From assembly GCF_013340305.1 (NCBI RefSeq), contig NZ_BLVP01000001.1, forward strand, positions 372,001 through 436,000: a stretch of DNA of 64,000 bases. Reading direction: 5' to 3'. Each line of letters starts with the position of its first letter. Position 1 is the first letter of the stretch. The notes under the pieces were generated by a model. It did not search any database and was not told the origin of the DNA. It was given only the letters and a program-made list of their open reading frames with translations. The DNA is from Desulfovibrio psychrotolerans. GTDB taxonomy: Bacteria; Desulfobacterota; Desulfovibrionia; Desulfovibrionales; Desulfovibrionaceae. The position numbers and the translations under genes are program-made. Of this stretch, positions 1 through 64,000 are shown piece after piece.

Positions 1-723
1 CAGGGTCGTCACGCCGGTAAGATCGTGCACCTCCGGCATATCCTTGAAAATACGCTCCCCTCTGCCCACAACCAGCACACGGTATCCGTCCGCCAGAAGC
101 ATCCGTGTCAGGGCCAGCCAGTTCTCGGGCAGCCAGGCCTTATTGGCATGGGTGGAATAGGGGTGCAGTGCCACAAGCCCCCTTTCCTGCGTAATACCCC
201 GCGACTCCAGAATCGCCGTCGCGTCCTCCCGCTCTGACCCGCTCAGGAATATTCTGGGCAGCACCTCCCCCCGCTCCGGCGCAACCTCGTCCAAAGACAG
301 GGCGTACCGTTGCGGCACATTGTACTGCAGCAGTTTTTCACGGCACAGCGTGCCGCCGGAACGAAGGAACAGCCTGCGCTCCATGCTGAACTTGGGGTAA
401 TGAAACACCGGACCGGGCCATATGAGCCGCAGAAACCGGGAACGCAGGCTGCCGTGCAGGTCTATCAGGCCATACCCGGCAAGCTCAGATGAAAGCGACC
501 GGAACAGACGCAGCATGGCGGCGGCACGCACGTCATCCCTGCTCACCCCCACTATCCTGTCAATGGCCGGATGCCCCTCCAGCACAGAAGCCCACTGGGA
601 AAAAACCAGAAAAGTGAACCGCCAGCCATGCAGCCTGTTCCAACGGTCCAGCACCCCAGTTGTAAGGGCAATATCTCCCAGTGCGCTCAACCGCACAACA
701 AGCCACTGACGCGGTAACTGCAT
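1..723 (-). CDS. Glycosyltransferase family 9 (heptosyltransferase-like), 3' end outside window
   Basis: Read on the minus strand, the frame opens with ATG at 723 and stays open for 241 codons to the window edge, so the C-terminus is missing. The N-terminus contains VVRLSALGDIALTTGVL, the glycine-containing first loop of ADP-heptose:LPS heptosyltransferases (GT9). Around residue 190 there is HPYSTHANKAWLPENW, which resembles the family's donor-site segment (usually a G-AS--K-WP-E-W type motif). Such enzymes add heptose or a related sugar to the lipopolysaccharide core at the inner membrane. A GGAAGGA ribosome-binding site precedes the ATG. Whether it is WaaC, WaaF or a more distant GT9 cannot be decided without the C-terminal half. 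Confidence 0.82.
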   Translation of the reverse strand, partial: MQLPRQWLVVRLSALGDIALTTGVLDRWNRLHGWRFTFLVFSQWASVLEGHPAIDRIVGVSRDDVRAAAMLRLFRSLSSELAGYGLIDLHGSLRSRFLRLIWPGPVFHYPKFSMERRLFLRSGGTLCREKLLQYNVPQRYALSLDEVAPERGEVLPRIFLSGSEREDATAILESRGITQERGLVALHPYSTHANKAWLPENWLALTRMLLADGYRVLVVGRGERIFKDMPEVHDLTGVTTL

Positions 724-1288
724 AGTATAAAAACGTCCTTCCGTCGCGAAAAAGGTCATAAACCCGTTCAGATGCCATTGGGGGATACCTTTGATGCGCG
801 CAAGTTTCAAGGACAAACTGTTACACCATGGCGCATACCGCCACCAGCGGACAGGCTCATGCCTTCCGGGCAACCGGCTCCCTCATCCGCACGTACCGCC
901 TCCGGCAAACCTTCGGAAAAGGCAACCTGCTGTGTAGCTGCACATGCCCTCACATCCGCGTCCGCCTCGCTGCGCCCCACGTTGAAAACAGGCCCGAACA
1001 CCTCTTGCACCTTGCAACGCCCTGTTTCCGGTGGGTCCACAGAACGTGACATTTCAACAGGCGACCCTTCTTAAACACTGCGACACACACTTTTCTTACC
1101 GCTGTAACCCACACGTAACAACCAAATTGCCGCAGAGCGTAATAGCTCGAGGTGCGGTACATCTGCTGGCAAAACCAGCTCGGAACACAATTGACACAAC
1201 CATGCGGCACACTTGCATGGTATGAACGTGCGCCACGGCCACGTGACACATAGCACGCAAACGGCTCGTTGCCACGGAGGGAGACATC
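724..1288. other. Intergenic region between divergent genes
   Basis: About 565 bases separate the glycosyltransferase (minus) from the EAL-GGDEF gene (plus). Open frames here have compositions (runs of Cys, Trp and Arg) that look random, and none carries a recognisable motif. The segment must hold both promoters, but only weak candidates are visible: a TTGACA at 1191-1196 without a good -10 partner. A short inverted repeat lies at 1200-1220. Confidence 0.5.
1200..1220. repeat. Inverted repeat upstream of the EAL-CBS-GGDEF gene
   Basis: CCATGC and GCATGG flank a 9-base spacer, immediately after a TTGACA hexamer and about 70 bases before the start codon. It could be an operator or a small leader hairpin; nothing else supports either reading. 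Confidence 0.3.
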
Positions 1289-3628
1289 ATGCTCGACACA
1301 CTCGGCCACTCCATGCAGCAACCCGGCACGCGCCTGTCCGGCGCATTATCGAATACGTCCATCAAGGGCTTCGTCGCCGGTCATACCGGCCTGAATCTCA
1401 TCATTTTCCGTATCAGCGACCATATCCTCCTGCGCGAACTCTATGGCGACGAGGTGGCCAGCAGCATAGATACCCTGCTCCGCGAAGGCGTGCACGAAGC
1501 CATAACCGACCTGCACGACCCGGAGGCCAAAGGCACCTGCCTCTATCCGCTTGAATCAGGCGAATATCTTCTTCTGTGGCCGGATAACGGCACCCGCAAA
1601 TACCGCCTCTCGGATGCGGCGTTCACCATGAAGCTGCGCATCCAGCAGCATCTGAAGCGCGACCTGCTCCGCTGGACCGGACGCGAGCCGCAGATAAACG
1701 TAGGCTGCGCCAGCTACCGCCGGAGAAACAACGAGCAGCCCGAAGACGATTTCATGCAGGCGGTACGCGAATGCCGCATTCTTGCCCGCAAAGGGTTCGA
1801 TCTGGACGCCCTGCGCCTCTCGCGCGAATTCAAGGCCATTCTTCAAACCCGCGATATCCAGACCCTCTACCAGCCCATCGTCCACTTCGAAACAGGCAGC
1901 ATCATGGCGTGGGAAGCGTTGAGCAGGGGCCCTGCAGATTCTCCCTTCCGCTCTCCCGCCATGCTTTTCGATCTGGCAGAAGAAATGGGCATGCTCTTCG
2001 CGCTGGAACGCGTCTGCCGTGAAAACGCCATCAAGCGCATCGGCAGGCTGGCAGAAGGGCAAAAACTCTTTCTGAACATCCACCCCCGCACCCTTACCGA
2101 CCCCGGCTTCACTCCGGGCAGCACCCGCGATATTATCGAAAAAGAAGGCCTGCGCGCAGAAGACATCGTTCTGGAAATAACGGAACGCCACTCCATCCGC
2201 GACTTCAGCCTCTTCTATAAAACGCTGGACCACTACCGGGGACAGGGATTTCAGGTCGCTATCGATGATGCGGGAACGGGATACTCCGGCCTGTCCACCA
2301 TCGCGGAACTCAAGCCCAATTTCATCAAAATAGACATGTCGCTCATCCGCAACATAGACCGCGACCCCGTCCGGCGGGCGCTGCTGGAAACCATTGTCAC
2401 CTTTGCGGATAAAATCGATTCCAAGGTCATAGCAGAAGGCATAGAAACACGCGAAGAGGCTGCAACCCTGCTCCAGATAGGCACCCACTACGGGCAGGGT
2501 TTCTTTCTGGGCAAACCCCAGTTCCCCAAGCAGCAGAGCGTTCAGGAACTCTCATCCATCCGTCCTTCGGTGCAGCCCATTCCCCTTCGCAACATCGGGT
2601 GCTCCATCCCCGTGGGCAGCCTTGCCCGCCCCGTCGTATCCGTCACTCCTGCAACACTGGTCAGCGAAATGCGTGACCTGTTCAAAGAAAAACAGCCCCA
2701 TAACAGCATCGCGGTAACAGAAAACGGCGTCCCCGTGGGCCTTGTCATGGAATACCATCTGAACAGGCAGCTTTCCGCCCAATACGGGGTCGCGCTCTAC
2801 TTCAAACGCCCCGCGCGCACCGTCATGGATACAAACCCGCTCATCGTGGATGAAGCCGTGCCTGTGGAAGATACGGCGCAGATGGCCATGAACCGCAATC
2901 AGCTGCAGGCATATGACGACATAATCGTCACGCGCGACGGCAAACTTCTCGGCCTCGTCTCCGTGCAGGCCCTCCTGCACTCGCTGGCACAGTTGCAGGT
3001 GGAACTCGCAAAGGGCACCAATCCCCTGACCGGGCTTCCCGGCAACGTGGCGCTGGAAAATGAAATAGAAAAGCGCCTCAAAACAGGCGGAGCCTTTGCC
3101 CTCATCTATGCAGACCTGGACAATTTCAAAGCCTACAACGACTACTACGGCTTCAAGAACGGTGACAGAATCATCTTGCTGCTGGCAGAGATTCTCACAT
3201 GGGCCGTCAACCGCCACGGCATCCGGGGCGACGTCGTCGCCCACATCGGCGGCGATGACTTTGTCTGCGTGCTCTCCCGCCAGAAGGCAGAACGCATCTG
3301 CCTTGCCGTCACCCGCTGTTTCAAACGTCTGGTGCGCTCCTGCTACAGTGCCCACGACCGGGACCGCGGATGGATTCTGGCCCGCGGTCGCGATGGCGTT
3401 GAACGGGAATTTCCCCTCGTATCCGTCTCTCTGGCGGTCATAGATTGTCAGGGCAACTGCTCACTGATGGAAATAGGCGAACGCGCAGCACAGATGAAGC
3501 ACTTCGCCAAATCCATTCCCGGCAACGTATTCGTGGTAGACAGACGCAGCCCTGTGGGAACAGGCTCCACAGGTACGGAATGCCACTGCGCCGGAGCCGT
3601 GCAGATGGACAACTCGTCACACATGTAG
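1289..3628 (+). CDS. EAL-CBS-GGDEF cyclic-di-GMP protein
   Basis: A 779-residue soluble protein with no membrane segment. Residues 1-170 look like a worn GGDEF-type or sensory domain. An EAL phosphodiesterase domain follows (about 190-420) with the expected catalytic set: WEAL (E209), FLNIHP, LEITER, IDDAGTGYS, IKID, IAEGIET and GQGFFLGKP. Two CBS repeats follow (about 445-570), then a GGDEF domain from NPLTGLPGN, with ADLDNFKAYN and a signature reading GGDDF rather than GGDEF. The EAL half should hydrolyse c-di-GMP. The GGDDF half may be a weak cyclase or a regulatory GTP/c-di-GMP sensor. The CBS pair would bind an adenine nucleotide. A GGAGG lies just upstream of the ATG. The gene stands alone. 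A second protein in this window (38412-39365) carries the same LPGN and GGDDF signatures. Confidence 0.88.
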   Translation: MLDTLGHSMQQPGTRLSGALSNTSIKGFVAGHTGLNLIIFRISDHILLRELYGDEVASSIDTLLREGVHEAITDLHDPEAKGTCLYPLESGEYLLLWPDNGTRKYRLSDAAFTMKLRIQQHLKRDLLRWTGREPQINVGCASYRRRNNEQPEDDFMQAVRECRILARKGFDLDALRLSREFKAILQTRDIQTLYQPIVHFETGSIMAWEALSRGPADSPFRSPAMLFDLAEEMGMLFALERVCRENAIKRIGRLAEGQKLFLNIHPRTLTDPGFTPGSTRDIIEKEGLRAEDIVLEITERHSIRDFSLFYKTLDHYRGQGFQVAIDDAGTGYSGLSTIAELKPNFIKIDMSLIRNIDRDPVRRALLETIVTFADKIDSKVIAEGIETREEAATLLQIGTHYGQGFFLGKPQFPKQQSVQELSSIRPSVQPIPLRNIGCSIPVGSLARPVVSVTPATLVSEMRDLFKEKQPHNSIAVTENGVPVGLVMEYHLNRQLSAQYGVALYFKRPARTVMDTNPLIVDEAVPVEDTAQMAMNRNQLQAYDDIIVTRDGKLLGLVSVQALLHSLAQLQVELAKGTNPLTGLPGNVALENEIEKRLKTGGAFALIYADLDNFKAYNDYYGFKNGDRIILLLAEILTWAVNRHGIRGDVVAHIGGDDFVCVLSRQKAERICLAVTRCFKRLVRSCYSAHDRDRGWILARGRDGVEREFPLVSVSLAVIDCQGNCSLMEIGERAAQMKHFAKSIPGNVFVVDRRSPVGTGSTGTECHCAGAVQMDNSSHM

Positions 3629-3911
3629 CACCGCCGGCTCCTGCCCCCTTCCGGTCCCGCTTTACCAGCCGAATAGTTACACTTCTCTCCTGCAACGTGC
3701 CCTGCTGCGAAAAGCATCCGCCTTCTCCCCATTGCACCGCCACCTGAGCAGAGCTTTCCCCACCCATAATTATCATGGCAGAACCCCATCATCAGGAGCA
3801 CGTTGCTAGTATGGAAAAGGCTTTTCGTTGCCTCAGCAGCAATGCGGGCTTCTGAACAAAACACTTGGGCCCACAGGCGGGAATCATCACCGAAGAGAAT
3901 CGGAGGAGAAT

Positions 3912-5684
3912 ATGGGCGCACTGCAAAACATGAAAACCGGCAACAAACTGGGGCTTGTTCTGTTGCTGAACATCCTGCTGCTGGTCCTCATGGGGTGGCT
4001 CGGCTACTCCAGTTCACAGGATATCCAGCAAAACCTCAACAAAGTCTTCAACAGAGATTTCAAAGGCATCGAGCTTCTCCTGCAAGCCGACAGAGACCTG
4101 CACCAGACCCTCATTGCCGAAAGAACCATGATCTTCCTTCCCGTAGACAGCAAAGAATATGCACAGCAGCTTAAGGATTACGAACTGAACATAGGGCAGG
4201 CCGACACACGGGTGGGCAAATTCGCCCAACTGGAAGGTTCGGAGAAGCACAAACCCCTCGTAGATGCCTATTTCCGTGACCGGAAAGAATGGGAAGCAAC
4301 TTCCCGCAACGTGCTTGCATTGCTGCAAAGCGGCTTACTGCAAGATATTGAAAAGGCCGAGGCCCTTTCCACCGGAAAGGCCAAAGAGCTTTTCGAGGCC
4401 ATGCGCAAGCACATAGACGATCTGACCGACGACGTGGTGGAACAGGGTGAAGCCGCGCAGGAAGACGCGGAAAACGAATTCCAATCCCTCACCCTGTTCA
4501 TTGTCCTACTTACTGCGGGCAGCATCGCCATCGGCACCATCTTCACAATTATCGTCACCCGCAGCCTCACCTCCCCGCTGGCGAAGATGCTCACCTACAC
4601 GAAGCAGGTAGCAGCCAGCGACTTCTCAGGCGTGCTGGACATACACCAGCGGGACGAGGTGGGACAACTTGCCGCCTCCTTCTCGGATATGGCGGGCAAT
4701 CTGGAACGCAATCTGTTAGAAGTGCAGCAGCAAAGCCGCTTTGCCGAAGAAAAAGCCCGGCAGGCAGAAATCGCTTCCGCTGAAGCCAACGCCGCCAAGC
4801 AGCGCGCAGAACAAGCCAAGCAGGAAGGCATGCATCAGGCCGCTCAACGGTTGCAGAGCATTGTGGAACAGATAACCACGGCATCCACCGAACTCTCCGC
4901 CCAGATAGAAGAATCAAGCAAGGGGTCGGATATCCAGCAAAGACGCACAAGCGAAATAGCCACCGCCATGGAAGAGATGAACGCCTCCATGGTAGAAGTG
5001 GTCAATAACGTGCACATGGCCTCAACCAACGCGGAAGAAGCATGCCGCAACGCCCGTGAGGGCAGCACCGTGGTGGAAGAGGTGGTCAGCTCCATCTCCC
5101 GCCTTAACACAGAAGCACGCACCCTCGAATCCGGCCTGAATGATCTGGGCAGACAGGCAGAATCCATCGGCAACATCATGAACGTGATCAACGACATTGC
5201 CGACCAGACCAACCTTCTTGCGCTGAATGCGGCCATAGAAGCAGCCCGGGCAGGCGAGGCGGGGCGCGGATTCGCCGTGGTGGCGGACGAGGTGCGCAAA
5301 CTGGCAGAAAAAACCATGACCGCCACCAAGGAAGTCGGTCAGGCCATTCACGCTATTCAAAGCGGTACCAGCAATAACATCAAAAGCATGGAAGAAACGG
5401 TCCGCAATGTTGAGGCAAGCACGGAACTTGCCGGAAAGGCAGGTGCCTCCCTCAAGACCATCTACGCCATTGTGGAATCCACATCGGAACAGGTGCGCGC
5501 CATTGCCTCCGCCAGCCAGCAGCAATCCGCCGCGTCGGAAGAAATAACGCGCGGCACGGACGAGGTAAGCAACATTGCGCAGATGACATCGCAGGCCATG
5601 GAAGAATCTGCACTGGCAACAGAAAACCTTGCGCGGCTCAGCGAGGATTTAAAAAGCCTCATCCACGAATTACAGCAAAGCTGA
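3912..5684 (+). CDS. Methyl-accepting chemotaxis protein (transmembrane chemoreceptor)
   Basis: A 590-residue protein starting at the ATG at 3912, which has GGAGGAG just before it; an upstream in-frame start lacks such a site. Transmembrane helix 1 is at about 12-32. A helical periplasmic sensor of about 160 residues (4HB-MCP type) follows, then transmembrane helix 2 (about 195-218), a HAMP domain and a long coiled-coil signalling domain. The hairpin tip is canonical: [18 protein letters not shown], then [19 protein letters not shown]. It should couple to CheA/CheW and modulate flagellar rotation. No CheR/CheB pentapeptide is present at the C-terminus (ends HELQQS). It is convergent with a degenerate receptor homologue across a shared terminator. 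The ligand cannot be inferred. Confidence 0.92.
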
Positions 5685-5754
5685 TCGTAATCACATCTTC
5701 TCTGCTTCCCGGCCAGCCCTTATAAGACAGGCTCCCGGAAGATCACAAATGAAA

Positions 5755-5790
5755 ACGGGCGCACCTTCTATCCGGTGCGCCCGTCTGTTT
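5755..5790. terminator. Bidirectional intrinsic terminator between convergent receptor genes
   Basis: Perfect 11-bp stem ACGGGCGCACC (5755-5765) and GGTGCGCCCGT (5774-5784) with an 8-base loop. It is preceded by AAAA and followed by a T-rich stretch, so it can terminate the chemoreceptor transcript and probably the opposing one. Confidence 0.8.
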
Positions 5791-5826
5791 CAATAAATAC
5801 ACCTTGCCTGTGATGGCAAGAGACTT

Positions 5827-8175
5827 TTACTGCCTGCCCTTCTTTCCGGAAGGTTCCATGTGCAGTTCCGGCATGGCAGGAAGCTCCTTCCCCTTTCTGC
5901 CGGGCTGCACCGCAGCTTCTCCGGCAGGCACCGGTTGTCCGTTGTCCGCTCCCCACAGCTCGGGCATGCCTCCCGCCCCCACCTGCAACGGAGGCAACGT
6001 CTTTCCGGCAGGCACAACACTCCCGGCTCGCGCGGCAGACCGCCCCGCCTCTGCGGCAACGCCGCCCCTGCCCTGTTCGCGCTCACTCCCCGGATCTTCC
6101 GGTGTTTTAAAAGAATCCAGCACGGCGCGCAGCGAATTCAATTCCATTACCAGCCCGCTGAACGCCTTGCCAAGCCCCGCCGTCAGCCTGCGCACCTGCG
6201 CCTCCCTGTCCGGGGCGGCATCCGCAGCCCCGCCGGAAACCACCGCACGCGCCTGCCTCGGCATATCCCGCAACCGGGCAACTTCCGGCCCAAGCACTCC
6301 CAGCCCCTCGGCAACCCCCCGCGCGGCCACCTCAAGGTCTTCCAGCAGATTCCGCGCGGCATCTTCCAGGTCATCGGAGGCGCGCCTTCCGCTGTACATC
6401 AATTCATGCATATCCGCTGCGTGCTCACGGCAGCGTTCCACCACAGAGCGCATCTCGGTCCCTATGGCCTGCAAGCCCCGTCCGTCGTCTCCGGCCCGCG
6501 CCATCTCTATATTCACGTTTATGGCCAGTGCCTCAACCTGCCGGGCCACATCCTCAAGAAACGAAGCCTTGCCCGTAAGTGCCCGGAGCCCGCCGTCCAC
6601 CCTGCCGGAAAGCTCCCGCATACGCTGCGCCTCCTGCGCCACAGAGCGCACCACGCGGTCAACATCCTTCACCGCCGCAAAAACAGCCTCCATACGCGGG
6701 TACATTTCCGAAACCTGCTGCTGAACCGCCGTACTCCGCTGTGCAACGTCCGAAACCAATGAGCCTTCAAGCGCCTTCAGCGACTCCATAGCCCTGCCCG
6801 CGTGCTCCTTCAGCAGAGAGGCGGATGTCCGCGCTGCGGCTATCCGGGCGCACACAAACTGGCCCTGCGCGGCAAGGGCGGCCATAAGCTCATCCCCGCG
6901 CGAACGCACCACCACGGGCAGCCGATAGTCTCCCTGAGAACGACCGGCCAGAACATCGCGCACCACACGTTCGCCTTCCACAAGCTGGCTCAACGCAGCC
7001 CCCAGAACATCGTCCTCTGCCCGCACGGCAAGCCGCACATCCAGCTTGCCCTGCGCCACGGCCTGCACCTGCTCGGTCAGCCCTCCTCCTGCACGAACCG
7101 CCTTGTACACGGCATCCATGAGCGCAGCCATCTCTTCCGGCAATCGTCCGGTACCCGCACGCCCATCCTTGTCCACCGGCGGCTTGCCCTCGGCAATCGC
7201 CTGAAGCGCTGATGCAACGGCCATATTCCGCCTGCGCACCGCCCCGCTTATGGATAATCCGAAAATCAGCGACACAACAAAGGCAAGGGCCAGCGTCCCC
7301 CCCACGGCCAGCATGCCGATATCGCGCACATAGTCTATGGCGGCAAGATACCTGTCAGAAAGCATATTCAAAGGGGCGCGCATATCCGCCACGGCGGAAG
7401 CAAGCGTTGCGCGCACCTCGTTCATTGCAGCGGCAGAATCTTCCAACCCGCCAAGGGCGGCCAGGTAGTCCCGTCCATGAGCAAGCAAGGTATCGGCTCT
7501 GTCGCGGTCGGTTATGGAAGGCATGCGGGAACGCAGCCCCGAAACGGCCGTCATGGAAGCCCCCATGCGGGACCGCACCTCTTCCAGAGTGCGCACATCA
7601 CCGCTGTCCTGCCACTGGCGGAGCAGCAGGCGGGATTCATAGTATTCCCGCAGGGCAACATTCAAAAGCCGCAGTTCCTCAAGCCCTCCTGCCGGTTCGG
7701 AAATGGAAAAGGCATCGGCCATGCTGGGCATAGCGCTTCTTCCTCCCCCCATCTCCTCCAGCAACCGGGCATACTCGGCAGCGGCACTTTCGGCCTCCTG
7801 CGCCCTTGCCGCACGGGCATCAGCCACGGCCTGCCATTTTTCCATGGCTCCCCGGAACTCAATGTTGGCCCGCATGGCTCTGTCCAGACGCACGAGCATG
7901 TCGTGTTCCACATACAGCTTGAACTGCGACAGAGCCTGATCCAACATACCGCTGCGCGAGAGCACGGCATCCAGTGCTCCGGGCTTGGGGTCCAGCATCA
8001 CGGCCTGCGCCCCCGTCTGCATGCTGCGGATATCCGACTCAAGCGATGCCCGCCGCTCCAGCACGCTCTGTGCCTCGGTGAGCCTGCGGTGGCCTTCCCA
8101 CCCCATCACCGCCAGAACAGCCAAAAGGGCAAACATCAGGCCGAATCCCCAGAAAATCCTTGAACCGATTCGCAT
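5827..8175 (-). CDS. Degenerate chemoreceptor-like membrane protein
   Basis: A 782-residue protein starting at an ATG preceded by CGGAG. Transmembrane helix 1 is at about 8-26. A long, mostly helical extracytoplasmic part follows, then transmembrane helix 2 at about 290-312 and HAMP-like helices. The C-terminal coiled coil has a recognisable but eroded hairpin tip: VEALAINVNIEMARAGDDGR, where normal receptors read [20 protein letters not shown]. The following FAVVADEVR block reads LQAIGTEMRSV. The last 110 residues are low-complexity (Gly, Pro, Ala, Glu, Lys). The protein therefore keeps receptor architecture but has lost several residues expected to contact CheA/CheW. It could be a non-chemotactic sensor, a scaffold or a receptor on its way out; its reading frame is intact. 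It faces a canonical receptor tail to tail. Confidence 0.75.
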   Translation of the reverse strand: MRIGSRIFWGFGLMFALLAVLAVMGWEGHRRLTEAQSVLERRASLESDIRSMQTGAQAVMLDPKPGALDAVLSRSGMLDQALSQFKLYVEHDMLVRLDRAMRANIEFRGAMEKWQAVADARAARAQEAESAAAEYARLLEEMGGGRSAMPSMADAFSISEPAGGLEELRLLNVALREYYESRLLLRQWQDSGDVRTLEEVRSRMGASMTAVSGLRSRMPSITDRDRADTLLAHGRDYLAALGGLEDSAAAMNEVRATLASAVADMRAPLNMLSDRYLAAIDYVRDIGMLAVGGTLALAFVVSLIFGLSISGAVRRRNMAVASALQAIAEGKPPVDKDGRAGTGRLPEEMAALMDAVYKAVRAGGGLTEQVQAVAQGKLDVRLAVRAEDDVLGAALSQLVEGERVVRDVLAGRSQGDYRLPVVVRSRGDELMAALAAQGQFVCARIAAARTSASLLKEHAGRAMESLKALEGSLVSDVAQRSTAVQQQVSEMYPRMEAVFAAVKDVDRVVRSVAQEAQRMRELSGRVDGGLRALTGKASFLEDVARQVEALAINVNIEMARAGDDGRGLQAIGTEMRSVVERCREHAADMHELMYSGRRASDDLEDAARNLLEDLEVAARGVAEGLGVLGPEVARLRDMPRQARAVVSGGAADAAPDREAQVRRLTAGLGKAFSGLVMELNSLRAVLDSFKTPEDPGSEREQGRGGVAAEAGRSAARAGSVVPAGKTLPPLQVGAGGMPELWGADNGQPVPAGEAAVQPGRKGKELPAMPELHMEPSGKKGRQ

Positions 8176-8497
8176 ACCGTTCTCCGTGGATGAACCCCGC
8201 CGATGGATTACGCCGGACGATTATGATTATTGCCGAAAACCGACGAGTATCGCTGAATGATGCGACTAATCCTTTTTTCATGAGATTTCAAACAGACTTT
8301 GCAGATACCGGAACCAGCCAATTTCAAACACAAATCGGTGACAGCTTGCAGACAGCGCACATCGCGCACGCCGCACGCTCCCGCAACGCAAAGGCGGCAC
8401 CCGCACGCCACGCGTGGCAGGCACCGCCCCGGCTACACTCTTTTACAATGCAAAAGGTGAACATCTCCGCCCAATTCAGCCCACCCTCCGGGCGGAC
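8176..8497. other. Intergenic region downstream of ilvN and upstream of the receptor-like gene
   Basis: About 320 bases with no supported gene. It must hold the promoter of the minus-strand receptor-like gene, but I see no convincing -35/-10 pair. A 12-base palindrome GCCACGCGTGGC lies at 8407-8418 and could be an operator or part of a weak ilvN terminator; no T-run follows it. Confidence 0.4.
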
Positions 8498-8788
8498 TCA
8501 TCCGCCCATCACCGTCCCAAGCTGGTCAAACACGGCGGTCTTCTCCGTGCTCACACGCACATCATGCACATCCTGCAACTTGCGCATCTGGCGTATCATC
8601 TGCTCCAGCCGGTCATCCTCGTCCACCAGCAGCCATATGCGGCTCGCCTCCCCTCCGTGCATGGGCAGGCAGAGAATAGCCTCCACGTTAAACGCCCTGC
8701 GGGAAAAAAGCCCGCAAACGTGAGACATCACACCGGGATGGTTGTTCACCGTCACATCCAGAACCGTGCGCGGCACACTCCTAGGCAT
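8498..8788 (-). CDS. ilvN: Acetolactate synthase, small regulatory subunit
   Basis: A 96-residue, single ACT-domain protein: VLDVTVNNHPGVMSHVCGLF followed by NVEAILCLPM and SRIWLLVDEDD. This is the fold that binds valine and gives feedback inhibition to acetohydroxyacid synthase. The length equals the short enterobacterial IlvN type rather than the longer IlvH type. The ATG at 8788 is chosen because AAGGAG sits 7 bases upstream; it lies inside the last codons of ilvB, so the two are translationally coupled. The partner is the large subunit encoded immediately upstream. Confidence 0.9.
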   Translation of the reverse strand: MPRSVPRTVLDVTVNNHPGVMSHVCGLFSRRAFNVEAILCLPMHGGEASRIWLLVDEDDRLEQMIRQMRKLQDVHDVRVSTEKTAVFDQLGTVMGG

Positions 8789-10460
8789 GGGCTTCTCCTT
8801 CAATCATAATGCGGTTGGCGGCTCCGGGCGGCACCATGGGCAGCACCTTCTCCTCCCTGTCCACAGGCACATGCACAAGGCACGGACCACGCTGCGCAAA
8901 AGCACGGGCAATGTCGGCATCAGGGTCAGCACTCGTTCCCAAATCCACCGTGCGCCAGCCAAACCCCTCCGCTATCTTCAAAAAATCCACCGCAATCTGG
9001 TATTCCGATGAAAAATAGTTCCCCCTGAAGAACAGTTCCTGCTGCTGATGCACCAGCCCGAGACAATTGTTGTTCAGCAGCACCACAGTCACGTTCACTT
9101 TCTGCTCCGCCGCGGTGGCGAACTCCTGAATGTTCATGAGCAGGCTTCCATCCCCGCTGAAGCAGATAACCCGCCTGTCCGGAGCGGCAAGCGAAGCCCC
9201 TATGGCAGCGGGCAGGCCAAACCCCATGGTTCCCAGCCCGCCGGAGGTAAGCCACTGCCTCTGTCGGCGGAAGGGATAGCTCTGGGCAGTCCACATCTGG
9301 TGTTTGCCCACATCGGTACACACAATGGCCCCCTCATCCGCAATCTCGCCTATACGGCGGATAAGCTTCTGCGGCGTCTCATATCCGCCCTGCACAGGCG
9401 CATGCTGCGGGAAGGCGGCCCTCAGTGCCGCAATATACTCCAGCCACTCGGCTCTCCCGTTGGGCTGCACCTTGGGCATAAGCACATCCAGCACCTCGGC
9501 AATATCGCCGAGAATCCCCACAGAGGCAGTGCGAATCTTGTCAATCTCGCTGTGGTCAATATCAATATGAATAACCTTGGCCGCAGGGCAGAACTCCTGC
9601 ACCTTGCCCGTAGCCCGGTCGTCAAAACGCACCCCGGCGGCGATAATCAGGTCGCACGCCTCCAGCGCCATATTGGTATAGCGCTCCGCGTGCATGCCCA
9701 GCATGCCGATGGAAAGGGGATGGTCACGGGGAATGGCCCCCAGCCCCATAAGCGTCATGGTCACGGGCATAGAAGCCTTTTCCGCAAGGGCGCGCACCTG
9801 CCCGCCCGCACCGGCTGCTATCACGCCCCCGCCCACCCACAGCAGCGGGCGGCGCGCCGCGTTGATCATGGCGGCAGCAGTTTCAATATCCGCATCATAG
9901 GCCTGCGGGGCAGGGTCCGCCTCGCCCGGTTCCGGCCATTGGGCAAAGGCAATTTCCGCAGTCTGTATATCGCGGGGAATATCCACAAGCACAGGACCGG
10001 GACGCCCGGACGCGGCAAGCCGGAATGCCTCCGGTATGACAGAAAGCAGCTCCTGCGCCGAGCGGACAAGAAAATTATGCTTGGTAATGGCTATGCTCAT
10101 CCCGTAGGTGTCCACCTCCTGAAAGGCGTCCGTGCCCATAAGCGGGCTGGGCACCTGCCCCGTAATGCAGACAAGGGGAACAGAATCAAGCTTGGCGTCC
10201 GCAATGGCGGTAAGAATATTGGTCGCCCCCGGCCCGGATGTGGCAAGGCACACCGCAGGCTGCCCCGTCACACGGGCCATGCCCTGCGCGATGAATCCCG
10301 CCCCCTGCTCATGGCGGGCAAGAACATGGTGTATGTGTTCACTGCGGGAGAGCGCGTCATACAGGGGCAGGTTGGCCCCTCCCGGTATGCCGGAAACAAT
10401 CCGTATCCCCTGTCGTTCAAGCAGCCTTATGGTAAGCTCTGCGCCGGTCATCCTGAACAT
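8781..10460 (-). CDS. ilvB: Acetolactate synthase, large catalytic subunit
   Basis: A 559-residue thiamine-diphosphate enzyme that condenses two pyruvates to acetolactate, or pyruvate plus 2-oxobutyrate to acetohydroxybutyrate, the first common step of valine, leucine and isoleucine synthesis. Visible features: GGANLPLYDAL near the N-terminus with the active-site Glu in LARHEQGAGFIAQG; the central FAD-binding region (GVRFDDRATGKV); and the ThDP motif GDGSLLMNIQEF ending in NNNCLGLV. The ATG at 10460 follows AGGAGG by 8 bases; an alternative ATG lies three codons later. It is followed by ilvN with overlapping reading frames and preceded by an attenuator, so end-product control acts both on transcription and on enzyme activity. 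Confidence 0.95.
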   Translation of the reverse strand: MFRMTGAELTIRLLERQGIRIVSGIPGGANLPLYDALSRSEHIHHVLARHEQGAGFIAQGMARVTGQPAVCLATSGPGATNILTAIADAKLDSVPLVCITGQVPSPLMGTDAFQEVDTYGMSIAITKHNFLVRSAQELLSVIPEAFRLAASGRPGPVLVDIPRDIQTAEIAFAQWPEPGEADPAPQAYDADIETAAAMINAARRPLLWVGGGVIAAGAGGQVRALAEKASMPVTMTLMGLGAIPRDHPLSIGMLGMHAERYTNMALEACDLIIAAGVRFDDRATGKVQEFCPAAKVIHIDIDHSEIDKIRTASVGILGDIAEVLDVLMPKVQPNGRAEWLEYIAALRAAFPQHAPVQGGYETPQKLIRRIGEIADEGAIVCTDVGKHQMWTAQSYPFRRQRQWLTSGGLGTMGFGLPAAIGASLAAPDRRVICFSGDGSLLMNIQEFATAAEQKVNVTVVLLNNNCLGLVHQQQELFFRGNYFSSEYQIAVDFLKIAEGFGWRTVDLGTSADPDADIARAFAQRGPCLVHVPVDREEKVLPMVPPGAANRIMIEGEAHA

Positions 10461-10512
10461 GCAGCATTCCTCCTGCGGACCCTTACTTGCAACCGGCGGG
10501 GGGCGGGTCAAA

Positions 10513-10548
10513 CAAAAACCCCCGCCGGAGCCTTAACGCTGGCGGGGG
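10513..10548 (-). terminator. Attenuator terminator of ilvBN
   Basis: On the minus strand CCCCCGCC (10548-10541) pairs with GGCGGGGG (10526-10519) across a 14-base loop and is followed by TTTTTGTTT. It lies between the valine-rich leader peptide and ilvB, the position of a classical amino-acid attenuator. Confidence 0.85.
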
Positions 10549-10578
10549 TGAGGTTTCCTTCGTGGGGAGACTGGCCCG

Positions 10579-10710
10579 TTACATCGCTAAGGCACCGGCA
10601 TCGCGTGAGACGACGACGTTGACGACGACATTGACGACCAATAGAACAACCGCAGCCTGCTTCAGGCTGTTCTCTGCGAAGATTCGGATGTTCTGCATGG
10701 GGTCACGCAT
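10579..10710 (-). CDS. ilvBN leader peptide (attenuation peptide)
   Basis: A 43-residue peptide starting MRDPMQNIRIFAENSLKQ. Residues 21-34 then contain ten valines and two leucines (VVLLVVNVVVNVVV). This resembles the IvbL leader of enteric ilvBN in concept but not in sequence. Ribosomes stalled on the Val/Leu codons when charged tRNA is scarce would prevent formation of the downstream terminator. A small hairpin, CAGCCTG/CAGGCTG (10653-10669), lies within the coding part and may be the first pausing hairpin. The ribosome-binding site is a modest AAGAAG. Confidence 0.85.
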   Translation of the reverse strand: MRDPMQNIRIFAENSLKQAAVVLLVVNVVVNVVVSRDAGALAM

Positions 10711-10751
10711 GGGCTTCTTCTTTTGGTAAGGAAAATCACTACGTTCACGGC

Positions 10752-10781
10752 ACAATAGAGGCCCGCGGGCGATTATGTCAA
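10752..10781 (-). promoter_or_regulatory. Sigma-70-type promoter of ilvBN
   Basis: On the minus strand TTGACA (10781-10776), an 18-base spacer and TATTGT (10757-10752). Transcription would start near 10745, giving a leader of about 35 bases before the leader peptide. Confidence 0.7.
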
Positions 10782-10799
10782 GCGGGGGACCGCTTTTCA

Positions 10800-11130
10800 T
10801 GGGGAACGCAACACCTGCATCGGTGAACGGTCGAAACGGGCCGGTGAACGGTTTCGCCCGGCAAGCGGAAAGAAATCAGAAACGGCTGACATCTTCACTC
10901 CCGACATGCTACAAGATATGCTACAACACGGGCTATAGGTCGGTCTTTCAGGCTGCAATCAGGCTGCGGACCCATGCCTTAGCAGAGTGCCATGTTTCCC
11001 AAAGGCCAGCATAAGGTTGCACAACCGTTGCCATGAAAGAACAACGCAACGTGTTCCGTTACCGGACGTTCACATGGCGCAGGCCTATCAAGCCAGTGCC
11101 TGCACCCCAACCACTCTCACGGAGTCCTCC
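10800..11130. other. Intergenic region between ilv promoter and rubredoxin
   Basis: About 330 bases without a supported gene. It contains a 10-base direct repeat GGTGAACGGT (around 10823-10853) interleaved with a CGAAAC/GTTTCG inverted pair, and a second direct repeat, ATGCTACAA, near 10907-10926. These could be regulator sites for the divergent genes, but no known operator was recognised. Confidence 0.35.
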
Positions 11131-11349
11131 ATGGCAAAACCGGAAGAAATGTACCAGTGCCAGACCACCAACTGCGGTTACATCTACAACCCCGACAAAG
11201 GTGACCGAAAAGGCAAAGTTCCCGCAGGAACCGCCTTTGCAGACCTGCCGGAATCATGGCGTTGCCCCATCTGCGGCGGAACCAAGAAATGTTTCCGCCC
11301 CCTTGCCGGTCCCGGTTCCGCCCGTGAGGTAACCTGCGAAACGCCCTGA
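11131..11349 (+). CDS. Rubredoxin with C-x4-C first iron motif
   Basis: A 72-residue one-iron electron carrier. The second knuckle is standard (WRCPICG, C45 and C48). The first reads CQTTNCGYIY (C10 and C15), with four residues between the cysteines instead of the usual two. A rubredoxin of this variant type was described from Desulfovibrio desulfuricans, so I assign it to that second rubredoxin family. The C-terminus is about 15 residues longer than a minimal rubredoxin and carries extra cysteines. The ATG at 11131 is preceded by GGAG. Rubredoxins in these anaerobes donate electrons to oxygen- and superoxide-detoxifying enzymes; the multicopper oxidase gene follows 148 bases downstream. Confidence 0.9.
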   Translation: MAKPEEMYQCQTTNCGYIYNPDKGDRKGKVPAGTAFADLPESWRCPICGGTKKCFRPLAGPGSAREVTCETP

Positions 11350-11497
11350 ACTGTGCCATACCACCCCTCTTGCTGATAAGAAGGCAAAGAAGGCGGACTG
11401 GCTATCAAGTGAACAGTTTGCCAGACAAACCGGCACGCGGCGATCCGGGGTGTATCCCCTTCCCCGGGGCAACGCATAGCGCACAAGGAGACGCTGC

Positions 11498-13495
11498 ATG
11501 GCAACACTCCCACCCCACCCTGCAGGAGTACCCTGCTCCGCAGCCGTTTCGCATACGCACTCCGCAGCCACATCGCCCCTTACCTGTAATCATGCCGATG
11601 CGGAACCGACCAAACGTGCTTCCGAACACAGTGTCGCACCCGAAGATATCTCCAGACGCACATTCCTGCGTATGGCAGCAGCGGGAAGCCTGCTCCTGCT
11701 GCCCCCCGTCCGCCTTCTGGCACAGACAGGCCACGCCGCGCACACATCACACCCCGCACAAACCGTCCGCAGCAGCCTGCATGCTCCCGTGAACAACATC
11801 CCGAAGGTGCTGACGGTGAAGGAAGCAGGAATCCGGGCGCAAGGTCTGCCCCCGCTTGTTTACGAAGCACAGACAGAGCACGGAGTCGTGCATAACCCCA
11901 CCTTTGTGGTCCGCCGGGGCGAGCGGTTTGCACTGCGCATGGAAAACACCCTGAAGGAACCCACCATCATTCACTGGCACGGAGTGGAGTGCGATTGGCG
12001 GCAGGCCGGGCACCCGCGCTATGAGGCAGGGCCGGGGCAGACGTACAACTATGATTTTCCCGTCACCAACAGGGCGGCAACGCTCTGGTATCACCCTCAT
12101 CCCCACGGCGTCACAGGAAAACAGGCGCATCAGGGACTTGTAGGATTCTTCATTGTGCGCGATGCGCAAGAAGAATCCTTTGCGGAACGGCTCGGTGTGC
12201 GGCTTGGCGTCTCAGACCTGCCTGTCGCCATACACGACAGGCGGCTGGACCCATCCGGCCAGCCGATATACGCCCCAACCCCCGAGGACTTCCAGATGGG
12301 CTGGCTGGGAAACGCCGTGTTCTGCAATAATGAACGCCATGCCCGTATTTCCGTTCCGGCGGGATATGTCCGCCTGCGCTTGCTCAACGCCTGCAACGCC
12401 CGCCTGCTTAAACTCGGCGTTATGGCACACGATGCACCGCTGCCGTTCACCGTCATTGCTGCCGATGGCGGTTTTCTCACCGCCCCCGTTTCCGCAAAGG
12501 CTGTATTTATGGCTCCCGGTGAACGGACAGAAATTCTGCTGGACCTGCGCAGATTCGCTCCGGAAACAGCTGTCAGCATCGTCAACCTCCCGTTCGATCC
12601 CATGCACAATGAACATGAAGGGCACGGAGCCGCCGGGCATGACGGGCATAACGGGCATGACGGACAGGCGGGACAGAAAACCTCTGCGGCCCATTCTGAT
12701 CATCAGCAGGCAATACCGCATGCGGCGGACAATAGATTGAATAGTTCGCATCCCTCCCCGCACGCAGCACACAGCGAACAAGAAAACCATGGGGCACACG
12801 AAGGGCACCGGGAACAGGAAGAGACTGCTGCCCACATACAGCACGGGGCTTCAGCCCCTCCCGTCTCTCACGGGGCGCACGCCCTGCCGCAGGACATACT
12901 CCCGGAAGGAAGCCCCTTCGTCATCGCCACGCTCCAAACGACCCTTCCCGACACAAAACCATCTCAGTCGCCACTCTCCGATGTGCCGCCCGCGCTGCCG
13001 GATTCGTACTCCCCGTCATTCAAAGCAGCCATCGCCCTGAGTGAGCACCCGGCCACAAAAGATGAAATCCCGGTGCAACGTTTCCGGCTGGCACTGTCCG
13101 GCAGCGGTCATGAGGCCAAATGGACCATAAACGGGCTCACGTTCGACATGCACGCCACCCCCATCCGGGTGCCTGCGCGTTCTGCCGAAATCTGGGAACT
13201 GGAAAATGAACAACGCAGCATGCCGCACCCCATGCACCTGCACGGCTACTTCTTCCAAGTCCTTGCACGGGTAAACAGTCCGCAGCAGGTACAGGAACTC
13301 GCGCAGGATGCCAAAGGCCGCGTTGCCACCGATCTGGGCCCGAAGGATACCGTGCTCGTCTGGCCCGGAGAAACAGTCCGCATTCTGGTGGATTTCTCCC
13401 ACCCCTACCCGGAAGAAGCACAGTTGTTCATGTTCCACTGCCATAACCTCGAACATGAGGATGCCGGAATGATGCTCAATGTTCTGGTGGAGTAA
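11498..13495 (+). CDS. Tat-exported multicopper oxidase with His-rich insert
   Basis: A 665-residue three-cupredoxin-domain oxidase. A twin-arginine signal (SRRTFLRMAAAGSLLLLPP) begins at about residue 51, after an unusually long N-terminal stretch. The copper ligands are visible in the canonical places: IIHWHGVECDW, LWYHPHPHGV, HPMHLHGYFFQV and FMFHCHNLEHEDAGM, that is a type-1 site plus the trinuclear cluster. Between domains 2 and 3 (about residues 370-460) there is a long His/Gly/Glu-rich insert with repeated HEGH, GHDGHNGHDG type motifs, reminiscent of Met/His-rich copper-loading loops in CueO and PcoA. It probably oxidises Cu(I) or organic substrates in the periplasm, using oxygen. The ATG follows AAGGAGA. 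No copper exporter is adjacent. Confidence 0.9.
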   Translation: MATLPPHPAGVPCSAAVSHTHSAATSPLTCNHADAEPTKRASEHSVAPEDISRRTFLRMAAAGSLLLLPPVRLLAQTGHAAHTSHPAQTVRSSLHAPVNNIPKVLTVKEAGIRAQGLPPLVYEAQTEHGVVHNPTFVVRRGERFALRMENTLKEPTIIHWHGVECDWRQAGHPRYEAGPGQTYNYDFPVTNRAATLWYHPHPHGVTGKQAHQGLVGFFIVRDAQEESFAERLGVRLGVSDLPVAIHDRRLDPSGQPIYAPTPEDFQMGWLGNAVFCNNERHARISVPAGYVRLRLLNACNARLLKLGVMAHDAPLPFTVIAADGGFLTAPVSAKAVFMAPGERTEILLDLRRFAPETAVSIVNLPFDPMHNEHEGHGAAGHDGHNGHDGQAGQKTSAAHSDHQQAIPHAADNRLNSSHPSPHAAHSEQENHGAHEGHREQEETAAHIQHGASAPPVSHGAHALPQDILPEGSPFVIATLQTTLPDTKPSQSPLSDVPPALPDSYSPSFKAAIALSEHPATKDEIPVQRFRLALSGSGHEAKWTINGLTFDMHATPIRVPARSAEIWELENEQRSMPHPMHLHGYFFQVLARVNSPQQVQELAQDAKGRVATDLGPKDTVLVWPGETVRILVDFSHPYPEEAQLFMFHCHNLEHEDAGMMLNVLVE

Positions 13496-13587
13496 CGGTT
13501 GCCGATGCGAACACGGCGGAACTCTCCCGGCATATCGCAGGCAGAGGTTTCCCCTCGCATGGACAGAAGCCTGCCCACGTATGCCAC

Positions 13588-13677
13588 GATGGGGCTGAGG
13601 AAACACACAACAGAGCCGCAACACTCAAGAAGATTGCTGCGGCTCTGGGGATTCAGTGGGAACAGATTGAGGAGTAA
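13588..13677 (+). pseudogene. Remnant of an XRE-type HTH regulator (C-terminal end)
   Basis: The frame ending at the TAA at 13675-13677 reads RAATLKKIAAALGIQWEQ followed by IEE and stop. This matches the last helices of Cro/CI-family regulators (usually ...ATLQKIAEALGV...). No start codon or N-terminal helix-turn-helix precedes it, so only the tail is left. It lies at the GC-rich edge of the AT-rich patch, as expected for a broken mobile-element regulator. Confidence 0.5.
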
Positions 13678-13727
13678 GAGTTATGGAAAACAAATCCCAT
13701 GGCTAGTTCAAGTACGAATCTTGACTA

Positions 13728-14522
13728 CTACTCTGTCTGATCAAAAAAAAAGTCATTCCATGACCCATTTAATCGATAGCTAATTAACCATGGCTCCTGA
13801 TAGTAATGGACGGAGGTAGCCCTCAGGCGTTGGTCAAGAAGTTGTATATGATATGGAAAATAATTAGGAATATTAAGCATTGCATGATCCCATGCCCCTT
13901 GTATTCCTGAATATTTTGATTTTTTACAACTAAACAAGTTAAATCCTGTATTGTTTATGTTTGTGTTCGTATGAATGAGAATATCTTTGACTCCACCTTT
14001 CGCAAAAAAATCAAACATAACTTTAATGCCCGAAGGAGAGATGAAATATATAGTCTCAAACGATATTACAACTCGCGATTTTCCATCATCTGGGAATATT
14101 TTTTCTAGTAATTCTTTATTTGTTACGTCTGCTTCGTAAAATTCACAATCTGGAATAGATAAAGATTTACAAAATTGTATGCATTCTTTGTCGATGTCAA
14201 TGCCAATTATTTTCGTGTTCGGGAACTGTTTGTGAGTATGTACAACCTCGTGACCAAAAGAGCACCCTATTATAACTACCTCATCATGATTCTTACCACT
14301 AAGAAAAGAGTATATTTTTTCTTGGTAAAGGTGCTTCAATCTAGATGCTTCTTTGAGGTCTTCCCATCTATCTATTATTTTTCCGTTTAGTTCAGGAAAT
14401 TGCACGACATGATGTCTATTTTTCTTGAAATAGTATTTACTATGCATATAGCCATAAAGACGGCTTGTTCTTATAAATATTGCAAACTTGGATTTGTATA
14501 TTTTTTTTAAAATTTTTAACAT
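13728..14522 (-). CDS. AT-rich SAM-dependent methyltransferase, probably acquired
   Basis: A 264-residue protein with a class I methyltransferase motif I (VVIIGCSFGHEV, about residues 80-90), followed by KIIGIDIDKECIQFC with the acidic residue expected to bind the SAM ribose. The ATG at 14522 is preferred because GGAG lies 9 bases upstream; an earlier in-frame ATG at 14558 exists. The gene is strikingly AT-rich and lysine/asparagine-rich compared with every neighbour, a strong sign of horizontal transfer. The substrate is unknown; similar proteins occur among surface-glycan and natural-product methyltransferases. No partner genes accompany it. Confidence 0.72.
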   Translation of the reverse strand: MLKILKKIYKSKFAIFIRTSRLYGYMHSKYYFKKNRHHVVQFPELNGKIIDRWEDLKEASRLKHLYQEKIYSFLSGKNHDEVVIIGCSFGHEVVHTHKQFPNTKIIGIDIDKECIQFCKSLSIPDCEFYEADVTNKELLEKIFPDDGKSRVVISFETIYFISPSGIKVMFDFFAKGGVKDILIHTNTNINNTGFNLFSCKKSKYSGIQGAWDHAMLNIPNYFPYHIQLLDQRLRATSVHYYQEPWLISYRLNGSWNDFFFDQTE

Positions 14523-14955
14523 GTGCTTATTTCTCCATATTTTTAAAACCAACTCCATTTATTGCAATATAATTTTTCCGGCCTTATGCTTCGTGACAAT
14601 ACTATGCGGACGCGCATTGATGAATGCTTAATATTTTCATAAGGAGGAGTTAATCAAGATGTCAAGGGAAACAACGATGTCGAGGTCTCATCTCAAGTGC
14701 CCGTGCTTAAGGTTCGGGCTCAAAAGTCTATAGGGGAAATATGGTAGCTTCCCATCAGATATTCGCTTAAAAATTTGCTGGTTGTCAAAACTTGATAAAT
14801 GGAATGATATTGGCTCCCAAAGACGAGTGGCAGGTGCAACTCCAAGTCCAGAGCTTTCTCATTTTGAACTGTGAAAACTCTCAAATAGGGTGTCCGCTTA
14901 CAAGAAGTCTCGTCCCCCTCTTGCAACCCACTAATCCCGCTTTAATGCAAAAGAT
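14523..14955. other. AT-rich non-coding patch
   Basis: About 430 bases, AT-rich near the methyltransferase and intermediate towards the tRNA gene. A 68-codon minus-strand frame (14720-14926) has no recognisable motif or good ribosome-binding site and is not annotated. The stretch looks like decayed island DNA between the tRNA gene and the methyltransferase. Confidence 0.4.
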
Positions 14956-14990
14956 AAAGAAAAAGGGTTTGCAATTTTCATTGCAAACCC
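14956..14990 (-). terminator. Terminator of the initiator tRNA gene
   Basis: On the minus strand an 11-bp stem GGGTTTGCAAT/ATTGCAAACCC (14990-14965) with a GAAA loop, followed by TTTTTCTTT. It begins 12 bases after the CCA end of the tRNA. Confidence 0.85.
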
Positions 14991-15001
14991 TTGATTTCTT
15001 T

Positions 15002-15078
15002 TGGTAGCGGGGGCCGGATTTGAACCGACGGCCTTCGGGTTATGAGCCCGACGAGCTACCGAGCTGCTCCACCCCGCG
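15002..15078 (-). tRNA. Initiator tRNA-fMet (CAU)
   Basis: A 77-base cloverleaf with encoded CCA. The anticodon is CAT, with three G-C pairs at the base of the anticodon stem (GGGCTCATAACCC), the hallmark of initiator tRNA. The first position does not pair: C1 faces U72, where most bacterial initiators have C1-A72. The T arm reads GGTTCAAATCC. It sits at the border of the AT-rich patch, on the side facing the glycosyltransferase genes. Confidence 0.92.
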
Positions 15079-15167
15079 TCATGTGCAGGGGAGGTACTAC
15101 GTGTTCAGACATGTGCTGTCAATCACTGATTTACAACTTTAGGCCAATTGGGTATGTGTCTCCGGTT

Positions 15168-15890
15168 ATGACAAGAATCAATACCATATCCATCGTCGTC
15201 CCCGTATACAACGAGCAGGACAACCTCCCCGTCCTGTTCGCAGAAATAGAGCGCGCCATGGCGCGCACCGATAAAGAATGGCATGTCATCTTCGTGGATG
15301 ACGGCAGCACAGACAACAGCCTGCCCGTAATGCGCACACTGGCGGAAAAGCATCCTTCCGCCCGTTATGTGGCCTTTGCCGCCAACTGCGGACAGTCCGC
15401 CGCGTTCAAGGCAGGTTTCGATGCCGCCACCGGCGACGTCATCGTCACCATGGACGCGGACCTACAAAACGATCCGGCGGATATCCCGGACATGCTGGCG
15501 CAATATGAGCGCGGTTTTGACATGGTCATCGGCTGGCGCGCCAAGCGGCAGGATTCGCTGGTCAAAAAACTCGTTTCCCGTTTCGGCAACGCCGTGCGTA
15601 ACCGCCTGAGCAACGAGACCGTCAAAGATACAGGGTGCTCGCTCAAGGTCATGCGAACCACCATGGCGCAGCGTCTTCCCATGTTCACCGGCATGCACCG
15701 TTTCCTGCCCACGCTCATGAAGATGCAGGGCGCAACCGTGGCGGAAATCAAGGTGAACCACCGCCCCCGGCGGCACGGCGTCTCCAAGTACGGCGTATGG
15801 GACCGCGCCAAGGCCACGTTCTTCGACCTACTCGCCATCCGCTGGATGCAGAAGCGCTCATTCCGCTACAGCATCAAGGAACAGAAGTAG
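15168..15890 (+). CDS. Glycosyltransferase family 2, dolichol-phosphate-mannose-synthase-like
   Basis: A 240-residue GT-A-fold transferase: ISIVVPVYNEQDNLPVLF, FVDDGSTDNS and the metal-binding VTMDADLQNDPADIP. The QxxD/RxxxR-type segments (RAKRQDS, NRLSNETVKDTGCSLKVMR) are typical of polyprenyl-phosphate sugar transferases such as ArnC and DPM1. It lacks C-terminal membrane helices, so it would act at the cytoplasmic face on a lipid-phosphate acceptor. The ATG at 15168 has no clear Shine-Dalgarno, and an in-frame GTG 12 bases upstream is an alternative. A small membrane protein follows after 19 bases, which suggests a lipid-modification operon. Confidence 0.85.
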   Translation: MTRINTISIVVPVYNEQDNLPVLFAEIERAMARTDKEWHVIFVDDGSTDNSLPVMRTLAEKHPSARYVAFAANCGQSAAFKAGFDAATGDVIVTMDADLQNDPADIPDMLAQYERGFDMVIGWRAKRQDSLVKKLVSRFGNAVRNRLSNETVKDTGCSLKVMRTTMAQRLPMFTGMHRFLPTLMKMQGATVAEIKVNHRPRRHGVSKYGVWDRAKATFFDLLAIRWMQKRSFRYSIKEQK

Positions 15891-15909
15891 CCACGGCACA
15901 GGATACACG

Positions 15910-16344
15910 GTGGAATTCTGGCTGCGATGGACATTAACCGGCATGGGGGTCGCCATACAGGCAGCCTGCCTCATACGGCTGATGCTGCGCCGTGAACAGG
16001 CTCCAAACGTTGCACAGGCACAAAGCCCTTCCGGTACGCCCAAAGCAGATGAGGCTACCCGTCCGCAGCATATTCATGGCAGCAGTGCCTCTCCGCCCTG
16101 CGGAACACGTATTTCTTGCGGACAAAAGGCATGGCAGACCGCCGGAATACTGTCCTGCCTGCTGCTGGGAAGCATCTCCGCCCATGAGAGCGATGCCGTT
16201 TTCCTCATGGCGCAACTGCTCATTGCCGCCTTCTTCCTCATGGAGGCCCGCCGCTCCCCTCTGCCCAGCCGCACCGGGGATGAAGACCCGCTACACGGCA
16301 CCGAGCGGAACGCCCCGTCTTCCCGCAGCCGCAGCAGCAAGTAG
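15910..16344 (+). CDS. Small membrane protein, lipid-A-biosynthesis N-terminal-domain-like
   Basis: A 144-residue protein starting with GTG after AGGA. A first hydrophobic helix (about 3-24) and a pair of helices around residues 76-108 (ILSCLLLGSISA, then AVFLMAQLLIAAFFLMEARR) resemble the LABN fold, in which a three-helix unit accompanies GT2 enzymes that build undecaprenyl-phosphate sugars. The middle and C-terminal parts are polar and low-complexity. The position directly behind the GT2 gene supports a helper role in the same lipid-sugar pathway. The family call is by pattern resemblance only. Confidence 0.5.
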   Translation: MEFWLRWTLTGMGVAIQAACLIRLMLRREQAPNVAQAQSPSGTPKADEATRPQHIHGSSASPPCGTRISCGQKAWQTAGILSCLLLGSISAHESDAVFLMAQLLIAAFFLMEARRSPLPSRTGDEDPLHGTERNAPSSRSRSSK

Positions 16345-16560
16345 GCACATTTTACGGAACAGATACGTAACCGGCTTTTTTGATACTCATTTTTTCTGGC
16401 CCGAAACGGTAAGATGCCAGACGCAGGAAGTGTTCAGGCCCCGCTTCAAAAGGTGCGCGCAACGTCATACGCCCCCGCCTGTACAGTTCCCGGCAGCGAG
16501 GCATATTGCCTTTCTAGCAGCCAGCTAGCGACCGCATGAACGGATAGAAGGAACCCCGGT

Positions 16561-17271
16561 TTGCTGAACGCAAAGACAATCAAGGCCCTGTTCAAGGCCT
16601 TCCTCATCTTCTCGCTGCTTGCCGCAGCCATTTACGTCTTCAGAATCTCGCATCTGGACGATGTGCTGGACAAGCACTGGATGGATGCCCACATCCGCGA
16701 CAAGGGCCTTACCGGCTACATGCTCTTTCTTGCCATTGCGGCGGGCTTCACCTCGGTAGGCCTTCCCCGGCAGATCATAGGCTTTTTCGCGGGTTATGTG
16801 TACGGTGCCGCCATGGGCACGGTCATGGGCACGCTGGGCACCGCCCTTGGCTGCGCCCTTGTTTTCTACTATTCCCGGTTTTCAGGCCGCAACCTCATCC
16901 AGCGCCGCATGGGCAAACGCATTGCCAAGCTGGACGCCTTTCTGGAACGCGGCCCCTTCCAGATGACGGTAGTCATCCGCCTGCTTCCCGTAGGCAGCAA
17001 CATCCTCACCAACATGATTGCCGGAGTCACGTCCATTTCCGCCCTGTCGTTTCTCGGCGGTTCACTGGTCGGGTACGTGCCGCAGACCTTCATCTTCGCC
17101 CTTCTGGGCAGCGGCGTGCATGTGGACCCCCTCTGGCGCACAGCTCTCAGCGCGGTACTTCTGGTGCTCTCCAGCCTGCTGGGATACCGCCTCTACCGCC
17201 GCTTCAGGGTAGCGGACACGCTGGAAGACGAACCTTCGGCTGAACCGGAGAACAGCCCGTCTCCCCGATAG
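16561..17271 (+). CDS. TVP38/TMEM64 (VTT/DedA superfamily) membrane protein
   Basis: A 236-residue protein with about six hydrophobic segments. The conserved core is visible: GLPRQIIGFFAGYVYG, GTALGCALVFYYSRFSGR and the FQMTVVIRLLPVGSN segment, which is the re-entrant-loop signature of VTT-domain proteins. Members of this superfamily are implicated in flipping phospholipids or undecaprenyl phosphate across membranes, which would suit the glycosyltransferase upstream. The start is a TTG at 16561 preceded by AGAAGGAA; no in-frame ATG gives a full first helix. The gene follows the previous one by 216 bases, so co-transcription is possible but not certain. Confidence 0.82.
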   Translation: MLNAKTIKALFKAFLIFSLLAAAIYVFRISHLDDVLDKHWMDAHIRDKGLTGYMLFLAIAAGFTSVGLPRQIIGFFAGYVYGAAMGTVMGTLGTALGCALVFYYSRFSGRNLIQRRMGKRIAKLDAFLERGPFQMTVVIRLLPVGSNILTNMIAGVTSISALSFLGGSLVGYVPQTFIFALLGSGVHVDPLWRTALSAVLLVLSSLLGYRLYRRFRVADTLEDEPSAEPENSPSPR

Positions 17272-17455
17272 GATACCGGACTCACGCTGCGACAGACAAC
17301 ACCCTCCCGTCCCGACAGGAACAGCGCCTTCCTGTCCAAAGAAAACAACGTACTTCCGCCCCGACAGAACAACAACCTGCCGACCGGGTTGATACGGGAT
17401 ATGCCGTTCCTACCGGCACCAGCCGCCCCTGTCCCATCGCCATGCGGCGGCACAC

Positions 17456-18757
17456 TCAGCGCGGCAGGGCGCGTTTCAATTCCATCACCCGGCGGTAGGA
17501 ACGCTCCACCCGCGTACGCGGTATGCGGTTATCCTCCACCAGCCTGGCGAGAATACGCACCACCTTGGGCACAATATCCTCGTCATAGGCAAGGTTGTTG
17601 CCAAACAGCAAAATATCCGCCCCGGCGGCAACAGCCCGCTCCACCGCCTCTTCCAGCCCGTACTCATCGGCAATGGCCCGCATCTGCATGTCGTCGGTTA
17701 TGACCACCCCGTCGTACCCCATCCTTTCGCGGAGCAAACCCGTAATGGTGCTGCGCGAAAGCGTGGCAGGATACTCCGGGTCAAGCCGGGCGTTGAACAG
17801 ATGCCCAGTCATCACCGCCCGCTGCAACGGCGCACGCAACACCGTCTCAAACGGCACAAGCTCCCGCTGCGACCACGTACCGGTCACGTCCGTCACGCCC
17901 AGATGCGAATCGGCTCCCGCACTGCCGTGACCGGGAAAATGCTTCAGGCACGCGATCACGCCGTGCGCGTTCAGTCCCTCCGCAAAGGCACGCCCGTGCG
18001 CCGCCACCGTTACCGGATCAGCGGAAAAACTTCTGCCCAGCCTGCCTATGGCCGGACTGTCCGGGTTCACGTTCACATCCAGCACCGGGGCGTAGTTCCA
18101 GTTCACCCCCACATCGGCAAGCATTCTCCCCACAGCCTCACCGGCACGCCGCGTATCCTCCACCGTGCCGTTGCCAAGCTGCGCCGCAGAAGGCGAAGCG
18201 GCAAACCCATATTCCGGCTTCAGCCGGGCAACTCGCCCGCCCTCCTGATCAATGGCCACAAAAAGCGGCACACGGGCCGCCGCCTGCAGACTGCTCACAA
18301 GGCTGCGCACCTGCTCCGGGCTGGCGATATTGCGCCCCCGGCTTTTCAGGGCCACGTCATAATCAAACAGCAGCACCCCGCCAAGATGATACCGGCGCAC
18401 ATCGCGCATAATGGCGCTGTCTTCGCCTGCTTCAAGCCCACGGAACCCCACCAGCAGCATCTGCCCCAGCATCTCCTGCAAGGTCGGCTTCGCGTTGAAA
18501 GCCTGCGACGGCGAACCGGACGCGACGGAGGCAATGGAGGCACTGGAGGATACGGAGGAAACAGAGGAAACGGGTGCCCCCTCCGGCTTCGACAACGGCT
18601 GTGCCCATACGCACGCCGGGCCTGCCAGCACCGCCGCCACAGCCACCAGCACCGCAAGCACCGCCGCTACGGTCCGCCGTACACTGCACCACAACGCGGA
18701 CAATCCGCTGCCCGCGCTGAATAAAAACATATCCTGTTCCGCGCCCGTATCATTCAT
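17456..18757 (-). CDS. Exported family 3 glycoside hydrolase, beta-N-acetylhexosaminidase-like
   Basis: A 433-residue protein of the NagZ type, which removes N-acetylglucosamine from muropeptides. The GH3 signature KHFPGHGSAGADSHLG contains the catalytic-acid His and Asp loop, and VITDDMQM carries the nucleophile Asp. FVAIDQEGGRVARL matches the family. Unlike cytosolic NagZ it has an N-terminal hydrophobic segment (about 15-40) ending in an Ala-x-Ala-like cleavage region, so it is probably periplasmic or membrane-anchored. A Ser/Val/Ala repeat linker precedes the catalytic domain. The ATG at 18757 is preferred over a TTG two codons earlier; it overlaps the stop of the upstream gene (ATGAATGA), with GAGG 9 bases before it. 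Confidence 0.85.
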   Translation of the reverse strand: MNDTGAEQDMFLFSAGSGLSALWCSVRRTVAAVLAVLVAVAAVLAGPACVWAQPLSKPEGAPVSSVSSVSSSASIASVASGSPSQAFNAKPTLQEMLGQMLLVGFRGLEAGEDSAIMRDVRRYHLGGVLLFDYDVALKSRGRNIASPEQVRSLVSSLQAAARVPLFVAIDQEGGRVARLKPEYGFAASPSAAQLGNGTVEDTRRAGEAVGRMLADVGVNWNYAPVLDVNVNPDSPAIGRLGRSFSADPVTVAAHGRAFAEGLNAHGVIACLKHFPGHGSAGADSHLGVTDVTGTWSQRELVPFETVLRAPLQRAVMTGHLFNARLDPEYPATLSRSTITGLLRERMGYDGVVITDDMQMRAIADEYGLEEAVERAVAAGADILLFGNNLAYDEDIVPKVVRILARLVEDNRIPRTRVERSYRRVMELKRALPR

Positions 18758-20414
18758 GAACAAATGCCTCTGTCACACCCGGTCGTATCTGACATTTCAC
18801 GCGGATATTCCTTCCCACAGTGCCGTAGTCGCCCACCATATTGAAGCTGTTGGCCTCCAGAATATCCACGGCATCCGCCTTCAGGGTCACCCCCTGTTCG
18901 CCCAGATGCTCCAGCAGCATCGTCACGGCATCCTGCTGCGCATCCTTGAGCACATACTGGCGGGTCACGGTATCCCGCAGCCCCAGCGTGGGGATAAACC
19001 GTACCCCCTTCTCCGTGTCCGCAAACAATTCCAGTTCAAAGGTGGTCCGCGTCAATGCCGCGCCTATGGCATTGGCAATGGCGTGCTGCGGCGGCACGTC
19101 CACCCTGCGGTGCATGGCTTTTGCGAGCAGCCCCTGAAACGCCTTCGCGGGTCCGCCCATCACATACACATGGGCCGGGGCAAGCGTGCCGCCTTCAATA
19201 AGCTCCATAATGGTGTACACGGGGCGCGAATTCACCTCATCCAGCAACTCATCCACCGCGCGCGAAATGCTGGAAACAGCCGTCTGAATGGCCTCATCCG
19301 CCAGCGTATCCGGAAACATATCCCACAGGGCCGCAAGGCGGCGTATGCCCTCCTTGCTGGCCTGCACATCCCCAAATTCCGCAAGCCCCTTGTATATCAG
19401 CGCATCAATGAGTGTGGGCTGCGCACCCCCGCAGGCCATGCACGGCCCCAGCCGCTCAGGCCCCACCCGCACCGCACCGGCCTGTACGTGCAGACGGGAA
19501 TCTCCGCCCACGCCTATAGACCGGGTACGCAAAGCCCGCACCAACGTGGGATAGCTGCCCACCTCAATGCCGTCATTCTCTATCACCGGCGAACCGGAGG
19601 CAAAAATGGCAATATCCGTGGTGGTGCCCCCTATATCCAGAATAATGGAATCCTGCCGTATGTCGCACAGGGCGATAATTCCCATAACGCTGGCTGCCGG
19701 GCCGGAGAGAATCGATTCCACAGGGTGCTCGCGAGAGATGGCAAGAGGCATGGTGCCGCCGTCCGCCTTCAGGATATGCACCGGCGCATACACGCCGTAC
19801 TCGCGCACGCACTGTTCCACCGCGTCCGCAAATCGGTTGTACACGCGCCATACGGCGGAATTGTAGTAGGCAGTGGCGATGCGCCGGGGAAAATTGAGCT
19901 GGCCGGAAAGCCGATGCCCCTGCGAGACAAAATCCGCGCAGGCCATCAACTCCTCCGCCAGCAGCGTCTCATGGGCCGGATTGCGTGTGGAAAACTTCCC
20001 CACCACGGCGTAAACCTTCAGTCCGGTATCGCAGCAGTCGCGCACCAGCGCGCCTATCTCCTCCGGGTCCGGGGGAGCAATCTCCTTGCCGCGATGGTCC
20101 ACCGAGCCGCTCACCGTGTAGTAGAAGCGCCCCACCTGATAATCATCGGGATTCACCCCCGGTCCGGCAGAGACAAGCACCCCCACATCCTCGGTCTTGC
20201 CTTCCACAATGGCATTGGTAGACAGCGTGGTGGAAAGATTGAGCCGGCTCACTTCCTTGGGGTCCACCCCGGCAAGCACGGCCTCCAGCGCCCCGCGTAC
20301 AGAGAGCAGCAGATTGTGATGGTCTGTGGAAACCTTGGCAGAAGCGACCACCCTGCCCTTTTCAATGACAACCGCATCCGTGTGGGTTCCGCCCACGTCA
20401 ATGCCTATACGCAC
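18750..20414 (-). CDS. Hydantoinase/oxoprolinase family protein, HyuA-like
   Basis: A 554-residue ATP-dependent ASKHA-fold enzyme. It starts with MRIGIDVGGTHTDAVV (phosphate 1), has LSTTLSTNAIVEG and a second phosphate loop LDIGGTTTDIAIF, and ends with an adenosine motif around VYVMGGPAKAF. Family members cleave cyclic amides (hydantoins, 5-oxoproline) or carboxylate small ketones. There is no HyuB partner here, and the protein is shorter than fused oxoprolinases, so the substrate is unknown. It lies between pdxA (110 bases upstream) and the NagZ-like gene (overlapping), so the three are probably co-transcribed. Confidence 0.85.
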   Translation of the reverse strand: MRIGIDVGGTHTDAVVIEKGRVVASAKVSTDHHNLLLSVRGALEAVLAGVDPKEVSRLNLSTTLSTNAIVEGKTEDVGVLVSAGPGVNPDDYQVGRFYYTVSGSVDHRGKEIAPPDPEEIGALVRDCCDTGLKVYAVVGKFSTRNPAHETLLAEELMACADFVSQGHRLSGQLNFPRRIATAYYNSAVWRVYNRFADAVEQCVREYGVYAPVHILKADGGTMPLAISREHPVESILSGPAASVMGIIALCDIRQDSIILDIGGTTTDIAIFASGSPVIENDGIEVGSYPTLVRALRTRSIGVGGDSRLHVQAGAVRVGPERLGPCMACGGAQPTLIDALIYKGLAEFGDVQASKEGIRRLAALWDMFPDTLADEAIQTAVSSISRAVDELLDEVNSRPVYTIMELIEGGTLAPAHVYVMGGPAKAFQGLLAKAMHRRVDVPPQHAIANAIGAALTRTTFELELFADTEKGVRFIPTLGLRDTVTRQYVLKDAQQDAVTMLLEHLGEQGVTLKADAVDILEANSFNMVGDYGTVGRNIRVKCQIRPGVTEAFVHE

Positions 20415-20524
20415 GCCCTACCTCCCTGCGGCTGTCCGCCAAACGGCGCGTCCGGCCATTCCTGTCCCGTTTCCGCCTCTGCCGCAGCAACACCGTACGG
20501 CTTGTACGGCTTACCCGGCTTCCC

Positions 20525-21523
20525 TCATCCCAGCCATCCGGTCATCATGGCGGCGAGCTTCAGGGCTTCCTCAAAGCTGCCCGTTTCGGCAACATCCCTG
20601 CCCGTAATGTCAAACCCCGTGCCGTGGTCCACAGAGGTGCGCACAAAGGGCAGCCCCAGCGTCACGTTCACGGCACGCGAAAAATGCATAAGCTTCAGCG
20701 GTCCGAGTCCCTGATCATGATACATGGCCAGCACGGCGGCAAACTCGCCCTTAGCGGCACGGAAAAACACCGTATCCGCAGGCAGCGGCCCCTCAACGGC
20801 CAGACCCCGCTTGCGGGCATCCTCCACGGCAGGCCCGATAATTTCCACCTCTTCCCGGCCTATACGGCCCGATTCGCCCGCATGAGGATTCAGACCGCAC
20901 ACGGCCACCGGCCCTCCCAGCCCCAGCCGCCGCACAAACCCCACAGTCAGGGCTATGCACAGCTTTACCCTCTCCCGCGTTATCAGGTCCGGCACCTCCC
21001 GCAGGGGCGGATGCGCCGTTACCAGACTCACGCGCAGCTTGGGTCCGCACAGGTGCATGCACACCTCGTCGTCGCGCAGTCCGGCAAAACGCGCCAGAAA
21101 CTCCGTGTGACCGGGAAAATCAAACCCCGCCTCCTGCAACATGGCCTTGTGCAGCGGCAGCGTCACCACTCCCTCGGCCACACCGTCCCGGATAAGCCTG
21201 CACGCGGCCTCCAGTGAAACACCGGCCCCTCTCCCGCCATGCGGCGTCGCCGTGCCCATATGCAGGGGCAGTCCTTCCAGCGCGGGCGGCTCATACAGAA
21301 AAACGCCGGGTTCATCCCCCGTAACTCTGGCAGGATCAGCAATGCGGGTCCAGAATATGCCCGTGCCCAGCCGCTCCGCATGCATGCGGAGCGCGGCCTC
21401 GGGACCAACCAAAATAAGCGGCACAAGAGGGAGCGATCCGCTTCCGCCCATACCGAGCAGACGGCAGGCCAGTTCCGGCCCAAGGCCGTTGGGATCACCC
21501 AGGGTAACAAGCAGGGGACGCAT
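20525..21523 (-). CDS. pdxA: 4-hydroxythreonine-4-phosphate dehydrogenase
   Basis: A 332-residue NAD-dependent enzyme of pyridoxal-5'-phosphate synthesis (DXP-dependent route). Family marks are LVTLGDPNGLGPELACRLL at the start, LPLHKAMLQEAGFDFPGHTE with metal-binding His, MYHDQGLGPLKLM and HGTGFDITGRDVAETGSF at the end. The ATG at 21523 gives the usual family length; the ribosome-binding site is weak (GGTGAT), and longer in-frame starts would add a non-homologous tail. Some PdxA2-type homologues act in catabolism of hydroxy acids rather than in B6 synthesis, and the HyuA-like neighbour leaves that possibility open. Confidence 0.92.
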   Translation of the reverse strand: MRPLLVTLGDPNGLGPELACRLLGMGGSGSLPLVPLILVGPEAALRMHAERLGTGIFWTRIADPARVTGDEPGVFLYEPPALEGLPLHMGTATPHGGRGAGVSLEAACRLIRDGVAEGVVTLPLHKAMLQEAGFDFPGHTEFLARFAGLRDDEVCMHLCGPKLRVSLVTAHPPLREVPDLITRERVKLCIALTVGFVRRLGLGGPVAVCGLNPHAGESGRIGREEVEIIGPAVEDARKRGLAVEGPLPADTVFFRAAKGEFAAVLAMYHDQGLGPLKLMHFSRAVNVTLGLPFVRTSVDHGTGFDITGRDVAETGSFEEALKLAAMMTGWLG

Positions 21524-21783
21524 GGTCACGGCATCACCATTGGTAAGGCTGAAGATGAACGCACAAAAAAGCCACCTCACAACCGCATAAACGCCTGCCA
21601 ATCCGGCCTTTGCCGCCGTCAGACGCATCGGGCAAACCTATGCAGTTTTCCACTGCCTGTAAAGCGGCAGCGCGCCCCGCCCCGCCGTTCAAAATCCCTT
21701 CCTCCGTGCGGTCGGGCTAGCCTTGTGCCGCGCGATGTGCTAATCTTGTCTGCATGTTGAAACCCCATCCCCAGGAGCTGTCC

Positions 21784-23127
21784 ATGGCCAAACGCAAGGT
21801 GAACACCGCAGATATATCCATAGATACCGCCATCCCCACGCTGGGCACCCCCAAAATCCCGTCCCCCATTTCCCACTGCCGGTTCGAGGATGACGTCAAT
21901 GGCGTGAACATGTTTCTGGATAAGGAATTTCTGGAAGAACTGGGCGATGCCCCGCCCATTCCCATCCGTTTCGAAAGCGCAGGCCCCCGCCGCCACCTCT
22001 TTTTCGACACCTCCAAGACCAAATGCGCCATCGTCACCTGCGGCGGGCTGTGCCCCGGCATAAACGATGTCATCCGCGCCATCGTCATGGAAGCCTTCCA
22101 CAACTACCGCGTGGCGGGCGTCATGGGCATCCGGTACGGGCTTGAAGGGTTCATCCCCCAATACGGGCACGAGATCGTGAACCTCACACCGGATTCGGTG
22201 TCAGACATCCACCAGTTCGGCGGCACCGTGCTCGGCTCCTCCCGCGGCCCCCAGAACCCGGAAGACATTGTGGACGCGCTGGAACGCATGAACGTGAACT
22301 GCCTGTTCATGATCGGCGGCGACGGCACCATGAAGGCCGTCCAGTCCATCGTCACAGAGATAACCAAGCGCAACCTCAAGATCGCCGTCATCGGCATCCC
22401 CAAGACCATTGATAACGATATCAGCTTCGTCCCGCAGTCTTTCGGCTTCGAAACTGCCGTGGACAAAGCCACGGAGGCCATACGGTGCGCCCATACCGAG
22501 GCGCAGGGAGCCATGAACGGCATCGGTCTGGTCAAACTCATGGGCCGCGAATCGGGCTTCATCGCCGCGCACTCCACCTTCTCCATCAAAGAGGTGAACT
22601 TCGTGCTCATCCCCGAAACGCCCTTCGAACTGGACGGCCCGGGCGGCCTGCTGGAAGCCCTGGCGGAACGGCTCAAACACCGCAAGCACGCCGTCATCGT
22701 CGTGGCAGAAGGCGCGGGCCAGCACCTCATGTCCACCAGCAAGGAAACAGATGCCTCCGGCAACCCCGTGCTGGGCGACTTCACCTCCCTGCTACGCGAG
22801 CGGATCAAACAGCATATGGACTCCATAGGCATGGCTTACTCCCTCAAATACATAGACCCCAGCTACATCATCCGCTCCGTGCCCGCCAACGCCAACGACC
22901 GCATCTACTGCGGCTTCCTCGGTCAAAGCGCGGTGCATGCGGCCATGGCGGGCAAAACCTCCATGGTGGTGGGCAAAATCATGGACCGCTACGTGCACCT
23001 GCCGCTGCATCTGGTCACCCGCAAACGGCATAAGGTAAACATCCACTCCGTCTACTGGCGCGCCGTGGTCGAATCCACGGGCCAGTCCGCCCTCAAGGGC
23101 ATGGTGCCCGCCAGCTACTGCGACTGA
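21784..23127 (+). CDS. 6-phosphofructokinase, ATP-type of the plant/trypanosome-like clade
   Basis: A 447-residue PFK-A superfamily enzyme that phosphorylates fructose 6-phosphate. Motifs: TCGGLCPGINDVIRAIV, FMIGGDGTMKAV, PKTIDNDISFVPQSFGF and KLMGRESGFIAAHST. GGDGT rather than GGDDS suggests ATP as donor. The Lys in PKTIDND is otherwise typical of pyrophosphate enzymes, a combination known from plant and kinetoplastid ATP-PFKs. The ATG at 21784 follows AGGAG by 6 bases; an earlier in-frame ATG at 21754 lacks that. An N-terminal extension of about 80 residues precedes the catalytic core, also as in that clade. It is divergent from pdxA and followed by the addA-like gene after 62 bases. Confidence 0.9.
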   Translation: MAKRKVNTADISIDTAIPTLGTPKIPSPISHCRFEDDVNGVNMFLDKEFLEELGDAPPIPIRFESAGPRRHLFFDTSKTKCAIVTCGGLCPGINDVIRAIVMEAFHNYRVAGVMGIRYGLEGFIPQYGHEIVNLTPDSVSDIHQFGGTVLGSSRGPQNPEDIVDALERMNVNCLFMIGGDGTMKAVQSIVTEITKRNLKIAVIGIPKTIDNDISFVPQSFGFETAVDKATEAIRCAHTEAQGAMNGIGLVKLMGRESGFIAAHSTFSIKEVNFVLIPETPFELDGPGGLLEALAERLKHRKHAVIVVAEGAGQHLMSTSKETDASGNPVLGDFTSLLRERIKQHMDSIGMAYSLKYIDPSYIIRSVPANANDRIYCGFLGQSAVHAAMAGKTSMVVGKIMDRYVHLPLHLVTRKRHKVNIHSVYWRAVVESTGQSALKGMVPASYCD

Positions 23128-23189
23128 AACGGAGCACAAGTTCCCGTCTCAGCCAGAGCCAGAGCCAGATAAGGAAAACGCACAACACC

Positions 23190-26100
23190 ATGTCCGCCAC
23201 GCTGCAACAGATACAAGCCTCTGCCGGGTCAGGAAAAACATACACCCTGACCCGGCAGTTTCTTACGCTGCTCAAAAACGCCGCAGAAGAATCCCGCAGC
23301 CCCGCCTGCACCCTATCCCGCGCCCCCGGCGACCCTCACTGCTGGCCGGAAATCCTCGCCGTCACCTTCACCAACAAGGCCGCCACAGAAATGCGCGAAC
23401 GCATCGTGCGGTCGCTCAAGGAACGTGCGCTGGATACAGAACCCCACAACGCCGCATCGGACTGGAGCAGCGAATCCGCACAACGCTGGGTGCATATCCT
23501 GCTACGCCGCCTTTCCTCACTGAACGTACGCACCATAGACAGCCTGCTGAACATGCTGGTGCGTCTCTCGGCACTGGAACTGGGACTCCCCCCGGACTTT
23601 GAACCCGTTTTCGACAGGCGCGACCTGTACGACCCGCTCTATGACCGCCTGCTGGAAGCCGCCAGCGCGGGCGGACCGGAACACGGCCTCATTGCGGAAG
23701 CATGCCGCACCCTGCTCCTGCATACGGAAAAGGAAGGCTTCGTCCCCGGCGAGAGCATCCGCGACAGACTCTACGAGCTTACAGAAACACGTCTTGCAGA
23801 CACTGCCAGTCAGCAGGAAGACGCCCCCCCCTTCATGGATGCGGAAACCCTGCGCGGCTGGCTGGTCAACCTCCATACGGACTACACCGCCGCTGCCACC
23901 GCCGTTACCCGCCTCATGCGGGACGAAGGGCTGGAGCCACAGGCAAATTTCAGCAAATTCCTGTCCGCGTGCGCCGAATCCGGCCCGTTCCGCAAGCCAA
24001 AATCCTCCGCCTATGCCGCCAAGAACCATGTGGACGAATGCCTGCTCAAAGCCTCGCGTGACAAGGCATCCCCGGATCTGCAAAAGGCCTACGCCGATCT
24101 GGTACAATGCCATGCCGATCTGGAAGGTCCGGGACAGTTGCTGCGCAAGGCTCTGGAAATAACCCCCTTCGCGCAACTGGCGGAATCACTGGCCCTGCTG
24201 GTGGAAGAAGCGCAGCGCGAGCAGGGCAAAGTACCCGCCTCCCTCTGGCCGCGCTACGCGGAACGCATTCTCACCGGCGGCGCAGGTGCCTCAGAGGCCT
24301 TCTGCCGCATGGGCACCCGCCTCACCCACCTGCTCATAGACGAATTTCAGGACACCTCCGTCCCTCAGTGGAACGCCATCCGCCCTCTGGCGCAGGAATG
24401 CCTTTCCAAGGCAGGCTCCCTCGTCTACGTGGGCGATGTGAAACAGGCCATCTACGGCTGGCGCGGCGGCGATTCCGCCCTGTTCGAATCTGTCCTTCAG
24501 GACCCGGAAATCCGCGCCGTGGTCCCGGCGCCCAAGCGCGTCAACCTGCCCAATAACTGGCGTAGCTGCAAAGAAATCGTGCAGTTCAACAATGCCGTGT
24601 TCAGCCGCCTGGCTGAACCGGACACCGCGCTCGCCTTTGCGGAACAGGTCCTCTCCGGCGCATCGGACCGTGTCATACGGCTGGCCGCAGACGACATCCT
24701 GCACAGTTTCGACCACTGCGTCCAAAGCGTCCCGGAGCACAAAGCCGAAAGCGGCGGGCTGGTCCGCCTGTACGATGTTTCCGGCGAAAAAACGGAAAAC
24801 CTGCACGAACAGATGCAGCAGCACATGATACGCCTGTTCACAGAAGACCTCCTTCTCCGCAGGCGTCCCGGCGACATAGCCGTGCTGGTACGCAAGAATT
24901 CGGAAGCCGCCCTCGTCACCGAATGGCTGGTCACCCAGAACATTCCGGTCATCACGGAAAACAGCCTCTCTCTCGCTGCCCACCCGGTTATCCGGCAGAT
25001 TGTGTCCCTGCTGCATTTTCTGGACTACCCCCTCAATGACCTCGCCTTCTGGGAATGCCTGAGCGGGGGCCCCCTGCTGTCCGGCGGCCCGCGCGCCGAC
25101 ATTTCCGGGCATTATCCCGGCCAATATTCTGGTCAATCCTCAGGCCCCGTCCCGCCTCCGTATCTGGCAGGCGCTCCCTGCCTGCCTGCCCATCGGCTGG
25201 ACGACTGGCTGGCAGCCCCGCGAAAGGGCAGCCTCTTCGCCGCCTTCCGTGAGGCGCACCCCACCCAATGGCGGGCGTGGTTTGCTCCGTTCTACTCGCA
25301 GGCAGGCCTTATGAGCGCTTACGATACCGTGCGCGAGGCATTCGGACGTTTCCGGGTGCTGGAACGCTTCCCGCAGGACGCCATTTTCCTGCGCCGTTTT
25401 CTGGAGGTAGTCTTCGCCGCAGATGAGCGTGGTCTGCGCTCCCTTTCCGATTTCCTCGAATACTGGACAGAAAGCGGCGGGGAAGAAAAAGTGCCCATGC
25501 CGGAAAACGTAAACGCCGTCCGGGTCATGACCATGCACAAGTCCAAGGGGCTGGAATTCCCGGTGGTGGTCGTCCCCTTCCACCATCACATCCTCACCCG
25601 GAGCACCACCCCGGAAACGGTAACGGTTCAGGGCCGCACCCTGCTGGTTCCCCGCTGCAAGGAGCTGGGAGACGCCTATTACCTCGCCGTTGCCGCAGAA
25701 GCACGGGAACAGCTCAACCTGCTGTATGTGGCGTGGACACGCCCGGTGGAGGAACTGCACGCCTTCATCACCTCCACCCCCTTTCACGAACCGCGCTCCC
25801 CCATGCTCTGCGCCCTGCGCCTGCTGCTGGATACCTTCGGCATGGGCAATACCCGTGATGAACGGGAAAAAGAGGTCTCTTTCGGCACTCCGCCGCAGGC
25901 AACGTTTGCCCCCGCCCCTTCCGGCCTCCCGCAAGAACCGCATCCATCAGACGCAGCCAGCCATGTGCCGACCGATCATATACCGGACTGTCACATCCCT
26001 GCCGGACAGGCTGCGCTGCCCGAACAGTATGAAGAAGGCAGCCCGGACTGGAAGCCCATGCAGTGGCTGCCGCGCCTGAAAATTTTCCGCAACCCGCTGG

Positions 26101-26606
26101 AAGAGATAACCTTTGATGAACGACGTCGCGGCACCCTCGCCCACGCCTGTCTGGAACGGCTGCGGCTCACAGGGACGGCAAAAGGCGAAAACCTCGCACT
26201 GGACGTGGCGCGTGCCATACGATACGGCATGCGCGCCCACCCCCTGCCCATACCAGACAGGGCAGCCGTGGAAAAAGATCTGGAAGACATGCTGCGGTGG
26301 GTTGCCTCACTTCCGGAATATCCCGCATGGCAGCGGCACGGCACACCGGAATGTGCCATCATGGACGCCCGGGGCGGGCTGCACAGAACAGACCTGCTCG
26401 TGGATAACGGGCACACCCTCACCGTGGTGGAATATAAAACCGGGCAGCCGTCTCCCGCCCACCGGCAGCAGGCAACGCGCTACGTGAACCTTCTCGCGGC
26501 TGTCCCCGCCTACGCGGACAGGCAGTTGCAGAGCGTCATCGTCTATCTGGACCTGCGCGAAACCGTTGTTACCCGGCACCCGCACTCCAGCTCCGCCATT
26601 GCGTAA
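23190..26606 (+). CDS. addA: UvrD/RecB-type helicase-nuclease, AddA-like
   Basis: A 1138-residue superfamily 1A DNA helicase with a C-terminal nuclease. Helicase motifs in order: QASAGSGKTYTL (Walker A), AVTFTNKAATEMRER, LLIDEFQDTSVPQW (Walker B), YVGDVKQAIYGWRGG, TMHKSKGLEFPVVVVP and LLYVAWTRPVEEL. Near the C-terminus, VVEYKTGQPSPAH is the PD-(D/E)XK nuclease motif with the LHRTDLLVDNG aspartate before it. With the next gene it should form the AddAB end-processing complex that resects double-strand breaks for RecA. A low-complexity insert (about residues 630-655, ISGHYPGQYSGQSSGP) interrupts a helicase subdomain. Translation starts at 23190 behind AAGGAA. Confidence 0.88.
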   Translation: MSATLQQIQASAGSGKTYTLTRQFLTLLKNAAEESRSPACTLSRAPGDPHCWPEILAVTFTNKAATEMRERIVRSLKERALDTEPHNAASDWSSESAQRWVHILLRRLSSLNVRTIDSLLNMLVRLSALELGLPPDFEPVFDRRDLYDPLYDRLLEAASAGGPEHGLIAEACRTLLLHTEKEGFVPGESIRDRLYELTETRLADTASQQEDAPPFMDAETLRGWLVNLHTDYTAAATAVTRLMRDEGLEPQANFSKFLSACAESGPFRKPKSSAYAAKNHVDECLLKASRDKASPDLQKAYADLVQCHADLEGPGQLLRKALEITPFAQLAESLALLVEEAQREQGKVPASLWPRYAERILTGGAGASEAFCRMGTRLTHLLIDEFQDTSVPQWNAIRPLAQECLSKAGSLVYVGDVKQAIYGWRGGDSALFESVLQDPEIRAVVPAPKRVNLPNNWRSCKEIVQFNNAVFSRLAEPDTALAFAEQVLSGASDRVIRLAADDILHSFDHCVQSVPEHKAESGGLVRLYDVSGEKTENLHEQMQQHMIRLFTEDLLLRRRPGDIAVLVRKNSEAALVTEWLVTQNIPVITENSLSLAAHPVIRQIVSLLHFLDYPLNDLAFWECLSGGPLLSGGPRADISGHYPGQYSGQSSGPVPPPYLAGAPCLPAHRLDDWLAAPRKGSLFAAFREAHPTQWRAWFAPFYSQAGLMSAYDTVREAFGRFRVLERFPQDAIFLRRFLEVVFAADERGLRSLSDFLEYWTESGGEEKVPMPENVNAVRVMTMHKSKGLEFPVVVVPFHHHILTRSTTPETVTVQGRTLLVPRCKELGDAYYLAVAAEAREQLNLLYVAWTRPVEELHAFITSTPFHEPRSPMLCALRLLLDTFGMGNTRDEREKEVSFGTPPQATFAPAPSGLPQEPHPSDAASHVPTDHIPDCHIPAGQAALPEQYEEGSPDWKPMQWLPRLKIFRNPLEEITFDERRRGTLAHACLERLRLTGTAKGENLALDVARAIRYGMRAHPLPIPDRAAVEKDLEDMLRWVASLPEYPAWQRHGTPECAIMDARGGLHRTDLLVDNGHTLTVVEYKTGQPSPAHRQQATRYVNLLAAVPAYADRQLQSVIVYLDLRETVVTRHPHSSSAIA

Positions 26607-26619
26607 AGAAACAGGAACC

Positions 26620-29600
26620 ATGCGCCAGAACAGCCCTTTCATCATCATACCTTGGGAAAACGACTTCCTCACTGCCCTTGCCGGTCTGGTCCTTGAACAG
26701 ACGCAGGGCAATCCCGGCAATGCCTGCATCATCATGCCGCACAGCCGCCCCGGCCGTTATTTCTCCCGCACCCTGCTGCATATGCAAACCCTGCCAAAGC
26801 CCTTCGTGCTGCCGCAGATGCTCACCGTGAACGATCTGTTCCGCACCCTGCGGGCAGAGATGGAAGGCATGCCCCCGGAACCGCTGGAACTGCTGGACCG
26901 CGTAGGTCTGCTGCTCGACTGCGTGCAGCAGGCGTGCCCCTCAGGTGCCGGCGCAGAAACCGCCCTTCCCCTGCCCGTGCAGGACGCCAACCGCTTCTTC
27001 CCGTGGGGTATGCGCCTTGCCAGCCTGCTGGAAGATTTCCATAAACAAAATCTGGTACCGGAAGATATCGCCCACATGCACGGGCAGGTTGCGGATTTTG
27101 CGGCAGACCTGCTTGCCTCGCTGGGACGCATCCACGCCGCCTACACGCAGCGGCTGGATGCAGGCGGCTGGACCACGCCGGGCTATGATGCCTTCCGGGT
27201 AGTGCGCCGCCTGCCCCAGTCCGGAGAACAGGACCACTTTGCCTGTCTGCGCGAAAGACGCATCTTCATTGCCGGATTCTACGGTCTCACCGGAGTGGAA
27301 GAAGCCCTTTTCCGCCACCTGTGGCAGCACTGCGGCGCGCGCATCGTCCTGCATACGGATGCACGCCTTGCCCATGATGCCGCACAGGAAGAGGGCGAAG
27401 CGCACTGGGCATGCCGGGAGCACGCCCGCTGGGCGACACGCTGGGGCGCACGCATGGAGACAGCGCAACCCGCTCACCCCCGGCAGCGTTCCGTCATTTT
27501 TCATGAAGGGTTTGACCTGCACTCGCAACTGGATGTGCTGCAACGCACGCTCAGAGAGCAGGGCACGGCAGAACCGTCAGATGTTGCTGAACCTATACAG
27601 TCGGCACTGTCGGCTAAGTCGGGGGAACTACCTGGATTGCCGGAATTGGCAGAACCGGCAGAATTGGAGTTACCGCCCCAGCCGTCCCAGCCGACCCAAA
27701 CAGACGGGGACGCACCGCAGGAAACTCAGGGCACAGCCGTGGTCCTGCCGGATACCGGCCTGCTCATGCCCGTGCTGCATCACCTCCCCCGCCGCGACGT
27801 AAACATCTCCATGGGCTATCCGCTGGGCCGTTCCACCCTGTTCCGCCTGCTGGAAACCGTCATGCGCCTGCAGGAAACCGCCCGTAACGGACAGTATTAC
27901 TGGAAGGAACTCATACGCCTGCTCCGGCATCCGTATCTCAAGATGCTCTCCCTGCAGGGAGAACGCCCCCTCGGGCTCATGCTGCACAATATGGAAACCG
28001 CCATCCGCACCGGCAGACGCCATACCGACCCGCGCACCCAGCACCCGGACACGGACCCCCACTCAGCTGTGCCGGAAGCAGATGCCCGCGCCCTGCTGCA
28101 CGCCGTGCTCGACCTCACCGTCACCCGCTGGGAAACCCTGACCACCCCGGCGGACATGGCAGATACGCTGGCCGACCTGTGCTCCCTGCTGCTTGCCCAC
28201 GGCGGCGACCTGTGGGACCGCTTCCCGCTGGACGCAGAATCCATCTTCCGGCTCATGCGCCGGGTCATTCCCATGCTGCGCGAATGCTCGCTGGCGCACC
28301 AGCCCTTCCCGCGCGACGTGCTGTTCACCATCCTGCGCGAAACCATCCGGCTGGAGCGCGTCCCCTTCGAGGCAGACCCGCTCACCGGCGTGCAGGTGCT
28401 CGGCATGCTGGAAACGCGCCTGCTGCGCTTCGACAGCCTGCACATTCTGGACGCCACGGAAGACAAACTCCCCGGTGCCCCCGCCCATGACCCGCTCCTG
28501 CCGGACTCTCTGCGCGCCATGCTCGGCCTGCCGGATACACGCCACCGCGAACAGGTGGCCGCCCACAACTTCCATCGCCTCATCCATGGCGCAAACCATG
28601 TCCACATCTACTATCAGGCGGGTGTGGACCGTTCCGGCCTGTTTGAAGAAAAAAAGGCCCGTTCCCGTTTCGTGGAGGAAATGCTCTGGCAGGAAGAACG
28701 GGCGCGCGGCGCATTGCTCAAACCCGGCACCCCCCCGCTCCACGCCGTCACCTATCCCATGCCCTCCCCCCGGCATGAAGACCGCCCCGTGCTGCGCAGC
28801 CCCGCCATCGCCGCACGGCTGGATGAATACCTGCGCCGCCCGCTCTCCCCTTCGGCACTGGATACCTACCTCACCTGCCCTGTCCGCTTCTTCCATGAAC
28901 GCCTCTGCGGCCTCTCCGCCATTGATCAGGTAAACGAAGGCGACGACATGGCAGGCATAGGCGAACTGCTGCACACGGTACTGGAAACCTTCTTCACCCC
29001 GCTTACGGGCAGGCCCGTCACCTTCACGGAGGATGATGCAGAGCGCCTTAAAGCCCTCTTTGTCCGTGAACTCTACCAGAGCCCCATCCGCGACACCCTG
29101 CCCTACGATTCCTTCATCATGCTGGAAGAGGCAGGCAAAATCCGGCTGGAACGGTTCCTGAAAAACCAGCCCGCCACCACCGTCCTTGCGCTGGAACAGC
29201 GTATGCAGGCTGCTGTTTCCGTGAACGGAAATACCCGCTTCCTCGCCGGACGCATGGACCGCGTGGACAGTCGCGATGGCAACATCATCATTCTGGACTA
29301 CAAGACGGGCAAGGTACACCGCCCGCATCTTGCGGTATGGGATGATGAAGACCTCTGGAAACGCCTGCGCAATTGGCAGGGCGCAGATGACGACACACTG
29401 GAGCGGCTGGCGCAGGCCATGCCTAGCGTCCAGCTGCCTGCGTACCTCCACGTCTATTCCCGCACAGGCATGTCCGGCACCTCCCTGCCCGGTATCGACC
29501 AATCCGGTATCACCCAATCCGGCAACGTTTCCTCAGGCATCCAAACCGGTTCCGGCGACCCTGTGCACGATGCGGGCTGGGTAGAACTGCGCAACGAAGG

Positions 29601-29781
29601 GAAAGAACTCTTCCTCCTCGGCACCCAGATGGATGACGACACCCGCGAAACCATCATCCACACCCGCATCCCGCAGCTTATGGAATTTCTGTTCCGCCAC
29701 ATGGAACAGGCCCCTGTCTACCGTCCCATCCGCGGAAAGCATTGCCAGTGGTGCGCTTGCGCAAATTGCTGTTCTGTGTAA
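26620..29781 (+). CDS. addB: AddB-like PD-(D/E)XK nuclease subunit
   Basis: A 1053-residue protein starting 14 bases after the addA stop; the ATG at 26620 has AGGA before it. The N-terminus (FIIIPWENDFLTALAGLVLE, then ACIIMPHSRPGRYF) is an inactive helicase-like half. The C-terminal nuclease half shows LSPSALDTYLTCPVRFFHER, RMDRVDSR, IILDYKTGKVHRPH and the cysteine cluster KHCQWCACANC. The cysteine upstream plus this terminal cluster is the arrangement that binds a 4Fe-4S cluster in AddB. Two low-complexity inserts are visible: an E/L/P-rich one near residues 325-370 and a Ser/Gly-rich one near 955-980. It pairs with AddA in recombinational repair. Confidence 0.86.
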   Translation: MRQNSPFIIIPWENDFLTALAGLVLEQTQGNPGNACIIMPHSRPGRYFSRTLLHMQTLPKPFVLPQMLTVNDLFRTLRAEMEGMPPEPLELLDRVGLLLDCVQQACPSGAGAETALPLPVQDANRFFPWGMRLASLLEDFHKQNLVPEDIAHMHGQVADFAADLLASLGRIHAAYTQRLDAGGWTTPGYDAFRVVRRLPQSGEQDHFACLRERRIFIAGFYGLTGVEEALFRHLWQHCGARIVLHTDARLAHDAAQEEGEAHWACREHARWATRWGARMETAQPAHPRQRSVIFHEGFDLHSQLDVLQRTLREQGTAEPSDVAEPIQSALSAKSGELPGLPELAEPAELELPPQPSQPTQTDGDAPQETQGTAVVLPDTGLLMPVLHHLPRRDVNISMGYPLGRSTLFRLLETVMRLQETARNGQYYWKELIRLLRHPYLKMLSLQGERPLGLMLHNMETAIRTGRRHTDPRTQHPDTDPHSAVPEADARALLHAVLDLTVTRWETLTTPADMADTLADLCSLLLAHGGDLWDRFPLDAESIFRLMRRVIPMLRECSLAHQPFPRDVLFTILRETIRLERVPFEADPLTGVQVLGMLETRLLRFDSLHILDATEDKLPGAPAHDPLLPDSLRAMLGLPDTRHREQVAAHNFHRLIHGANHVHIYYQAGVDRSGLFEEKKARSRFVEEMLWQEERARGALLKPGTPPLHAVTYPMPSPRHEDRPVLRSPAIAARLDEYLRRPLSPSALDTYLTCPVRFFHERLCGLSAIDQVNEGDDMAGIGELLHTVLETFFTPLTGRPVTFTEDDAERLKALFVRELYQSPIRDTLPYDSFIMLEEAGKIRLERFLKNQPATTVLALEQRMQAAVSVNGNTRFLAGRMDRVDSRDGNIIILDYKTGKVHRPHLAVWDDEDLWKRLRNWQGADDDTLERLAQAMPSVQLPAYLHVYSRTGMSGTSLPGIDQSGITQSGNVSSGIQTGSGDPVHDAGWVELRNEGKELFLLGTQMDDDTRETIIHTRIPQLMEFLFRHMEQAPVYRPIRGKHCQWCACANCCSV

Positions 29782-29804
29782 GAACCCCGCTTGAGGGACC
29801 AAAG

Positions 29805-29833
29805 GGAGAGTTGCGCCCGCAGCGCGGCTCTCC
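29805..29833. terminator. Stem-loop between addB and the flavoprotein gene
   Basis: GGAGAG TTGCGC and GCGCGG CTCTCC pair (two G-T wobbles) around a 5-base loop. There is no T-run, so it may be a Rho-assisted or processing hairpin rather than a true intrinsic terminator. Confidence 0.35.
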
Positions 29834-29903
29834 TCTGTCGTACATCGCGTACGGCATTCATAACCAATGCGGCGTGAAGCACCGCTATTTGGAGGACTGA
29901 ATC

Positions 29904-31007
29904 ATGCCTTTTCCGTCATTGAAGATTGGCAACATCGTTGCCAGAATACCTATTGTGCAAGGCGGCATGGGGGTTGGTATATCCCTTTCCGGCCTTGCCA
30001 GCGCCGTTGCCAACGAGGGTGGCATAGGCGTCATAGCCGGTGCCATGATCGGCATGAGTGAGCCGGATGTGGGCAAAAACCCGCGCGAGGCCAACATACG
30101 CGCCATGCGCAAGGAAATACGCAAGGCCCGCGAACTTTCATCCGGCGTTCTGGGCGTAAACCTCATGGTCGCCCTGACCAACTTTGCCGATCTGGTGAAA
30201 ACATCCATCGAAGAAAAGGTGGATGTCATATTCTCGGGTGCAGGCCTTCCGCTGGACATGCCCAAATACCTCAAGGAATATTACGAAGACAAAAAAGAGC
30301 AGGCAAACACCAAGCTGGTGCCCATTGTCTCCTCCGCCCGTGCCGCCACCATTCTCTGCAAGAAGTGGCTGTCCAAATTCGACTACCTTCCCGATGCCTT
30401 CGTGGTAGAAGGCCCCAAGGCGGGCGGCCACCTCGGCTTCAGCCCTGAAGAACTGAACGATCCCGCCTCCGCGCTGGAAAACGTGGTTCCGCAGGTGGTG
30501 GAAGCCGTAAGGGTTTTCGAGGAAAAGCACGGCAAAAAAATTCCGGTCATCGCGGCTGGCGGCGTCTATTCCGGCGAGGACATCAAAAAGTTCCTCGATA
30601 TGGGCGCATCCGGCGTGCAGATGGGAACCCGCTTTGTGGCCACCCATGAATGCGATGCCGACGAACGCTTCAAGCAGGCATACATCGATGCCCGCGAAGA
30701 AGACGTAACCATCATCCAAAGCCCTGTCGGCATGCCCGGCAGAGCCATTCTCGGCAAGTTTGTGGAAGAGGCCCGTCAGGGGCTGAAAAAGCCCTTCAAG
30801 TGCATTTTCGAGTGCATCCACAACTGCAAGAAGGAAGAAAGCCCCTACTGCATTGCCGCCGCACTGCTGAACGCCAAGCGCGGCAACTTCGACAAGGGCT
30901 TTGCCTTCTCCGGCTCCAATGTCTACCGTGTGGACCGCATCGTCTCCGTCAAGGAACTTGTAGACTCCCTTACCGCGGAATACGACGCCGCCTGCGCAAA
31001 GGCATAA
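29904..31007 (+). CDS. Nitronate-monooxygenase/FabK-like FMN protein with C-terminal Cys cluster
   Basis: A 367-residue TIM-barrel flavoprotein: PIVQGGMGVGISLSGLASAV at the start, NEGGIGVIAG, VVEGPKAGGHLGF (catalytic-His region of nitronate monooxygenases), IPVIAAGGVYSGEDI and GASGVQMGTRFVATHEC (FMN phosphate). It may oxidise alkyl nitronates or reduce enoyl thioesters; the broad family covers both. The unusual part is FKCIFECIHNCKKEESPYCI (about residues 303-322), four cysteines spaced C-x3-C-x3-C-x7-C. These could bind an Fe-S cluster or zinc and are absent from textbook members. It starts at an ATG after GGAGG and is followed by a strong terminator, so it is probably monocistronic. Confidence 0.82.
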   Translation: MPFPSLKIGNIVARIPIVQGGMGVGISLSGLASAVANEGGIGVIAGAMIGMSEPDVGKNPREANIRAMRKEIRKARELSSGVLGVNLMVALTNFADLVKTSIEEKVDVIFSGAGLPLDMPKYLKEYYEDKKEQANTKLVPIVSSARAATILCKKWLSKFDYLPDAFVVEGPKAGGHLGFSPEELNDPASALENVVPQVVEAVRVFEEKHGKKIPVIAAGGVYSGEDIKKFLDMGASGVQMGTRFVATHECDADERFKQAYIDAREEDVTIIQSPVGMPGRAILGKFVEEARQGLKKPFKCIFECIHNCKKEESPYCIAAALLNAKRGNFDKGFAFSGSNVYRVDRIVSVKELVDSLTAEYDAACAKA

Positions 31008-31084
31008 CACCTCCCCAGGTTCCCCCCCCATTTTCACCTGATAACCACCTGATATCGGGAAGAAAACCACACAGATCATCAAAC

Positions 31085-31119
31085 AAGGCCGGGGCACTCT
31101 GCGCGCCCCGGCCTTTCCT
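31085..31119 (+). terminator. Intrinsic terminator
   Basis: AAGGCCGGGG (31085-31094) pairs with CCCCGGCCTT (31106-31115), an 11-base loop apart, followed by TCCTT. It ends the flavoprotein transcript and, being AT-flanked on both sides, may also serve the opposing cyclase gene. Confidence 0.75.
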
Positions 31120-31211
31120 TATCCTGCACTGTTTCCGTGCCTGCCGTTTTGCGTTCAGGCAGCGCACATACCTTCATCTTCCGTTTTTCCATCATAGAGA
31201 ACTGTCGCAGG

Positions 31212-32585
31212 TCAGGCCTCGCCGTCGTCCACCCCGGCATCGCGCCCGCCCAAATACCTCGCCTCACCAACCACAGAAACCACGGAAGCCACAGTAAAAA
31301 GCTCTCCCTCCACCCTGTTGCGCCCGCCATGTTTCGCGGCGTACAGGGCCTTATCCGCCGCCGCAATAACATCTTCAGTAGAAACAGTGCCCGCCCCGCC
31401 AAACTCCACGGCAGCACACCCAAGGCTCACGGTAACACGCAGCGGTTGCCCCTCCACCGTGGAAAAGGTGTTCTCCAGCACTGTCGTGCGAATCTTCTCC
31501 GCTGCAGAACGCGCTCCGGCAGCGTCCGTCAGCGGCAAAATGACCAGAAACTCCTCTCCGCCAAACCGCGCCGCCACGTCACTTGCTCTGCAGCATCCCT
31601 TGATTATCCTCGCCAGATCACGCAGCACCCTGTCGCCGGAAGGATGCCCGTACGTATCATTCACGGCCTTGAAGTGGTCAATATCTATCATCAGGCAGCT
31701 GAACGGCGCATGATGCCTGCCCGCAAGAGCCAGTTCAGTAACAACTTTGCTGTACGCATACCGGCGGTTATACAGCCCGGTAAGCTCGTCCGTCACCGCC
31801 ATGCGCTCTATGAACCGCTGGGCAATCCACAGCCTGCCCATTATGCGCCGCGTCATGAGATACATGCCCCCAAGCAGCAGCAATACAGCGGCAAAACTCA
31901 GCGCCACCAGCAAAACGGTGCGCTCCAGAGCAGCCTGCTTGCTTTCGGTAATGTCATACCGCACGCTTATGCCGCCGCGCACATCACCGGGGGCATATCC
32001 CTGCCCGCCGTGGCAGGAAAGGCAGCTCTCCTCCACCAGCAGCGGTGCCATATACCTAAAATACGTCCGCCCTTCCTCCGCACTTTCCTCATACACCTCA
32101 CGCACACCCGTTTCGGCAAAGGCGTGCAATGCCCGCCGCTCAAAGGCGTCCGCCTGATTCTCCGGATTGATGGGGGCAAGGCTGGTCACGCGAAACCGCA
32201 GCAAACCCGCCTCGTTGAACAGGTCCGATATCTCGCGGGTCATCAGGGCGGGATTACGCTTGGTCAGCAGCGTGCCGTTCACGGCTGTCAGGTCCGCATG
32301 GGCAAGATGCGGATTGGAGTGCACACCGGGCCGCTTTTCCACATACACCCCGTCATACCCCGCATTCCACTGCCGCATAATGAAGATGGCATGAAAATGC
32401 ATCTGCGCCCGCTTCACAAGCTCCTGTGCCGTCACATGCCTTTCATGCAGCATAAACCCGGCAAATATGCACAGCAAAAACACCCCCACCGTACCGCTCA
32501 AACCAAGGAAGAACCTTCCCCACAGCATCTTGCGGTATCCCTTCCCCATCATTTTGTCTGTCACATAATCAACAGCGTTCCTCAC
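31212..32585 (-). CDS. Membrane diguanylate cyclase with heme-type DUF3365 sensor
   Basis: A 457-residue protein. Transmembrane helix 1 is at about 24-46. A periplasmic DUF3365/Tll0287-like domain follows with CLSCHGG (about residue 190), a c-type heme attachment motif, then transmembrane helix 2 (about 225-247) and a GGDEF domain with TDELTGLYNRR, MIDIDHFKAVNDTYGH and the active motif RFGGEEF. The likely role is to make c-di-GMP in response to redox state, oxygen or a small ligand sensed by the heme. An RxxD inhibitory site is not obvious. It starts with GTG behind GGGAG. It lies downstream of, and on the same strand as, a TetR gene, 132 bases away. Confidence 0.88.
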   Translation of the reverse strand: MRNAVDYVTDKMMGKGYRKMLWGRFFLGLSGTVGVFLLCIFAGFMLHERHVTAQELVKRAQMHFHAIFIMRQWNAGYDGVYVEKRPGVHSNPHLAHADLTAVNGTLLTKRNPALMTREISDLFNEAGLLRFRVTSLAPINPENQADAFERRALHAFAETGVREVYEESAEEGRTYFRYMAPLLVEESCLSCHGGQGYAPGDVRGGISVRYDITESKQAALERTVLLVALSFAAVLLLLGGMYLMTRRIMGRLWIAQRFIERMAVTDELTGLYNRRYAYSKVVTELALAGRHHAPFSCLMIDIDHFKAVNDTYGHPSGDRVLRDLARIIKGCCRASDVAARFGGEEFLVILPLTDAAGARSAAEKIRTTVLENTFSTVEGQPLRVTVSLGCAAVEFGGAGTVSTEDVIAAADKALYAAKHGGRNRVEGELFTVASVVSVVGEARYLGGRDAGVDDGEA

Positions 32586-32717
32586 AGCAACTCCCGCATG
32601 GCATCATAACGCATCGCACAGCCCCCGCCCGCCATTCCAACAGCATGACGATACACCACAATTCGCCCTGCATGTCGAGAGCATGTAACGTAACCACTCA
32701 CTCCGGCAAAGAAATCA

Positions 32718-33380
32718 TCAGTTCCCGCACGGTGCAATACCTGCAAGAAAGAACTTCCAGTTGGCGTGAATATGCGCCTGCATATCTATGGCACCGCCGG
32801 AAGAATGATACAGCACGGCCACAGGCACAAACATGCCCATATAGGCCACGGCAAGCTTGTCCGCTGCAATGTCCGCACGCACGCATCCCTCCGCCTGCCC
32901 TGCCGCAAGCAGATCCCGCACCCTGCCCAGCAGCATCCGCTGCATGCGCAGCACCGTTTCCTTGTATTCGGCATGCCCTGCCATGGTTTCATCAGAAAAG
33001 AGAATACGCGGCACCACCTGCATGTCGTGCAGCATCCGGGTCATTGTCTGCAAAATGCGGTACAGGGCGTCAAGGTGCCTGCCACAGCACTCCGGCACGT
33101 TTCCCGCTTCCCCGGCGGGCATGTCGTCAGGTGCGCCCCCTGTGTCAGCCATGCAAGCGTCCACCCGTTCCAAAATACGCCCTGCCAGCAACTCCATGCC
33201 CGCTTCCAGCATGGCCATCTTTCCGGGAAAATGCCTGTACAGGGCAGAGGGCACCATGCCCACAGCCCGCGCCACGGCCTCCGCCGTCAACCCGCCAAGC
33301 CCTCCTGTACGCAAAATATCCACCACTGCCGCAGCAATCTGCTCCCGCCGTTCTTCCGTCTTCAAGTGCCGTCTTTTCAT
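32718..33380 (-). CDS. TetR-family transcriptional regulator
   Basis: A 220-residue protein. The N-terminal helix-turn-helix is clear: TEERREQIAAAVVDILRTGG then LTAEAVARAVGMVPSALYRHF. The C-terminal ligand domain is unrecognised; a loop of about 25 residues after helix 4 (ADTGGAPDDMPAGEAGN) is unusual. The ATG at 33380 has GGAG 11 bases before it. It is divergent from the PPC/DUF2088 pair across 229 bases, the classic arrangement for a TetR repressor and its target, so that pair is the best guess for what it controls. Confidence 0.88.
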   Translation of the reverse strand: MKRRHLKTEERREQIAAAVVDILRTGGLGGLTAEAVARAVGMVPSALYRHFPGKMAMLEAGMELLAGRILERVDACMADTGGAPDDMPAGEAGNVPECCGRHLDALYRILQTMTRMLHDMQVVPRILFSDETMAGHAEYKETVLRMQRMLLGRVRDLLAAGQAEGCVRADIAADKLAVAYMGMFVPVAVLYHSSGGAIDMQAHIHANWKFFLAGIAPCGN

Positions 33381-33609
33381 GAATAATCTGTCTCCTTCTT
33401 CCGGGATAGGCCATCCCCGCCCCAATGGCAATGCACCATTGCCCGCACCGGCGGAATGCGCTATCTCCCAGACGTACGAAGCAAACCCGGGAGATTGAAA
33501 GCACTTGCAGGCCATGCGGACCACCTGTCCGCCCCCATGCTTTCCGGCAGTCAGTCGCATGCACTGCGCTCCCCGAAACAGCATTCACGGCTCCCCCGAA
33601 GGAACACGC

Positions 33610-34053
33610 ATGAAATCGGCACAAGGCTCCATGGGACGGGTTTTCGTCCTCAGACTGGAAGACGGCGACTCCCTCCCCGGCTGCATAGAGGAATTTGCCC
33701 GCCAAAACGGCATCGCCGGGGGCCTTGTCGCGCTTGTGGGAGGCATCGGCTCCGGCACGCTGGTCACAGGGCCGGAAGACGGCGCGGCAGCCCACATCAC
33801 TCCCATGCTCCGCCTCTTCTCGCAGGTGCACGAGGCAGCGGCACTGGGCACCCTGTTCCCCGATTCCTCCGGCCATCCCAGGCTGCACATGCACGCGGCC
33901 CTCGGTCGCGGCGACAGCGCCCTTGTCGGCTGCATCCGGCAGGGCATAGACGTCTGGAAAATCGCAGAGGTCGTCATTCTGGAAATCACCGGTTCGGGCA
34001 TGACCCGCAAGCTGGACCCTGCCTTCAATCTCGAACTCCTCTCGCCGGAGTAA
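33610..34053 (+). CDS. PPC/DUF296 domain protein
   Basis: A 147-residue single-domain protein: MGRVFVLRLEDGDSLPGCIE, GLVALVGGIGSGTLVTGP, HPRLHMHAALGRG and ALVGCIRQGIDVWKIAEVVI. This is the PPC/DUF296 fold; in plants it accompanies AT-hooks, while free-standing bacterial copies form trimers with a metal site formed by the HxHxxLG histidines. The bacterial function is not established. The ATG at 33610 has AAGGA 6 bases upstream. It is only 3 bases ahead of the DUF2088 gene, so the two are surely co-translated. Confidence 0.82.
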   Translation: MKSAQGSMGRVFVLRLEDGDSLPGCIEEFARQNGIAGGLVALVGGIGSGTLVTGPEDGAAAHITPMLRLFSQVHEAAALGTLFPDSSGHPRLHMHAALGRGDSALVGCIRQGIDVWKIAEVVILEITGSGMTRKLDPAFNLELLSPE

Positions 34054-34056
34054 CCC

Positions 34057-35355
34057 ATGTGGACACCGGACATTGCGCAATGGCCCAGCCTCGCCCCCGT
34101 CCTTCAGCAGTTCGACAACACCTGTATAGATGATGTCCGCACCGCCGTATGCACTGCCGTAACCGCCCTGCGTGAAGACGCAGCCGGCGGCATGCGTCCT
34201 GTGGTTCCCGGCCAGACCGTTGCCATCACGGCGGGCAGCAGGGGAATAGACCGCATAGCGGAAGTCACCGCCGCCCTCGTGGAAGCCTGCCGCCGCATGG
34301 GACTGGAACCCTTCATCGTGCCGTCCATGGGCAGCCACGGCGGCGCCACTGCCGAGGGTCAGGTGCGCGTGCTCGCCTCGCTGGGCATCACGGAAGAATC
34401 GGTGGGTGCCCCCATCCGCTCCTCCATGCAGGTCGTCCGGCTGGGGGAAACGGCAGACGGCATCCCCGTGTTCATGGACGCCCTCGCCATGCAGGCAGAC
34501 CACATCGTCATTGCCAACCGGGTGAAGTCACACACCAAATTCAAGGCACCCATAGAAAGCGGCCTGTTCAAGATGGCCTGCATCGGCCTCGGCAAGCACG
34601 AAGGCGCAGCCCTCTACCACAAGCTGGCCATCCGCCACGGGTTCGCCCATGTCATCCGGGCGGCAGGCCGCGTGGCCCTTGCCAAGTCCCCCATACTCTT
34701 CGGCCTCGGTCTGGTGGAAAACGCCTTCGGCAAGCTGCACACCGTGCGCGCCATGGCCCCGCAAACACTGGAGGCAGAAGAAGAAGCCCTGCTCACGCTC
34801 AGCAAAAGCCTCGCACCGGGCCTGCCCTTTCACGATATCGACCTGCTCATCGTGGATGCCATAGGCAAAAACATCTCCGGCACGGGTATGGACGTCAACG
34901 TCACCGGACGCAACAGAGACATCCTCGGCGATTTCACCTCCACCCCGCGCGTCAGCCGCATCTTCGTGCGCGACCTCACCCCGGAGTCAGAAGGCAATGC
35001 CCTCGGCATCGGCTTTGCCGATTTCACCACCGACAGGCTGGTCAACGCCATGGACTACGCCAAAACCGTCACCAATGCCCTCACCGGCATCAGTCCGGAA
35101 AAGGCCGCCATCCCCATCCATTACCCTTCCGACAGACAGGCCCTGCAGGCTGCCCTGCACTCCCTCGGCGACTGGCAGCCGGAAACGGTGCGCATCGTGC
35201 GCATTGCCAACACCCTGCGGCTGGAACAACTGTATGCCTCGCCTGCTCTGCTCGCCGCGCAGGAAAACGCCTCCGCCCCCGCACTGCGGCAAACCGCCCC
35301 CGCCCGCCCCATAACCTTCATGCAGGACGGAAACCTCCCGCCCTTCGGCAGTTAA
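34057..35355 (+). CDS. DUF2088 / LarA N-terminal-domain-like protein
   Basis: A 432-residue protein with VAITAGSRGIDRIAEVTAAL, IVPSMGSHGGATAEGQ and NRVKSHTKFKAPIESGLF followed by IGLGKHEGA. These segments correspond to the loops that hold the nickel-pincer cofactor and substrate in lactate racemase LarA (SHGG in place of the THR-type loop, KSHTKF in place of RPH). It is the DUF2088 family, whose enzymes interconvert or oxidise 2-hydroxy acids; no larB, larC or larE gene is present in the window to make the cofactor. It ends 8 codons after a Pro/Ala-rich stretch. The PPC partner upstream and the divergent TetR suggest an inducible small-acid pathway. Confidence 0.75.
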   Translation: MWTPDIAQWPSLAPVLQQFDNTCIDDVRTAVCTAVTALREDAAGGMRPVVPGQTVAITAGSRGIDRIAEVTAALVEACRRMGLEPFIVPSMGSHGGATAEGQVRVLASLGITEESVGAPIRSSMQVVRLGETADGIPVFMDALAMQADHIVIANRVKSHTKFKAPIESGLFKMACIGLGKHEGAALYHKLAIRHGFAHVIRAAGRVALAKSPILFGLGLVENAFGKLHTVRAMAPQTLEAEEEALLTLSKSLAPGLPFHDIDLLIVDAIGKNISGTGMDVNVTGRNRDILGDFTSTPRVSRIFVRDLTPESEGNALGIGFADFTTDRLVNAMDYAKTVTNALTGISPEKAAIPIHYPSDRQALQAALHSLGDWQPETVRIVRIANTLRLEQLYASPALLAAQENASAPALRQTAPARPITFMQDGNLPPFGS

Positions 35356-35427
35356 TGCGCACCACAGGGGGAAAAACCAGCCGCAGCGCACTGTCCGCCC
35401 ATACTGGCTGTAATGCCTCCCCTGATT

Positions 35428-35453
35428 CCCTGTTTCCCTGTTTCCCTGTTCCC
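35428..35453. repeat. Short tandem repeat, CCCTGTTT x 3
   Basis: Nearly three perfect copies of an 8-base unit in the 224-base gap before the racemase gene, which otherwise holds only a degenerate sequence and no gene. A slippage-prone tract near a promoter could alter expression, but no -35/-10 was placed against it. Confidence 0.5.
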
Positions 35454-35579
35454 ATGACGCCATGATTCCATAGTGCCGTACGGGCATAACAGTTTGCGCC
35501 TGTATCCATGTCCCGCTCCGCAGACTGTATCTTGCCGCAAACAGCCGCACATGATGCAATGCAACAAAAGGAGCAACGC

Positions 35580-36287
35580 ATGAAAACCATAGGCATTCTG
35601 GGTGGCATGAGCTGGGAATCCTCCCTGCTCTATTACAAATGGATAAACGAAGGCGTGCGTCAGCGTCTGGGCGGTCTGCACAGCGCACGCATGGTGCTGC
35701 ACAGCGTGGACTTCCACCCCGTGGAGGCCGCCATGTGTGCCGGAGACTGGCAAACCGTGGAATCACACCTCGTGCAAGGGGCACTCTCCGTTCAGGCAGG
35801 CGGAGCAGATTTTCTGGTCATCGCCACCAATACCATGCACAAACTGGCAGAAAACGTCAGCCGGGCGGTGGACATTCCCCTTCTGCACATAGCAGATGCC
35901 ACCGCCGCCCACGCCCGGAAGATAGGCCTGCACACCGTGGGGCTGCTGGGCACCGCCTTTACCATGGAGCACGATTTCTACAAGGGCAGGCTTACCGACA
36001 GGCATGGCCTGAACGTGCTCGTTCCTTCTCAGGCAGACCGCACCCTCGTGCACGAAATCATCTTCCGCGAGCTCTGTCAGGGATGCGTTCTGCCCGGGTC
36101 AAGAGACGCCTACCTGCGCGTCATCGGCCACATGGCCGCACAGGGAGCACAGGCAATCATTCTGGGCTGCACGGAAATATGCATGCTGCTGGAAGGCTGC
36201 ATCCCACCCCTGCCCCTGCTGGATACCACCCGCCTGCACGTGGAGGCCGCACTGGACATGGCCCTTGGCCCCGCTCCCGCCGTCTGA
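35580..36287 (+). CDS. Aspartate/glutamate racemase family protein, YgeA-like
   Basis: A 235-residue cofactor-independent racemase: MKTIGILGGMSWESSLLYY, LGGLHSARMVLHSVDFHPVE, IATNTMHKLAENV and IILGCTEICMLL. The usual first catalytic Cys is Thr in ATNTMHK, while the second Cys (GCTEI) is kept. The same Thr/Cys pair occurs in Escherichia coli YgeA, reported to racemise L-aspartate and L-glutamate. The ATG at 35580 has AAAGGAG 6 bases upstream. It probably supplies D-amino acids to the cell wall or for signalling. It is not clearly linked to the DUF2088 pair, as 224 bases intervene. Confidence 0.9.
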   Translation: MKTIGILGGMSWESSLLYYKWINEGVRQRLGGLHSARMVLHSVDFHPVEAAMCAGDWQTVESHLVQGALSVQAGGADFLVIATNTMHKLAENVSRAVDIPLLHIADATAAHARKIGLHTVGLLGTAFTMEHDFYKGRLTDRHGLNVLVPSQADRTLVHEIIFRELCQGCVLPGSRDAYLRVIGHMAAQGAQAIILGCTEICMLLEGCIPPLPLLDTTRLHVEAALDMALGPAPAV

Positions 36288-36367
36288 AAAAATAAACCGC
36301 AAAATACTGCCATTTAACCATTTTCACTGAACTTGCTGTTGACTTTCCACGGCAATGTGACAACTCT

Positions 36368-36395
36368 GTGACAAAACCTGCCGGATATCTATAAA
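36368..36395 (+). promoter_or_regulatory. Sigma-70-type promoter of the MgtC gene
   Basis: GTGACA (36368-36373), 16-base spacer, TATAAA (36390-36395), ending 22 bases before the start codon. Five of six bases match at each hexamer. Confidence 0.6.
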
Positions 36396-36417
36396 GAGTA
36401 CCCGAACGGAGGCGCAC

Positions 36418-37146
36418 ATGCCGGAAGCCCTGCTGCACCAGATACAATTGGACAACCTGCTCAGGCTGCTGCTCGCTGGCATACTCGGCGGATGTATAGG
36501 CTATGAACGCGAAAGACGCGGGCAGGCGGCCGGATTCCGCACCAACATCCTCGTGGCTGTCGGTGCCTGCCTCATGATGCAGCTTTCCCTGTACATGGAA
36601 GACCTGTACCGGCATCTCAGTTCAGACACCGTGGTCCGTCTGGACCCGGGCCGCATAGCGTCCTACGCCATTGCCAGCATCGGCTTTGTGGGCGGCGGCG
36701 CCATCATCAAGGGCAAAGGCAGTGTACGCGGTCTCACCACCGCCGCAGGGCTGTGGCTGGTCACAGGCATAGGGCTTGCCGTGGGGGCAGGGCTTGTGCT
36801 GCCCGCCACCATGGCCACCGCCATCATCATGTTCGTCCTCTTTCTCCTGCCCGCCGTCATCCGGCGCATCCCGCCGCGTAACATTCTGGTCGTGCTCACC
36901 GTGGTCTTCCGGCAGGAAGGTACACCGCAAGGAAAACGGCACGAGGAACTGGTCGGCATGATCAACGAAAGCAAAGCCTTCGTCTCCCATACAGTCGGGC
37001 TGGAAGTGGATACATGTGCCGCCGTCACCACCTACAGGTTCCGGCTCATGGGACGTGAAAACGCGGGGTGGGTAGATTTGTATGAAAAACTGCGCACGCT
37101 GGACGGCGTGTGCCGGGTAGCCTTTGAAGAATCCCCCATTCCGTAA
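36418..37146 (+). CDS. MgtC/SapB family membrane protein
   Basis: A 242-residue protein with the MgtC signature LLAGILGGCIGYERERRGQA followed by GFRTNILVAVGACLMM, then IASIGFVGGGAIIKGKGSVR and GLTTAAGLWLVTGIGLAVG. About four or five transmembrane helices occupy residues 12-150. The cytoplasmic C-terminus (about 90 residues) resembles an ACT-like domain. MgtC proteins modulate membrane energetics or magnesium/phosphate homeostasis in low Mg2+; family members act with P-type ATPases, none of which is seen here. The ATG follows GGAGGCGC, with a good promoter 22 bases upstream. Confidence 0.9.
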   Translation: MPEALLHQIQLDNLLRLLLAGILGGCIGYERERRGQAAGFRTNILVAVGACLMMQLSLYMEDLYRHLSSDTVVRLDPGRIASYAIASIGFVGGGAIIKGKGSVRGLTTAAGLWLVTGIGLAVGAGLVLPATMATAIIMFVLFLLPAVIRRIPPRNILVVLTVVFRQEGTPQGKRHEELVGMINESKAFVSHTVGLEVDTCAAVTTYRFRLMGRENAGWVDLYEKLRTLDGVCRVAFEESPIP

Positions 37147-37291
37147 TCAGCGGCCGATTCCGGACAGGGCACTCAAAATACTTGGAAAAGCAGGGCAGAC
37201 CCGGTTCGGCCCCAGTTCAGAAACAGTTCAGACCCAGTCCAACCATGGCGCAGGAACAACAGAGGAACAAAGCACCGTTCCTGTGCCCCGG

Positions 37292-38437
37292 TTACGACTT
37301 TCCGGTGCGCCCCTTGGCGCTCCTGTGCGGAACAGGTGCCTGCCCGGACGTATAGCTATCCTCCGTCCGGGGAGCGGACGCAGGGGCCGCAGAAGCGGAC
37401 GCCGCTGCGGAAGACCGGGCGGGGCCGGGAGCATGCGCCTTGGGGTGTGCCTTGTCATACACCTCCACCAGCCGCGCCAGATTCAGGTGGGTATACCGCT
37501 GCGTGGTGGTCAGCCGGGCATGCCCCAGCAACTCCTGCACGCAGCGCATGTCCGCTCCCGCCTCAAGCAGGTGCGTGGCAAACGAATGCCGCAACCCGTG
37601 CGGCGAAATAGCCTGCGGCAACCCCACGCGCAAACACAAATCCTCAATAATCCGTGCCGCCTGCCTGCGGTTCAGCCTGCCTCCCCGCGCCCCCACAAAC
37701 AGGGCAGGCTCCCTTCCGCCCGCATCCAGCGTCTCACGCTGGCGCATCCACTCCTGCAAGGCATCCTTCGCCGTGTCAGAAAGCGGTGCCATGCGTTCCT
37801 TGCTGCCCTTGCCCATCACCCGCACCATGCCGGATGCCGGGTTCACGTCGTGCACGTTCAGCGCCAGCGCCTCCGATATGCGCAGCCCAGAACCATACAG
37901 CAACTCCGCAAGTGCAAGGTCACGGGCAAGCTGCTCACGCGCGTTGCTCCTGTTGCGGGTCGCCTCCGCCGTTGTCTGCCGTTTCCCGTCCAGCACAGCA
38001 AAGGTCTGGTCCACGTTCAACGCCTTGGGATGGCGGGTCTCGGTCTTGGGGTTGCGCACTCCGTCCGTAGGAATGGCCTGAATCATCTTCCGTCTGGCAA
38101 GGTAACGAAAAAAACCGCGCAGGGATGAGAGCTTGCGCCCCATGGAGGTCTTGTTCATCCGCTGTCGGTGCAGGTCCGCCAAAAATCCCTGCACCGCCTG
38201 CCGGGTTATGTCCTGCGGCGCATCCAGCGAGAGCGAACGCGTCTGCAAGTAGGACTCAAACTGATGCAGGTCACGGGCATAGGCGGCAACAGTGGCGTCG
38301 GAATAGCCTTTCTCCACGGCCAGATGCCCCATATACATCTCCGCCGTATCCGGCAGTTCCGGCAGTTCCGGCATGGTGCCATGCCCGCCCTGCCGCTCCG
38401 CCGTCCTTCCCCTATTGCGCCCGCTGGTCGATGACAT
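37292..38437 (-). CDS. Tyrosine recombinase of the XerC/XerD family
   Basis: A 381-residue recombinase with an N-terminal SAM-like core-binding domain (AEMYMGHLAVEKGYSDATVA) and a catalytic domain holding the complete set: Arg in GSGLRISEAL, Lys in GKGSKER, His-x-x-Arg in SPHGLRHSFATH, His in LLGHARL and the nucleophile Tyr in TTTQRYTHL. The C-terminus carries an extra 60-residue Ala/Pro/Ser tail. It most likely resolves chromosome dimers at dif. XerC and XerD cannot be told apart here, and a single-Xer system is possible. The ATG at 38437 has GGGAG 6 bases upstream and overlaps the end of the preceding gene by 26 bases. It is the last gene of a six-gene run. Confidence 0.9.
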   Translation of the reverse strand: MSSTSGRNRGRTAERQGGHGTMPELPELPDTAEMYMGHLAVEKGYSDATVAAYARDLHQFESYLQTRSLSLDAPQDITRQAVQGFLADLHRQRMNKTSMGRKLSSLRGFFRYLARRKMIQAIPTDGVRNPKTETRHPKALNVDQTFAVLDGKRQTTAEATRNRSNAREQLARDLALAELLYGSGLRISEALALNVHDVNPASGMVRVMGKGSKERMAPLSDTAKDALQEWMRQRETLDAGGREPALFVGARGGRLNRRQAARIIEDLCLRVGLPQAISPHGLRHSFATHLLEAGADMRCVQELLGHARLTTTQRYTHLNLARLVEVYDKAHPKAHAPGPARSSAAASASAAPASAPRTEDSYTSGQAPVPHRSAKGRTGKS

Positions 38438-39365
38438 ACACGCTCCCGGGGTCTTCCTTGGCTTTCTTCTTCAGTTGCATGGCAATGGCAGATACCTGCC
38501 CGTAATGCGTCAGGCTCCCGTTGCGGTTGCAGACCACGGCAATGGAAATGCCCATAAGCGGAAAACTCTGTGGTCGCCCCTGCCTGTCGGTAGAAAGAAT
38601 GCACCCGCATTCCCTGTCTTTTTCATCATACAAGCTGGGAACAATGGCGTCGAAACTGGAAACCAGTTGCCTGCACGCCTCCTCCACGCAATGAAGCGGC
38701 AGCGCAAACACAAAGTCATCCCCGCCCACATGCCCCACAAAGGAAGGCGGACCGGGAAACCGTCGCACCGTGTTCACGATGATGCGCGCCGTCATCATCA
38801 GCGCCTCATCGCCGCGCGCAAAACCGTACTTGTCGTTAAATGCCTTAAAATTATCCAGATCAGCATAGCCAAGGGCAAAATCGCGCCTGCGTTCAATATG
38901 CTCCCGGATAAACTGTATAATGGTGGTGTTGCCGGGCAACCGGGTAAGCGGATTGGCGTCCAGCGAACGGGACATGCGGTTCAGCGTCAGTTCAACCCGG
39001 GCACGGAACTCTTCCGGCTCAAACGGCAGCAGCACAAAATCGTCCGCCTCCATGGCGGACCAGTCCCTCGGGGCAAAAAGCGTTTCGCGCGGCAGGCAGA
39101 GCAGCACCGGAATCTGCCTGTACACGTTTTCTCCCTTCACCAGCGCCACCAGTGCTTCGCCGGACATATCCGGCAGCACGGCGTCAGAAACGAGCAACTC
39201 CGGCGGGTCCGTGAACAACTGGTCCACAGCCGGTCCCGCCTTAGAGAACACGGTCCACTGAATAACGCTCCCGTCCCAGAGGGATATCACGTTGCGCACA
39301 AACGCCCCGTCCCCCGAAATAAGAAACGCCCGGATCGGTTCCTTGTCCCTGTTCGCCGTTAGCAT
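38412..39365 (-). CDS. Receiver-like domain with GGDDF-type GGDEF domain
   Basis: A 317-residue soluble protein. Residues 10-130 fold like a response-regulator receiver (RAFLISGDGAFVRN, LLVSDAVLPDMSGEALVAL), with the phosphoacceptor Asp plausible in LVSDAVLPD. However, the early acidic pair is replaced by SGD, so phosphorylation is uncertain. A GGDEF domain follows from NPLTRLPGN, with YADLDNFKAFNDKYGFARGD and HVGGDDFVFALP. Like the protein at 1289-3628, it reads GGDDF and carries LPGN; this suggests one local subfamily, either with altered activity or acting as an effector. It lies between the HDOD gene and the recombinase on the same strand. Confidence 0.82.
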   Translation of the reverse strand: MLTANRDKEPIRAFLISGDGAFVRNVISLWDGSVIQWTVFSKAGPAVDQLFTDPPELLVSDAVLPDMSGEALVALVKGENVYRQIPVLLCLPRETLFAPRDWSAMEADDFVLLPFEPEEFRARVELTLNRMSRSLDANPLTRLPGNTTIIQFIREHIERRRDFALGYADLDNFKAFNDKYGFARGDEALMMTARIIVNTVRRFPGPPSFVGHVGGDDFVFALPLHCVEEACRQLVSSFDAIVPSLYDEKDRECGCILSTDRQGRPQSFPLMGISIAVVCNRNGSLTHYGQVSAIAMQLKKKAKEDPGSVYVIDQRAQ

Positions 39366-39374
39366 GGCTGCCGC

Positions 39375-40217
39375 CTAGGTCAACTTCAGGTCGGAAATAT
39401 CCATGAACGCGTCGGAAAGCCTGTCCAGAACATTCTCCAGCATCCGCTGGTTCAGTCCCAGCAGCTTCATGGCGTGGGGCTGCATCACGGGCACGTTGTC
39501 GTCGCCGCCGTTGCCGTATTCGAACACGCGGGTCAAAAAATTTCCCATATGTACCACACAGGCATACTTGGTGTAGTTGCGGGCACTGAGCGGCTTGTGA
39601 TGATAGGATATGGCTTCGGAAATGGCGGGGGGCAGGTTCCAGTGCGCCGCAAGCCACGCGTTCACCCGGTCATGCCCGAATCCCAGTAACTTCTTTTCCG
39701 CCGCCAGAAAACTTATGTCCCCGTCCCGCACCATGGCTTCCAGTTCCGGCTTGATCTCCGGTAACTGCACTGCCGAAACCACCTTGCCCAGATCGTGCAG
39801 CAGCCCCGCCACGGCATACTCCTCCGGGTCTTTCAGTCCCAGCACCTTGGCAATTTCACCGCTGGCAAGGGCGCAGCCCACGCTGTGTTCCCACAGTCCC
39901 ACCATGGCTTTGTTCATCTCGTCAAACACAGAGGTGGATATGATAAGCCCCCGGATGACGTTAAACCCCAGCAGTACCAGCGCGTGCTGAATGGAGCTTA
40001 TGCGCCCCGGAAATCCGTACACGGGCGAATTGACCATCTTCAGCACCTTGGCGGAGAGCACCTGATCAAAGGTAATGACCTTGGCTATCTGCTCTATAGA
40101 GGTATTGGGGTCCTCCATCAGGGCGGTCACCTCTTCCAGCACCTTGGGCAGGGTAGGCAGATTCTTCACGGCAAGAACCTTACCTTTGTATTCGGTACGC
40201 ATGTCCTGCGTCGTCAT
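39375..40217 (-). CDS. HDOD-domain signalling protein
   Basis: A 280-residue protein that is one HDOD domain: LPTLPKVLEEVTALMEDPNT, ITFDQVLSAKVLKMVNSPVY and GRISSIQHALVLLGFNVI. Unlike many HDOD proteins it keeps an HD-like motif (LLHDLGKVV) and later His residues (SYHHKPLS), so some phosphohydrolase function is not excluded. HDOD proteins act in signal transduction, often beside c-di-GMP enzymes; the next gene downstream encodes a GGDEF protein. The start overlaps the preceding stop by four bases (ATGA), showing tight coupling to that small unknown protein. Confidence 0.88.
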   Translation of the reverse strand: MTTQDMRTEYKGKVLAVKNLPTLPKVLEEVTALMEDPNTSIEQIAKVITFDQVLSAKVLKMVNSPVYGFPGRISSIQHALVLLGFNVIRGLIISTSVFDEMNKAMVGLWEHSVGCALASGEIAKVLGLKDPEEYAVAGLLHDLGKVVSAVQLPEIKPELEAMVRDGDISFLAAEKKLLGFGHDRVNAWLAAHWNLPPAISEAISYHHKPLSARNYTKYACVVHMGNFLTRVFEYGNGGDDNVPVMQPHAMKLLGLNQRMLENVLDRLSDAFMDISDLKLT

Positions 40218-40663
40218 GCCTTTGCCCTCCCTGCGCTGCCCGGTGCGACTTTGCCGTTCACCCCATTCGCCTCATTCCCCCTGCCCGTTTCCTCCGGCGC
40301 ACCGCCGTTTTCGTCCGTCACCCTTTCAGCAGCGGCTGCTGCGGCAGCCGAAGCCGCCTTCAGCCTGAAGTACTGCACCAGCACCTTCTTCATGGTCATC
40401 ATGAACGGGTCATCACCATGCTTGCGGAACAGGTGTTCCATCCGCTCCGCCCGCCTGCCGAAATCCGTTCCCCCCGCAAGCCCGTCCATCTGCACGGGGT
40501 TGCCCTGCACGGTCACAGACCCCACGCCGGACTGCTCAAAACGCGCAATAAGCGATTCGGTAAGCTCCACGCCCTCGCCCACAAGGGTTATGCCGTTGTC
40601 CCGAACCACGGGCTTGGCGAGAATCATGCCCGGTGCGGCAAGTTTGACAGGAATTTTCTGCAT
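40214..40663 (-). CDS. Small protein coupled to the HDOD gene, unknown function
   Basis: A 149-residue soluble protein. The first 65 residues (KIPVKLAAPGMILAKPVV, then GITLVGEGVELTESLIAR) resemble the N-terminal beta-rich domain that precedes HD-GYP phosphodiesterases, in which the chain turns through a G-x-x-L-x-x-x-V pattern. The rest contains an alanine run of seven residues and a Gly/Asn/Glu-rich tail. It overlaps the HDOD gene by four bases, so it probably works with that protein, perhaps as its regulatory half. I do not recognise an enzymatic motif. Confidence 0.65.
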   Translation of the reverse strand: MQKIPVKLAAPGMILAKPVVRDNGITLVGEGVELTESLIARFEQSGVGSVTVQGNPVQMDGLAGGTDFGRRAERMEHLFRKHGDDPFMMTMKKVLVQYFRLKAASAAAAAAAERVTDENGGAPEETGRGNEANGVNGKVAPGSAGRAKA

Positions 40664-40705
40664 GGTCTCTCACGTGTGCAAGAAGAAACAAGGTTCCGAA
40701 ACGCG

Positions 40706-42124
40706 CTACAGGGTAACGCTGTAATGCATGCCTGGCAACTGGCGTACCGCGCCCTGCACTTCCAGCATCAGCAGAACACCGCTTGCCTTGCCCGCCTGCC
40801 ACGACAGGCTGCGGCACAATTCGTCAATATGCAGTGACTCACACGTTGCAAGCAGTTCGTATGCCAATTTTTCATCCGGCGTCATATCGTCCGTGCAGGG
40901 AGCACCCTGTCCGGCATCCTTTCTGACCTCACGCCGGGCACCGGGCACGCCCTGAAAGGCGTTACCGCCCACATCACCGGAACCCGGCCCTCTCCGCGCA
41001 GCCCTGCCGCCGGGCCGCCGGGCGGGAACAGAAACGGCTTCCGCCTCGTCGCCCGCCTCGTCACGGGCATCATCAAGGGAATCGTCAAGGGAATCATCTC
41101 GGCCATTGCGGCATGCTTCACCGGGGGCAGGCCAGTCGGTTATGCTCATGCCCAGCAGTGGCGCAATCTCCACCAGCACATCATCACAGCAGAACACCGC
41201 CTTGGCCCCCTGCCGGATAAGGTCATGGCAGCCGGAAGACGTACGCGCCCGCACACTGCCGGGAACGGCAAACACTTCCCGGCCCTGTTCAAGGGCATGT
41301 TTCGCCGTAATCAGGCTGCCGCTGCGTTTGGCCGCCTCCACCACCAGCACTCCCAGCGAAAGTCCGCTGATAATCCTGTTGCGCATGGGAAAATTTCTGG
41401 CCTCCGGCATTGTGCCGGGAGCAAACTCGGAAAGAATCAATCCCCCCTCGCGTATGGCCGCATGCAGTTGAGCGTTCTCGGGCGGATACACACAGTCCGG
41501 CCCCGTACCCAGCACCGCAATGGTGCTGCCCCACCCGGCAAGGGCTGCGCGGTGTGCCTCGCTGTCTATGCCTCTCGCAAGGCCGGAAACGGTGGTCACG
41601 CCGGAAACGGAAAGTCGGCGGCACAACTCACGCGTGGTGGCAATGCCGTCCCGCGAACACGACCGCGAGCCGACAACCCCCACGCCAGGGTTGGAAAGCA
41701 GACCGGCATCTCCTTCATAATACAGGAATATGGGCGGGTCAGCTATTTCCCGCAGCCGCTGGGGATACCGGGCATCCGTCCACAGCAGCACGCGCCATCC
41801 CCCCGCTCCTGCGGTCTCCCACTCCAGCCGGGCAGGGCCACGCCACCTCTCGGACCTAAATTCGGAAACAAGACGCGCGGCAATACCGCAGCGGCGCACC
41901 CAATGAGCCGCATCCAGCACAGCGGCGTAGGGAGAAGGATACTCCTCAAGCAGCCGCTTCCATGTACGCGGCCCAAGCCTTGCTGTGTGCCGCAAGGCCA
42001 GAGATGCCCAGAATTCCGTGCGCTGCGCGGCGTTCATACCGCCAAGGGTGTAGGCTCCGGCATGCCTGCCTGTGTGCGGCTGCGATGCCGGAATCTGCTG
42101 CGGGCCGGGTTCTTGCTGTGTCAT
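40706..42124 (-). CDS. dprA: DNA-processing protein DprA/Smf
   Basis: A 472-residue protein. It has an N-terminal SAM/HhH-like region, then the Rossmann fold typical of DprA: VGVVGSRSCSRDGIAT, VTTVSGLARGIDSEAH, IAVLGTGPDCVYPPEN and FPMRNRIISGLSLGVLVVEA, followed by SGSLITAKHALEQGREVFAV. A C-terminal winged helix (DEKLAYELLATCESLHIDEL) follows a long acidic, low-complexity linker that includes a DDSLDDSLDD repeat. DprA loads RecA on incoming single-stranded DNA during transformation. The gene follows cpoB by 15 bases. Confidence 0.93.
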   Translation of the reverse strand: MTQQEPGPQQIPASQPHTGRHAGAYTLGGMNAAQRTEFWASLALRHTARLGPRTWKRLLEEYPSPYAAVLDAAHWVRRCGIAARLVSEFRSERWRGPARLEWETAGAGGWRVLLWTDARYPQRLREIADPPIFLYYEGDAGLLSNPGVGVVGSRSCSRDGIATTRELCRRLSVSGVTTVSGLARGIDSEAHRAALAGWGSTIAVLGTGPDCVYPPENAQLHAAIREGGLILSEFAPGTMPEARNFPMRNRIISGLSLGVLVVEAAKRSGSLITAKHALEQGREVFAVPGSVRARTSSGCHDLIRQGAKAVFCCDDVLVEIAPLLGMSITDWPAPGEACRNGRDDSLDDSLDDARDEAGDEAEAVSVPARRPGGRAARRGPGSGDVGGNAFQGVPGARREVRKDAGQGAPCTDDMTPDEKLAYELLATCESLHIDELCRSLSWQAGKASGVLLMLEVQGAVRQLPGMHYSVTL

Positions 42125-42139
42125 ATGTCTGGCACGAAC

Positions 42140-43378
42140 CTACAGGGTGGCTACGCGTTCACGCGCCATCTGTGCCGGAGCGGAGTCGGGATATTCGTCC
42201 ACAAGCGTTTGCAGATAAAACCGGGCGTTGCTGTTGTCCCCCAGCTTCTCGTAGGAGAAACCCACCTTGAGCATGGCGGCAGCGGCCTTGTCGTGCTTGG
42301 GAAAACGGCGCACAACCTCCTTGAAGGTCAGCACCGCCTGCGCGTAGCGCTTTTCGTGATAGTAGGTCTCTCCCATCCAGTACAGGGCATTGGGCACAAG
42401 GGCATGGTTGGGAAAATCGCCGATAAAGGAATCCAGAACCCGCCGCCCTTTATCCACCTCGCCCGCACGCACCAGCGAAAGCCCTTCCTCATAGCGCCGT
42501 TCAGCACCGGAAAGCTCTCCCCGCAACGCGGGAATATCCATGGCAACCTGCTGCGGCTCAGGTTCTGCACGGGCTGCGGATGCCGCCTCTTCCACAGCCG
42601 TTGCCACAGCAGCCCCGGCGGACGCAGAAGCAGCGCCACCTTGGTCTGCCGGAGCACCGGAAGAAGCAGCCGATGCGGATGATGCTGCCTGCGGGGAATG
42701 GCCGGGTGCATCAGACGCCGCCTTGGCGGACGCTGCTACCTGTCCTGTTGCCTGACCAGATGTTTGGCCAGATGCCTGACCAGATGTTTGGCCAGATGCT
42801 TGGCCGGATGTTTGGCCAGATGCCTGTTCTGATGCCTGTTCTGATACCTGCCCAGTTCTCTTGTCGGTCACCGGGCCGCCCGCAGAAGCGGCAGTACCGG
42901 AACCGGAAGCCGCCATTGCCGTTACCCCCGCAGCGGAAGCCACTCCCGCAGATGTGCTCGCAGATGTGCTTGCAGGGGCAGGAGCAGCAACAGGAGCAGG
43001 CACCCGGCCCTCACCCGATGCGGATGATGCCGTGCTTACCGGCACCGGGGCCGGAAAATCCGCAGGACTGCCGCCCGCCGCCACATGCCGCGCACGCAAC
43101 GCCTCACGCGTAGCGGCGGTTTCCGCTGTCAGCTCAGCGGCACGTGTTCTTGTGTCGCCCAATTCCTGCTTCACAGTAACCAGCTCGCCCTCCAGCCTGC
43201 GTACAGACTCCAGCAACTCAGCTTCACGGGCTTTGCTCGCCTCCTGAAACTCCAGAAACCGCGCCTCGATATTCTGCAGCCGCCACTCATCACTGTGCGC
43301 CCTGTCCTGCGACACCTGACTGGGTGTGCACGCCGTGCACGCGACGAACAGCAGACAACACAATATCCTGTAACCCAT
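42140..43378 (-). CDS. cpoB: Tol-Pal system coordinator CpoB/YbgF-like lipoprotein
   Basis: A 412-residue protein. The N-terminus has a lipoprotein-type signal, LLFVACTACTP, with Cys14 or Cys17 as the lipid attachment site. A coiled coil (about 35-90) follows, then a 190-residue Ala/Ser/Thr/Gln linker that includes an 8-unit SGQT/SGQA repeat. The C-terminal TPR domain (ERRYEEGLSLVRAGEVDK, LVPNALYWMGETYYHEKRYA) is the YbgF/CpoB type that binds TolA and coordinates septal peptidoglycan synthesis. The linker is far longer than in enterobacteria. No tolQRAB or pal gene is seen in the window. The ATG at 43378 follows GGAGG by 5 bases and heads a six-gene run. Confidence 0.88.
   Translation of the reverse strand: MGYRILCCLLFVACTACTPSQVSQDRAHSDEWRLQNIEARFLEFQEASKAREAELLESVRRLEGELVTVKQELGDTRTRAAELTAETAATREALRARHVAAGGSPADFPAPVPVSTASSASGEGRVPAPVAAPAPASTSASTSAGVASAAGVTAMAASGSGTAASAGGPVTDKRTGQVSEQASEQASGQTSGQASGQTSGQASGQTSGQATGQVAASAKAASDAPGHSPQAASSASAASSGAPADQGGAASASAGAAVATAVEEAASAARAEPEPQQVAMDIPALRGELSGAERRYEEGLSLVRAGEVDKGRRVLDSFIGDFPNHALVPNALYWMGETYYHEKRYAQAVLTFKEVVRRFPKHDKAAAAMLKVGFSYEKLGDNSNARFYLQTLVDEYPDSAPAQMARERVATL
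42759..42854. repeat. Eight tandem 12-bp units inside cpoB
   Basis: Units such as GATGTTTGGCCA and GATGCCTGTTCT are repeated eight times with few mismatches. On the coding strand they give a tetrapeptide array of SGQT, SGQA and SEQA type in the linker between coiled coil and TPR. The multiple-of-three unit keeps the frame, so copy-number changes would only lengthen or shorten the linker. Confidence 0.9.
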
Positions 43379-43802
43379 AACGCCTCCGGCTTGGTTTCCG
43401 CACACGGCATCCTCACAAATGCGGCAAACGGTGAGAACAGCGGCAAAAGATAAACGCATGCCCGTGCGCCGGGATAAGAACACTCCCTAATCCGTTGCCT
43501 CCCTAGCAATAGGCGAGCCGTCGAGTTTTTTCAAGAAACAATGCGCGTTAATCCCCCCTCAGACCCCGTTGCCATCCCACACGGGCCTTGCCACCCACGG
43601 CAAATTGAGGCACAAGACCGTTGCCGGTCCGGGCACTCTGCGCCAGCGTAAACGCCTTTTCCCCCGCGTTGCACACGGAATAGGGGCACAAGCGCAGCAC
43701 AGGAACTGTTCCGGGCACCCGCAGCAAAACAGCGCGGAAGCCCGCTCATTCCGCCGCAACCCGCACCGCCATTGCCCAACCGCAAGACAAGGAGCACACC
43801 GC
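43379..43802. other. Intergenic region between divergent genes
   Basis: About 420 bases between cpoB (minus) and the membrane protein (plus). No frame here has a recognisable motif or a plausible ribosome-binding site, and no RNA gene was recognised. It should hold two promoters, but I see no pair good enough to place. Confidence 0.45.
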
Positions 43803-44756
43803 ATGACTCCAATGCATATGATAGCCCAGTTCGCCGCCACCGGCCTCATGGCCGGCCTCATGCTCACCATCCTTCTGGCGGCAGTGGCAAGTCCGCTCAT
43901 CGCTGTGGTCAGCCAGCGCCTTGCCGTCCGGCGCAGCAAGGTCTTCTACGACAAATGCGCACGGCAGATAGCCACCATGGGCACCATGGTCGGCGGCGTC
44001 CTGTTCGCCTCCGCAGCAGCGGGCACCGCACACCTCGCCATACAGCACCCGGACCTGTTTGAAGGTCCCTTCCGCCTGCCCGTATTCATATGCGTGGGCG
44101 CACTGGCGCTGGGCATGGTGCTCAGCACCGCCTACACCCTTTCGTGGACTCCCCTGCGCGGCAACAAGTCCCTGCACTCCCTGCTGGGCGGCTTTGCCTC
44201 CGTTGCCATGCTCGCCGCACTGTTCCTGTTCCTCGGCCTTGCCGCCGCCATGCTCAAACCCGGCCACCACGTTGCCCCGCAGGCCACCACGGCGGAACTG
44301 CTCCTCGCCGTGTACACCGCAATCCCCGATGCCAGATTCTGGTTCTTCCTCGCCCAGTGCGTAGTTGGCGGCCTTGGGGCTGCGGGCATGTTCGCTCAGG
44401 CCTACCTGCTCATGCGCCGCAATCAGGACGACTTCGGACGCGACTATTACAAGTTCGCCCTGCCCTACTGCGTACGCTGGAGCATCGCCCCCCTGCTCCT
44501 CCAGCTCATTCCCGCTTCGTGGCTGGCCTTCCTGCTTCTGCGCCCCCACGCGGCCGCCACTCCTCTGGCAGACCCGGCCATATGGCTGTGGGGTGCCGCC
44601 GCAGTGCTGCCCATCACCGCCTCACTGCTCTGGCTGCGGGTCATGTGCAGCGAAACACCCCTGCGCCACAAGGCTTCCATCGTGCTCGCCATCCCGCTCG
44701 TACTGGTGGCTGCCGCGGCACAGGCCACCGCCATGCTGCACCACATGGCGCGATAG
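43803..44756 (+). CDS. Polytopic membrane protein paired with the Fe-S gene, unknown function
   Basis: A 317-residue protein with about eight hydrophobic helices (roughly 8-30, 52-76, 90-112, 128-150, 170-195, 220-245, 258-280 and 292-314). It carries conserved-looking polar loops, SQRLAVRRSKVFYDKCARQ and LLMRRNQDDFGRDYYKFA. Histidines lie in or near helices (HLAIQHPDL, KPGHHVAP), so heme ligation is conceivable, as in a quinone-reactive subunit, but this is speculation. The ATG at 43803 follows AAGGAG by 8 bases. The Fe-S protein gene begins 10 bases after its stop, so the two products probably form one membrane-bound electron-transfer unit. I do not recognise the family. Confidence 0.7.
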   Translation: MTPMHMIAQFAATGLMAGLMLTILLAAVASPLIAVVSQRLAVRRSKVFYDKCARQIATMGTMVGGVLFASAAAGTAHLAIQHPDLFEGPFRLPVFICVGALALGMVLSTAYTLSWTPLRGNKSLHSLLGGFASVAMLAALFLFLGLAAAMLKPGHHVAPQATTAELLLAVYTAIPDARFWFFLAQCVVGGLGAAGMFAQAYLLMRRNQDDFGRDYYKFALPYCVRWSIAPLLLQLIPASWLAFLLLRPHAAATPLADPAIWLWGAAAVLPITASLLWLRVMCSETPLRHKASIVLAIPLVLVAAAAQATAMLHHMAR

Positions 44757-44766
44757 AACACACGCC

Positions 44767-46119
44767 ATGGGCCACATCGTCGGCAAAGATATCTACCGCA
44801 AGCTCGGAGAAAAGATAGACAACACTTCCGTGCGCACCCCGTGGAACGATGCGTTCCGCGACCTGCTCGTTGCCCTGTACACCCCCGCAGAGGCCGATCT
44901 CGTCCTCCGCATGCCCTACCGCCCCTCTCCCCTCGCACGGGTCGCCGCCATAACCGGCATGGACGAAACCGCCCTGCGCCCCATGCTGGAAACCCTGTGC
45001 GGCAAGGGCCTTGTCTGCGACATCTGGGAAGGCAACGAATACCTCTACATGATCAGCCCCTTTGTCATCGGCTTTTTTGAATTCAGCATGATGCGCACCG
45101 GGGGCAGACTGGCAAGCGCCCAGTGGGCGGAACTGTTCCAGCGCTATATGTTCGGCGACACCGCCTTTCTGGACGCCAACTTCGGCGATGCCCAGCAGGT
45201 ATCCGTCATGCGCGCCCTGCCGCACGAGCAGGCCATCCCTCAGGCCGACCACACAGAAATTCTGGATTACGAAAAAGCCTCCGCCCTCATCGAACAGAAC
45301 ACACGTTTCGCGGTGGGCCTCTGTTCATGCAGGCACGAAAAGCACCACCTCGGCACCCGTGGCTGCGATGTGCCCGATGTGCCTATGGAAACCTGCACCT
45401 CCATGGGACCAGCGGCAGACTTCCTCATCCGCAACAACTTTGCCCGCCCCATAGACCGCGCCGAGATGCTCGATATCCTCCACCGCTCCCGCGACATGGG
45501 CTTCGTGCTCTCCACCGACAACGTCCGTCAGGGGGCAGGATTCATCTGCCACTGCTGCGGCTGCTGCTGCAACCTGCTCCACGGCATCCGCACCACGGGA
45601 TACGCGGGCATACTGGTTTCCTCAGGCTACATCGCCCACTGTGCGGCAGAGACCTGCAACGGTTGCGGACTGTGCGCCAAAGCCTGCCCCATCAATGCCA
45701 TCCGCCTTGAAGACATGCCCCGTCCTGTACACGTCAGCCCGGACTCTGCTCCCGCCGGCCCGGATTCTCCGCAGCGCGGAACCTCCCCCCGCAGGCAGCG
45801 TAGAGCCGTGGTAGACACCTCCCTCTGTCTCGGCTGCGGCGTCTGCGCCCTCAAATGCCCGCAGCAGAGCCTCCACCTGAAAAAACGCGCCCAACGCGTC
45901 TTCCATCCGGAAGACTCCTTTGAGCGCGTCATCCTGCAATGTCTGGAACGCGGCACCTTCCAGAACCTCATCTTCGATAACCCGAACAGCCGCACACAAG
46001 CCTTCATGCGCGGCCTCGTCGGCGGCTTTCTCCGCCTCTCCCCGGTTAAAAAGGCCCTCATGGGCGATGCTCTGCGCTCACGCTTCCTGCAGGCCATCCG
46101 CAGCGCAACAGGTTCATAA
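44767..46119 (+). CDS. Multi-cluster Fe-S protein with N-terminal winged-helix-like region
   Basis: A 450-residue protein. Residues 1-110 resemble a winged helix (RVAAITGMDETALRPMLETL), with a hydrophobic segment YLYMISPFVIGFFEF. Three cysteine-rich blocks follow: GLCSCRHEKHHLGTRGCDV with ETC a few residues on (about 185-215); ICHCCGCCCNLLHGI (about 260-275), an exceptional run of six cysteines in eight residues; and a 2[4Fe-4S] ferredoxin module (CNGCGLCAKACPINAI and CLGCGVCALKCPQQSL, about 298-370). It could accept electrons from a soluble donor and pass them to the membrane partner encoded upstream. Similar Cys-rich proteins occur in strict anaerobes without known function. The downstream gene is on the opposite strand. 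Confidence 0.8.
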   Translation: MGHIVGKDIYRKLGEKIDNTSVRTPWNDAFRDLLVALYTPAEADLVLRMPYRPSPLARVAAITGMDETALRPMLETLCGKGLVCDIWEGNEYLYMISPFVIGFFEFSMMRTGGRLASAQWAELFQRYMFGDTAFLDANFGDAQQVSVMRALPHEQAIPQADHTEILDYEKASALIEQNTRFAVGLCSCRHEKHHLGTRGCDVPDVPMETCTSMGPAADFLIRNNFARPIDRAEMLDILHRSRDMGFVLSTDNVRQGAGFICHCCGCCCNLLHGIRTTGYAGILVSSGYIAHCAAETCNGCGLCAKACPINAIRLEDMPRPVHVSPDSAPAGPDSPQRGTSPRRQRRAVVDTSLCLGCGVCALKCPQQSLHLKKRAQRVFHPEDSFERVILQCLERGTFQNLIFDNPNSRTQAFMRGLVGGFLRLSPVKKALMGDALRSRFLQAIRSATGS

Positions 46120-46152
46120 AGGCCTATGTCGGGTGTGGGGGGGGTAAGGCAC

Positions 46153-46185
46153 AAAAAAGGCCCGTAAAGGCGAAAGCCTTACGGG
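46153..46185 (-). terminator. Intrinsic terminator of the GAPDH gene
   Basis: On the minus strand CCCGTAAGGC (46185-46176) pairs with GCCTTTACGGG (46171-46161, one bulged A) around a TTTC loop and runs into CCTTTTTTG. It lies 61 bases past the gap stop. Confidence 0.8.
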
Positions 46186-46246
46186 ATTATCCGCCCTTCG
46201 CAGGCGCATAGCAAAAGGGAGTGCGGGACAGATGCGTGCCGCGCCG

Positions 46247-47233
46247 CTACCCCAGCCGGGCCACCATGCGCAGCAGCCTCACAAGCTGGTTGGAAAAACT
46301 GGCCTCGTTGTCATACCACGCCACAAGCCGCAGCATGGTGCCGTCCGTCACCGTGGTGAGCGTCCCGTCCACCACGCTGCCCCATGTGCAGCCCTTGTAA
46401 TCCACCGAAACCAGCGGCTCCTCCGTGTACCCCATATGCTCGTCCGCGTGTGACCGCAGCAGGGTGTTCACCTCTTCCGCGCAGGTCTCCCGCTCCAGCT
46501 CACACACAAGGTCTATAAGCGAAACACTGGCTGTGGGCACCCGGAAGGCAATCCCCTGCAACCTGCCCGCAAGCTCGGGAAGAACGCTTGCCACCGTGCA
46601 GGTGGCCCCCGTGGGCGTGGGCAGCATGTTCATGCCGCAGGCACGCGCGCGGCGCAGGTCGTCATGGCTGCCGTCCAGCAGCCGCTGCCGCATGGTATAG
46701 GGATGAATGGTGGTCATGTATCCGCTGCGGATGCCGAACGCCCGCTGAATATGCTGCACGGGCAGGGCAAGGCAGTTCGTGGTGCACGAGGCGCATGAAA
46801 GCACACGTTGCTCCGCAGCAAGCGTATGCCCGTTCACGCCGGGAATAATGGTGGCGTCCGCATCCGGCGCAGGACACGCCACAACCACCCTGCGGGCCCC
46901 GGCCTGCATATGCTTCCGGCAGCTTTCCCTGTCGGCAAAGGGTCCGGCCGCCTCCACAAGAATGTCGCACCCGCTCCAGTCCCACTGCTCAGGCTTCGCG
47001 CTGCCGTAGCGCACGGGCCGCCCGCCCAGCATAAACCCCTGTTCCGTTCCCGGCAAAGGCCGCACGTCACAAAAACGCCCGTGCACGGAATCATATTCCA
47101 GCAGGTGCATGGCTTCCTGCAGGCTCATGAGATCATTCACCGCCGTCACGTGCAGGTGCGGATCATCCTTGAGCAAACGGGCAAGATAACGGCCAATGCG
47201 GCCGAATCCGTTAATGGCAATGGTTGCGGGCAA
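46247..47233 (-). CDS. gap: Glyceraldehyde-3-phosphate dehydrogenase
   Basis: A 328-residue NAD-binding glycolytic/gluconeogenic enzyme. ATIAINGFGRIGRYLARLL forms the Rossmann start. SCASCTTNCLAL contains the nucleophilic Cys and IHPYTMRQRLLDGSH the catalytic His. The ending, WYDNEASFSNQLVRLL, is typical. The His loop reads THPYT-like (TTIHPYT) instead of the common TVHSYT, and a few positions are looser than in housekeeping GAPDH, so a paralogous or erythrose-4-phosphate-like role is possible. With phosphofructokinase in the same window it points to sugar-phosphate metabolism. A small unknown gene lies 42 bases upstream. Confidence 0.9.
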   Translation of the reverse strand: MPATIAINGFGRIGRYLARLLKDDPHLHVTAVNDLMSLQEAMHLLEYDSVHGRFCDVRPLPGTEQGFMLGGRPVRYGSAKPEQWDWSGCDILVEAAGPFADRESCRKHMQAGARRVVVACPAPDADATIIPGVNGHTLAAEQRVLSCASCTTNCLALPVQHIQRAFGIRSGYMTTIHPYTMRQRLLDGSHDDLRRARACGMNMLPTPTGATCTVASVLPELAGRLQGIAFRVPTASVSLIDLVCELERETCAEEVNTLLRSHADEHMGYTEEPLVSVDYKGCTWGSVVDGTLTTVTDGTMLRLVAWYDNEASFSNQLVRLLRMVARLG

Positions 47234-47275
47234 GGGAAAAGGCTCCTCGGGGTGGAGTGCGGAACGGGCAGGCCA

Positions 47276-47653
47276 TCAGGCCTCCCAGATTTCCACACTG
47301 TCCTGCGGAATATCAAGATCTTCGATGAAGGCGCTGGCAAAGCCTTCCTCACCTTCGGGCACAATGACCACAAACTGCGCTTCGGCCTCATCACCAAACT
47401 CCGCAAAGGCCTTTATCCGGTCCGCCACTTCCTGCTCCGCAAAAAATTCCTTGGTTATCACCTCAAAAATAAAGGTAATCCCCTTTTTGTTGCGCGCGGT
47501 AATGTCGGGAACATGCCCGTTCACAGGCTCCGGGGCCGGAAAATCCTCATACCCTTCCACCTTCAGGTCTTTGTAGCCAGATTCCATCAACGCCTCGATG
47601 ACGGCATCAGCCAGATCATCCCGAAGATCCAGAATTTCATCATCTATGGACAT
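47276..47653 (-). CDS. Acidic protein, possible PD-(D/E)XK-fold
   Basis: A 125-residue acidic protein starting MSIDDEILDLRDDLADAV. The middle segment VPDITARNKKGITFIFEV followed by ITKE has the spacing of a PD-(D/E)XK nuclease core (PD, about 13 residues, E-x-x). The downstream part is a beta-alpha unit (EAQFVVIVPEGEE). A restriction-like fold without a proven activity is the best structural guess; the classical Lys is replaced by Thr (EVIT). It is co-oriented with, and 42 bases ahead of, gap, so they may be co-transcribed. I do not know a function. Confidence 0.65.
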   Translation of the reverse strand: MSIDDEILDLRDDLADAVIEALMESGYKDLKVEGYEDFPAPEPVNGHVPDITARNKKGITFIFEVITKEFFAEQEVADRIKAFAEFGDEAEAQFVVIVPEGEEGFASAFIEDLDIPQDSVEIWEA

Positions 47654-47878
47654 GGTTTCCTCTCAGATGGTGGTATCGTCCCGTTCAGACGGCAAACCCG
47701 TATATGCGGCGGAACACCTCCGCGCGCACACTTCAGCCATCACCCGGCAAGACGGCATACCGTTACGCCGCTGCCGGACGAACGGCGCATACCATACGGA
47801 TACCCCGCCCGCGTGACAACCCCGAGTCCGAAAGAGCTTCTAGTCCCGCAAACAGCAACCGTCAAGCCCGCGTCCGCG

Positions 47879-48508
47879 TCAAACCGCCATGGCGCGCCGC
47901 AGCCGTGCCACCATATCCCCTATGTCTTCCGCCCCCACAATCTCGGAAACCAGCGCACAGCACCGTGCCCCCCGGCGCACCACCTCGCCCGCGTTGTGCA
48001 GCTTTATGCCGCCTATGGCCACATGGGGAATATCGTGATTCTGCACCACGTAGTCCAGATACTCCAATCCCACGGGCGCACACACATCCTTCTTGGTTTT
48101 GGTGGCGAATATGGGCCCCACGCCTATGTAGTCCGCCCCCCGCGCTATGGCATCCCTGCATTGCTCCGGGGAATGGGTGGAAAGCCCGATAATCCTGTCC
48201 GGACCCACCAGCTGCCGCACAGCCTCCACAGGCAGGTCCTCCTGCCCCACATGCACACCGTCCGCATCCACCAGCAGGGCAATGTCCACATGGTCATTCA
48301 CAATAAAGGTGCAGCCCGCCTCGCGGGTCATGCGGCGCAGCTGCAGGCATTCGTCCAGCATCACGCCCGCCTTGCGCTCCTTTTCCCGGTACTGCAGCAC
48401 CCGTATGCCTGCGCGGAGCATGGCATCCGCCACCTCTATCACCGACCTCCCGCGCGAAAGCCCCGCATCGGTCAGCGCATAAATATCCGTATCCAGTACC
48501 CGCTTCAT
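47879..48508 (-). CDS. thiE: Thiamine-phosphate synthase
   Basis: A 209-residue TIM-barrel enzyme that joins hydroxymethylpyrimidine pyrophosphate and the thiazole phosphate. Visible family motifs: YALTDAGLSRGRS, VLQYREKERK, FIVNDHVDIALLVDADGVHV, IIGLSTHSPEQC, GADYIGVGPIFATKTKKD and HVAIGGI. The ATG at 48508 has GGGAGGG 5 bases upstream and overlaps the thiF stop by four bases (ATGA). It is the last gene of the thiS-G-H-F-E operon controlled by the tandem TPP riboswitches; thiC and thiD are not in this window. Confidence 0.94.
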   Translation of the reverse strand: MKRVLDTDIYALTDAGLSRGRSVIEVADAMLRAGIRVLQYREKERKAGVMLDECLQLRRMTREAGCTFIVNDHVDIALLVDADGVHVGQEDLPVEAVRQLVGPDRIIGLSTHSPEQCRDAIARGADYIGVGPIFATKTKKDVCAPVGLEYLDYVVQNHDIPHVAIGGIKLHNAGEVVRRGARCCALVSEIVGAEDIGDMVARLRRAMAV

Positions 48509-49173
48509 GGCTCCCTCCCTGTGGATTCCGTCATGCACGCACCGCCGTCCGCAACGCAGGTGCCGAGCAGATGCGCCAACACCGCGTCCGCCTGCATGGC
48601 TGCCGCCATCATCACACGCGGCGCCATGGGCGGCATCGTGGCTATGTCACTGGAAAAATCTCCCACAAACACCGCCACGTCCCGCACTGCGCGCCGCCGC
48701 ATGTCGGCACCGCCCCAGCCCGCCATACCGGAAGCGGAAACAAAAAACGCCCCGCGGCCCAAAAAAGCCTCCGCCATCATCTTCTTGCCGTCCACGCCGT
48801 CCAGTGCCTCCACCACCACACCGCACCCCGCAAAAACCCCGCAAACGCAGGCAGGTGTCAGCTCTATCCGGTGCATGGTCACACACACGGCGGGATTAAT
48901 CGCCAGAAGATTGTCCCGCAGAGCCGCCACCTTGGCGCGCCCGGCCTGATCGGGAAAATAGAACTGCCGGTTCAGGTTGGAGCCGTCCACGCAGTCATGG
49001 TCTGCAATGACAAACTGTCGCACACCGCAGCGCGCCAGCAGCATGGCGCAGTTGGACCCAAGCCCTCCCGCACCGGCAATGCCCACCCGCGCTGTCGCCA
49101 GAATCTCCACCTGTTCCGGCGTAAGATACCGGCGTAACCCGCTGTCGAACAGCGTCTCGGTCCCGTTTTCCAT
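48505..49173 (-). CDS. thiF: ThiF-family adenylyltransferase for ThiS
   Basis: A 222-residue E1-like enzyme that adenylates the C-terminal Gly-Gly of ThiS so that sulfur can be attached. It shows ARVGIAGAGGLGSNCAMLLA (ATP loop), DHDCVDGSNLNRQFYF and the Arg finger. It lacks the C-terminal CxxC pairs that bind zinc in E. coli ThiF, so it belongs to the short ThiF branch found in thiH-containing anaerobes. The ATG at 49173 has GGAAGGGG upstream, although GTGATGG gives an alternative GTG one codon before. The gene lies between thiH and thiE. Confidence 0.9.
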   Translation of the reverse strand: MENGTETLFDSGLRRYLTPEQVEILATARVGIAGAGGLGSNCAMLLARCGVRQFVIADHDCVDGSNLNRQFYFPDQAGRAKVAALRDNLLAINPAVCVTMHRIELTPACVCGVFAGCGVVVEALDGVDGKKMMAEAFLGRGAFFVSASGMAGWGGADMRRRAVRDVAVFVGDFSSDIATMPPMAPRVMMAAAMQADAVLAHLLGTCVADGGACMTESTGREP

Positions 49174-49212
49174 CACCCCTTCCCTATGTGTTCCGTCACG
49201 CATACGCCCCGG

Positions 49213-50340
49213 CTACACCGCCACGGCGCAAACGCCGTCCAAAGGCTCCCAGTCCTTGAAGACCGGCTGATACCCCCGCCGCCGTATGGCATCGCACACC
49301 TCTTCCACGCTCCGGGGATCGGAAATCTCAAACTGCCCCACACTCTCCGTTTCACCGGCATGTCCGCCCACGGCGGTGCTCACTCCCGCAGACATGCGGG
49401 TCACGCCAAGGGGAATAAGATGGTCGCGCAACACGGCAGGCTCACGGGTAGAAATTGTTATGCCGCAGCGCGGCAGAAAAATGCGCAGGGCAAGCAGTAT
49501 CTGCACCAGTTCCCTGTCTCCCACCAGTGAGGCAGGCTGGAACGCTCCGGCATGGGGCCGCATGCGCGGCAGCGAAACCGCCACATCTGTCTGCGGATAC
49601 TTCTTTTGCAGATACCGGGCATGCATACCCGTAAAAAAGGCATCGCGCCGCCAGTCATCCAGTCCCAGAAGCGCCCCCACGTTCACCAAGCGCATCCCCG
49701 CGCGGCATCCGCGCTCCGGCGCATCCAGCCTGAAGGTGTAGTCACGCTTGGGGCCGGCGGGATGCAACGCCGCATACAGGCTGCGGTTGTATGTCTCCTG
49801 AAACAGCGTCAGCGAATCCACACCGCACCGCAAAAGATGCGCATACTCCTCCTCCCGCATGGCAAAGACCTCCACGCCGAGCGAAGGAAAAAAGTCGCGC
49901 AATGTCCGGGCAGCCTGCCCGATATACTCTGCGGAAGCCCTGCGCGGCGCATCCCCCGTAAGCAGCAGAAGCTGCTTCAACCCGGAAGCCGCAATGGCTT
50001 CCCCTTCACGGAGAATTCCTTCCTCGTCCAGCATGGTCCGGGCAATATCGTTGCGGGCGTTGAATCCGCAATACACGCACTGGTTCGTGCAGTGGTTGGA
50101 AAGATACAACGGCGTGAACAACTGAATGGTCCGCCCGAAGTGCTGCACAGAAAGCGCATTCGCGCGCTGTGCCATGGCTTCCAGCAACCCTGCCGCAGCG
50201 GGAGAAAGCAGGGTCAGATACTCATCCGGGCCCAGCACGGGTTTTTCCAGTGCCCGGCGCACGTCCGCCTCGGTCACCGCCTGCGCCGCACCCGGAATAT
50301 CCGCCCCCTCATACCCCTGCACAACCCGCAGGAACGACAT
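49213..50340 (-). CDS. thiH: 2-iminoacetate synthase (radical SAM tyrosine lyase)
   Basis: A 375-residue radical SAM enzyme that cleaves tyrosine to dehydroglycine and p-cresol for thiazole formation, the oxygen-sensitive alternative to ThiO. The cluster motif CTNQCVYCGF (C84, C88, C91) is followed by LLLLTGDAPRRA, the SAM-binding GE-like site, and LETYNR-like LFQETYNRSLY. VSLPRMRPHAG and ISTREPAVLRDHLIPLGVT are typical of ThiH. The ATG at 50340 begins directly after the thiG stop. Its presence fits an anaerobe. Confidence 0.95.
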   Translation of the reverse strand: MSFLRVVQGYEGADIPGAAQAVTEADVRRALEKPVLGPDEYLTLLSPAAAGLLEAMAQRANALSVQHFGRTIQLFTPLYLSNHCTNQCVYCGFNARNDIARTMLDEEGILREGEAIAASGLKQLLLLTGDAPRRASAEYIGQAARTLRDFFPSLGVEVFAMREEEYAHLLRCGVDSLTLFQETYNRSLYAALHPAGPKRDYTFRLDAPERGCRAGMRLVNVGALLGLDDWRRDAFFTGMHARYLQKKYPQTDVAVSLPRMRPHAGAFQPASLVGDRELVQILLALRIFLPRCGITISTREPAVLRDHLIPLGVTRMSAGVSTAVGGHAGETESVGQFEISDPRSVEEVCDAIRRRGYQPVFKDWEPLDGVCAVAV

Positions 50341-51132
50341 TTACGCCTCCCCCAAAAAGCCCGTCAGGGGCGAAGAGGCATCGGCCCCGCCGCAGAGCAC
50401 AGGTCCCGCCTTGGCAAGAAAAGCCTGCCGTCCGGCCCGTACCGCCGCGCCAAACGCCATGGCCATGGCAACCGGGTCGCCCGCCGTGGCTATGGCGGTA
50501 TTCACAAGACAGGCATCCGCCCCCATCTCCATGGCCTCACACGCCTCAGAGGGCCTGCCTATTCCGGCATCCACCACAATGGGCACCCCTATTTCCTCAA
50601 TCAGAATCCCAATCATCTCCTTGGTCCGCAGCCCCCGGTTGGTGCCTATGGGTGCCCCCAGCGGCATCACCGCGGCGGCTCCCGCATTTTCCAGATCACG
50701 GGCCACATACAGGTCAGGGTTCATGTAGGGCAGCACCACAAACCCCTCCTTTGCCAGTATTTCCGTAGCCCGCGCCGTCTGATAACCGTCTGGCAGCAGG
50801 TAGCGGCTGTCGGAGATGACTTCAATCTTTATCCAGTTGCCACATCCGGCGGCGCGAGCCAGCCGGGCAATACGCACGGCCTCTTCGGCATCGCGCGCGC
50901 CGGAGGTGTTGGGCAGGAGCCGCATATGCTTCGGAATGTGCTGCATCACATTCCCCGTGGCGGCGCGCATATCCACCCTTCTCAGGGCCACGGTTATGAC
51001 CTGTGAACCGGAAGCCCGGCAAACTTCGGGGATGACTGCGTCAGAGCCGTACTTCCCGGTACCGACAAACAGCCTGCTCTGCAGCACGCTGCCGCCGATA
51101 ACCAAGGGATCGTTGTTGTTGTCGTGTTCCAT
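50341..51132 (-). CDS. thiG: Thiazole synthase
   Basis: A 263-residue TIM-barrel enzyme that makes the thiazole phosphate from DXP, dehydroglycine and ThiS-thiocarboxylate. It shows [60 protein letters not shown], the catalytic Lys, [11 protein letters not shown] and [20 protein letters not shown]. The ATG at 51132 shares one base with the thiS stop (TGATG), so translation is coupled. Confidence 0.96.
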
Positions 51133-51332
51133 CAGCCCCCTCCTACAAAGTGCAGGATTTCAAGTTCATCCCCGTCCGCCAGCCGGACGTCTTCCCACGC
51201 ATCGGTCATAACCACGGAGCGGTTATGCTCCACCACCACGGAACGCACATCCAGCCCCCTGCCCTCCAGAAAAGTCCGCAGGGGCATGTTTTCCGCGCAT
51301 TCCACCTGTTCACCGTTCACACGAATGATCAT
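51132..51332 (-). CDS. thiS: Sulfur carrier protein
   Basis: A 66-residue ubiquitin-like protein, [18 protein letters not shown] at the start and [16 protein letters not shown] at the end. The terminal Gly-Gly is adenylated by ThiF and then thiocarboxylated. The ATG at 51332 follows GAGAGGG. It is the first gene of the operon and starts 37 bases after the second riboswitch terminator. Confidence 0.92.
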
Positions 51333-51368
51333 GCCCTCTCCCACCGTTGTCCGGCACCGGACCGGAAC

Positions 51369-51395
51369 AAAAAAAGGCCTGCCGCAAGGCAAGCC
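51369..51395 (-). terminator. Terminator of the proximal TPP riboswitch
   Basis: On the minus strand GGCTTGCC (51395-51388) pairs with GGCAGGCC (51383-51376, one G-T) and is followed by seven T. It directly follows the proximal riboswitch and precedes thiS. The stem closely resembles that of the terminator behind the distal riboswitch. Confidence 0.85.
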
Positions 51396-51420
51396 GTAAA
51401 CGCACTCCCCCATGGAGCAC

Positions 51421-51512
51421 AGGCTTCCCTCCGGCGGTCCGAACCGCTTCAGGTTCAAGGGGTCTGGGCCATGCCCACTCTCAGCCCGCCGCAAAGCGGA
51501 CTCCCCCAGCCA
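51421..51512 (-). promoter_or_regulatory. Proximal TPP riboswitch
   Basis: On the minus strand the THI-box landmarks appear in order: a GGGGGAG start strand, GGGCTGAGAGTGGG, ACCCCTTGAACCTGA, an extended P2-P4 arm and GGAGGGAAGCC closing P1 (GGCT with AGCC). It binds thiamine pyrophosphate and should favour the terminator immediately downstream, switching thiSGHFE off. Confidence 0.92.
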
Positions 51513-51631
51513 ATCCCGGCACCCGTGCGGGCGCGTTACCGCAGCACGGGTGAACAATTCAACAACTCTCAAACCGCCCGAAAACGGTGCGCCATGAACG
51601 GACAGGCAAAAAGCAACAGAGCGCCTCAAAC

Positions 51632-51661
51632 AAAAAAACGCCTGCCCTGATGAGGCAAGCG
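51632..51661 (-). terminator. Terminator of the distal TPP riboswitch
   Basis: On the minus strand CGCTTGCC (51661-51654) and GGCAGGCG (51646-51639) form the stem, one G-T, followed by seven T. It lies between the two riboswitches, so transcription can already stop before the second one. Confidence 0.85.
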
Positions 51662-51695
51662 TGGCGGCAACCCTTGTACGGAACAGCGGCTGCTG

Positions 51696-51792
51696 TAGCT
51701 TCCCTCCGCCGGTGCAAGCCGGTTCAGGTTCAAAGGGTCTGGGCTTCACCCACTCTCAGCCGTGCTGCATTGCCGCATGGCTCCCCTAGCTG
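51696..51792 (-). promoter_or_regulatory. Distal TPP riboswitch
   Basis: A second complete THI-box on the minus strand: AGGGGAG, CGGCTGAGAGTGGG, ACCCTTTGAACCTGA and GGAGGGAAGCT, with P1 formed by AGCT and AGCT. It is nearest the promoter. Its sequence differs from the proximal copy outside the conserved core, so this is an old duplication rather than a recent one. Confidence 0.92.
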
Positions 51793-51801
51793 TTTACGTG
51801 A

Positions 51802-51830
51802 ACAGTACGCAACGGCGGTCACGTTGTAAA
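51802..51830 (-). promoter_or_regulatory. Promoter of the thiamine operon
   Basis: On the minus strand TTTACA (51830-51825), a 17-base spacer and TACTGT (51807-51802), placing the start a few bases before the distal riboswitch P1. The -35 matches 5 of 6; the -10 is weak. Confidence 0.55.
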
Positions 51831-51910
51831 GACCTTTATGCTCCCCGCATCGCTGCCCCGTGCGCCGCAACGGAATAGGGCCCGTAATCCCCGACCATGG
51901 TTCCTTTTCC

Positions 51911-51939
51911 TTGCACAGTGGCACGATTAGAAATATTGT
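51911..51939 (+). promoter_or_regulatory. Candidate promoter of the NikL-like gene
   Basis: TTGCAC (51911-51916), a 17-base spacer and TATTGT (51934-51939), about 33 bases before the start codon. It is divergent from the thiamine promoter. Confidence 0.45.
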
Positions 51940-51971
51940 CACACCACATCAGCACAAACCGGAGGCCCCGT

Positions 51972-52763
51972 ATGTCACGCATCTCCTGCATATCTCGCAT
52001 CTCCCTGCCATCACCAACCACCCGCACATCAGGCACTGCCCCGGCATCCCGCCCGCAGTGCCTTGTCGCAGCCCCGTCCCGTCTGCTGTGCGCCATGCTT
52101 GCCGCGTTCATGCTGTCCTCCCTGTTCTGGGCAACACACGCCCACGCCCACCGCGTGAACATCTTCGCATGGGTGGAAGGAAACGCCATCCACACGGAAT
52201 CCTCCTTCAGCAACGGCAACAAGGCCCGCAGCAGTCAGGTAACGGCCACCATCAAAGATACGGGAGACGCCATAGCGCAAGGCATGACCGATGAAGCGGG
52301 CGTATGGAGCTTCACCATACCGCCCCATATCCTCTCAGCAGGGCCGGACATCCTCATCTCCCTGAACGCCAATGAAGGCCATGTGAACACGTGGACGGTG
52401 AAGGGTGCGGAATACGCCCCAGCCCCGTCACAAACGCAGCACGCGCCCGCATCTGCCTCACCGCAGGCGAAAAAGCCCGTCACAGGCGATGACGGCGACA
52501 TGCCCCCGTTTATGGAATCCCACACCGCACCCACGCCAGCCGAAAAAACACAGACAGGCAAGCCGCAGGCAGCCCTGCCCGCATCGGATGAACTGCGGAC
52601 CATCGTGGAAGAGGCTCTGGAAAAAAAACTCGCGCCCATCCGCAGACAGCTTGCAGAAGAATCCCAACGCGGCCCCAGCCTGCAGGATATCATAGGCGGC
52701 ATTGGGTATATCATCGGGCTTGCGGGCATTGCCGCGTTCATGGCGGCACGCAGAAAAAAATAA
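51972..52763 (+). CDS. NikL/CbiL-like nickel-cobalt transporter accessory protein, solitary
   Basis: A 263-residue membrane-anchored protein. A long N-terminus ends in a signal anchor (about residues 40-62, AAFMLSSLFWATHAHAH). A beta-sandwich follows: HRVNIFAWVEGNAIHTESSF and DEAGVWSFTIPPHI. Then comes a Pro/Ala-rich, His-poor linker, a coiled coil and a C-terminal helix GGIGYIIGLAGIAAFMAARR. This is the pattern of NikL/CbiL proteins that accompany ECF-type Ni/Co importers. In other genomes it sits with nikMNQO; none is present here, and the next gene is on the opposite strand. The ATG at 51972 follows GGAGG. Confidence 0.72.
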   Translation: MSRISCISRISLPSPTTRTSGTAPASRPQCLVAAPSRLLCAMLAAFMLSSLFWATHAHAHRVNIFAWVEGNAIHTESSFSNGNKARSSQVTATIKDTGDAIAQGMTDEAGVWSFTIPPHILSAGPDILISLNANEGHVNTWTVKGAEYAPAPSQTQHAPASASPQAKKPVTGDDGDMPPFMESHTAPTPAEKTQTGKPQAALPASDELRTIVEEALEKKLAPIRRQLAEESQRGPSLQDIIGGIGYIIGLAGIAAFMAARRKK

Positions 52764-52786
52764 CCTGCGATTCTCTCGCAGGTTAT
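52753..52786 (-). terminator. Terminator of the EAL-HDOD gene
   Basis: On the minus strand ATAACCTGCGA (52786-52776) pairs perfectly with TCGCAGGTTAT (52770-52760) around a 5-base loop and continues into seven T. The T-run overlaps the last codons of the plus-strand NikL-like gene. Confidence 0.8.
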
Positions 52787-52815
52787 GCACAGTAATGTCG
52801 GCGTTACAACCGGCA

Positions 52816-54150
52816 TCAGTCAAAAAACGCCATAGCCCACTGCAAAGACTCTTCGTACGCCTTTACCACGCGTTCCTCACTCAGGCCCAGTTGCCCCATG
52901 ACCGCCATGGTTTCATCCCACTCGGCCCGTTCATACGAGGTCAGCAGTTGCAGCCACGGGGTGTAGGCACTCTCCCCTCCCTGCAGGGCACTGACAATCT
53001 CCTCGTCCAGCGGCATGTCCTTGAGCATGTCTTCCAGCGATACGGAAAGCAGCGTCTCCAGCAGGGAAAAAAGTCCCAGCAGGAACAGGCTGTTGGACTC
53101 CACGCCCCCCCTCGCCCCGGTGCCCAGCAATTCCAGGAACTTGCCCCGCTGCGCCGCCTGCGAAACCACATGCTTGGCCATGGGCGCGGTTTCCAGTTCA
53201 GAAAGCACCGTCACGCACAACCACTGCTTCAGCTTCTTGCTCCCCAGAAGGGCAATGCCGTGCTCCACACTCCGCACCTTCATGGGCAGGGAAAAATGTA
53301 CGGAGTTAAGGTATTTCATAAGCTTGTACACAAGCGAAACATCGGCCCGCAGCGCTTCACCAATTTCCGCAACGGAAAAATTCTCGTCGGAAAGCTTGGT
53401 CAAAAGCCGCATCTTCACCGCCTGCGAGGCAGAGAGTTTTTTCCCGCGCATAATCTCGGGACGGGAGAAGAAAAAGCCCTGAAACAGGTCAAACCCCATC
53501 CGGTGGCATACCTGAAAGGTATTCTGGTCTTCCACCTTCTCCGCCAGCAGCAGGCAGGGATACTGCTTAAGATCCTTCACGTTGCCGAACACATCGCGCA
53601 ACGGGCGCCCCAGCACATCCACCTTCACAATGTCCGCCACCTTGAGGAACAGCTCCAGTTCGCCCTGTCCCACATAGTCATCCACGGCAAGCAGATACCC
53701 GTCATGCTTGAGGTGCAGCAGAGAACGCAGCACCTCCCGGCTGGGAACCACGTTCTCCAGAATCTCCACACCGCACTGGGCGGCGGGCAGCACCTTGGGA
53801 ATCTGCTGTTCCAGCAGTTCTGCGGTAAAGTTGATGAGTACCTTCTGGTTGGGGAGCAAGGCGGGCTGAACGATGGAAAAACCGTCCGCAATGACGGAAG
53901 AGGTGGCAACGTTAGAATCCACCTCGCTGGGAAAATTCTCGGTGTCCGGCGGGCGGCGGAAGAGAAGCTCATACCCCCATATGGCCGCGTCACGGTCAAA
54001 GATGGGCTGACGTGCAACCAGCGTAGCGGAGGTATGTCCCTGACCTCCCCCCGTCACGGTAGAATCCGCGTGGGAATAGGCAGAGTCAGAAGCGCACACC
54101 CGGGCTATCGCCTGCGGGGCTGCGAGCAAATTTCGTAGCCTTTTCAACAT
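52816..54150 (-). CDS. EAL-HDOD signalling protein (YuxH type)
   Basis: A 444-residue soluble protein. After a 40-residue N-terminal lead, LVARQPIFDRDAAIWGYELL begins an EAL domain in which the motif is ELL and several metal-binding residues are missing (no DD-FG-GYS as in active enzymes; only DDYVGQGEL). It is probably inactive as a phosphodiesterase. The C-terminal HDOD domain follows (LSDENFSVAEIGEALRADVS, LMKYLNSVHFSLPMKVRS, HGIALLGSKKLKQWLCVTV). Proteins of this YuxH/HDOD class regulate motility or other outputs. The ATG at 54150 is preceded by AAGG. Confidence 0.87.
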   Translation of the reverse strand: MLKRLRNLLAAPQAIARVCASDSAYSHADSTVTGGGQGHTSATLVARQPIFDRDAAIWGYELLFRRPPDTENFPSEVDSNVATSSVIADGFSIVQPALLPNQKVLINFTAELLEQQIPKVLPAAQCGVEILENVVPSREVLRSLLHLKHDGYLLAVDDYVGQGELELFLKVADIVKVDVLGRPLRDVFGNVKDLKQYPCLLLAEKVEDQNTFQVCHRMGFDLFQGFFFSRPEIMRGKKLSASQAVKMRLLTKLSDENFSVAEIGEALRADVSLVYKLMKYLNSVHFSLPMKVRSVEHGIALLGSKKLKQWLCVTVLSELETAPMAKHVVSQAAQRGKFLELLGTGARGGVESNSLFLLGLFSLLETLLSVSLEDMLKDMPLDEEIVSALQGGESAYTPWLQLLTSYERAEWDETMAVMGQLGLSEERVVKAYEESLQWAMAFFD

Positions 54151-54314
54151 GTAGACTGCCTTCGCTGCAAGAGACGCCCCCCGGCCAATGCCCGCACGCA
54201 GCAGTCGAATTCCCGACTTTGTGTGTTCCCATTTATTACACGCGCCCACCGCCCAGTCAAATGCTTGTTGACCCGGCTACGGCAAACGGCCAGCTATCTT
54301 CCTCATCTCCCCCG

Positions 54315-56069
54315 TCACGGGAGAGACTCGTCAACAGCCTCAGGGCATTCCGGCGCAAGACGCCGCTCCACTTCTTCCGCAAGCTCCACGAGCAAAGACC
54401 GCTCCATGCGCGCAACATGCACCGCCCCCACAGCAGCCCCCTTCACCTTGCGCACATTGCGGACAAACGCGCACATCACCCGTGCCTGCCCGCCCTCGCG
54501 CTGCCAGCTTTTCAGTCCCACCAGAACAGCCGCCTCGCGCAGGGTCTGCTCAGGCACTTCCTGCCCGGGAAACTCAAGCCGCAGCACCAGATGCGCGCTG
54601 GGACCATCCTCCGCATGAAACCACAGGTCATGCGGCTGCGCCCGGTTCAAAATTTCATGATTGCCCTTGGCATTCCTGCCACGCAGCATAAGCAGACCGT
54701 CAGAACTGCGGAAACGCTGAAAGAGCTTATGCACCCCTGCGTCATTGCGCTGCCCCTTCACTTCTTTCCGCTGCCCTTTGCCGCCGCTGCGCATACCCTG
54801 AACGGTCTTCCCGCCTGTCCGAGTACCGGAAATGTTGTCCGCCTTCCCGGAACGAGGGAGCGGCACCGCGCCGGCATCGCCTGCCTCAAGCCGCGCAATC
54901 TGTTCCCGCAACTGCCCGCGCCGCGCATCCAGCATACCTATGCCCCGCCTGCCGCGTGCCGCCTGCCGGAAAAGGTGCTCCATGTTTTCGTGCACGGTGC
55001 GTAAGGAATCCAGCGCAATACGCCTGCATCCGCCATCCGGGAACGGCACCTCCACCGCTTCAAGCCGCGCGTCCGTCCCTATGCGCCACAGTTCTGCCTG
55101 CAGGGCAAGCGCATCATCATGCCCGGCCATCATGGCCTGAAGCCTGCGCTCCTCGGCATCCAGCTTGGCAAGGGTTTTACGCGCCCGCTTGAGCGCACTG
55201 CGCAGGGGGGCATCTTCCTGTGCCTGCCGCGCGCGGTCCATAGTGCCAAACAGCTCCGGCTCCCCGGCAACAAGGGCTGCCTCCAGCGCCGTGGCAAACT
55301 CCCGCTCCCCGTACCCTTCATATTGGGCGGGATGCAGCGGCCATGTGCTGAGCATCGCAGCCCTGCCCGGGCGCACATAGCAATACACGGGGGTATCGCA
55401 CCCGCCGGGACCAAACTCCACATCTGCCAGCAGCGCCCTCGCCTCAAGGTACGCATCCGGTTCCAAACCGCCCGGATTCACGTCTTTGTGCGCCCCCTTC
55501 CCCAATCCCGCCATGCACGCCAGCGTCTCCCGCAGCAGCGGCGTATAGTGAGGATATCTGCGCCACACGTCGCCATCCCTTCCGCCATCGCCACCGGCAT
55601 CACCTCCGGCATCACCTTTGGAATCACCCTTGGACTCAAGCATGGCGGCAAAGTCTTCGTGGGGCGGCCACGGCGGCACCTGCCCGAAATTGTCCGGAAG
55701 AGCGTCAAGCACCGTAACCCCGTCCCGCAGGTCCAGCACTAGCCAGCCGCCCTTCTCTCCGGAAAGCGGAAACGCCATGCGGCGCTGCAGCCAATCGGCA
55801 ACAGCCTTTCCCAACCGCCGGTTCCCGGCGTATTTACGCAACCACATGGCATGGGCGGAAGGCGTATCCGGGTTTGCAGGGCGCTCATCGGCCAGCATCA
55901 GCAGCGGAAAACGACGACCGGCCCGAAGCAGCAAATGCCGCTTGGGGCCGGTTCCGTGTAAAACAATGGTGGTAACATCCGGCGCGGGCGCATAAAACCG
56001 CTCCACGCGTGCGCCTTGCAGCGCTTCGGCAAGTTCCTGCGCCAGCCGTCTGAAAAAATGCGCGTCCAT
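54315..56069 (-). CDS. Rqc2/RqcH-like NFACT protein
   Basis: A 584-residue protein of the FbpA/Rqc2 family, which binds stalled 50S-peptidyl-tRNA complexes and directs alanine tailing of the nascent chain. NFACT-N lies at the start (FYAPAPDVTTIVLHG, LLLRAGRRFPLLML). A coiled-coil middle (RKTLAKLDAEERRLQAMMAG) follows, then the NFACT-R domain at the C-terminus with LLMLRGRNAKGNHEILNR and HDLWFHAEDGPSAHLVLRL. A Gly/Asp/Lys repeat stretch (about residues 145-165, KGDAGGDAGGD) interrupts the N-terminal half. It is read from an ATG at 56069 and ends 29 bases before the dksA-like neighbour's promoter side. Confidence 0.85.
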   Translation of the reverse strand: MDAHFFRRLAQELAEALQGARVERFYAPAPDVTTIVLHGTGPKRHLLLRAGRRFPLLMLADERPANPDTPSAHAMWLRKYAGNRRLGKAVADWLQRRMAFPLSGEKGGWLVLDLRDGVTVLDALPDNFGQVPPWPPHEDFAAMLESKGDSKGDAGGDAGGDGGRDGDVWRRYPHYTPLLRETLACMAGLGKGAHKDVNPGGLEPDAYLEARALLADVEFGPGGCDTPVYCYVRPGRAAMLSTWPLHPAQYEGYGEREFATALEAALVAGEPELFGTMDRARQAQEDAPLRSALKRARKTLAKLDAEERRLQAMMAGHDDALALQAELWRIGTDARLEAVEVPFPDGGCRRIALDSLRTVHENMEHLFRQAARGRRGIGMLDARRGQLREQIARLEAGDAGAVPLPRSGKADNISGTRTGGKTVQGMRSGGKGQRKEVKGQRNDAGVHKLFQRFRSSDGLLMLRGRNAKGNHEILNRAQPHDLWFHAEDGPSAHLVLRLEFPGQEVPEQTLREAAVLVGLKSWQREGGQARVMCAFVRNVRKVKGAAVGAVHVARMERSLLVELAEEVERRLAPECPEAVDESLP

Positions 56070-56090
56070 GCCCGCAGAGTAACGGAGCGG

Positions 56091-56453
56091 CTAGTCGGCC
56101 CGCTCGCGTTCGTCCTCTTCCTGTTTGCTTTTGCAGTTGATGCACAGCTTGGTCACAGGACGAGCCTTGAGCCGCGGCACGCCAATGTCGCATCCGCAGT
56201 CTTCGCAAACGCCGTAGCTTCCCTCTTCCATGCGCCCTATGGCGGCACGGATTTTCTTGATGAGCTTCCTTTCCCGGTCACGGATGCGCAACGTGAAAGC
56301 GCGGTCAGATTCCGCAGTGGCTCTATCCGCAGGATCAGCAAAAATCTCGTTGCTGTCCGTCAGTTCGTCGAGGGTGGCATCGCCCTTCTGCTGGGCTTCT
56401 TCCAGCATGGCGTGCAGCAGATCTCGGAAATAATCCAGGTCTTTCTGTTCCAT
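56091..56453 (-). CDS. DksA/TraR-family C4 zinc-finger protein
   Basis: A 120-residue protein with a long helical N-terminal coiled coil (YFRDLLHAMLEEAQQKGDA), containing the two acidic residues typical of the DksA tip (DPADRATAESDRAF), and a zinc finger CEDCGCDIG followed by CINC. DksA binds the RNA polymerase secondary channel with ppGpp to tune rRNA and amino-acid promoters. It is shorter than enteric DksA (151 residues), as in the short deltaproteobacterial type. It precedes the NFACT gene by 22 bases on the same strand, so the two are probably co-transcribed. Confidence 0.9.
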   Translation of the reverse strand: MEQKDLDYFRDLLHAMLEEAQQKGDATLDELTDSNEIFADPADRATAESDRAFTLRIRDRERKLIKKIRAAIGRMEEGSYGVCEDCGCDIGVPRLKARPVTKLCINCKSKQEEDERERAD

Positions 56454-56829
56454 AAGTCCTCCTCGGCATGTCTCGGCATGTCACGTCTCGGCATGCCCCG
56501 GCACGGTTCACAGAGGGTGAACGGCTAACAACAATCAGCGGAACCACGTCGGTATCCAGTATAAAGAGCACACAGGCATATACCAATGCTCGTGCATAAG
56601 TAAAGCACTACTTGCTTTCACACTAAAACCCACAAAATTCCGGGCAGATAAAGTTCACCGGACCGTTATTGCGTTCCTTCCGGCCTCTCCCGGCCCACCC
56701 GCGCAGCTCCGGAAAAGCCACCTGCGGGCCCGCAAACCGGCCCGCAGAAAATCCGGACCAACCACACTGCCTGTCAAAGCTCCAACATAATACGAAAAAC
56801 GACCTAGGCAAGCTTTTTTCACTTTCCAC
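56454..56829. other. Intergenic region between the DksA-type gene and the tRNA cluster
   Basis: About 375 bases with no supported gene. A small repeat lies at its left end, and the tRNA promoter follows at its right end. The rest is GC-rich with AT-richer flanks and shows no gene-like frame. Confidence 0.45.
56462..56495. repeat. Three copies of CTCGGCATG upstream of the DksA-type gene
   Basis: CTCGGCATGT occurs twice in tandem (56462-56481) and CTCGGCATG once more at 56487-56495, just before the start of the minus-strand gene and within its 5' untranslated region. Confidence 0.6.
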
Positions 56830-56858
56830 TTGACCCTCCAAAACTCTTTGCGTATAAA
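56830..56858 (+). promoter_or_regulatory. Strong promoter of the tRNA cluster
   Basis: TTGACC (56830-56835), 17-base spacer, TATAAA (56853-56858). Transcription would start about 75 bases before the first tRNA-Gly. Confidence 0.75.
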
Positions 56859-56938
56859 CCCACCTCGTCAGTGCGGAGCGCTTCTGAAAGACCTACATCT
56901 GAATGAACGGTCGGCACTGCGGTCTTCACACAATACGA

Positions 56939-57013
<75 letters not shown>

Positions 57014-57440
57014 CTTGATCATCTGCCGCACATGGCCTTACGACTCCATATGCGGCCTTTCATACACATGATGAACCCCGGCCCTCTTTCCGGGGTTCTT
57101 CCTTTTTCGTCCAGTCTCGTCCAGTTTCGTCCGGTTCTGTCCGGCTTCCCCCCACTCCCGGCAAGCAGCCATCCCGTTTCGTTCTTCCGCGAACATTGAA
57201 TTGACAAGTAGCCGTGGCTATGGCAACTTCCTGCTTCCCCAAGCACTGGTACGGCGCGCAAAGCCGCTTCCAACAGCGGTTACGACAGCACGGTGCCGGG
57301 GCGGGATAAGTTTTTCAAAAAAGTGCTTGCAATCCTTTCCGGGTTCAGGCAAAAGCACTCCGGCGAGAGGCAATCCATGGTGATTCCTCAAGGATACAAA
57401 TGACTTCACTGTCACTGTATCCACGCCGAAGGAACGATGA
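57014..57440. other. Spacer between tRNA-Gly copy 1 and tRNA-Cys
   Basis: About 430 bases holding a terminator at 57072-57108 and, beyond it, no recognisable gene. A TTGACA at 57200-57205 lacks a good -10, so the promoter of the next tRNA is not identified. Confidence 0.45.
57072..57108 (+). terminator. Terminator after tRNA-Gly copy 1
   Basis: AACCCCGG (57074-57081) and CCGGGGTT (57090-57097) form the stem, followed by a T-rich tail CTTCCTTTTTCG. It separates the first tRNA from the rest of the cluster. Confidence 0.7.
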
Positions 57441-57515
<75 letters not shown>

Positions 57516-57519
57516 TAAT

Positions 57520-57594
<75 letters not shown>

Positions 57595-57604
57595 GAGAAC
57601 AAGG

Positions 57605-57626
57605 GCCGGTGGCGCAAGCCACCGGC
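57605..57626 (+). other. GNRA-loop hairpin between tRNA genes
   Basis: GCCGGTGGC and GCCACCGGC form a perfect 9-bp stem with a GCAA tetraloop, 10 bases after tRNA-Gly copy 2. It could be a processing site or a leaky terminator; the T-run is short. Confidence 0.45.
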
Positions 57627-57672
57627 ATTTGCCCGAAAAGGCAATGTTGATCAGGAGCCGTTTTACATACGT

Positions 57673-57747
57673 GCGGGAATAACTCAGCGGTAGAGTGTCA
57701 GCTTCCCAAGCTGAAGGTCGCGGGTTCAAATCCCGTTTCCCGCTCCA
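57673..57747 (+). tRNA. tRNA-Gly (CCC)
   Basis: 75 bases with encoded CCA. The 5' and 3' arms are almost identical to the tRNA-Gly(GCC) genes; the differences lie in the anticodon arm (CAGCTTCCCAAGCTG, anticodon CCC) and a few nearby positions. It reads GGG codons. Confidence 0.92.
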
Positions 57748-57781
57748 TAAGTCGATACGCCGCAAGGCAGATATATTTCCT

Positions 57782-57856
<75 letters not shown>

Positions 57857-57864
57857 CACTTCGG

Positions 57865-57895
57865 AAAAGGCCGGTCCCAAAGACCGGCCTTTTCC
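57865..57895. terminator. Terminator of the tRNA cluster
   Basis: AAGGCCGGTC (57867-57876) and GACCGGCCTT (57882-57891) form the stem, flanked by AAAA and TTCC, so it may work in both directions. Confidence 0.75.
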
Positions 57896-57983
57896 ATTTT
57901 CCTCTTCGCACAAAGCCTCATCGTCTCCACTCGTCCGCCATTTTCCATTTTTCTTCCACCCCTCTAATGTCGGGGCACCGGGG

Positions 57984-58011
57984 CTGCCTGCCTGCCTGCC
58001 TGACTGACTGA
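57984..58011. repeat. Tetranucleotide tract (CTGC)4(CTGA)3
   Basis: Seven uninterrupted 4-base units, in the untranslated stretch between the tRNA terminator and the 3' end of the cyclophilin gene. Such tracts slip readily during replication. Confidence 0.8.
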
Positions 58012-58056
58012 CGAACACGCCCCGTCCTGTTCAGGTATGCCGCATCAGCATGCAGC

Positions 58057-58563
58057 CTACTCGAACCGCCGTGCCGAAATAATCTCAATATCATCCACAG
58101 GCAGGTCATCAAAGCCGTCTCTGGCCTTGGTCACCTTCCAGTTTATCTTCTTCACCACGTCCATGCCTTCCACTACCCGTCCGAACACGGCGTAGCCGAA
58201 GCCTTCATCGGTATCATCCTGATGATCAAGGTCGGCGTTGTCTTCCGCGTTAATGAAAAACTCATCGCAGGCAGAATCCTTTTCCGTAGCCCGCGCCAAC
58301 ACAACGGTACCCTTGAGGTTGGAAAGCCCGTTCGTGGCCTCATTCACCACAGGCTCAAACGTTTCCCTGCGTTGCAGGCGGTTGTCGTACCCGCCCCCCT
58401 GAATCATAAATCCGCGTATAACGCGGTGAAAAATAGTATAATCGTAGTGCTTGGCATCCACATACCGCAGAAAATTGGCAACGCTTGCGGGTGCCTGTTC
58501 CGGCAGCAGTTCAATGAGAATATCTCCAAGGGTCGTTTCCAGCAGAACATAGGGATTTTCCAT
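58057..58563 (-). CDS. Cyclophilin-type peptidyl-prolyl isomerase
   Basis: A 168-residue cytoplasmic PPIase without a signal peptide: VLLETTLGDILIELLPEQAP, FLRYVDAKHYDYTIFHRVI, GFMIQGGGYD and FFINAEDNADLDHQDDTDEG then GYAVFGRVVEGMDVVKKI. This is the PpiB form that catalyses proline cis-trans isomerisation in folding. The catalytic Arg (FHRVI) and Gln (MIQGG) are kept. The ATG at 58563 follows GGAGAAAGC. It is divergent from the methyltransferase-YcaO operon. Confidence 0.93.
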   Translation of the reverse strand: MENPYVLLETTLGDILIELLPEQAPASVANFLRYVDAKHYDYTIFHRVIRGFMIQGGGYDNRLQRRETFEPVVNEATNGLSNLKGTVVLARATEKDSACDEFFINAEDNADLDHQDDTDEGFGYAVFGRVVEGMDVVKKINWKVTKARDGFDDLPVDDIEIISARRFE

Positions 58564-58838
58564 GCTTTCTCCTGCGCGCCAGCGCGTATGAAATAGATAC
58601 CGCCGCATGCCTTGTCAGTCATTCAGCGGCACCGGAGTCTGTGTAGCAGAACTCGAAGCGCAGGTCAGCCCCCGTCTGCCGTCCCGCGTCCGCCCGAAGC
58701 TGAGAAACATACCCCCACTCCGCCTTGCGCAAACGCCCGTCATAGGGCATGAACGGCAGGTGCCGCCGCAGGAAACACCCCGGAACCCGCGGCACACAAC
58801 AGGGCCAAAGGCCCACACAACGCAGCCAAGGAATGAAC

Positions 58839-59582
58839 ATGCAATACCGTCTGGACGCCCCCCTAGACGAACTTCTTGATATGGCACGCCAGCGTTTTTC
58901 CGTGGAGTTCGAGCAACTTGCCGTAGGCGACATCAGGCTGGAAATCCTGCAGGTGCAGAACATGCGGGAGTATCTGGATCAACTCATTCCCACGCTCAGG
59001 GAAGACGCACTCAAGGCTATGCCCCTCTGGGCCAAGATATGGCCTGCCTCAATCATGCTGGGGCATTTTCTGCGCCACCTGTCCGCAGAAGGCAAAAGCC
59101 TGCTGGAGATAGGGGCGGGTTGCGGCGTATCGGGCCTCATCGCCGCCGCGCACGGATTTTCCGAAGTCTTCATCACAGACATCAACGAAGACGCTCTGCT
59201 TTTTGCCCGCATTAACGCCCTGCGCAACGACCTTGGTGACAGGGTAACCGTATGCCGCATGGACATTGCCGAAACCCGCCTGAATCGTACGTTCGACTAT
59301 ATTGCCGGCGCAGAGGTGCTGTATCTGGAATCGCTGCACCGGGCACTGGTCAAATGCCTGCGCCACCACCTTGCCCCCGGCCCTTCCTCCGAAGCCCTGC
59401 TTGCCAAGGACTACCGCCGCAAGGCAAAAAAATTCTTCAAGCTGGCCGAGCGGGAATTCCAGATGCAGGAGCGCACCGTGGGCACAAAGATAACGGAAGC
59501 AGACAGCGTCGGAGCGGACGATGCGGCCACGCCCCAGACCACCCGTTCCCTGTTCACCATTCACAGATTGCGAGCCAAATAG
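58839..59582 (+). CDS. SAM-dependent methyltransferase upstream of YcaO
   Basis: A 247-residue class I methyltransferase. Motif I is SLLEIGAGCGVSGLIAAAHG, followed by VFITDINEDALLFARINALR and VTVCRMDIA. The N-terminal half contains LKAMPLWAKIWPASIMLGHF, the pattern of METTL21/PrmA-like protein methyltransferases. The ATG at 58839 is chosen because AAGGA lies 6 bases upstream; an ATG two codons earlier is too close to it. Its stop is one base before the YcaO start codon, so the two genes form one translational unit. The target may be a protein or a peptide handled by YcaO. Confidence 0.82.
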   Translation: MQYRLDAPLDELLDMARQRFSVEFEQLAVGDIRLEILQVQNMREYLDQLIPTLREDALKAMPLWAKIWPASIMLGHFLRHLSAEGKSLLEIGAGCGVSGLIAAAHGFSEVFITDINEDALLFARINALRNDLGDRVTVCRMDIAETRLNRTFDYIAGAEVLYLESLHRALVKCLRHHLAPGPSSEALLAKDYRRKAKKFFKLAEREFQMQERTVGTKITEADSVGADDAATPQTTRSLFTIHRLRAK

Positions 59583-59583
59583 C

Positions 59584-61314
59584 ATGATTACACTCAAGCC
59601 CTGCCCCAAGCACTATACCACTGATCAGGACAAGGTCATGACTCCCGCCGAAACGGTAGCCCGCGTTCGGGCACGGCTGGAGCAGCTGGAAACCCGCATT
59701 CTGGCGGAAACCCGCCGAATAGATACCGGGCGGCTGGACATTCCCGTCTTCCTTTCGGTCTGTGGTGCGGATGCCAGAAAGTTCATGCCCACCCGCAAAC
59801 AGATGGGTAAAGGTGCTTCAGTGGAGCAGGCAGAAGCCTCTGCCCTCATGGAACTGATGGAGCGTTACAGCTACTGGACCTTCTGGGACAGCAAACCCCG
59901 CATGGTACGGTGCACATGGTCAGAAGCAGCGGCCCGGTTCGGCGACCGGCTCATCCCCATGGAGCAGATGCTGCAATCCGTTTCGGAAACCATCTCTCCT
60001 GCCGATGCAGCCCGCGTTCTGGACCTGACCCAATGGTGGTTCTGCCCTGCCACAGACGTGCTGTACGGTGCGGAACGCATGATCCCGCTGGACTGGTTCC
60101 GCAAACTGGGTGAATTCAACGGGTCTTCGGCGGGCAACACCGATGAAGAATCCATCTTTCAGGGCGCATGTGAACTGGTGGAGCGCCACGTCTGCTGCCT
60201 CATAGACAGGGCAGGCACGCCGGTTCCCACCATTGACCCGGCCTCCATTTCCGACTCCGTGCTCAAGCGGCTCCACGCCAAATTCACGGAGAACGGCATC
60301 GTGGTGGTGCTCAAAGACTTTTCGCTGGGTCTGCCTGTCCCCACCGTGGCGGCCATTGCATGGGATCCCGCAACCTTCCCGCACAAATCGGAGATAGTCT
60401 ACACTGCCGGAACGGCTTCCTCTCCCGTCAAGGCAGCGGTACGCGCCCTCACGGAGGTGGCACAGCTTGCGGGCGACTTCGAATCCGGAGCCTGCTACGA
60501 GGCATCCGGGCTGCCCAAATACGCCCGCCCGGAAGATATGGCATGGCTGCTGGAAGGCCCTACGGTTCCTCTGGATTCGCTGCCCGGTGTGGAGCATGCC
60601 GATATCTACGAGGAACTCATGGCGCTGGCGCGCGGCCTTGAATCCGCGGGCTACACGCTTTACTCCGTGCAGACCACCAACCCGGAACTGAACGTTTCCG
60701 CCAATTACAACATTGTTCCCGGCTTCCAGTTCCGCGAACGGGATAAAAACGCCAGCCTCGGGCTTTTTGTAGGCCGCATCCTGAGCGAGGAACATGACGC
60801 GGCATCCGCCATGCAGGGGTTGGAGGTCCTTGAAGACATCTATCCCGGCGCACACTTTCTGCCTTTCTTCAAAGGCATGCTGGCCCTGCGGGCAGAAGCC
60901 TTTGATGCTGCCTGCGCCCTGTTTGAAGAAGCGGAACCCTTACAGCCGGAAGCCGATGCCCGCGGCCTTGCCGCTTTTTACAGCGGCTACTGCCACACTC
61001 TGCGGGAGGACTGGCAGGCCGCCCTGCCCGCTCTGGACCGCGCCGTAGCCCTGTGCCCGGAGATGAAGGAATATTTCAACTTCCGTGGTGTCACACGATT
61101 CAAGCTCGGCATGTACGCAGAGGCTGCGGAAGATTTCCGCACCCTGATAAAAGACCTGGACAAGGGGTCTGCCATAGACCTCGCCAATCTGGGCCTGTGC
61201 TGCAAGTTTCTCGACCGGCGGGACGAGGCGGAAGAATACCTTTCCGCCGCGTTGGAAATCGACCCTTCCATCGAGTTCGCGCGCACACATCTGGAAGAAT
61301 TGCGCGGAGCATGA
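59584..61314 (+). CDS. YcaO-domain protein with C-terminal TPR repeats
   Basis: A 576-residue protein. The YcaO ATP/Mg site is intact in three blocks: GASVEQAEASALMELMERYS (about 77-96), SAGNTDEESIFQGACELVER (about 182-201) and VKAAVRALTEVAQLAGDFE (about 283-300). NIVPGFQF lies near 377-384. The C-terminal 170 residues are TPR repeats (AFDAACALFEEAEPLQPE, EDWQAALPALDRAVAL, MYAEAAEDFRTLI, RRDEAEEYLSAALEIDPS). YcaO enzymes activate peptide amides with ATP to make azolines, thioamides or amidines. E. coli YcaO, also with a C-terminal helical domain, is needed for ribosomal protein S12 methylthiolation. A proline-rich C-terminus typical of azoline cyclodehydratases is absent. No precursor peptide was recognised nearby. 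Confidence 0.88.
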   Translation: MITLKPCPKHYTTDQDKVMTPAETVARVRARLEQLETRILAETRRIDTGRLDIPVFLSVCGADARKFMPTRKQMGKGASVEQAEASALMELMERYSYWTFWDSKPRMVRCTWSEAAARFGDRLIPMEQMLQSVSETISPADAARVLDLTQWWFCPATDVLYGAERMIPLDWFRKLGEFNGSSAGNTDEESIFQGACELVERHVCCLIDRAGTPVPTIDPASISDSVLKRLHAKFTENGIVVVLKDFSLGLPVPTVAAIAWDPATFPHKSEIVYTAGTASSPVKAAVRALTEVAQLAGDFESGACYEASGLPKYARPEDMAWLLEGPTVPLDSLPGVEHADIYEELMALARGLESAGYTLYSVQTTNPELNVSANYNIVPGFQFRERDKNASLGLFVGRILSEEHDAASAMQGLEVLEDIYPGAHFLPFFKGMLALRAEAFDAACALFEEAEPLQPEADARGLAAFYSGYCHTLREDWQAALPALDRAVALCPEMKEYFNFRGVTRFKLGMYAEAAEDFRTLIKDLDKGSAIDLANLGLCCKFLDRRDEAEEYLSAALEIDPSIEFARTHLEELRGA

Positions 61315-61363
61315 CGGGCTGCATATGGCGCAGATCAGCTACTCCTGAACAGATAATTAGGTA

Positions 61364-62788
61364 CTAACTTCTCTTTTCACTGCCTTGCACACGCAGCGGT
61401 GCGGCCATATCCCGCCGCTGCGTGCTTTTCCACGGCACAAGACAAAGCACGGCAAGCACAGCCACCACTGCCAGAACAAACCACGCAGCCTGCCACAGCA
61501 CCACAAGCAGTACCGTTGCCAGCAGCCCTGCGGCTCCCCGCTGCCATGGCACGTGCAGCATGACAATGGCTGCTGCAATGCCCATGAGTGCATTGGCGAG
61601 AAAGAACCCGCTGGCAACGGATACCAGTGATTCAAGCCGCGCCAGCCCGGCCATGCAGGCAATCAGGGTGGCCGCCTGCGCAACGCACAGCAGAGTTACA
61701 GCCCCCACGGGCACATCCGCCCCGTTCCGTCGTTCCAGCAGCCGGAGCAGCGGCAGGAATACGGCAACGGCTCCGCGCCCGTACTTCCGGTTACCCCGCA
61801 CGACCGACCGTGTCCCAAAGGCCGATGACACATGAATGGCTGAAGTCAGTGATGCAGCCAGAGATGACACCAACCGTGCCACCCCTCCCACAAACATCAG
61901 GTAAGTGGTCGTGCACAGAGCCGTAACCAGCAGGGCACATACCATCTGCCCCGCATCACCAAACAGAGGGTACAACAGTCTCGCCACGCCGTACCCCGCC
62001 GCCGTAGGCAACGCCTCGCGCTGAACAGCCAGCGCCACGCACATCTCCACCAGCGTTACCGCCGCAACACTGCCCAGAACGGCACGCGGTATGGTGCGCC
62101 CGGGAGTTTCCACATCGCCGCTGTAATTCCCTACCACTTCCCAGCCCACGATTATCCAGAACAGCATGAGCAGGGCGTGCCCAAACACGCTTGTCTCGAA
62201 GCTCCCCGTTTCCGGCAGCAGCGGTTGCCCACCGTCATGCAGTGCCAGCACCAGAATACCTCCGGCAAACAACAATACTGCGGAAACGGAAGAAAGCACC
62301 AGTGCCACAGTCCCCACGGCGCGGATACGCTGCAGCAGGAGCACATATCCCGGCCCCACCAGCCCCAGAGCCAGCAGCATACGCTGTCCCTGCTCTCCCT
62401 GCCCTGAAAAAACACCAGCGGCCAGCCACTCCGCTGCCTCCGGAAACACCGGAGGCAAGGGCAGATACTGGGCAATGGTCAGCAACACTGCGGCAGGACC
62501 GAATATGACCGCCGAGATGAGATACAGCGATGCAAGCATCCCTGCCCGTATGCCGAAGGCGTGGGCAATGGCATCCGACACCCCGCCGCTGCCCGGAAAA
62601 CGGATGGAGAGAAATCCGAACACAAAAGCAAACACCGCGTTCAGGCACACGGTTATCATCCATGCGGGCAGGGCCCATTCCCCCGCCTCGCCGTACACCA
62701 ACGGCGGCAGAATGAATATGCCCGACCCCAGTACCGGCCCCACCATCAATCCGCTCAGAAGGAACGGTCCCAACTTCTTTCCGCGCAT
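61364..62788 (-). CDS. APC-superfamily amino-acid permease
   Basis: A 474-residue protein with about twelve transmembrane helices. Helix 1 carries GLMVGPVLGSGIFILPPLVY, the unwound substrate-binding G-x-G-I-F motif of the APC family. WIIVGWEVVGNYSGDVETPG followed by RTIPRA is the family's helix 6-7 signature. The overall form resembles the YjeH-type exporter/permease branch. The ATG at 62788 follows CAGGAGC. It is divergent from a LysR gene across 118 bases, so its expression is probably controlled by that regulator. The substrate is unknown. Confidence 0.88.
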   Translation of the reverse strand: MRGKKLGPFLLSGLMVGPVLGSGIFILPPLVYGEAGEWALPAWMITVCLNAVFAFVFGFLSIRFPGSGGVSDAIAHAFGIRAGMLASLYLISAVIFGPAAVLLTIAQYLPLPPVFPEAAEWLAAGVFSGQGEQGQRMLLALGLVGPGYVLLLQRIRAVGTVALVLSSVSAVLLFAGGILVLALHDGGQPLLPETGSFETSVFGHALLMLFWIIVGWEVVGNYSGDVETPGRTIPRAVLGSVAAVTLVEMCVALAVQREALPTAAGYGVARLLYPLFGDAGQMVCALLVTALCTTTYLMFVGGVARLVSSLAASLTSAIHVSSAFGTRSVVRGNRKYGRGAVAVFLPLLRLLERRNGADVPVGAVTLLCVAQAATLIACMAGLARLESLVSVASGFFLANALMGIAAAIVMLHVPWQRGAAGLLATVLLVVLWQAAWFVLAVVAVLAVLCLVPWKSTQRRDMAAPLRVQGSEKRS

Positions 62789-62906
62789 GTACAGCTCCTG
62801 TATGGTCTTGTATCAGAACCCGTAATGCCGTATTCAGAACCATCTTTCCAACAGATTAACCTGATGGGTGCATTCTGTTTTTCCGAACGGCATCCCCGGA
62901 ACAGCC

Positions 62907-63884
62907 ATGGAACTTAACCAGCTCAAATCTTTTCTCTGTGTGGCGCGGGAAAGAAACCTCACCAGAGCCGCCCGTGTGTTGCATATAAGCCAGTCCGCAC
63001 TCAGCACGCAGATACGGGGACTTGAAGAATCGCTGGGAGTCGTTCTCTTTGAACGTAAAGCACGGGGCATGGAACTCACAGCCCACGGTAAAACCCTGCA
63101 CCAGCAGGCACGGCAGGTGCTCAATGCCGCGCAGGCTCTCAGGGATGCGGCGGGCAGGCTTTCCGCGACGCCCACCGGGGTCATTACCATGGGACTGAAC
63201 ACAGACCCCGCCTTCCTGCGCATGCGCACGCTGGATGCCCAGATGGAGCGCCATTATCCCAAAATCAGAATGGAGTTTATTCCGTCACAGACCCTTGCGA
63301 CCACAAGCCTGCTGCGCGAGGGCGTGCTGGATGCCGGATTCCGCTTCGGACTGAGCGGCGATGAAGGCATAGACGAGATTCCACTTGCCGATGTGCCACT
63401 GTGCGTGGTCATTCCCACCCGGTTCGTGCGAAACGGCATGACCGTGCGCGACTTCACATGGAAATCGCTTGCCGCCCTGCCATGGCTGTGGACCACCTGC
63501 GAGTGCCCGTTCCACAAGCTGGTGGCAGACCGCATGGCGGAATACGGGGTACGCCCGCGTCCTGTTGCGGACGCTCTGGACGAGTACATCGTCCGGGAAA
63601 TGGTGGCCAACGGAAAAGGCGCATCGGTTATGCGACGCGACATGGGGGAATTGCTGGAAGAGGAGGGCCTTGCCGTGGTGTGGGACGAACCGGACATGTT
63701 CCGGAATACCCCTTCCGCTCAAAGACAGCCGGCCAGTTCAGCCAGTTCGGTCAGTTCGGCCAGTTCGGTCAATCAGGGCAGTCCGCTCAGCGTTCCGCTC
63801 AGCCTAGCCTGCCTTGCCCGCCGCAGAGAGGACCCGCTTATACAGGCTCTTGTGGAAAGAGCACTGGCCGTATGGTCAGCCTGA
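62907..63884 (+). CDS. LysR-family transcriptional regulator
   Basis: A 325-residue protein. The N-terminal winged HTH is textbook: MELNQLKSFLCVARERNLTR, AARVLHISQSALSTQIRGLE, LGVVLFERKARGMELTAHG. The ligand-binding domain follows (about 90-310). A Ser/Val/Ala insert (about 280-300, made by 9-base repeats) lies near its end. LysR regulators usually control the divergent neighbour, here the amino-acid permease; the 118-base gap contains the TTCAG-N-ATC-like AT-richer stretch where a T-N11-A site would be expected. The ATG at 62907 has CCGGA upstream. Confidence 0.9.
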   Translation: MELNQLKSFLCVARERNLTRAARVLHISQSALSTQIRGLEESLGVVLFERKARGMELTAHGKTLHQQARQVLNAAQALRDAAGRLSATPTGVITMGLNTDPAFLRMRTLDAQMERHYPKIRMEFIPSQTLATTSLLREGVLDAGFRFGLSGDEGIDEIPLADVPLCVVIPTRFVRNGMTVRDFTWKSLAALPWLWTTCECPFHKLVADRMAEYGVRPRPVADALDEYIVREMVANGKGASVMRRDMGELLEEEGLAVVWDEPDMFRNTPSAQRQPASSASSVSSASSVNQGSPLSVPLSLACLARRREDPLIQALVERALAVWSA

Positions 63885-63954
63885 TCGCGCGCCTTTCTAC
63901 AGTAACAGATATGCCAGCCGCCTGCCGGAAAAGCGACTCCCCACAGGGTTTCGG

Positions 63955-64000
63955 CTATCCCAATCCCCGCGCCTTGCGGAAGAGCTTCTCGCGCACCTTT
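63955..64000 (-). CDS. Possible C-terminal fragment of a minus-strand gene
   Basis: Fourteen codons ending in TAG read KVREKLFRKARGLG. The composition is gene-like and the frame is open to the window edge, but the stretch is too short to identify. Confidence 0.3.
   Translation of the reverse strand, partial: KVREKLFRKARGLG

Follow-up and report, generated by a model that had tools for sequence, protein, structure and literature searches.

The thi operon described here lies on the minus strand of a 64-kb window (the window being the whole stretch of DNA that was analysed) and comprises thiS, thiG, thiH, thiF and thiE, in that order; the coordinates of the genes and of the features in their leader are collected in Table 1. 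For thiG, which is identified by its Pfam family, no NCBIfam model scores above its cut-off. The single thiC match of the genome is found on a different contig. Divergent from the thi leader, at 51972-52763 (+), lies a gene whose product scores 171.3 bits (cut-off 100) against a nickel/cobalt ECF transporter subunit of the NikL family and for which Pfam gives no match, and five tRNA genes are clustered at 56939-57853 (+), three of them identical (tRNA-Gly, with the anticodon read by eye) and accompanied by another Gly-like and one Cys-like gene.

Ahead of this one operon stand two complete units, each consisting of an aptamer and a terminator-like expression platform. The initial annotation had placed two same-strand THI-box aptamers before thiSGHFE and proposed a search of the window with Rfam RF00059 as a check, with a single matching copy counting against the claim. 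That search, run over the whole 64-kb window, matches RF00059 exactly twice, both times on the minus strand, from end to end (model positions 1-105 of 105) and above the gathering score of 54.3 bits, which bears the claim out. No other riboswitch family reaches its own threshold within the window, and the genome (3.79 Mb, 99.86% complete) holds no further RF00059 match at E <= 0.001 beyond the tandem pair. Three words important for the TPP riboswitch core, CTGAGA, GAACCTGA and GACCC, are present in both aptamer copies at all 17 tandem loci that we examined. A fourth pattern, CCG[GT]AGG, was missed in copy A of four of these loci (G000, G079, G120 and G151); at this site copy A of the window reads CCGGCGGAGGG, and in the alignment this fits CCggCGuAGGG, the Rfam consensus. 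The interval to which attention was originally drawn, 51369-51830, has the final U of terminator B at one end and the opening base of a TTTACA box at the other.

Table 1. Features of the thi operon and its leader, listed in the direction of transcription (positions within the window)
Feature	Position	Strand	Evidence
Promoter-like site	51802..51830	-	TTTACA 51830-51825, 17 bases, TACTGT 51807-51802; ends 5 bases before aptamer A match
TPP aptamer A, upstream copy	51684..51797	-	RF00059, 64.7 bits, E 2.1e-10, full model
Intrinsic terminator A (predicted)	51632..51662	-	10-pair stem 51662-51638, seven U 51638-51632
Linker hairpin, terminator A to aptamer B (role putative)	51520..51552	-	9-pair outer stem, no U run after it
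TPP aptamer B, downstream copy	51409..51517	-	RF00059, 64.8 bits, E 1.9e-10, full model
Intrinsic terminator B (predicted)	51369..51395	-	8-pair stem 51395-51376, seven U 51375-51369
Candidate ribosome-binding site of thiS (likely)	51333..51342	-	purine-rich GGGAGAGGGC, read from sequence
thiS, sulfur carrier	51132..51332	-	TIGR01683, 70.6 bits, cut-off 37.45
thiG, thiazole synthase	50341..51132	-	PF05690, E 1.6e-102
thiH, 2-iminoacetate synthase	49213..50340	-	TIGR02351, 502.5 bits, cut-off 380
thiF, ThiS adenylyltransferase	48505..49203	-	NF006395, 228.1 bits, cut-off 159
thiE, thiamine phosphate synthase	47879..48538	-	TIGR00693, 213.6 bits, cut-off 145.1

Each aptamer is followed by a predicted intrinsic terminator, and the two are, as had been claimed, near-identical stems with seven U after each; their inner arms, GCUUGCC/GGCAGGC, are the same in both. 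Terminator A folds at -15.6 kcal/mol (z -5.5 against shuffles) and terminator B (51396-51376) at -14.3 kcal/mol (z -3.6). A terminator scan of 51100-52000 returned three sites where 1.0 (sd 1.0) were expected in shuffles, the third being weak and overlapping the first.

A promoter-like site precedes aptamer A. Since a simple sigma-70 consensus scan of 51100-52000 gave no promoter at threshold on either strand, the call leans on conservation: the TTTACA box lies 31-33 bases ahead of aptamer A in 17 of the 17 tandem loci examined, and downstream of it, after 17 bases in 12 loci and 19 in the other five, comes a hexamer that starts with TA (this pattern was composed after the sequences had been seen, and the longest spacing was taken). 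Given the position of the box, the RNA would start at the edge of aptamer A. We also considered a second promoter between the copies and rejected it, as none was found in any of the 17 linkers (using one loose pattern) or in the scan of 51100-52000. With a single conserved promoter-like site, both units are probably carried on one transcript.

We find that the 5' arm of the terminator, GCUUGCC, is able to pair with the conserved 3' strand of the aptamer, GGAGGGAAGC, across one mismatch. This complementarity exceeds that of shuffled sequences in unit A (p 0.012) and was reached by none of 500 shuffles in unit B, where the test used 500 mononucleotide shuffles and the units, being related sequences, are not independent of one another. 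Across the window's genus 13 of 20 units score p <= 0.05 and all 20 score p <= 0.108; outside it, one of the nine scored units passes. In genus g38 the five scored A units all fail by a wide margin (p 0.94-0.96); the five of 34 units that were left unscored are the B units of the same genus. At these g38 loci (L125-L129) no hairpin with a U run behind it is present in the downstream unit and the upstream terminator's arm lacks complementarity to the 3' strand of the aptamer, and for these reasons the g38 units seem, from their sequences, to use other expression platforms.

Folding with RNAfold treats the two units of the window differently. When unit B is cut after the 5' arm, seven of the eight arm bases pair with the aptamer 3' strand (probability 0.98-1.0), and the full ligand-free fold of this unit is without the terminator. 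In the cut-off RNA of unit A the partner of the terminator arm is the 5' side of the aptamer (bases 12-18) instead of the 3' strand. The terminator is kept in this unit's full ligand-free fold, at -62.3 kcal/mol as against -60.5 kcal/mol without it, a difference of 1.8 kcal/mol. A ligand-free fold that holds the terminator would mean that unit A may partly terminate even when TPP is absent, and as modelled it speaks against a clean symmetric picture of two units. We note that the canonical ligand-bound aptamer is absent from both full folds, the ligand and tertiary contacts having no place in the RNAfold model. The terminator retained in unit A would suit an arrangement in which one switch alone governs the operon, perhaps B, which is open in its ligand-free fold, with the other unit a relic or a near-constitutive terminator; a parallel is offered by the tandem upstream of tenA in B. 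anthracis, where one of the two riboswitches, the upstream one, was active in RNA-seq (PMC12121620). We nevertheless regard control by one switch as unlikely, for the aptamers score alike (64.7 and 64.8 bits), terminators A and B are both intact, and each of the 10 genomes of the genus has both copies above the gathering score, a pattern that a relic would not be expected to show.

Within the window, aptamers A and B share 70.6% identity, so that about 29% of the aligned positions differ. A divergence of this size could mean that the two recognise different ligands (such as thiamin or its monophosphate for one and TPP for the other) or bind with different affinity, which would make the leader a two-input or two-threshold device, and some RNAs classed as TPP riboswitches are reported to favour thiamin or its monophosphate, with the tandem cases still unsorted (PMC9481103). 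That neither copy departs from CTGAGA, GAACCTGA and GACCC at any of the 17 loci makes a difference of this kind quite improbable, more so than control by one switch.

The history of the two copies was followed in a tree built from 48 aptamers (17 A copies, 17 B copies and 14 single ones). The B copies of G000, G079, G120 and G151 cluster together (89/83, not starred), the A copies of the same four cluster with one long-branched single aptamer (98/93), and a topology that makes sisters of the window's A and B is rejected (p-AU 0.007, for a group named after the tree had been seen). From these groupings and the rejected sister placement, it appears that in this part of the genus the two copies have kept separate lineages across several speciation events. 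Among the genus's low-GC species A and B adjoin in the tree, and a clade test of all 10 A copies of the genus gives p-AU 0.51; for the low-GC species both an older shared duplication and later homogenisation are compatible with these results. The near identity of the terminator stems might by itself have suggested that the pair arose by recent tandem duplication, or in assembly, and has no function of its own. For the window's pair this is rejected, with a negligible probability left to it, by an aptamer identity of just 70.6%, by the rejected sister placement and the clustering of the B copies of four species, and by the presence of two copies in all 10 species. That the stems look alike is instead what follows from a shared conserved aptamer strand: both arms complement that one strand, and this shared need is enough to explain the resemblance. 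A terminator arm templated by a conserved aptamer strand thus accounts for look-alike stems, with no recent duplication needed.

In the window's genus (g1) RF00059 matches exactly twice in each of 10 genomes, always in tandem and always with both matches above the gathering score, and the spacing between the matches runs from 65 to 166 bases, that of the window (166) being the longest. Two above-threshold copies in every one of the 10 species suggest that both copies are under selection in the genus. In a sample of 199 genomes of the family, RF00059 was found at E <= 0.001 in 150 and over the cut-off in 138, and tandem pairs occur in at least 20 (10 of g1, at least eight of g38 and at least two of g36), a lower bound that gives no share within g38 or g36. 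The tandem loci discussed here come from 17 of these 20 genomes, with G124, G136 and G145 of g38 left out. Among 17 other genomes with two or three matches we saw none side by side, though a few of their matches lie near contig ends. We also scanned 17 ThiH loci, picked by title and likeness from 80 named loci, of which 14 carry one TPP riboswitch, one carries two and two carry none. The locus with two (L102) is from a MAG titled Halodesulfovibrio sp. SZUA-473 and contains L124, from G151 of the window's genus, letter for letter, so that the window falls close to that MAG; the loci with none, L039 and L045, include just 654 and 1,158 bases upstream of ThiH.

Between terminator A and aptamer B the linker can form a further hairpin, in the window and also in the linkers of L116-L123. 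The stretch 51518-51556, picked by eye, folds at -21.9 kcal/mol (z -2.9); taken as a whole, the 114-base linker of the window does not fold significantly better than shuffles (z -1.0). Within the genus the linker folds with z below -2 at seven of 10 loci (G021, G057, G079, G096, G108, G132 and G142), with G120 (-1.5), G151 (-1.6) and the window falling short of that value, and the linkers of seven loci from two other genera range from -1.9 to 0.3; with these three and seven loci short of z -2, we rejected the hairpin as a general feature of tandem pairs. In the six low-GC species of the genus the linker hairpin is a long two-part stem. All 75 of 75 pair cells of that stem hold across five distinct linkers (six species, two of them identical); one pair alone changes on both sides, a result equalled by 94 of 500 shuffles, and the sequences are at most suggestive of conserved pairing. 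That the linker hairpin is a kept insulator, guarding against mispairing between the near-identical strands of the two riboswitches, is a doubtful proposal; such a hairpin is not among the parts of tandem riboswitches described in the portions of the literature cited here.

The arrangement itself is already known. The initial annotation held a tandem array of this kind to be noteworthy for the group, a view that does not survive the literature: tandem THI-elements with a terminator after each have been in print for thiSGHFE of Desulfovibrio since 2004 (Rodionov et al., PMC545781), and in Oleidesulfovibrio alaskensis G20 both TPP riboswitches are likewise upstream of thiS (PMC11124144). The observation is thus confirmed and its interpretation was right in kind. 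As far as the description in PMC545781 goes, against which the window was compared by description and not letter by letter, the published case has the same operon order, two THI-elements and a terminator for each, in a related group; it comes from another genome, with no difference in kind. The same paper raised the question of steepness, low leak or threshold for thiSGHFE and called for bench tests. Its authors reasoned that off-switches acting independently would do no more than lower the threshold, with no cooperativity, and that retention over long evolution hints at cooperativity or some further advantage; in a note in proof they point to the glycine riboswitch, taken as supporting cooperativity indirectly. 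Later work names the type pseudo-cooperative, counts 213 representatives of tandem TPP riboswitches and expects a steeper curve from them (PMC9481103), and TPP-TPP pairs ahead of thiamin genes, thiS included, are described in Bacillota (PMC12452182). The tandem upstream of tenA in B. anthracis (Welz and Breaker 2007, via PMC9481103 and PMC12121620) resembles the window's pair in having two TPP riboswitches, control by termination and thiamin genes downstream, but it belongs to Bacillota, is headed by tenA and was shown in vitro, whereas the pair in the window is known from sequence. The TPP/HMP-PP tandem (thiS motif; PMC9481103, PMC6478431) also sets two RNA switches before genes of the thiazole branch, but its second element senses HMP-PP, whereas both elements of the window match the TPP model. 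In an RNA-seq survey, six of 57 TPP riboswitches were transcriptionally active under the conditions at hand; the survey included data from D. vulgaris, and none of the six active ones came from these (PMC12121620).

With two aptamers, two terminator stems, the operon, their conservation and the complementarity all computed, we put at about 0.88 the probability that this leader is an instance of the pseudo-cooperative tandem of TPP riboswitches known from thiSGHFE of Desulfovibrio. We infer that both aptamers would bind TPP and that termination would respond to it. One leader RNA would start at the putative promoter just before aptamer A, and polymerase would then meet two TPP-controlled terminators before reaching thiS. 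In the absence of TPP, each aptamer's 3' strand (GGAGGGAAGC) would pair with the 5' arm (GCUUGCC) of its own terminator, holding the terminator open and allowing read-through; with TPP bound, the aptamer would close, the 5' arm would be freed and the terminator would form. Expression would require read-through at both sites, so that, if the units act independently, the two probabilities would multiply, and compared with a single switch the predicted outcome would be a lower leak, a lower half-point and a somewhat steeper response.

The size of these effects can be estimated from a product model, with two equal, independent and perfect terminators unless stated otherwise. In the model the range of ligand over which expression falls from 90% to 10% narrows from 81-fold for one switch to 40-fold for two, and the half-point of the two-switch leader would be 0.41 of K. 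The leak of two independent switches would be squared; with 90% of polymerases stopped at a bound switch, the dynamic range would be 100 in place of 10 and the ligand range 49-fold. If the affinities were tenfold apart and the terminators perfect, that range would be 55-fold. Because in that case the modelled dynamic range grows tenfold and the ligand range narrows only to 49-fold, lower leak would be the larger gain from two switches and steepness the smaller, and under independent action the sharper response is expected to be modest. The pair in the window offers a natural case in which to ask whether repeated off-switches are kept for steepness, low leak or threshold.
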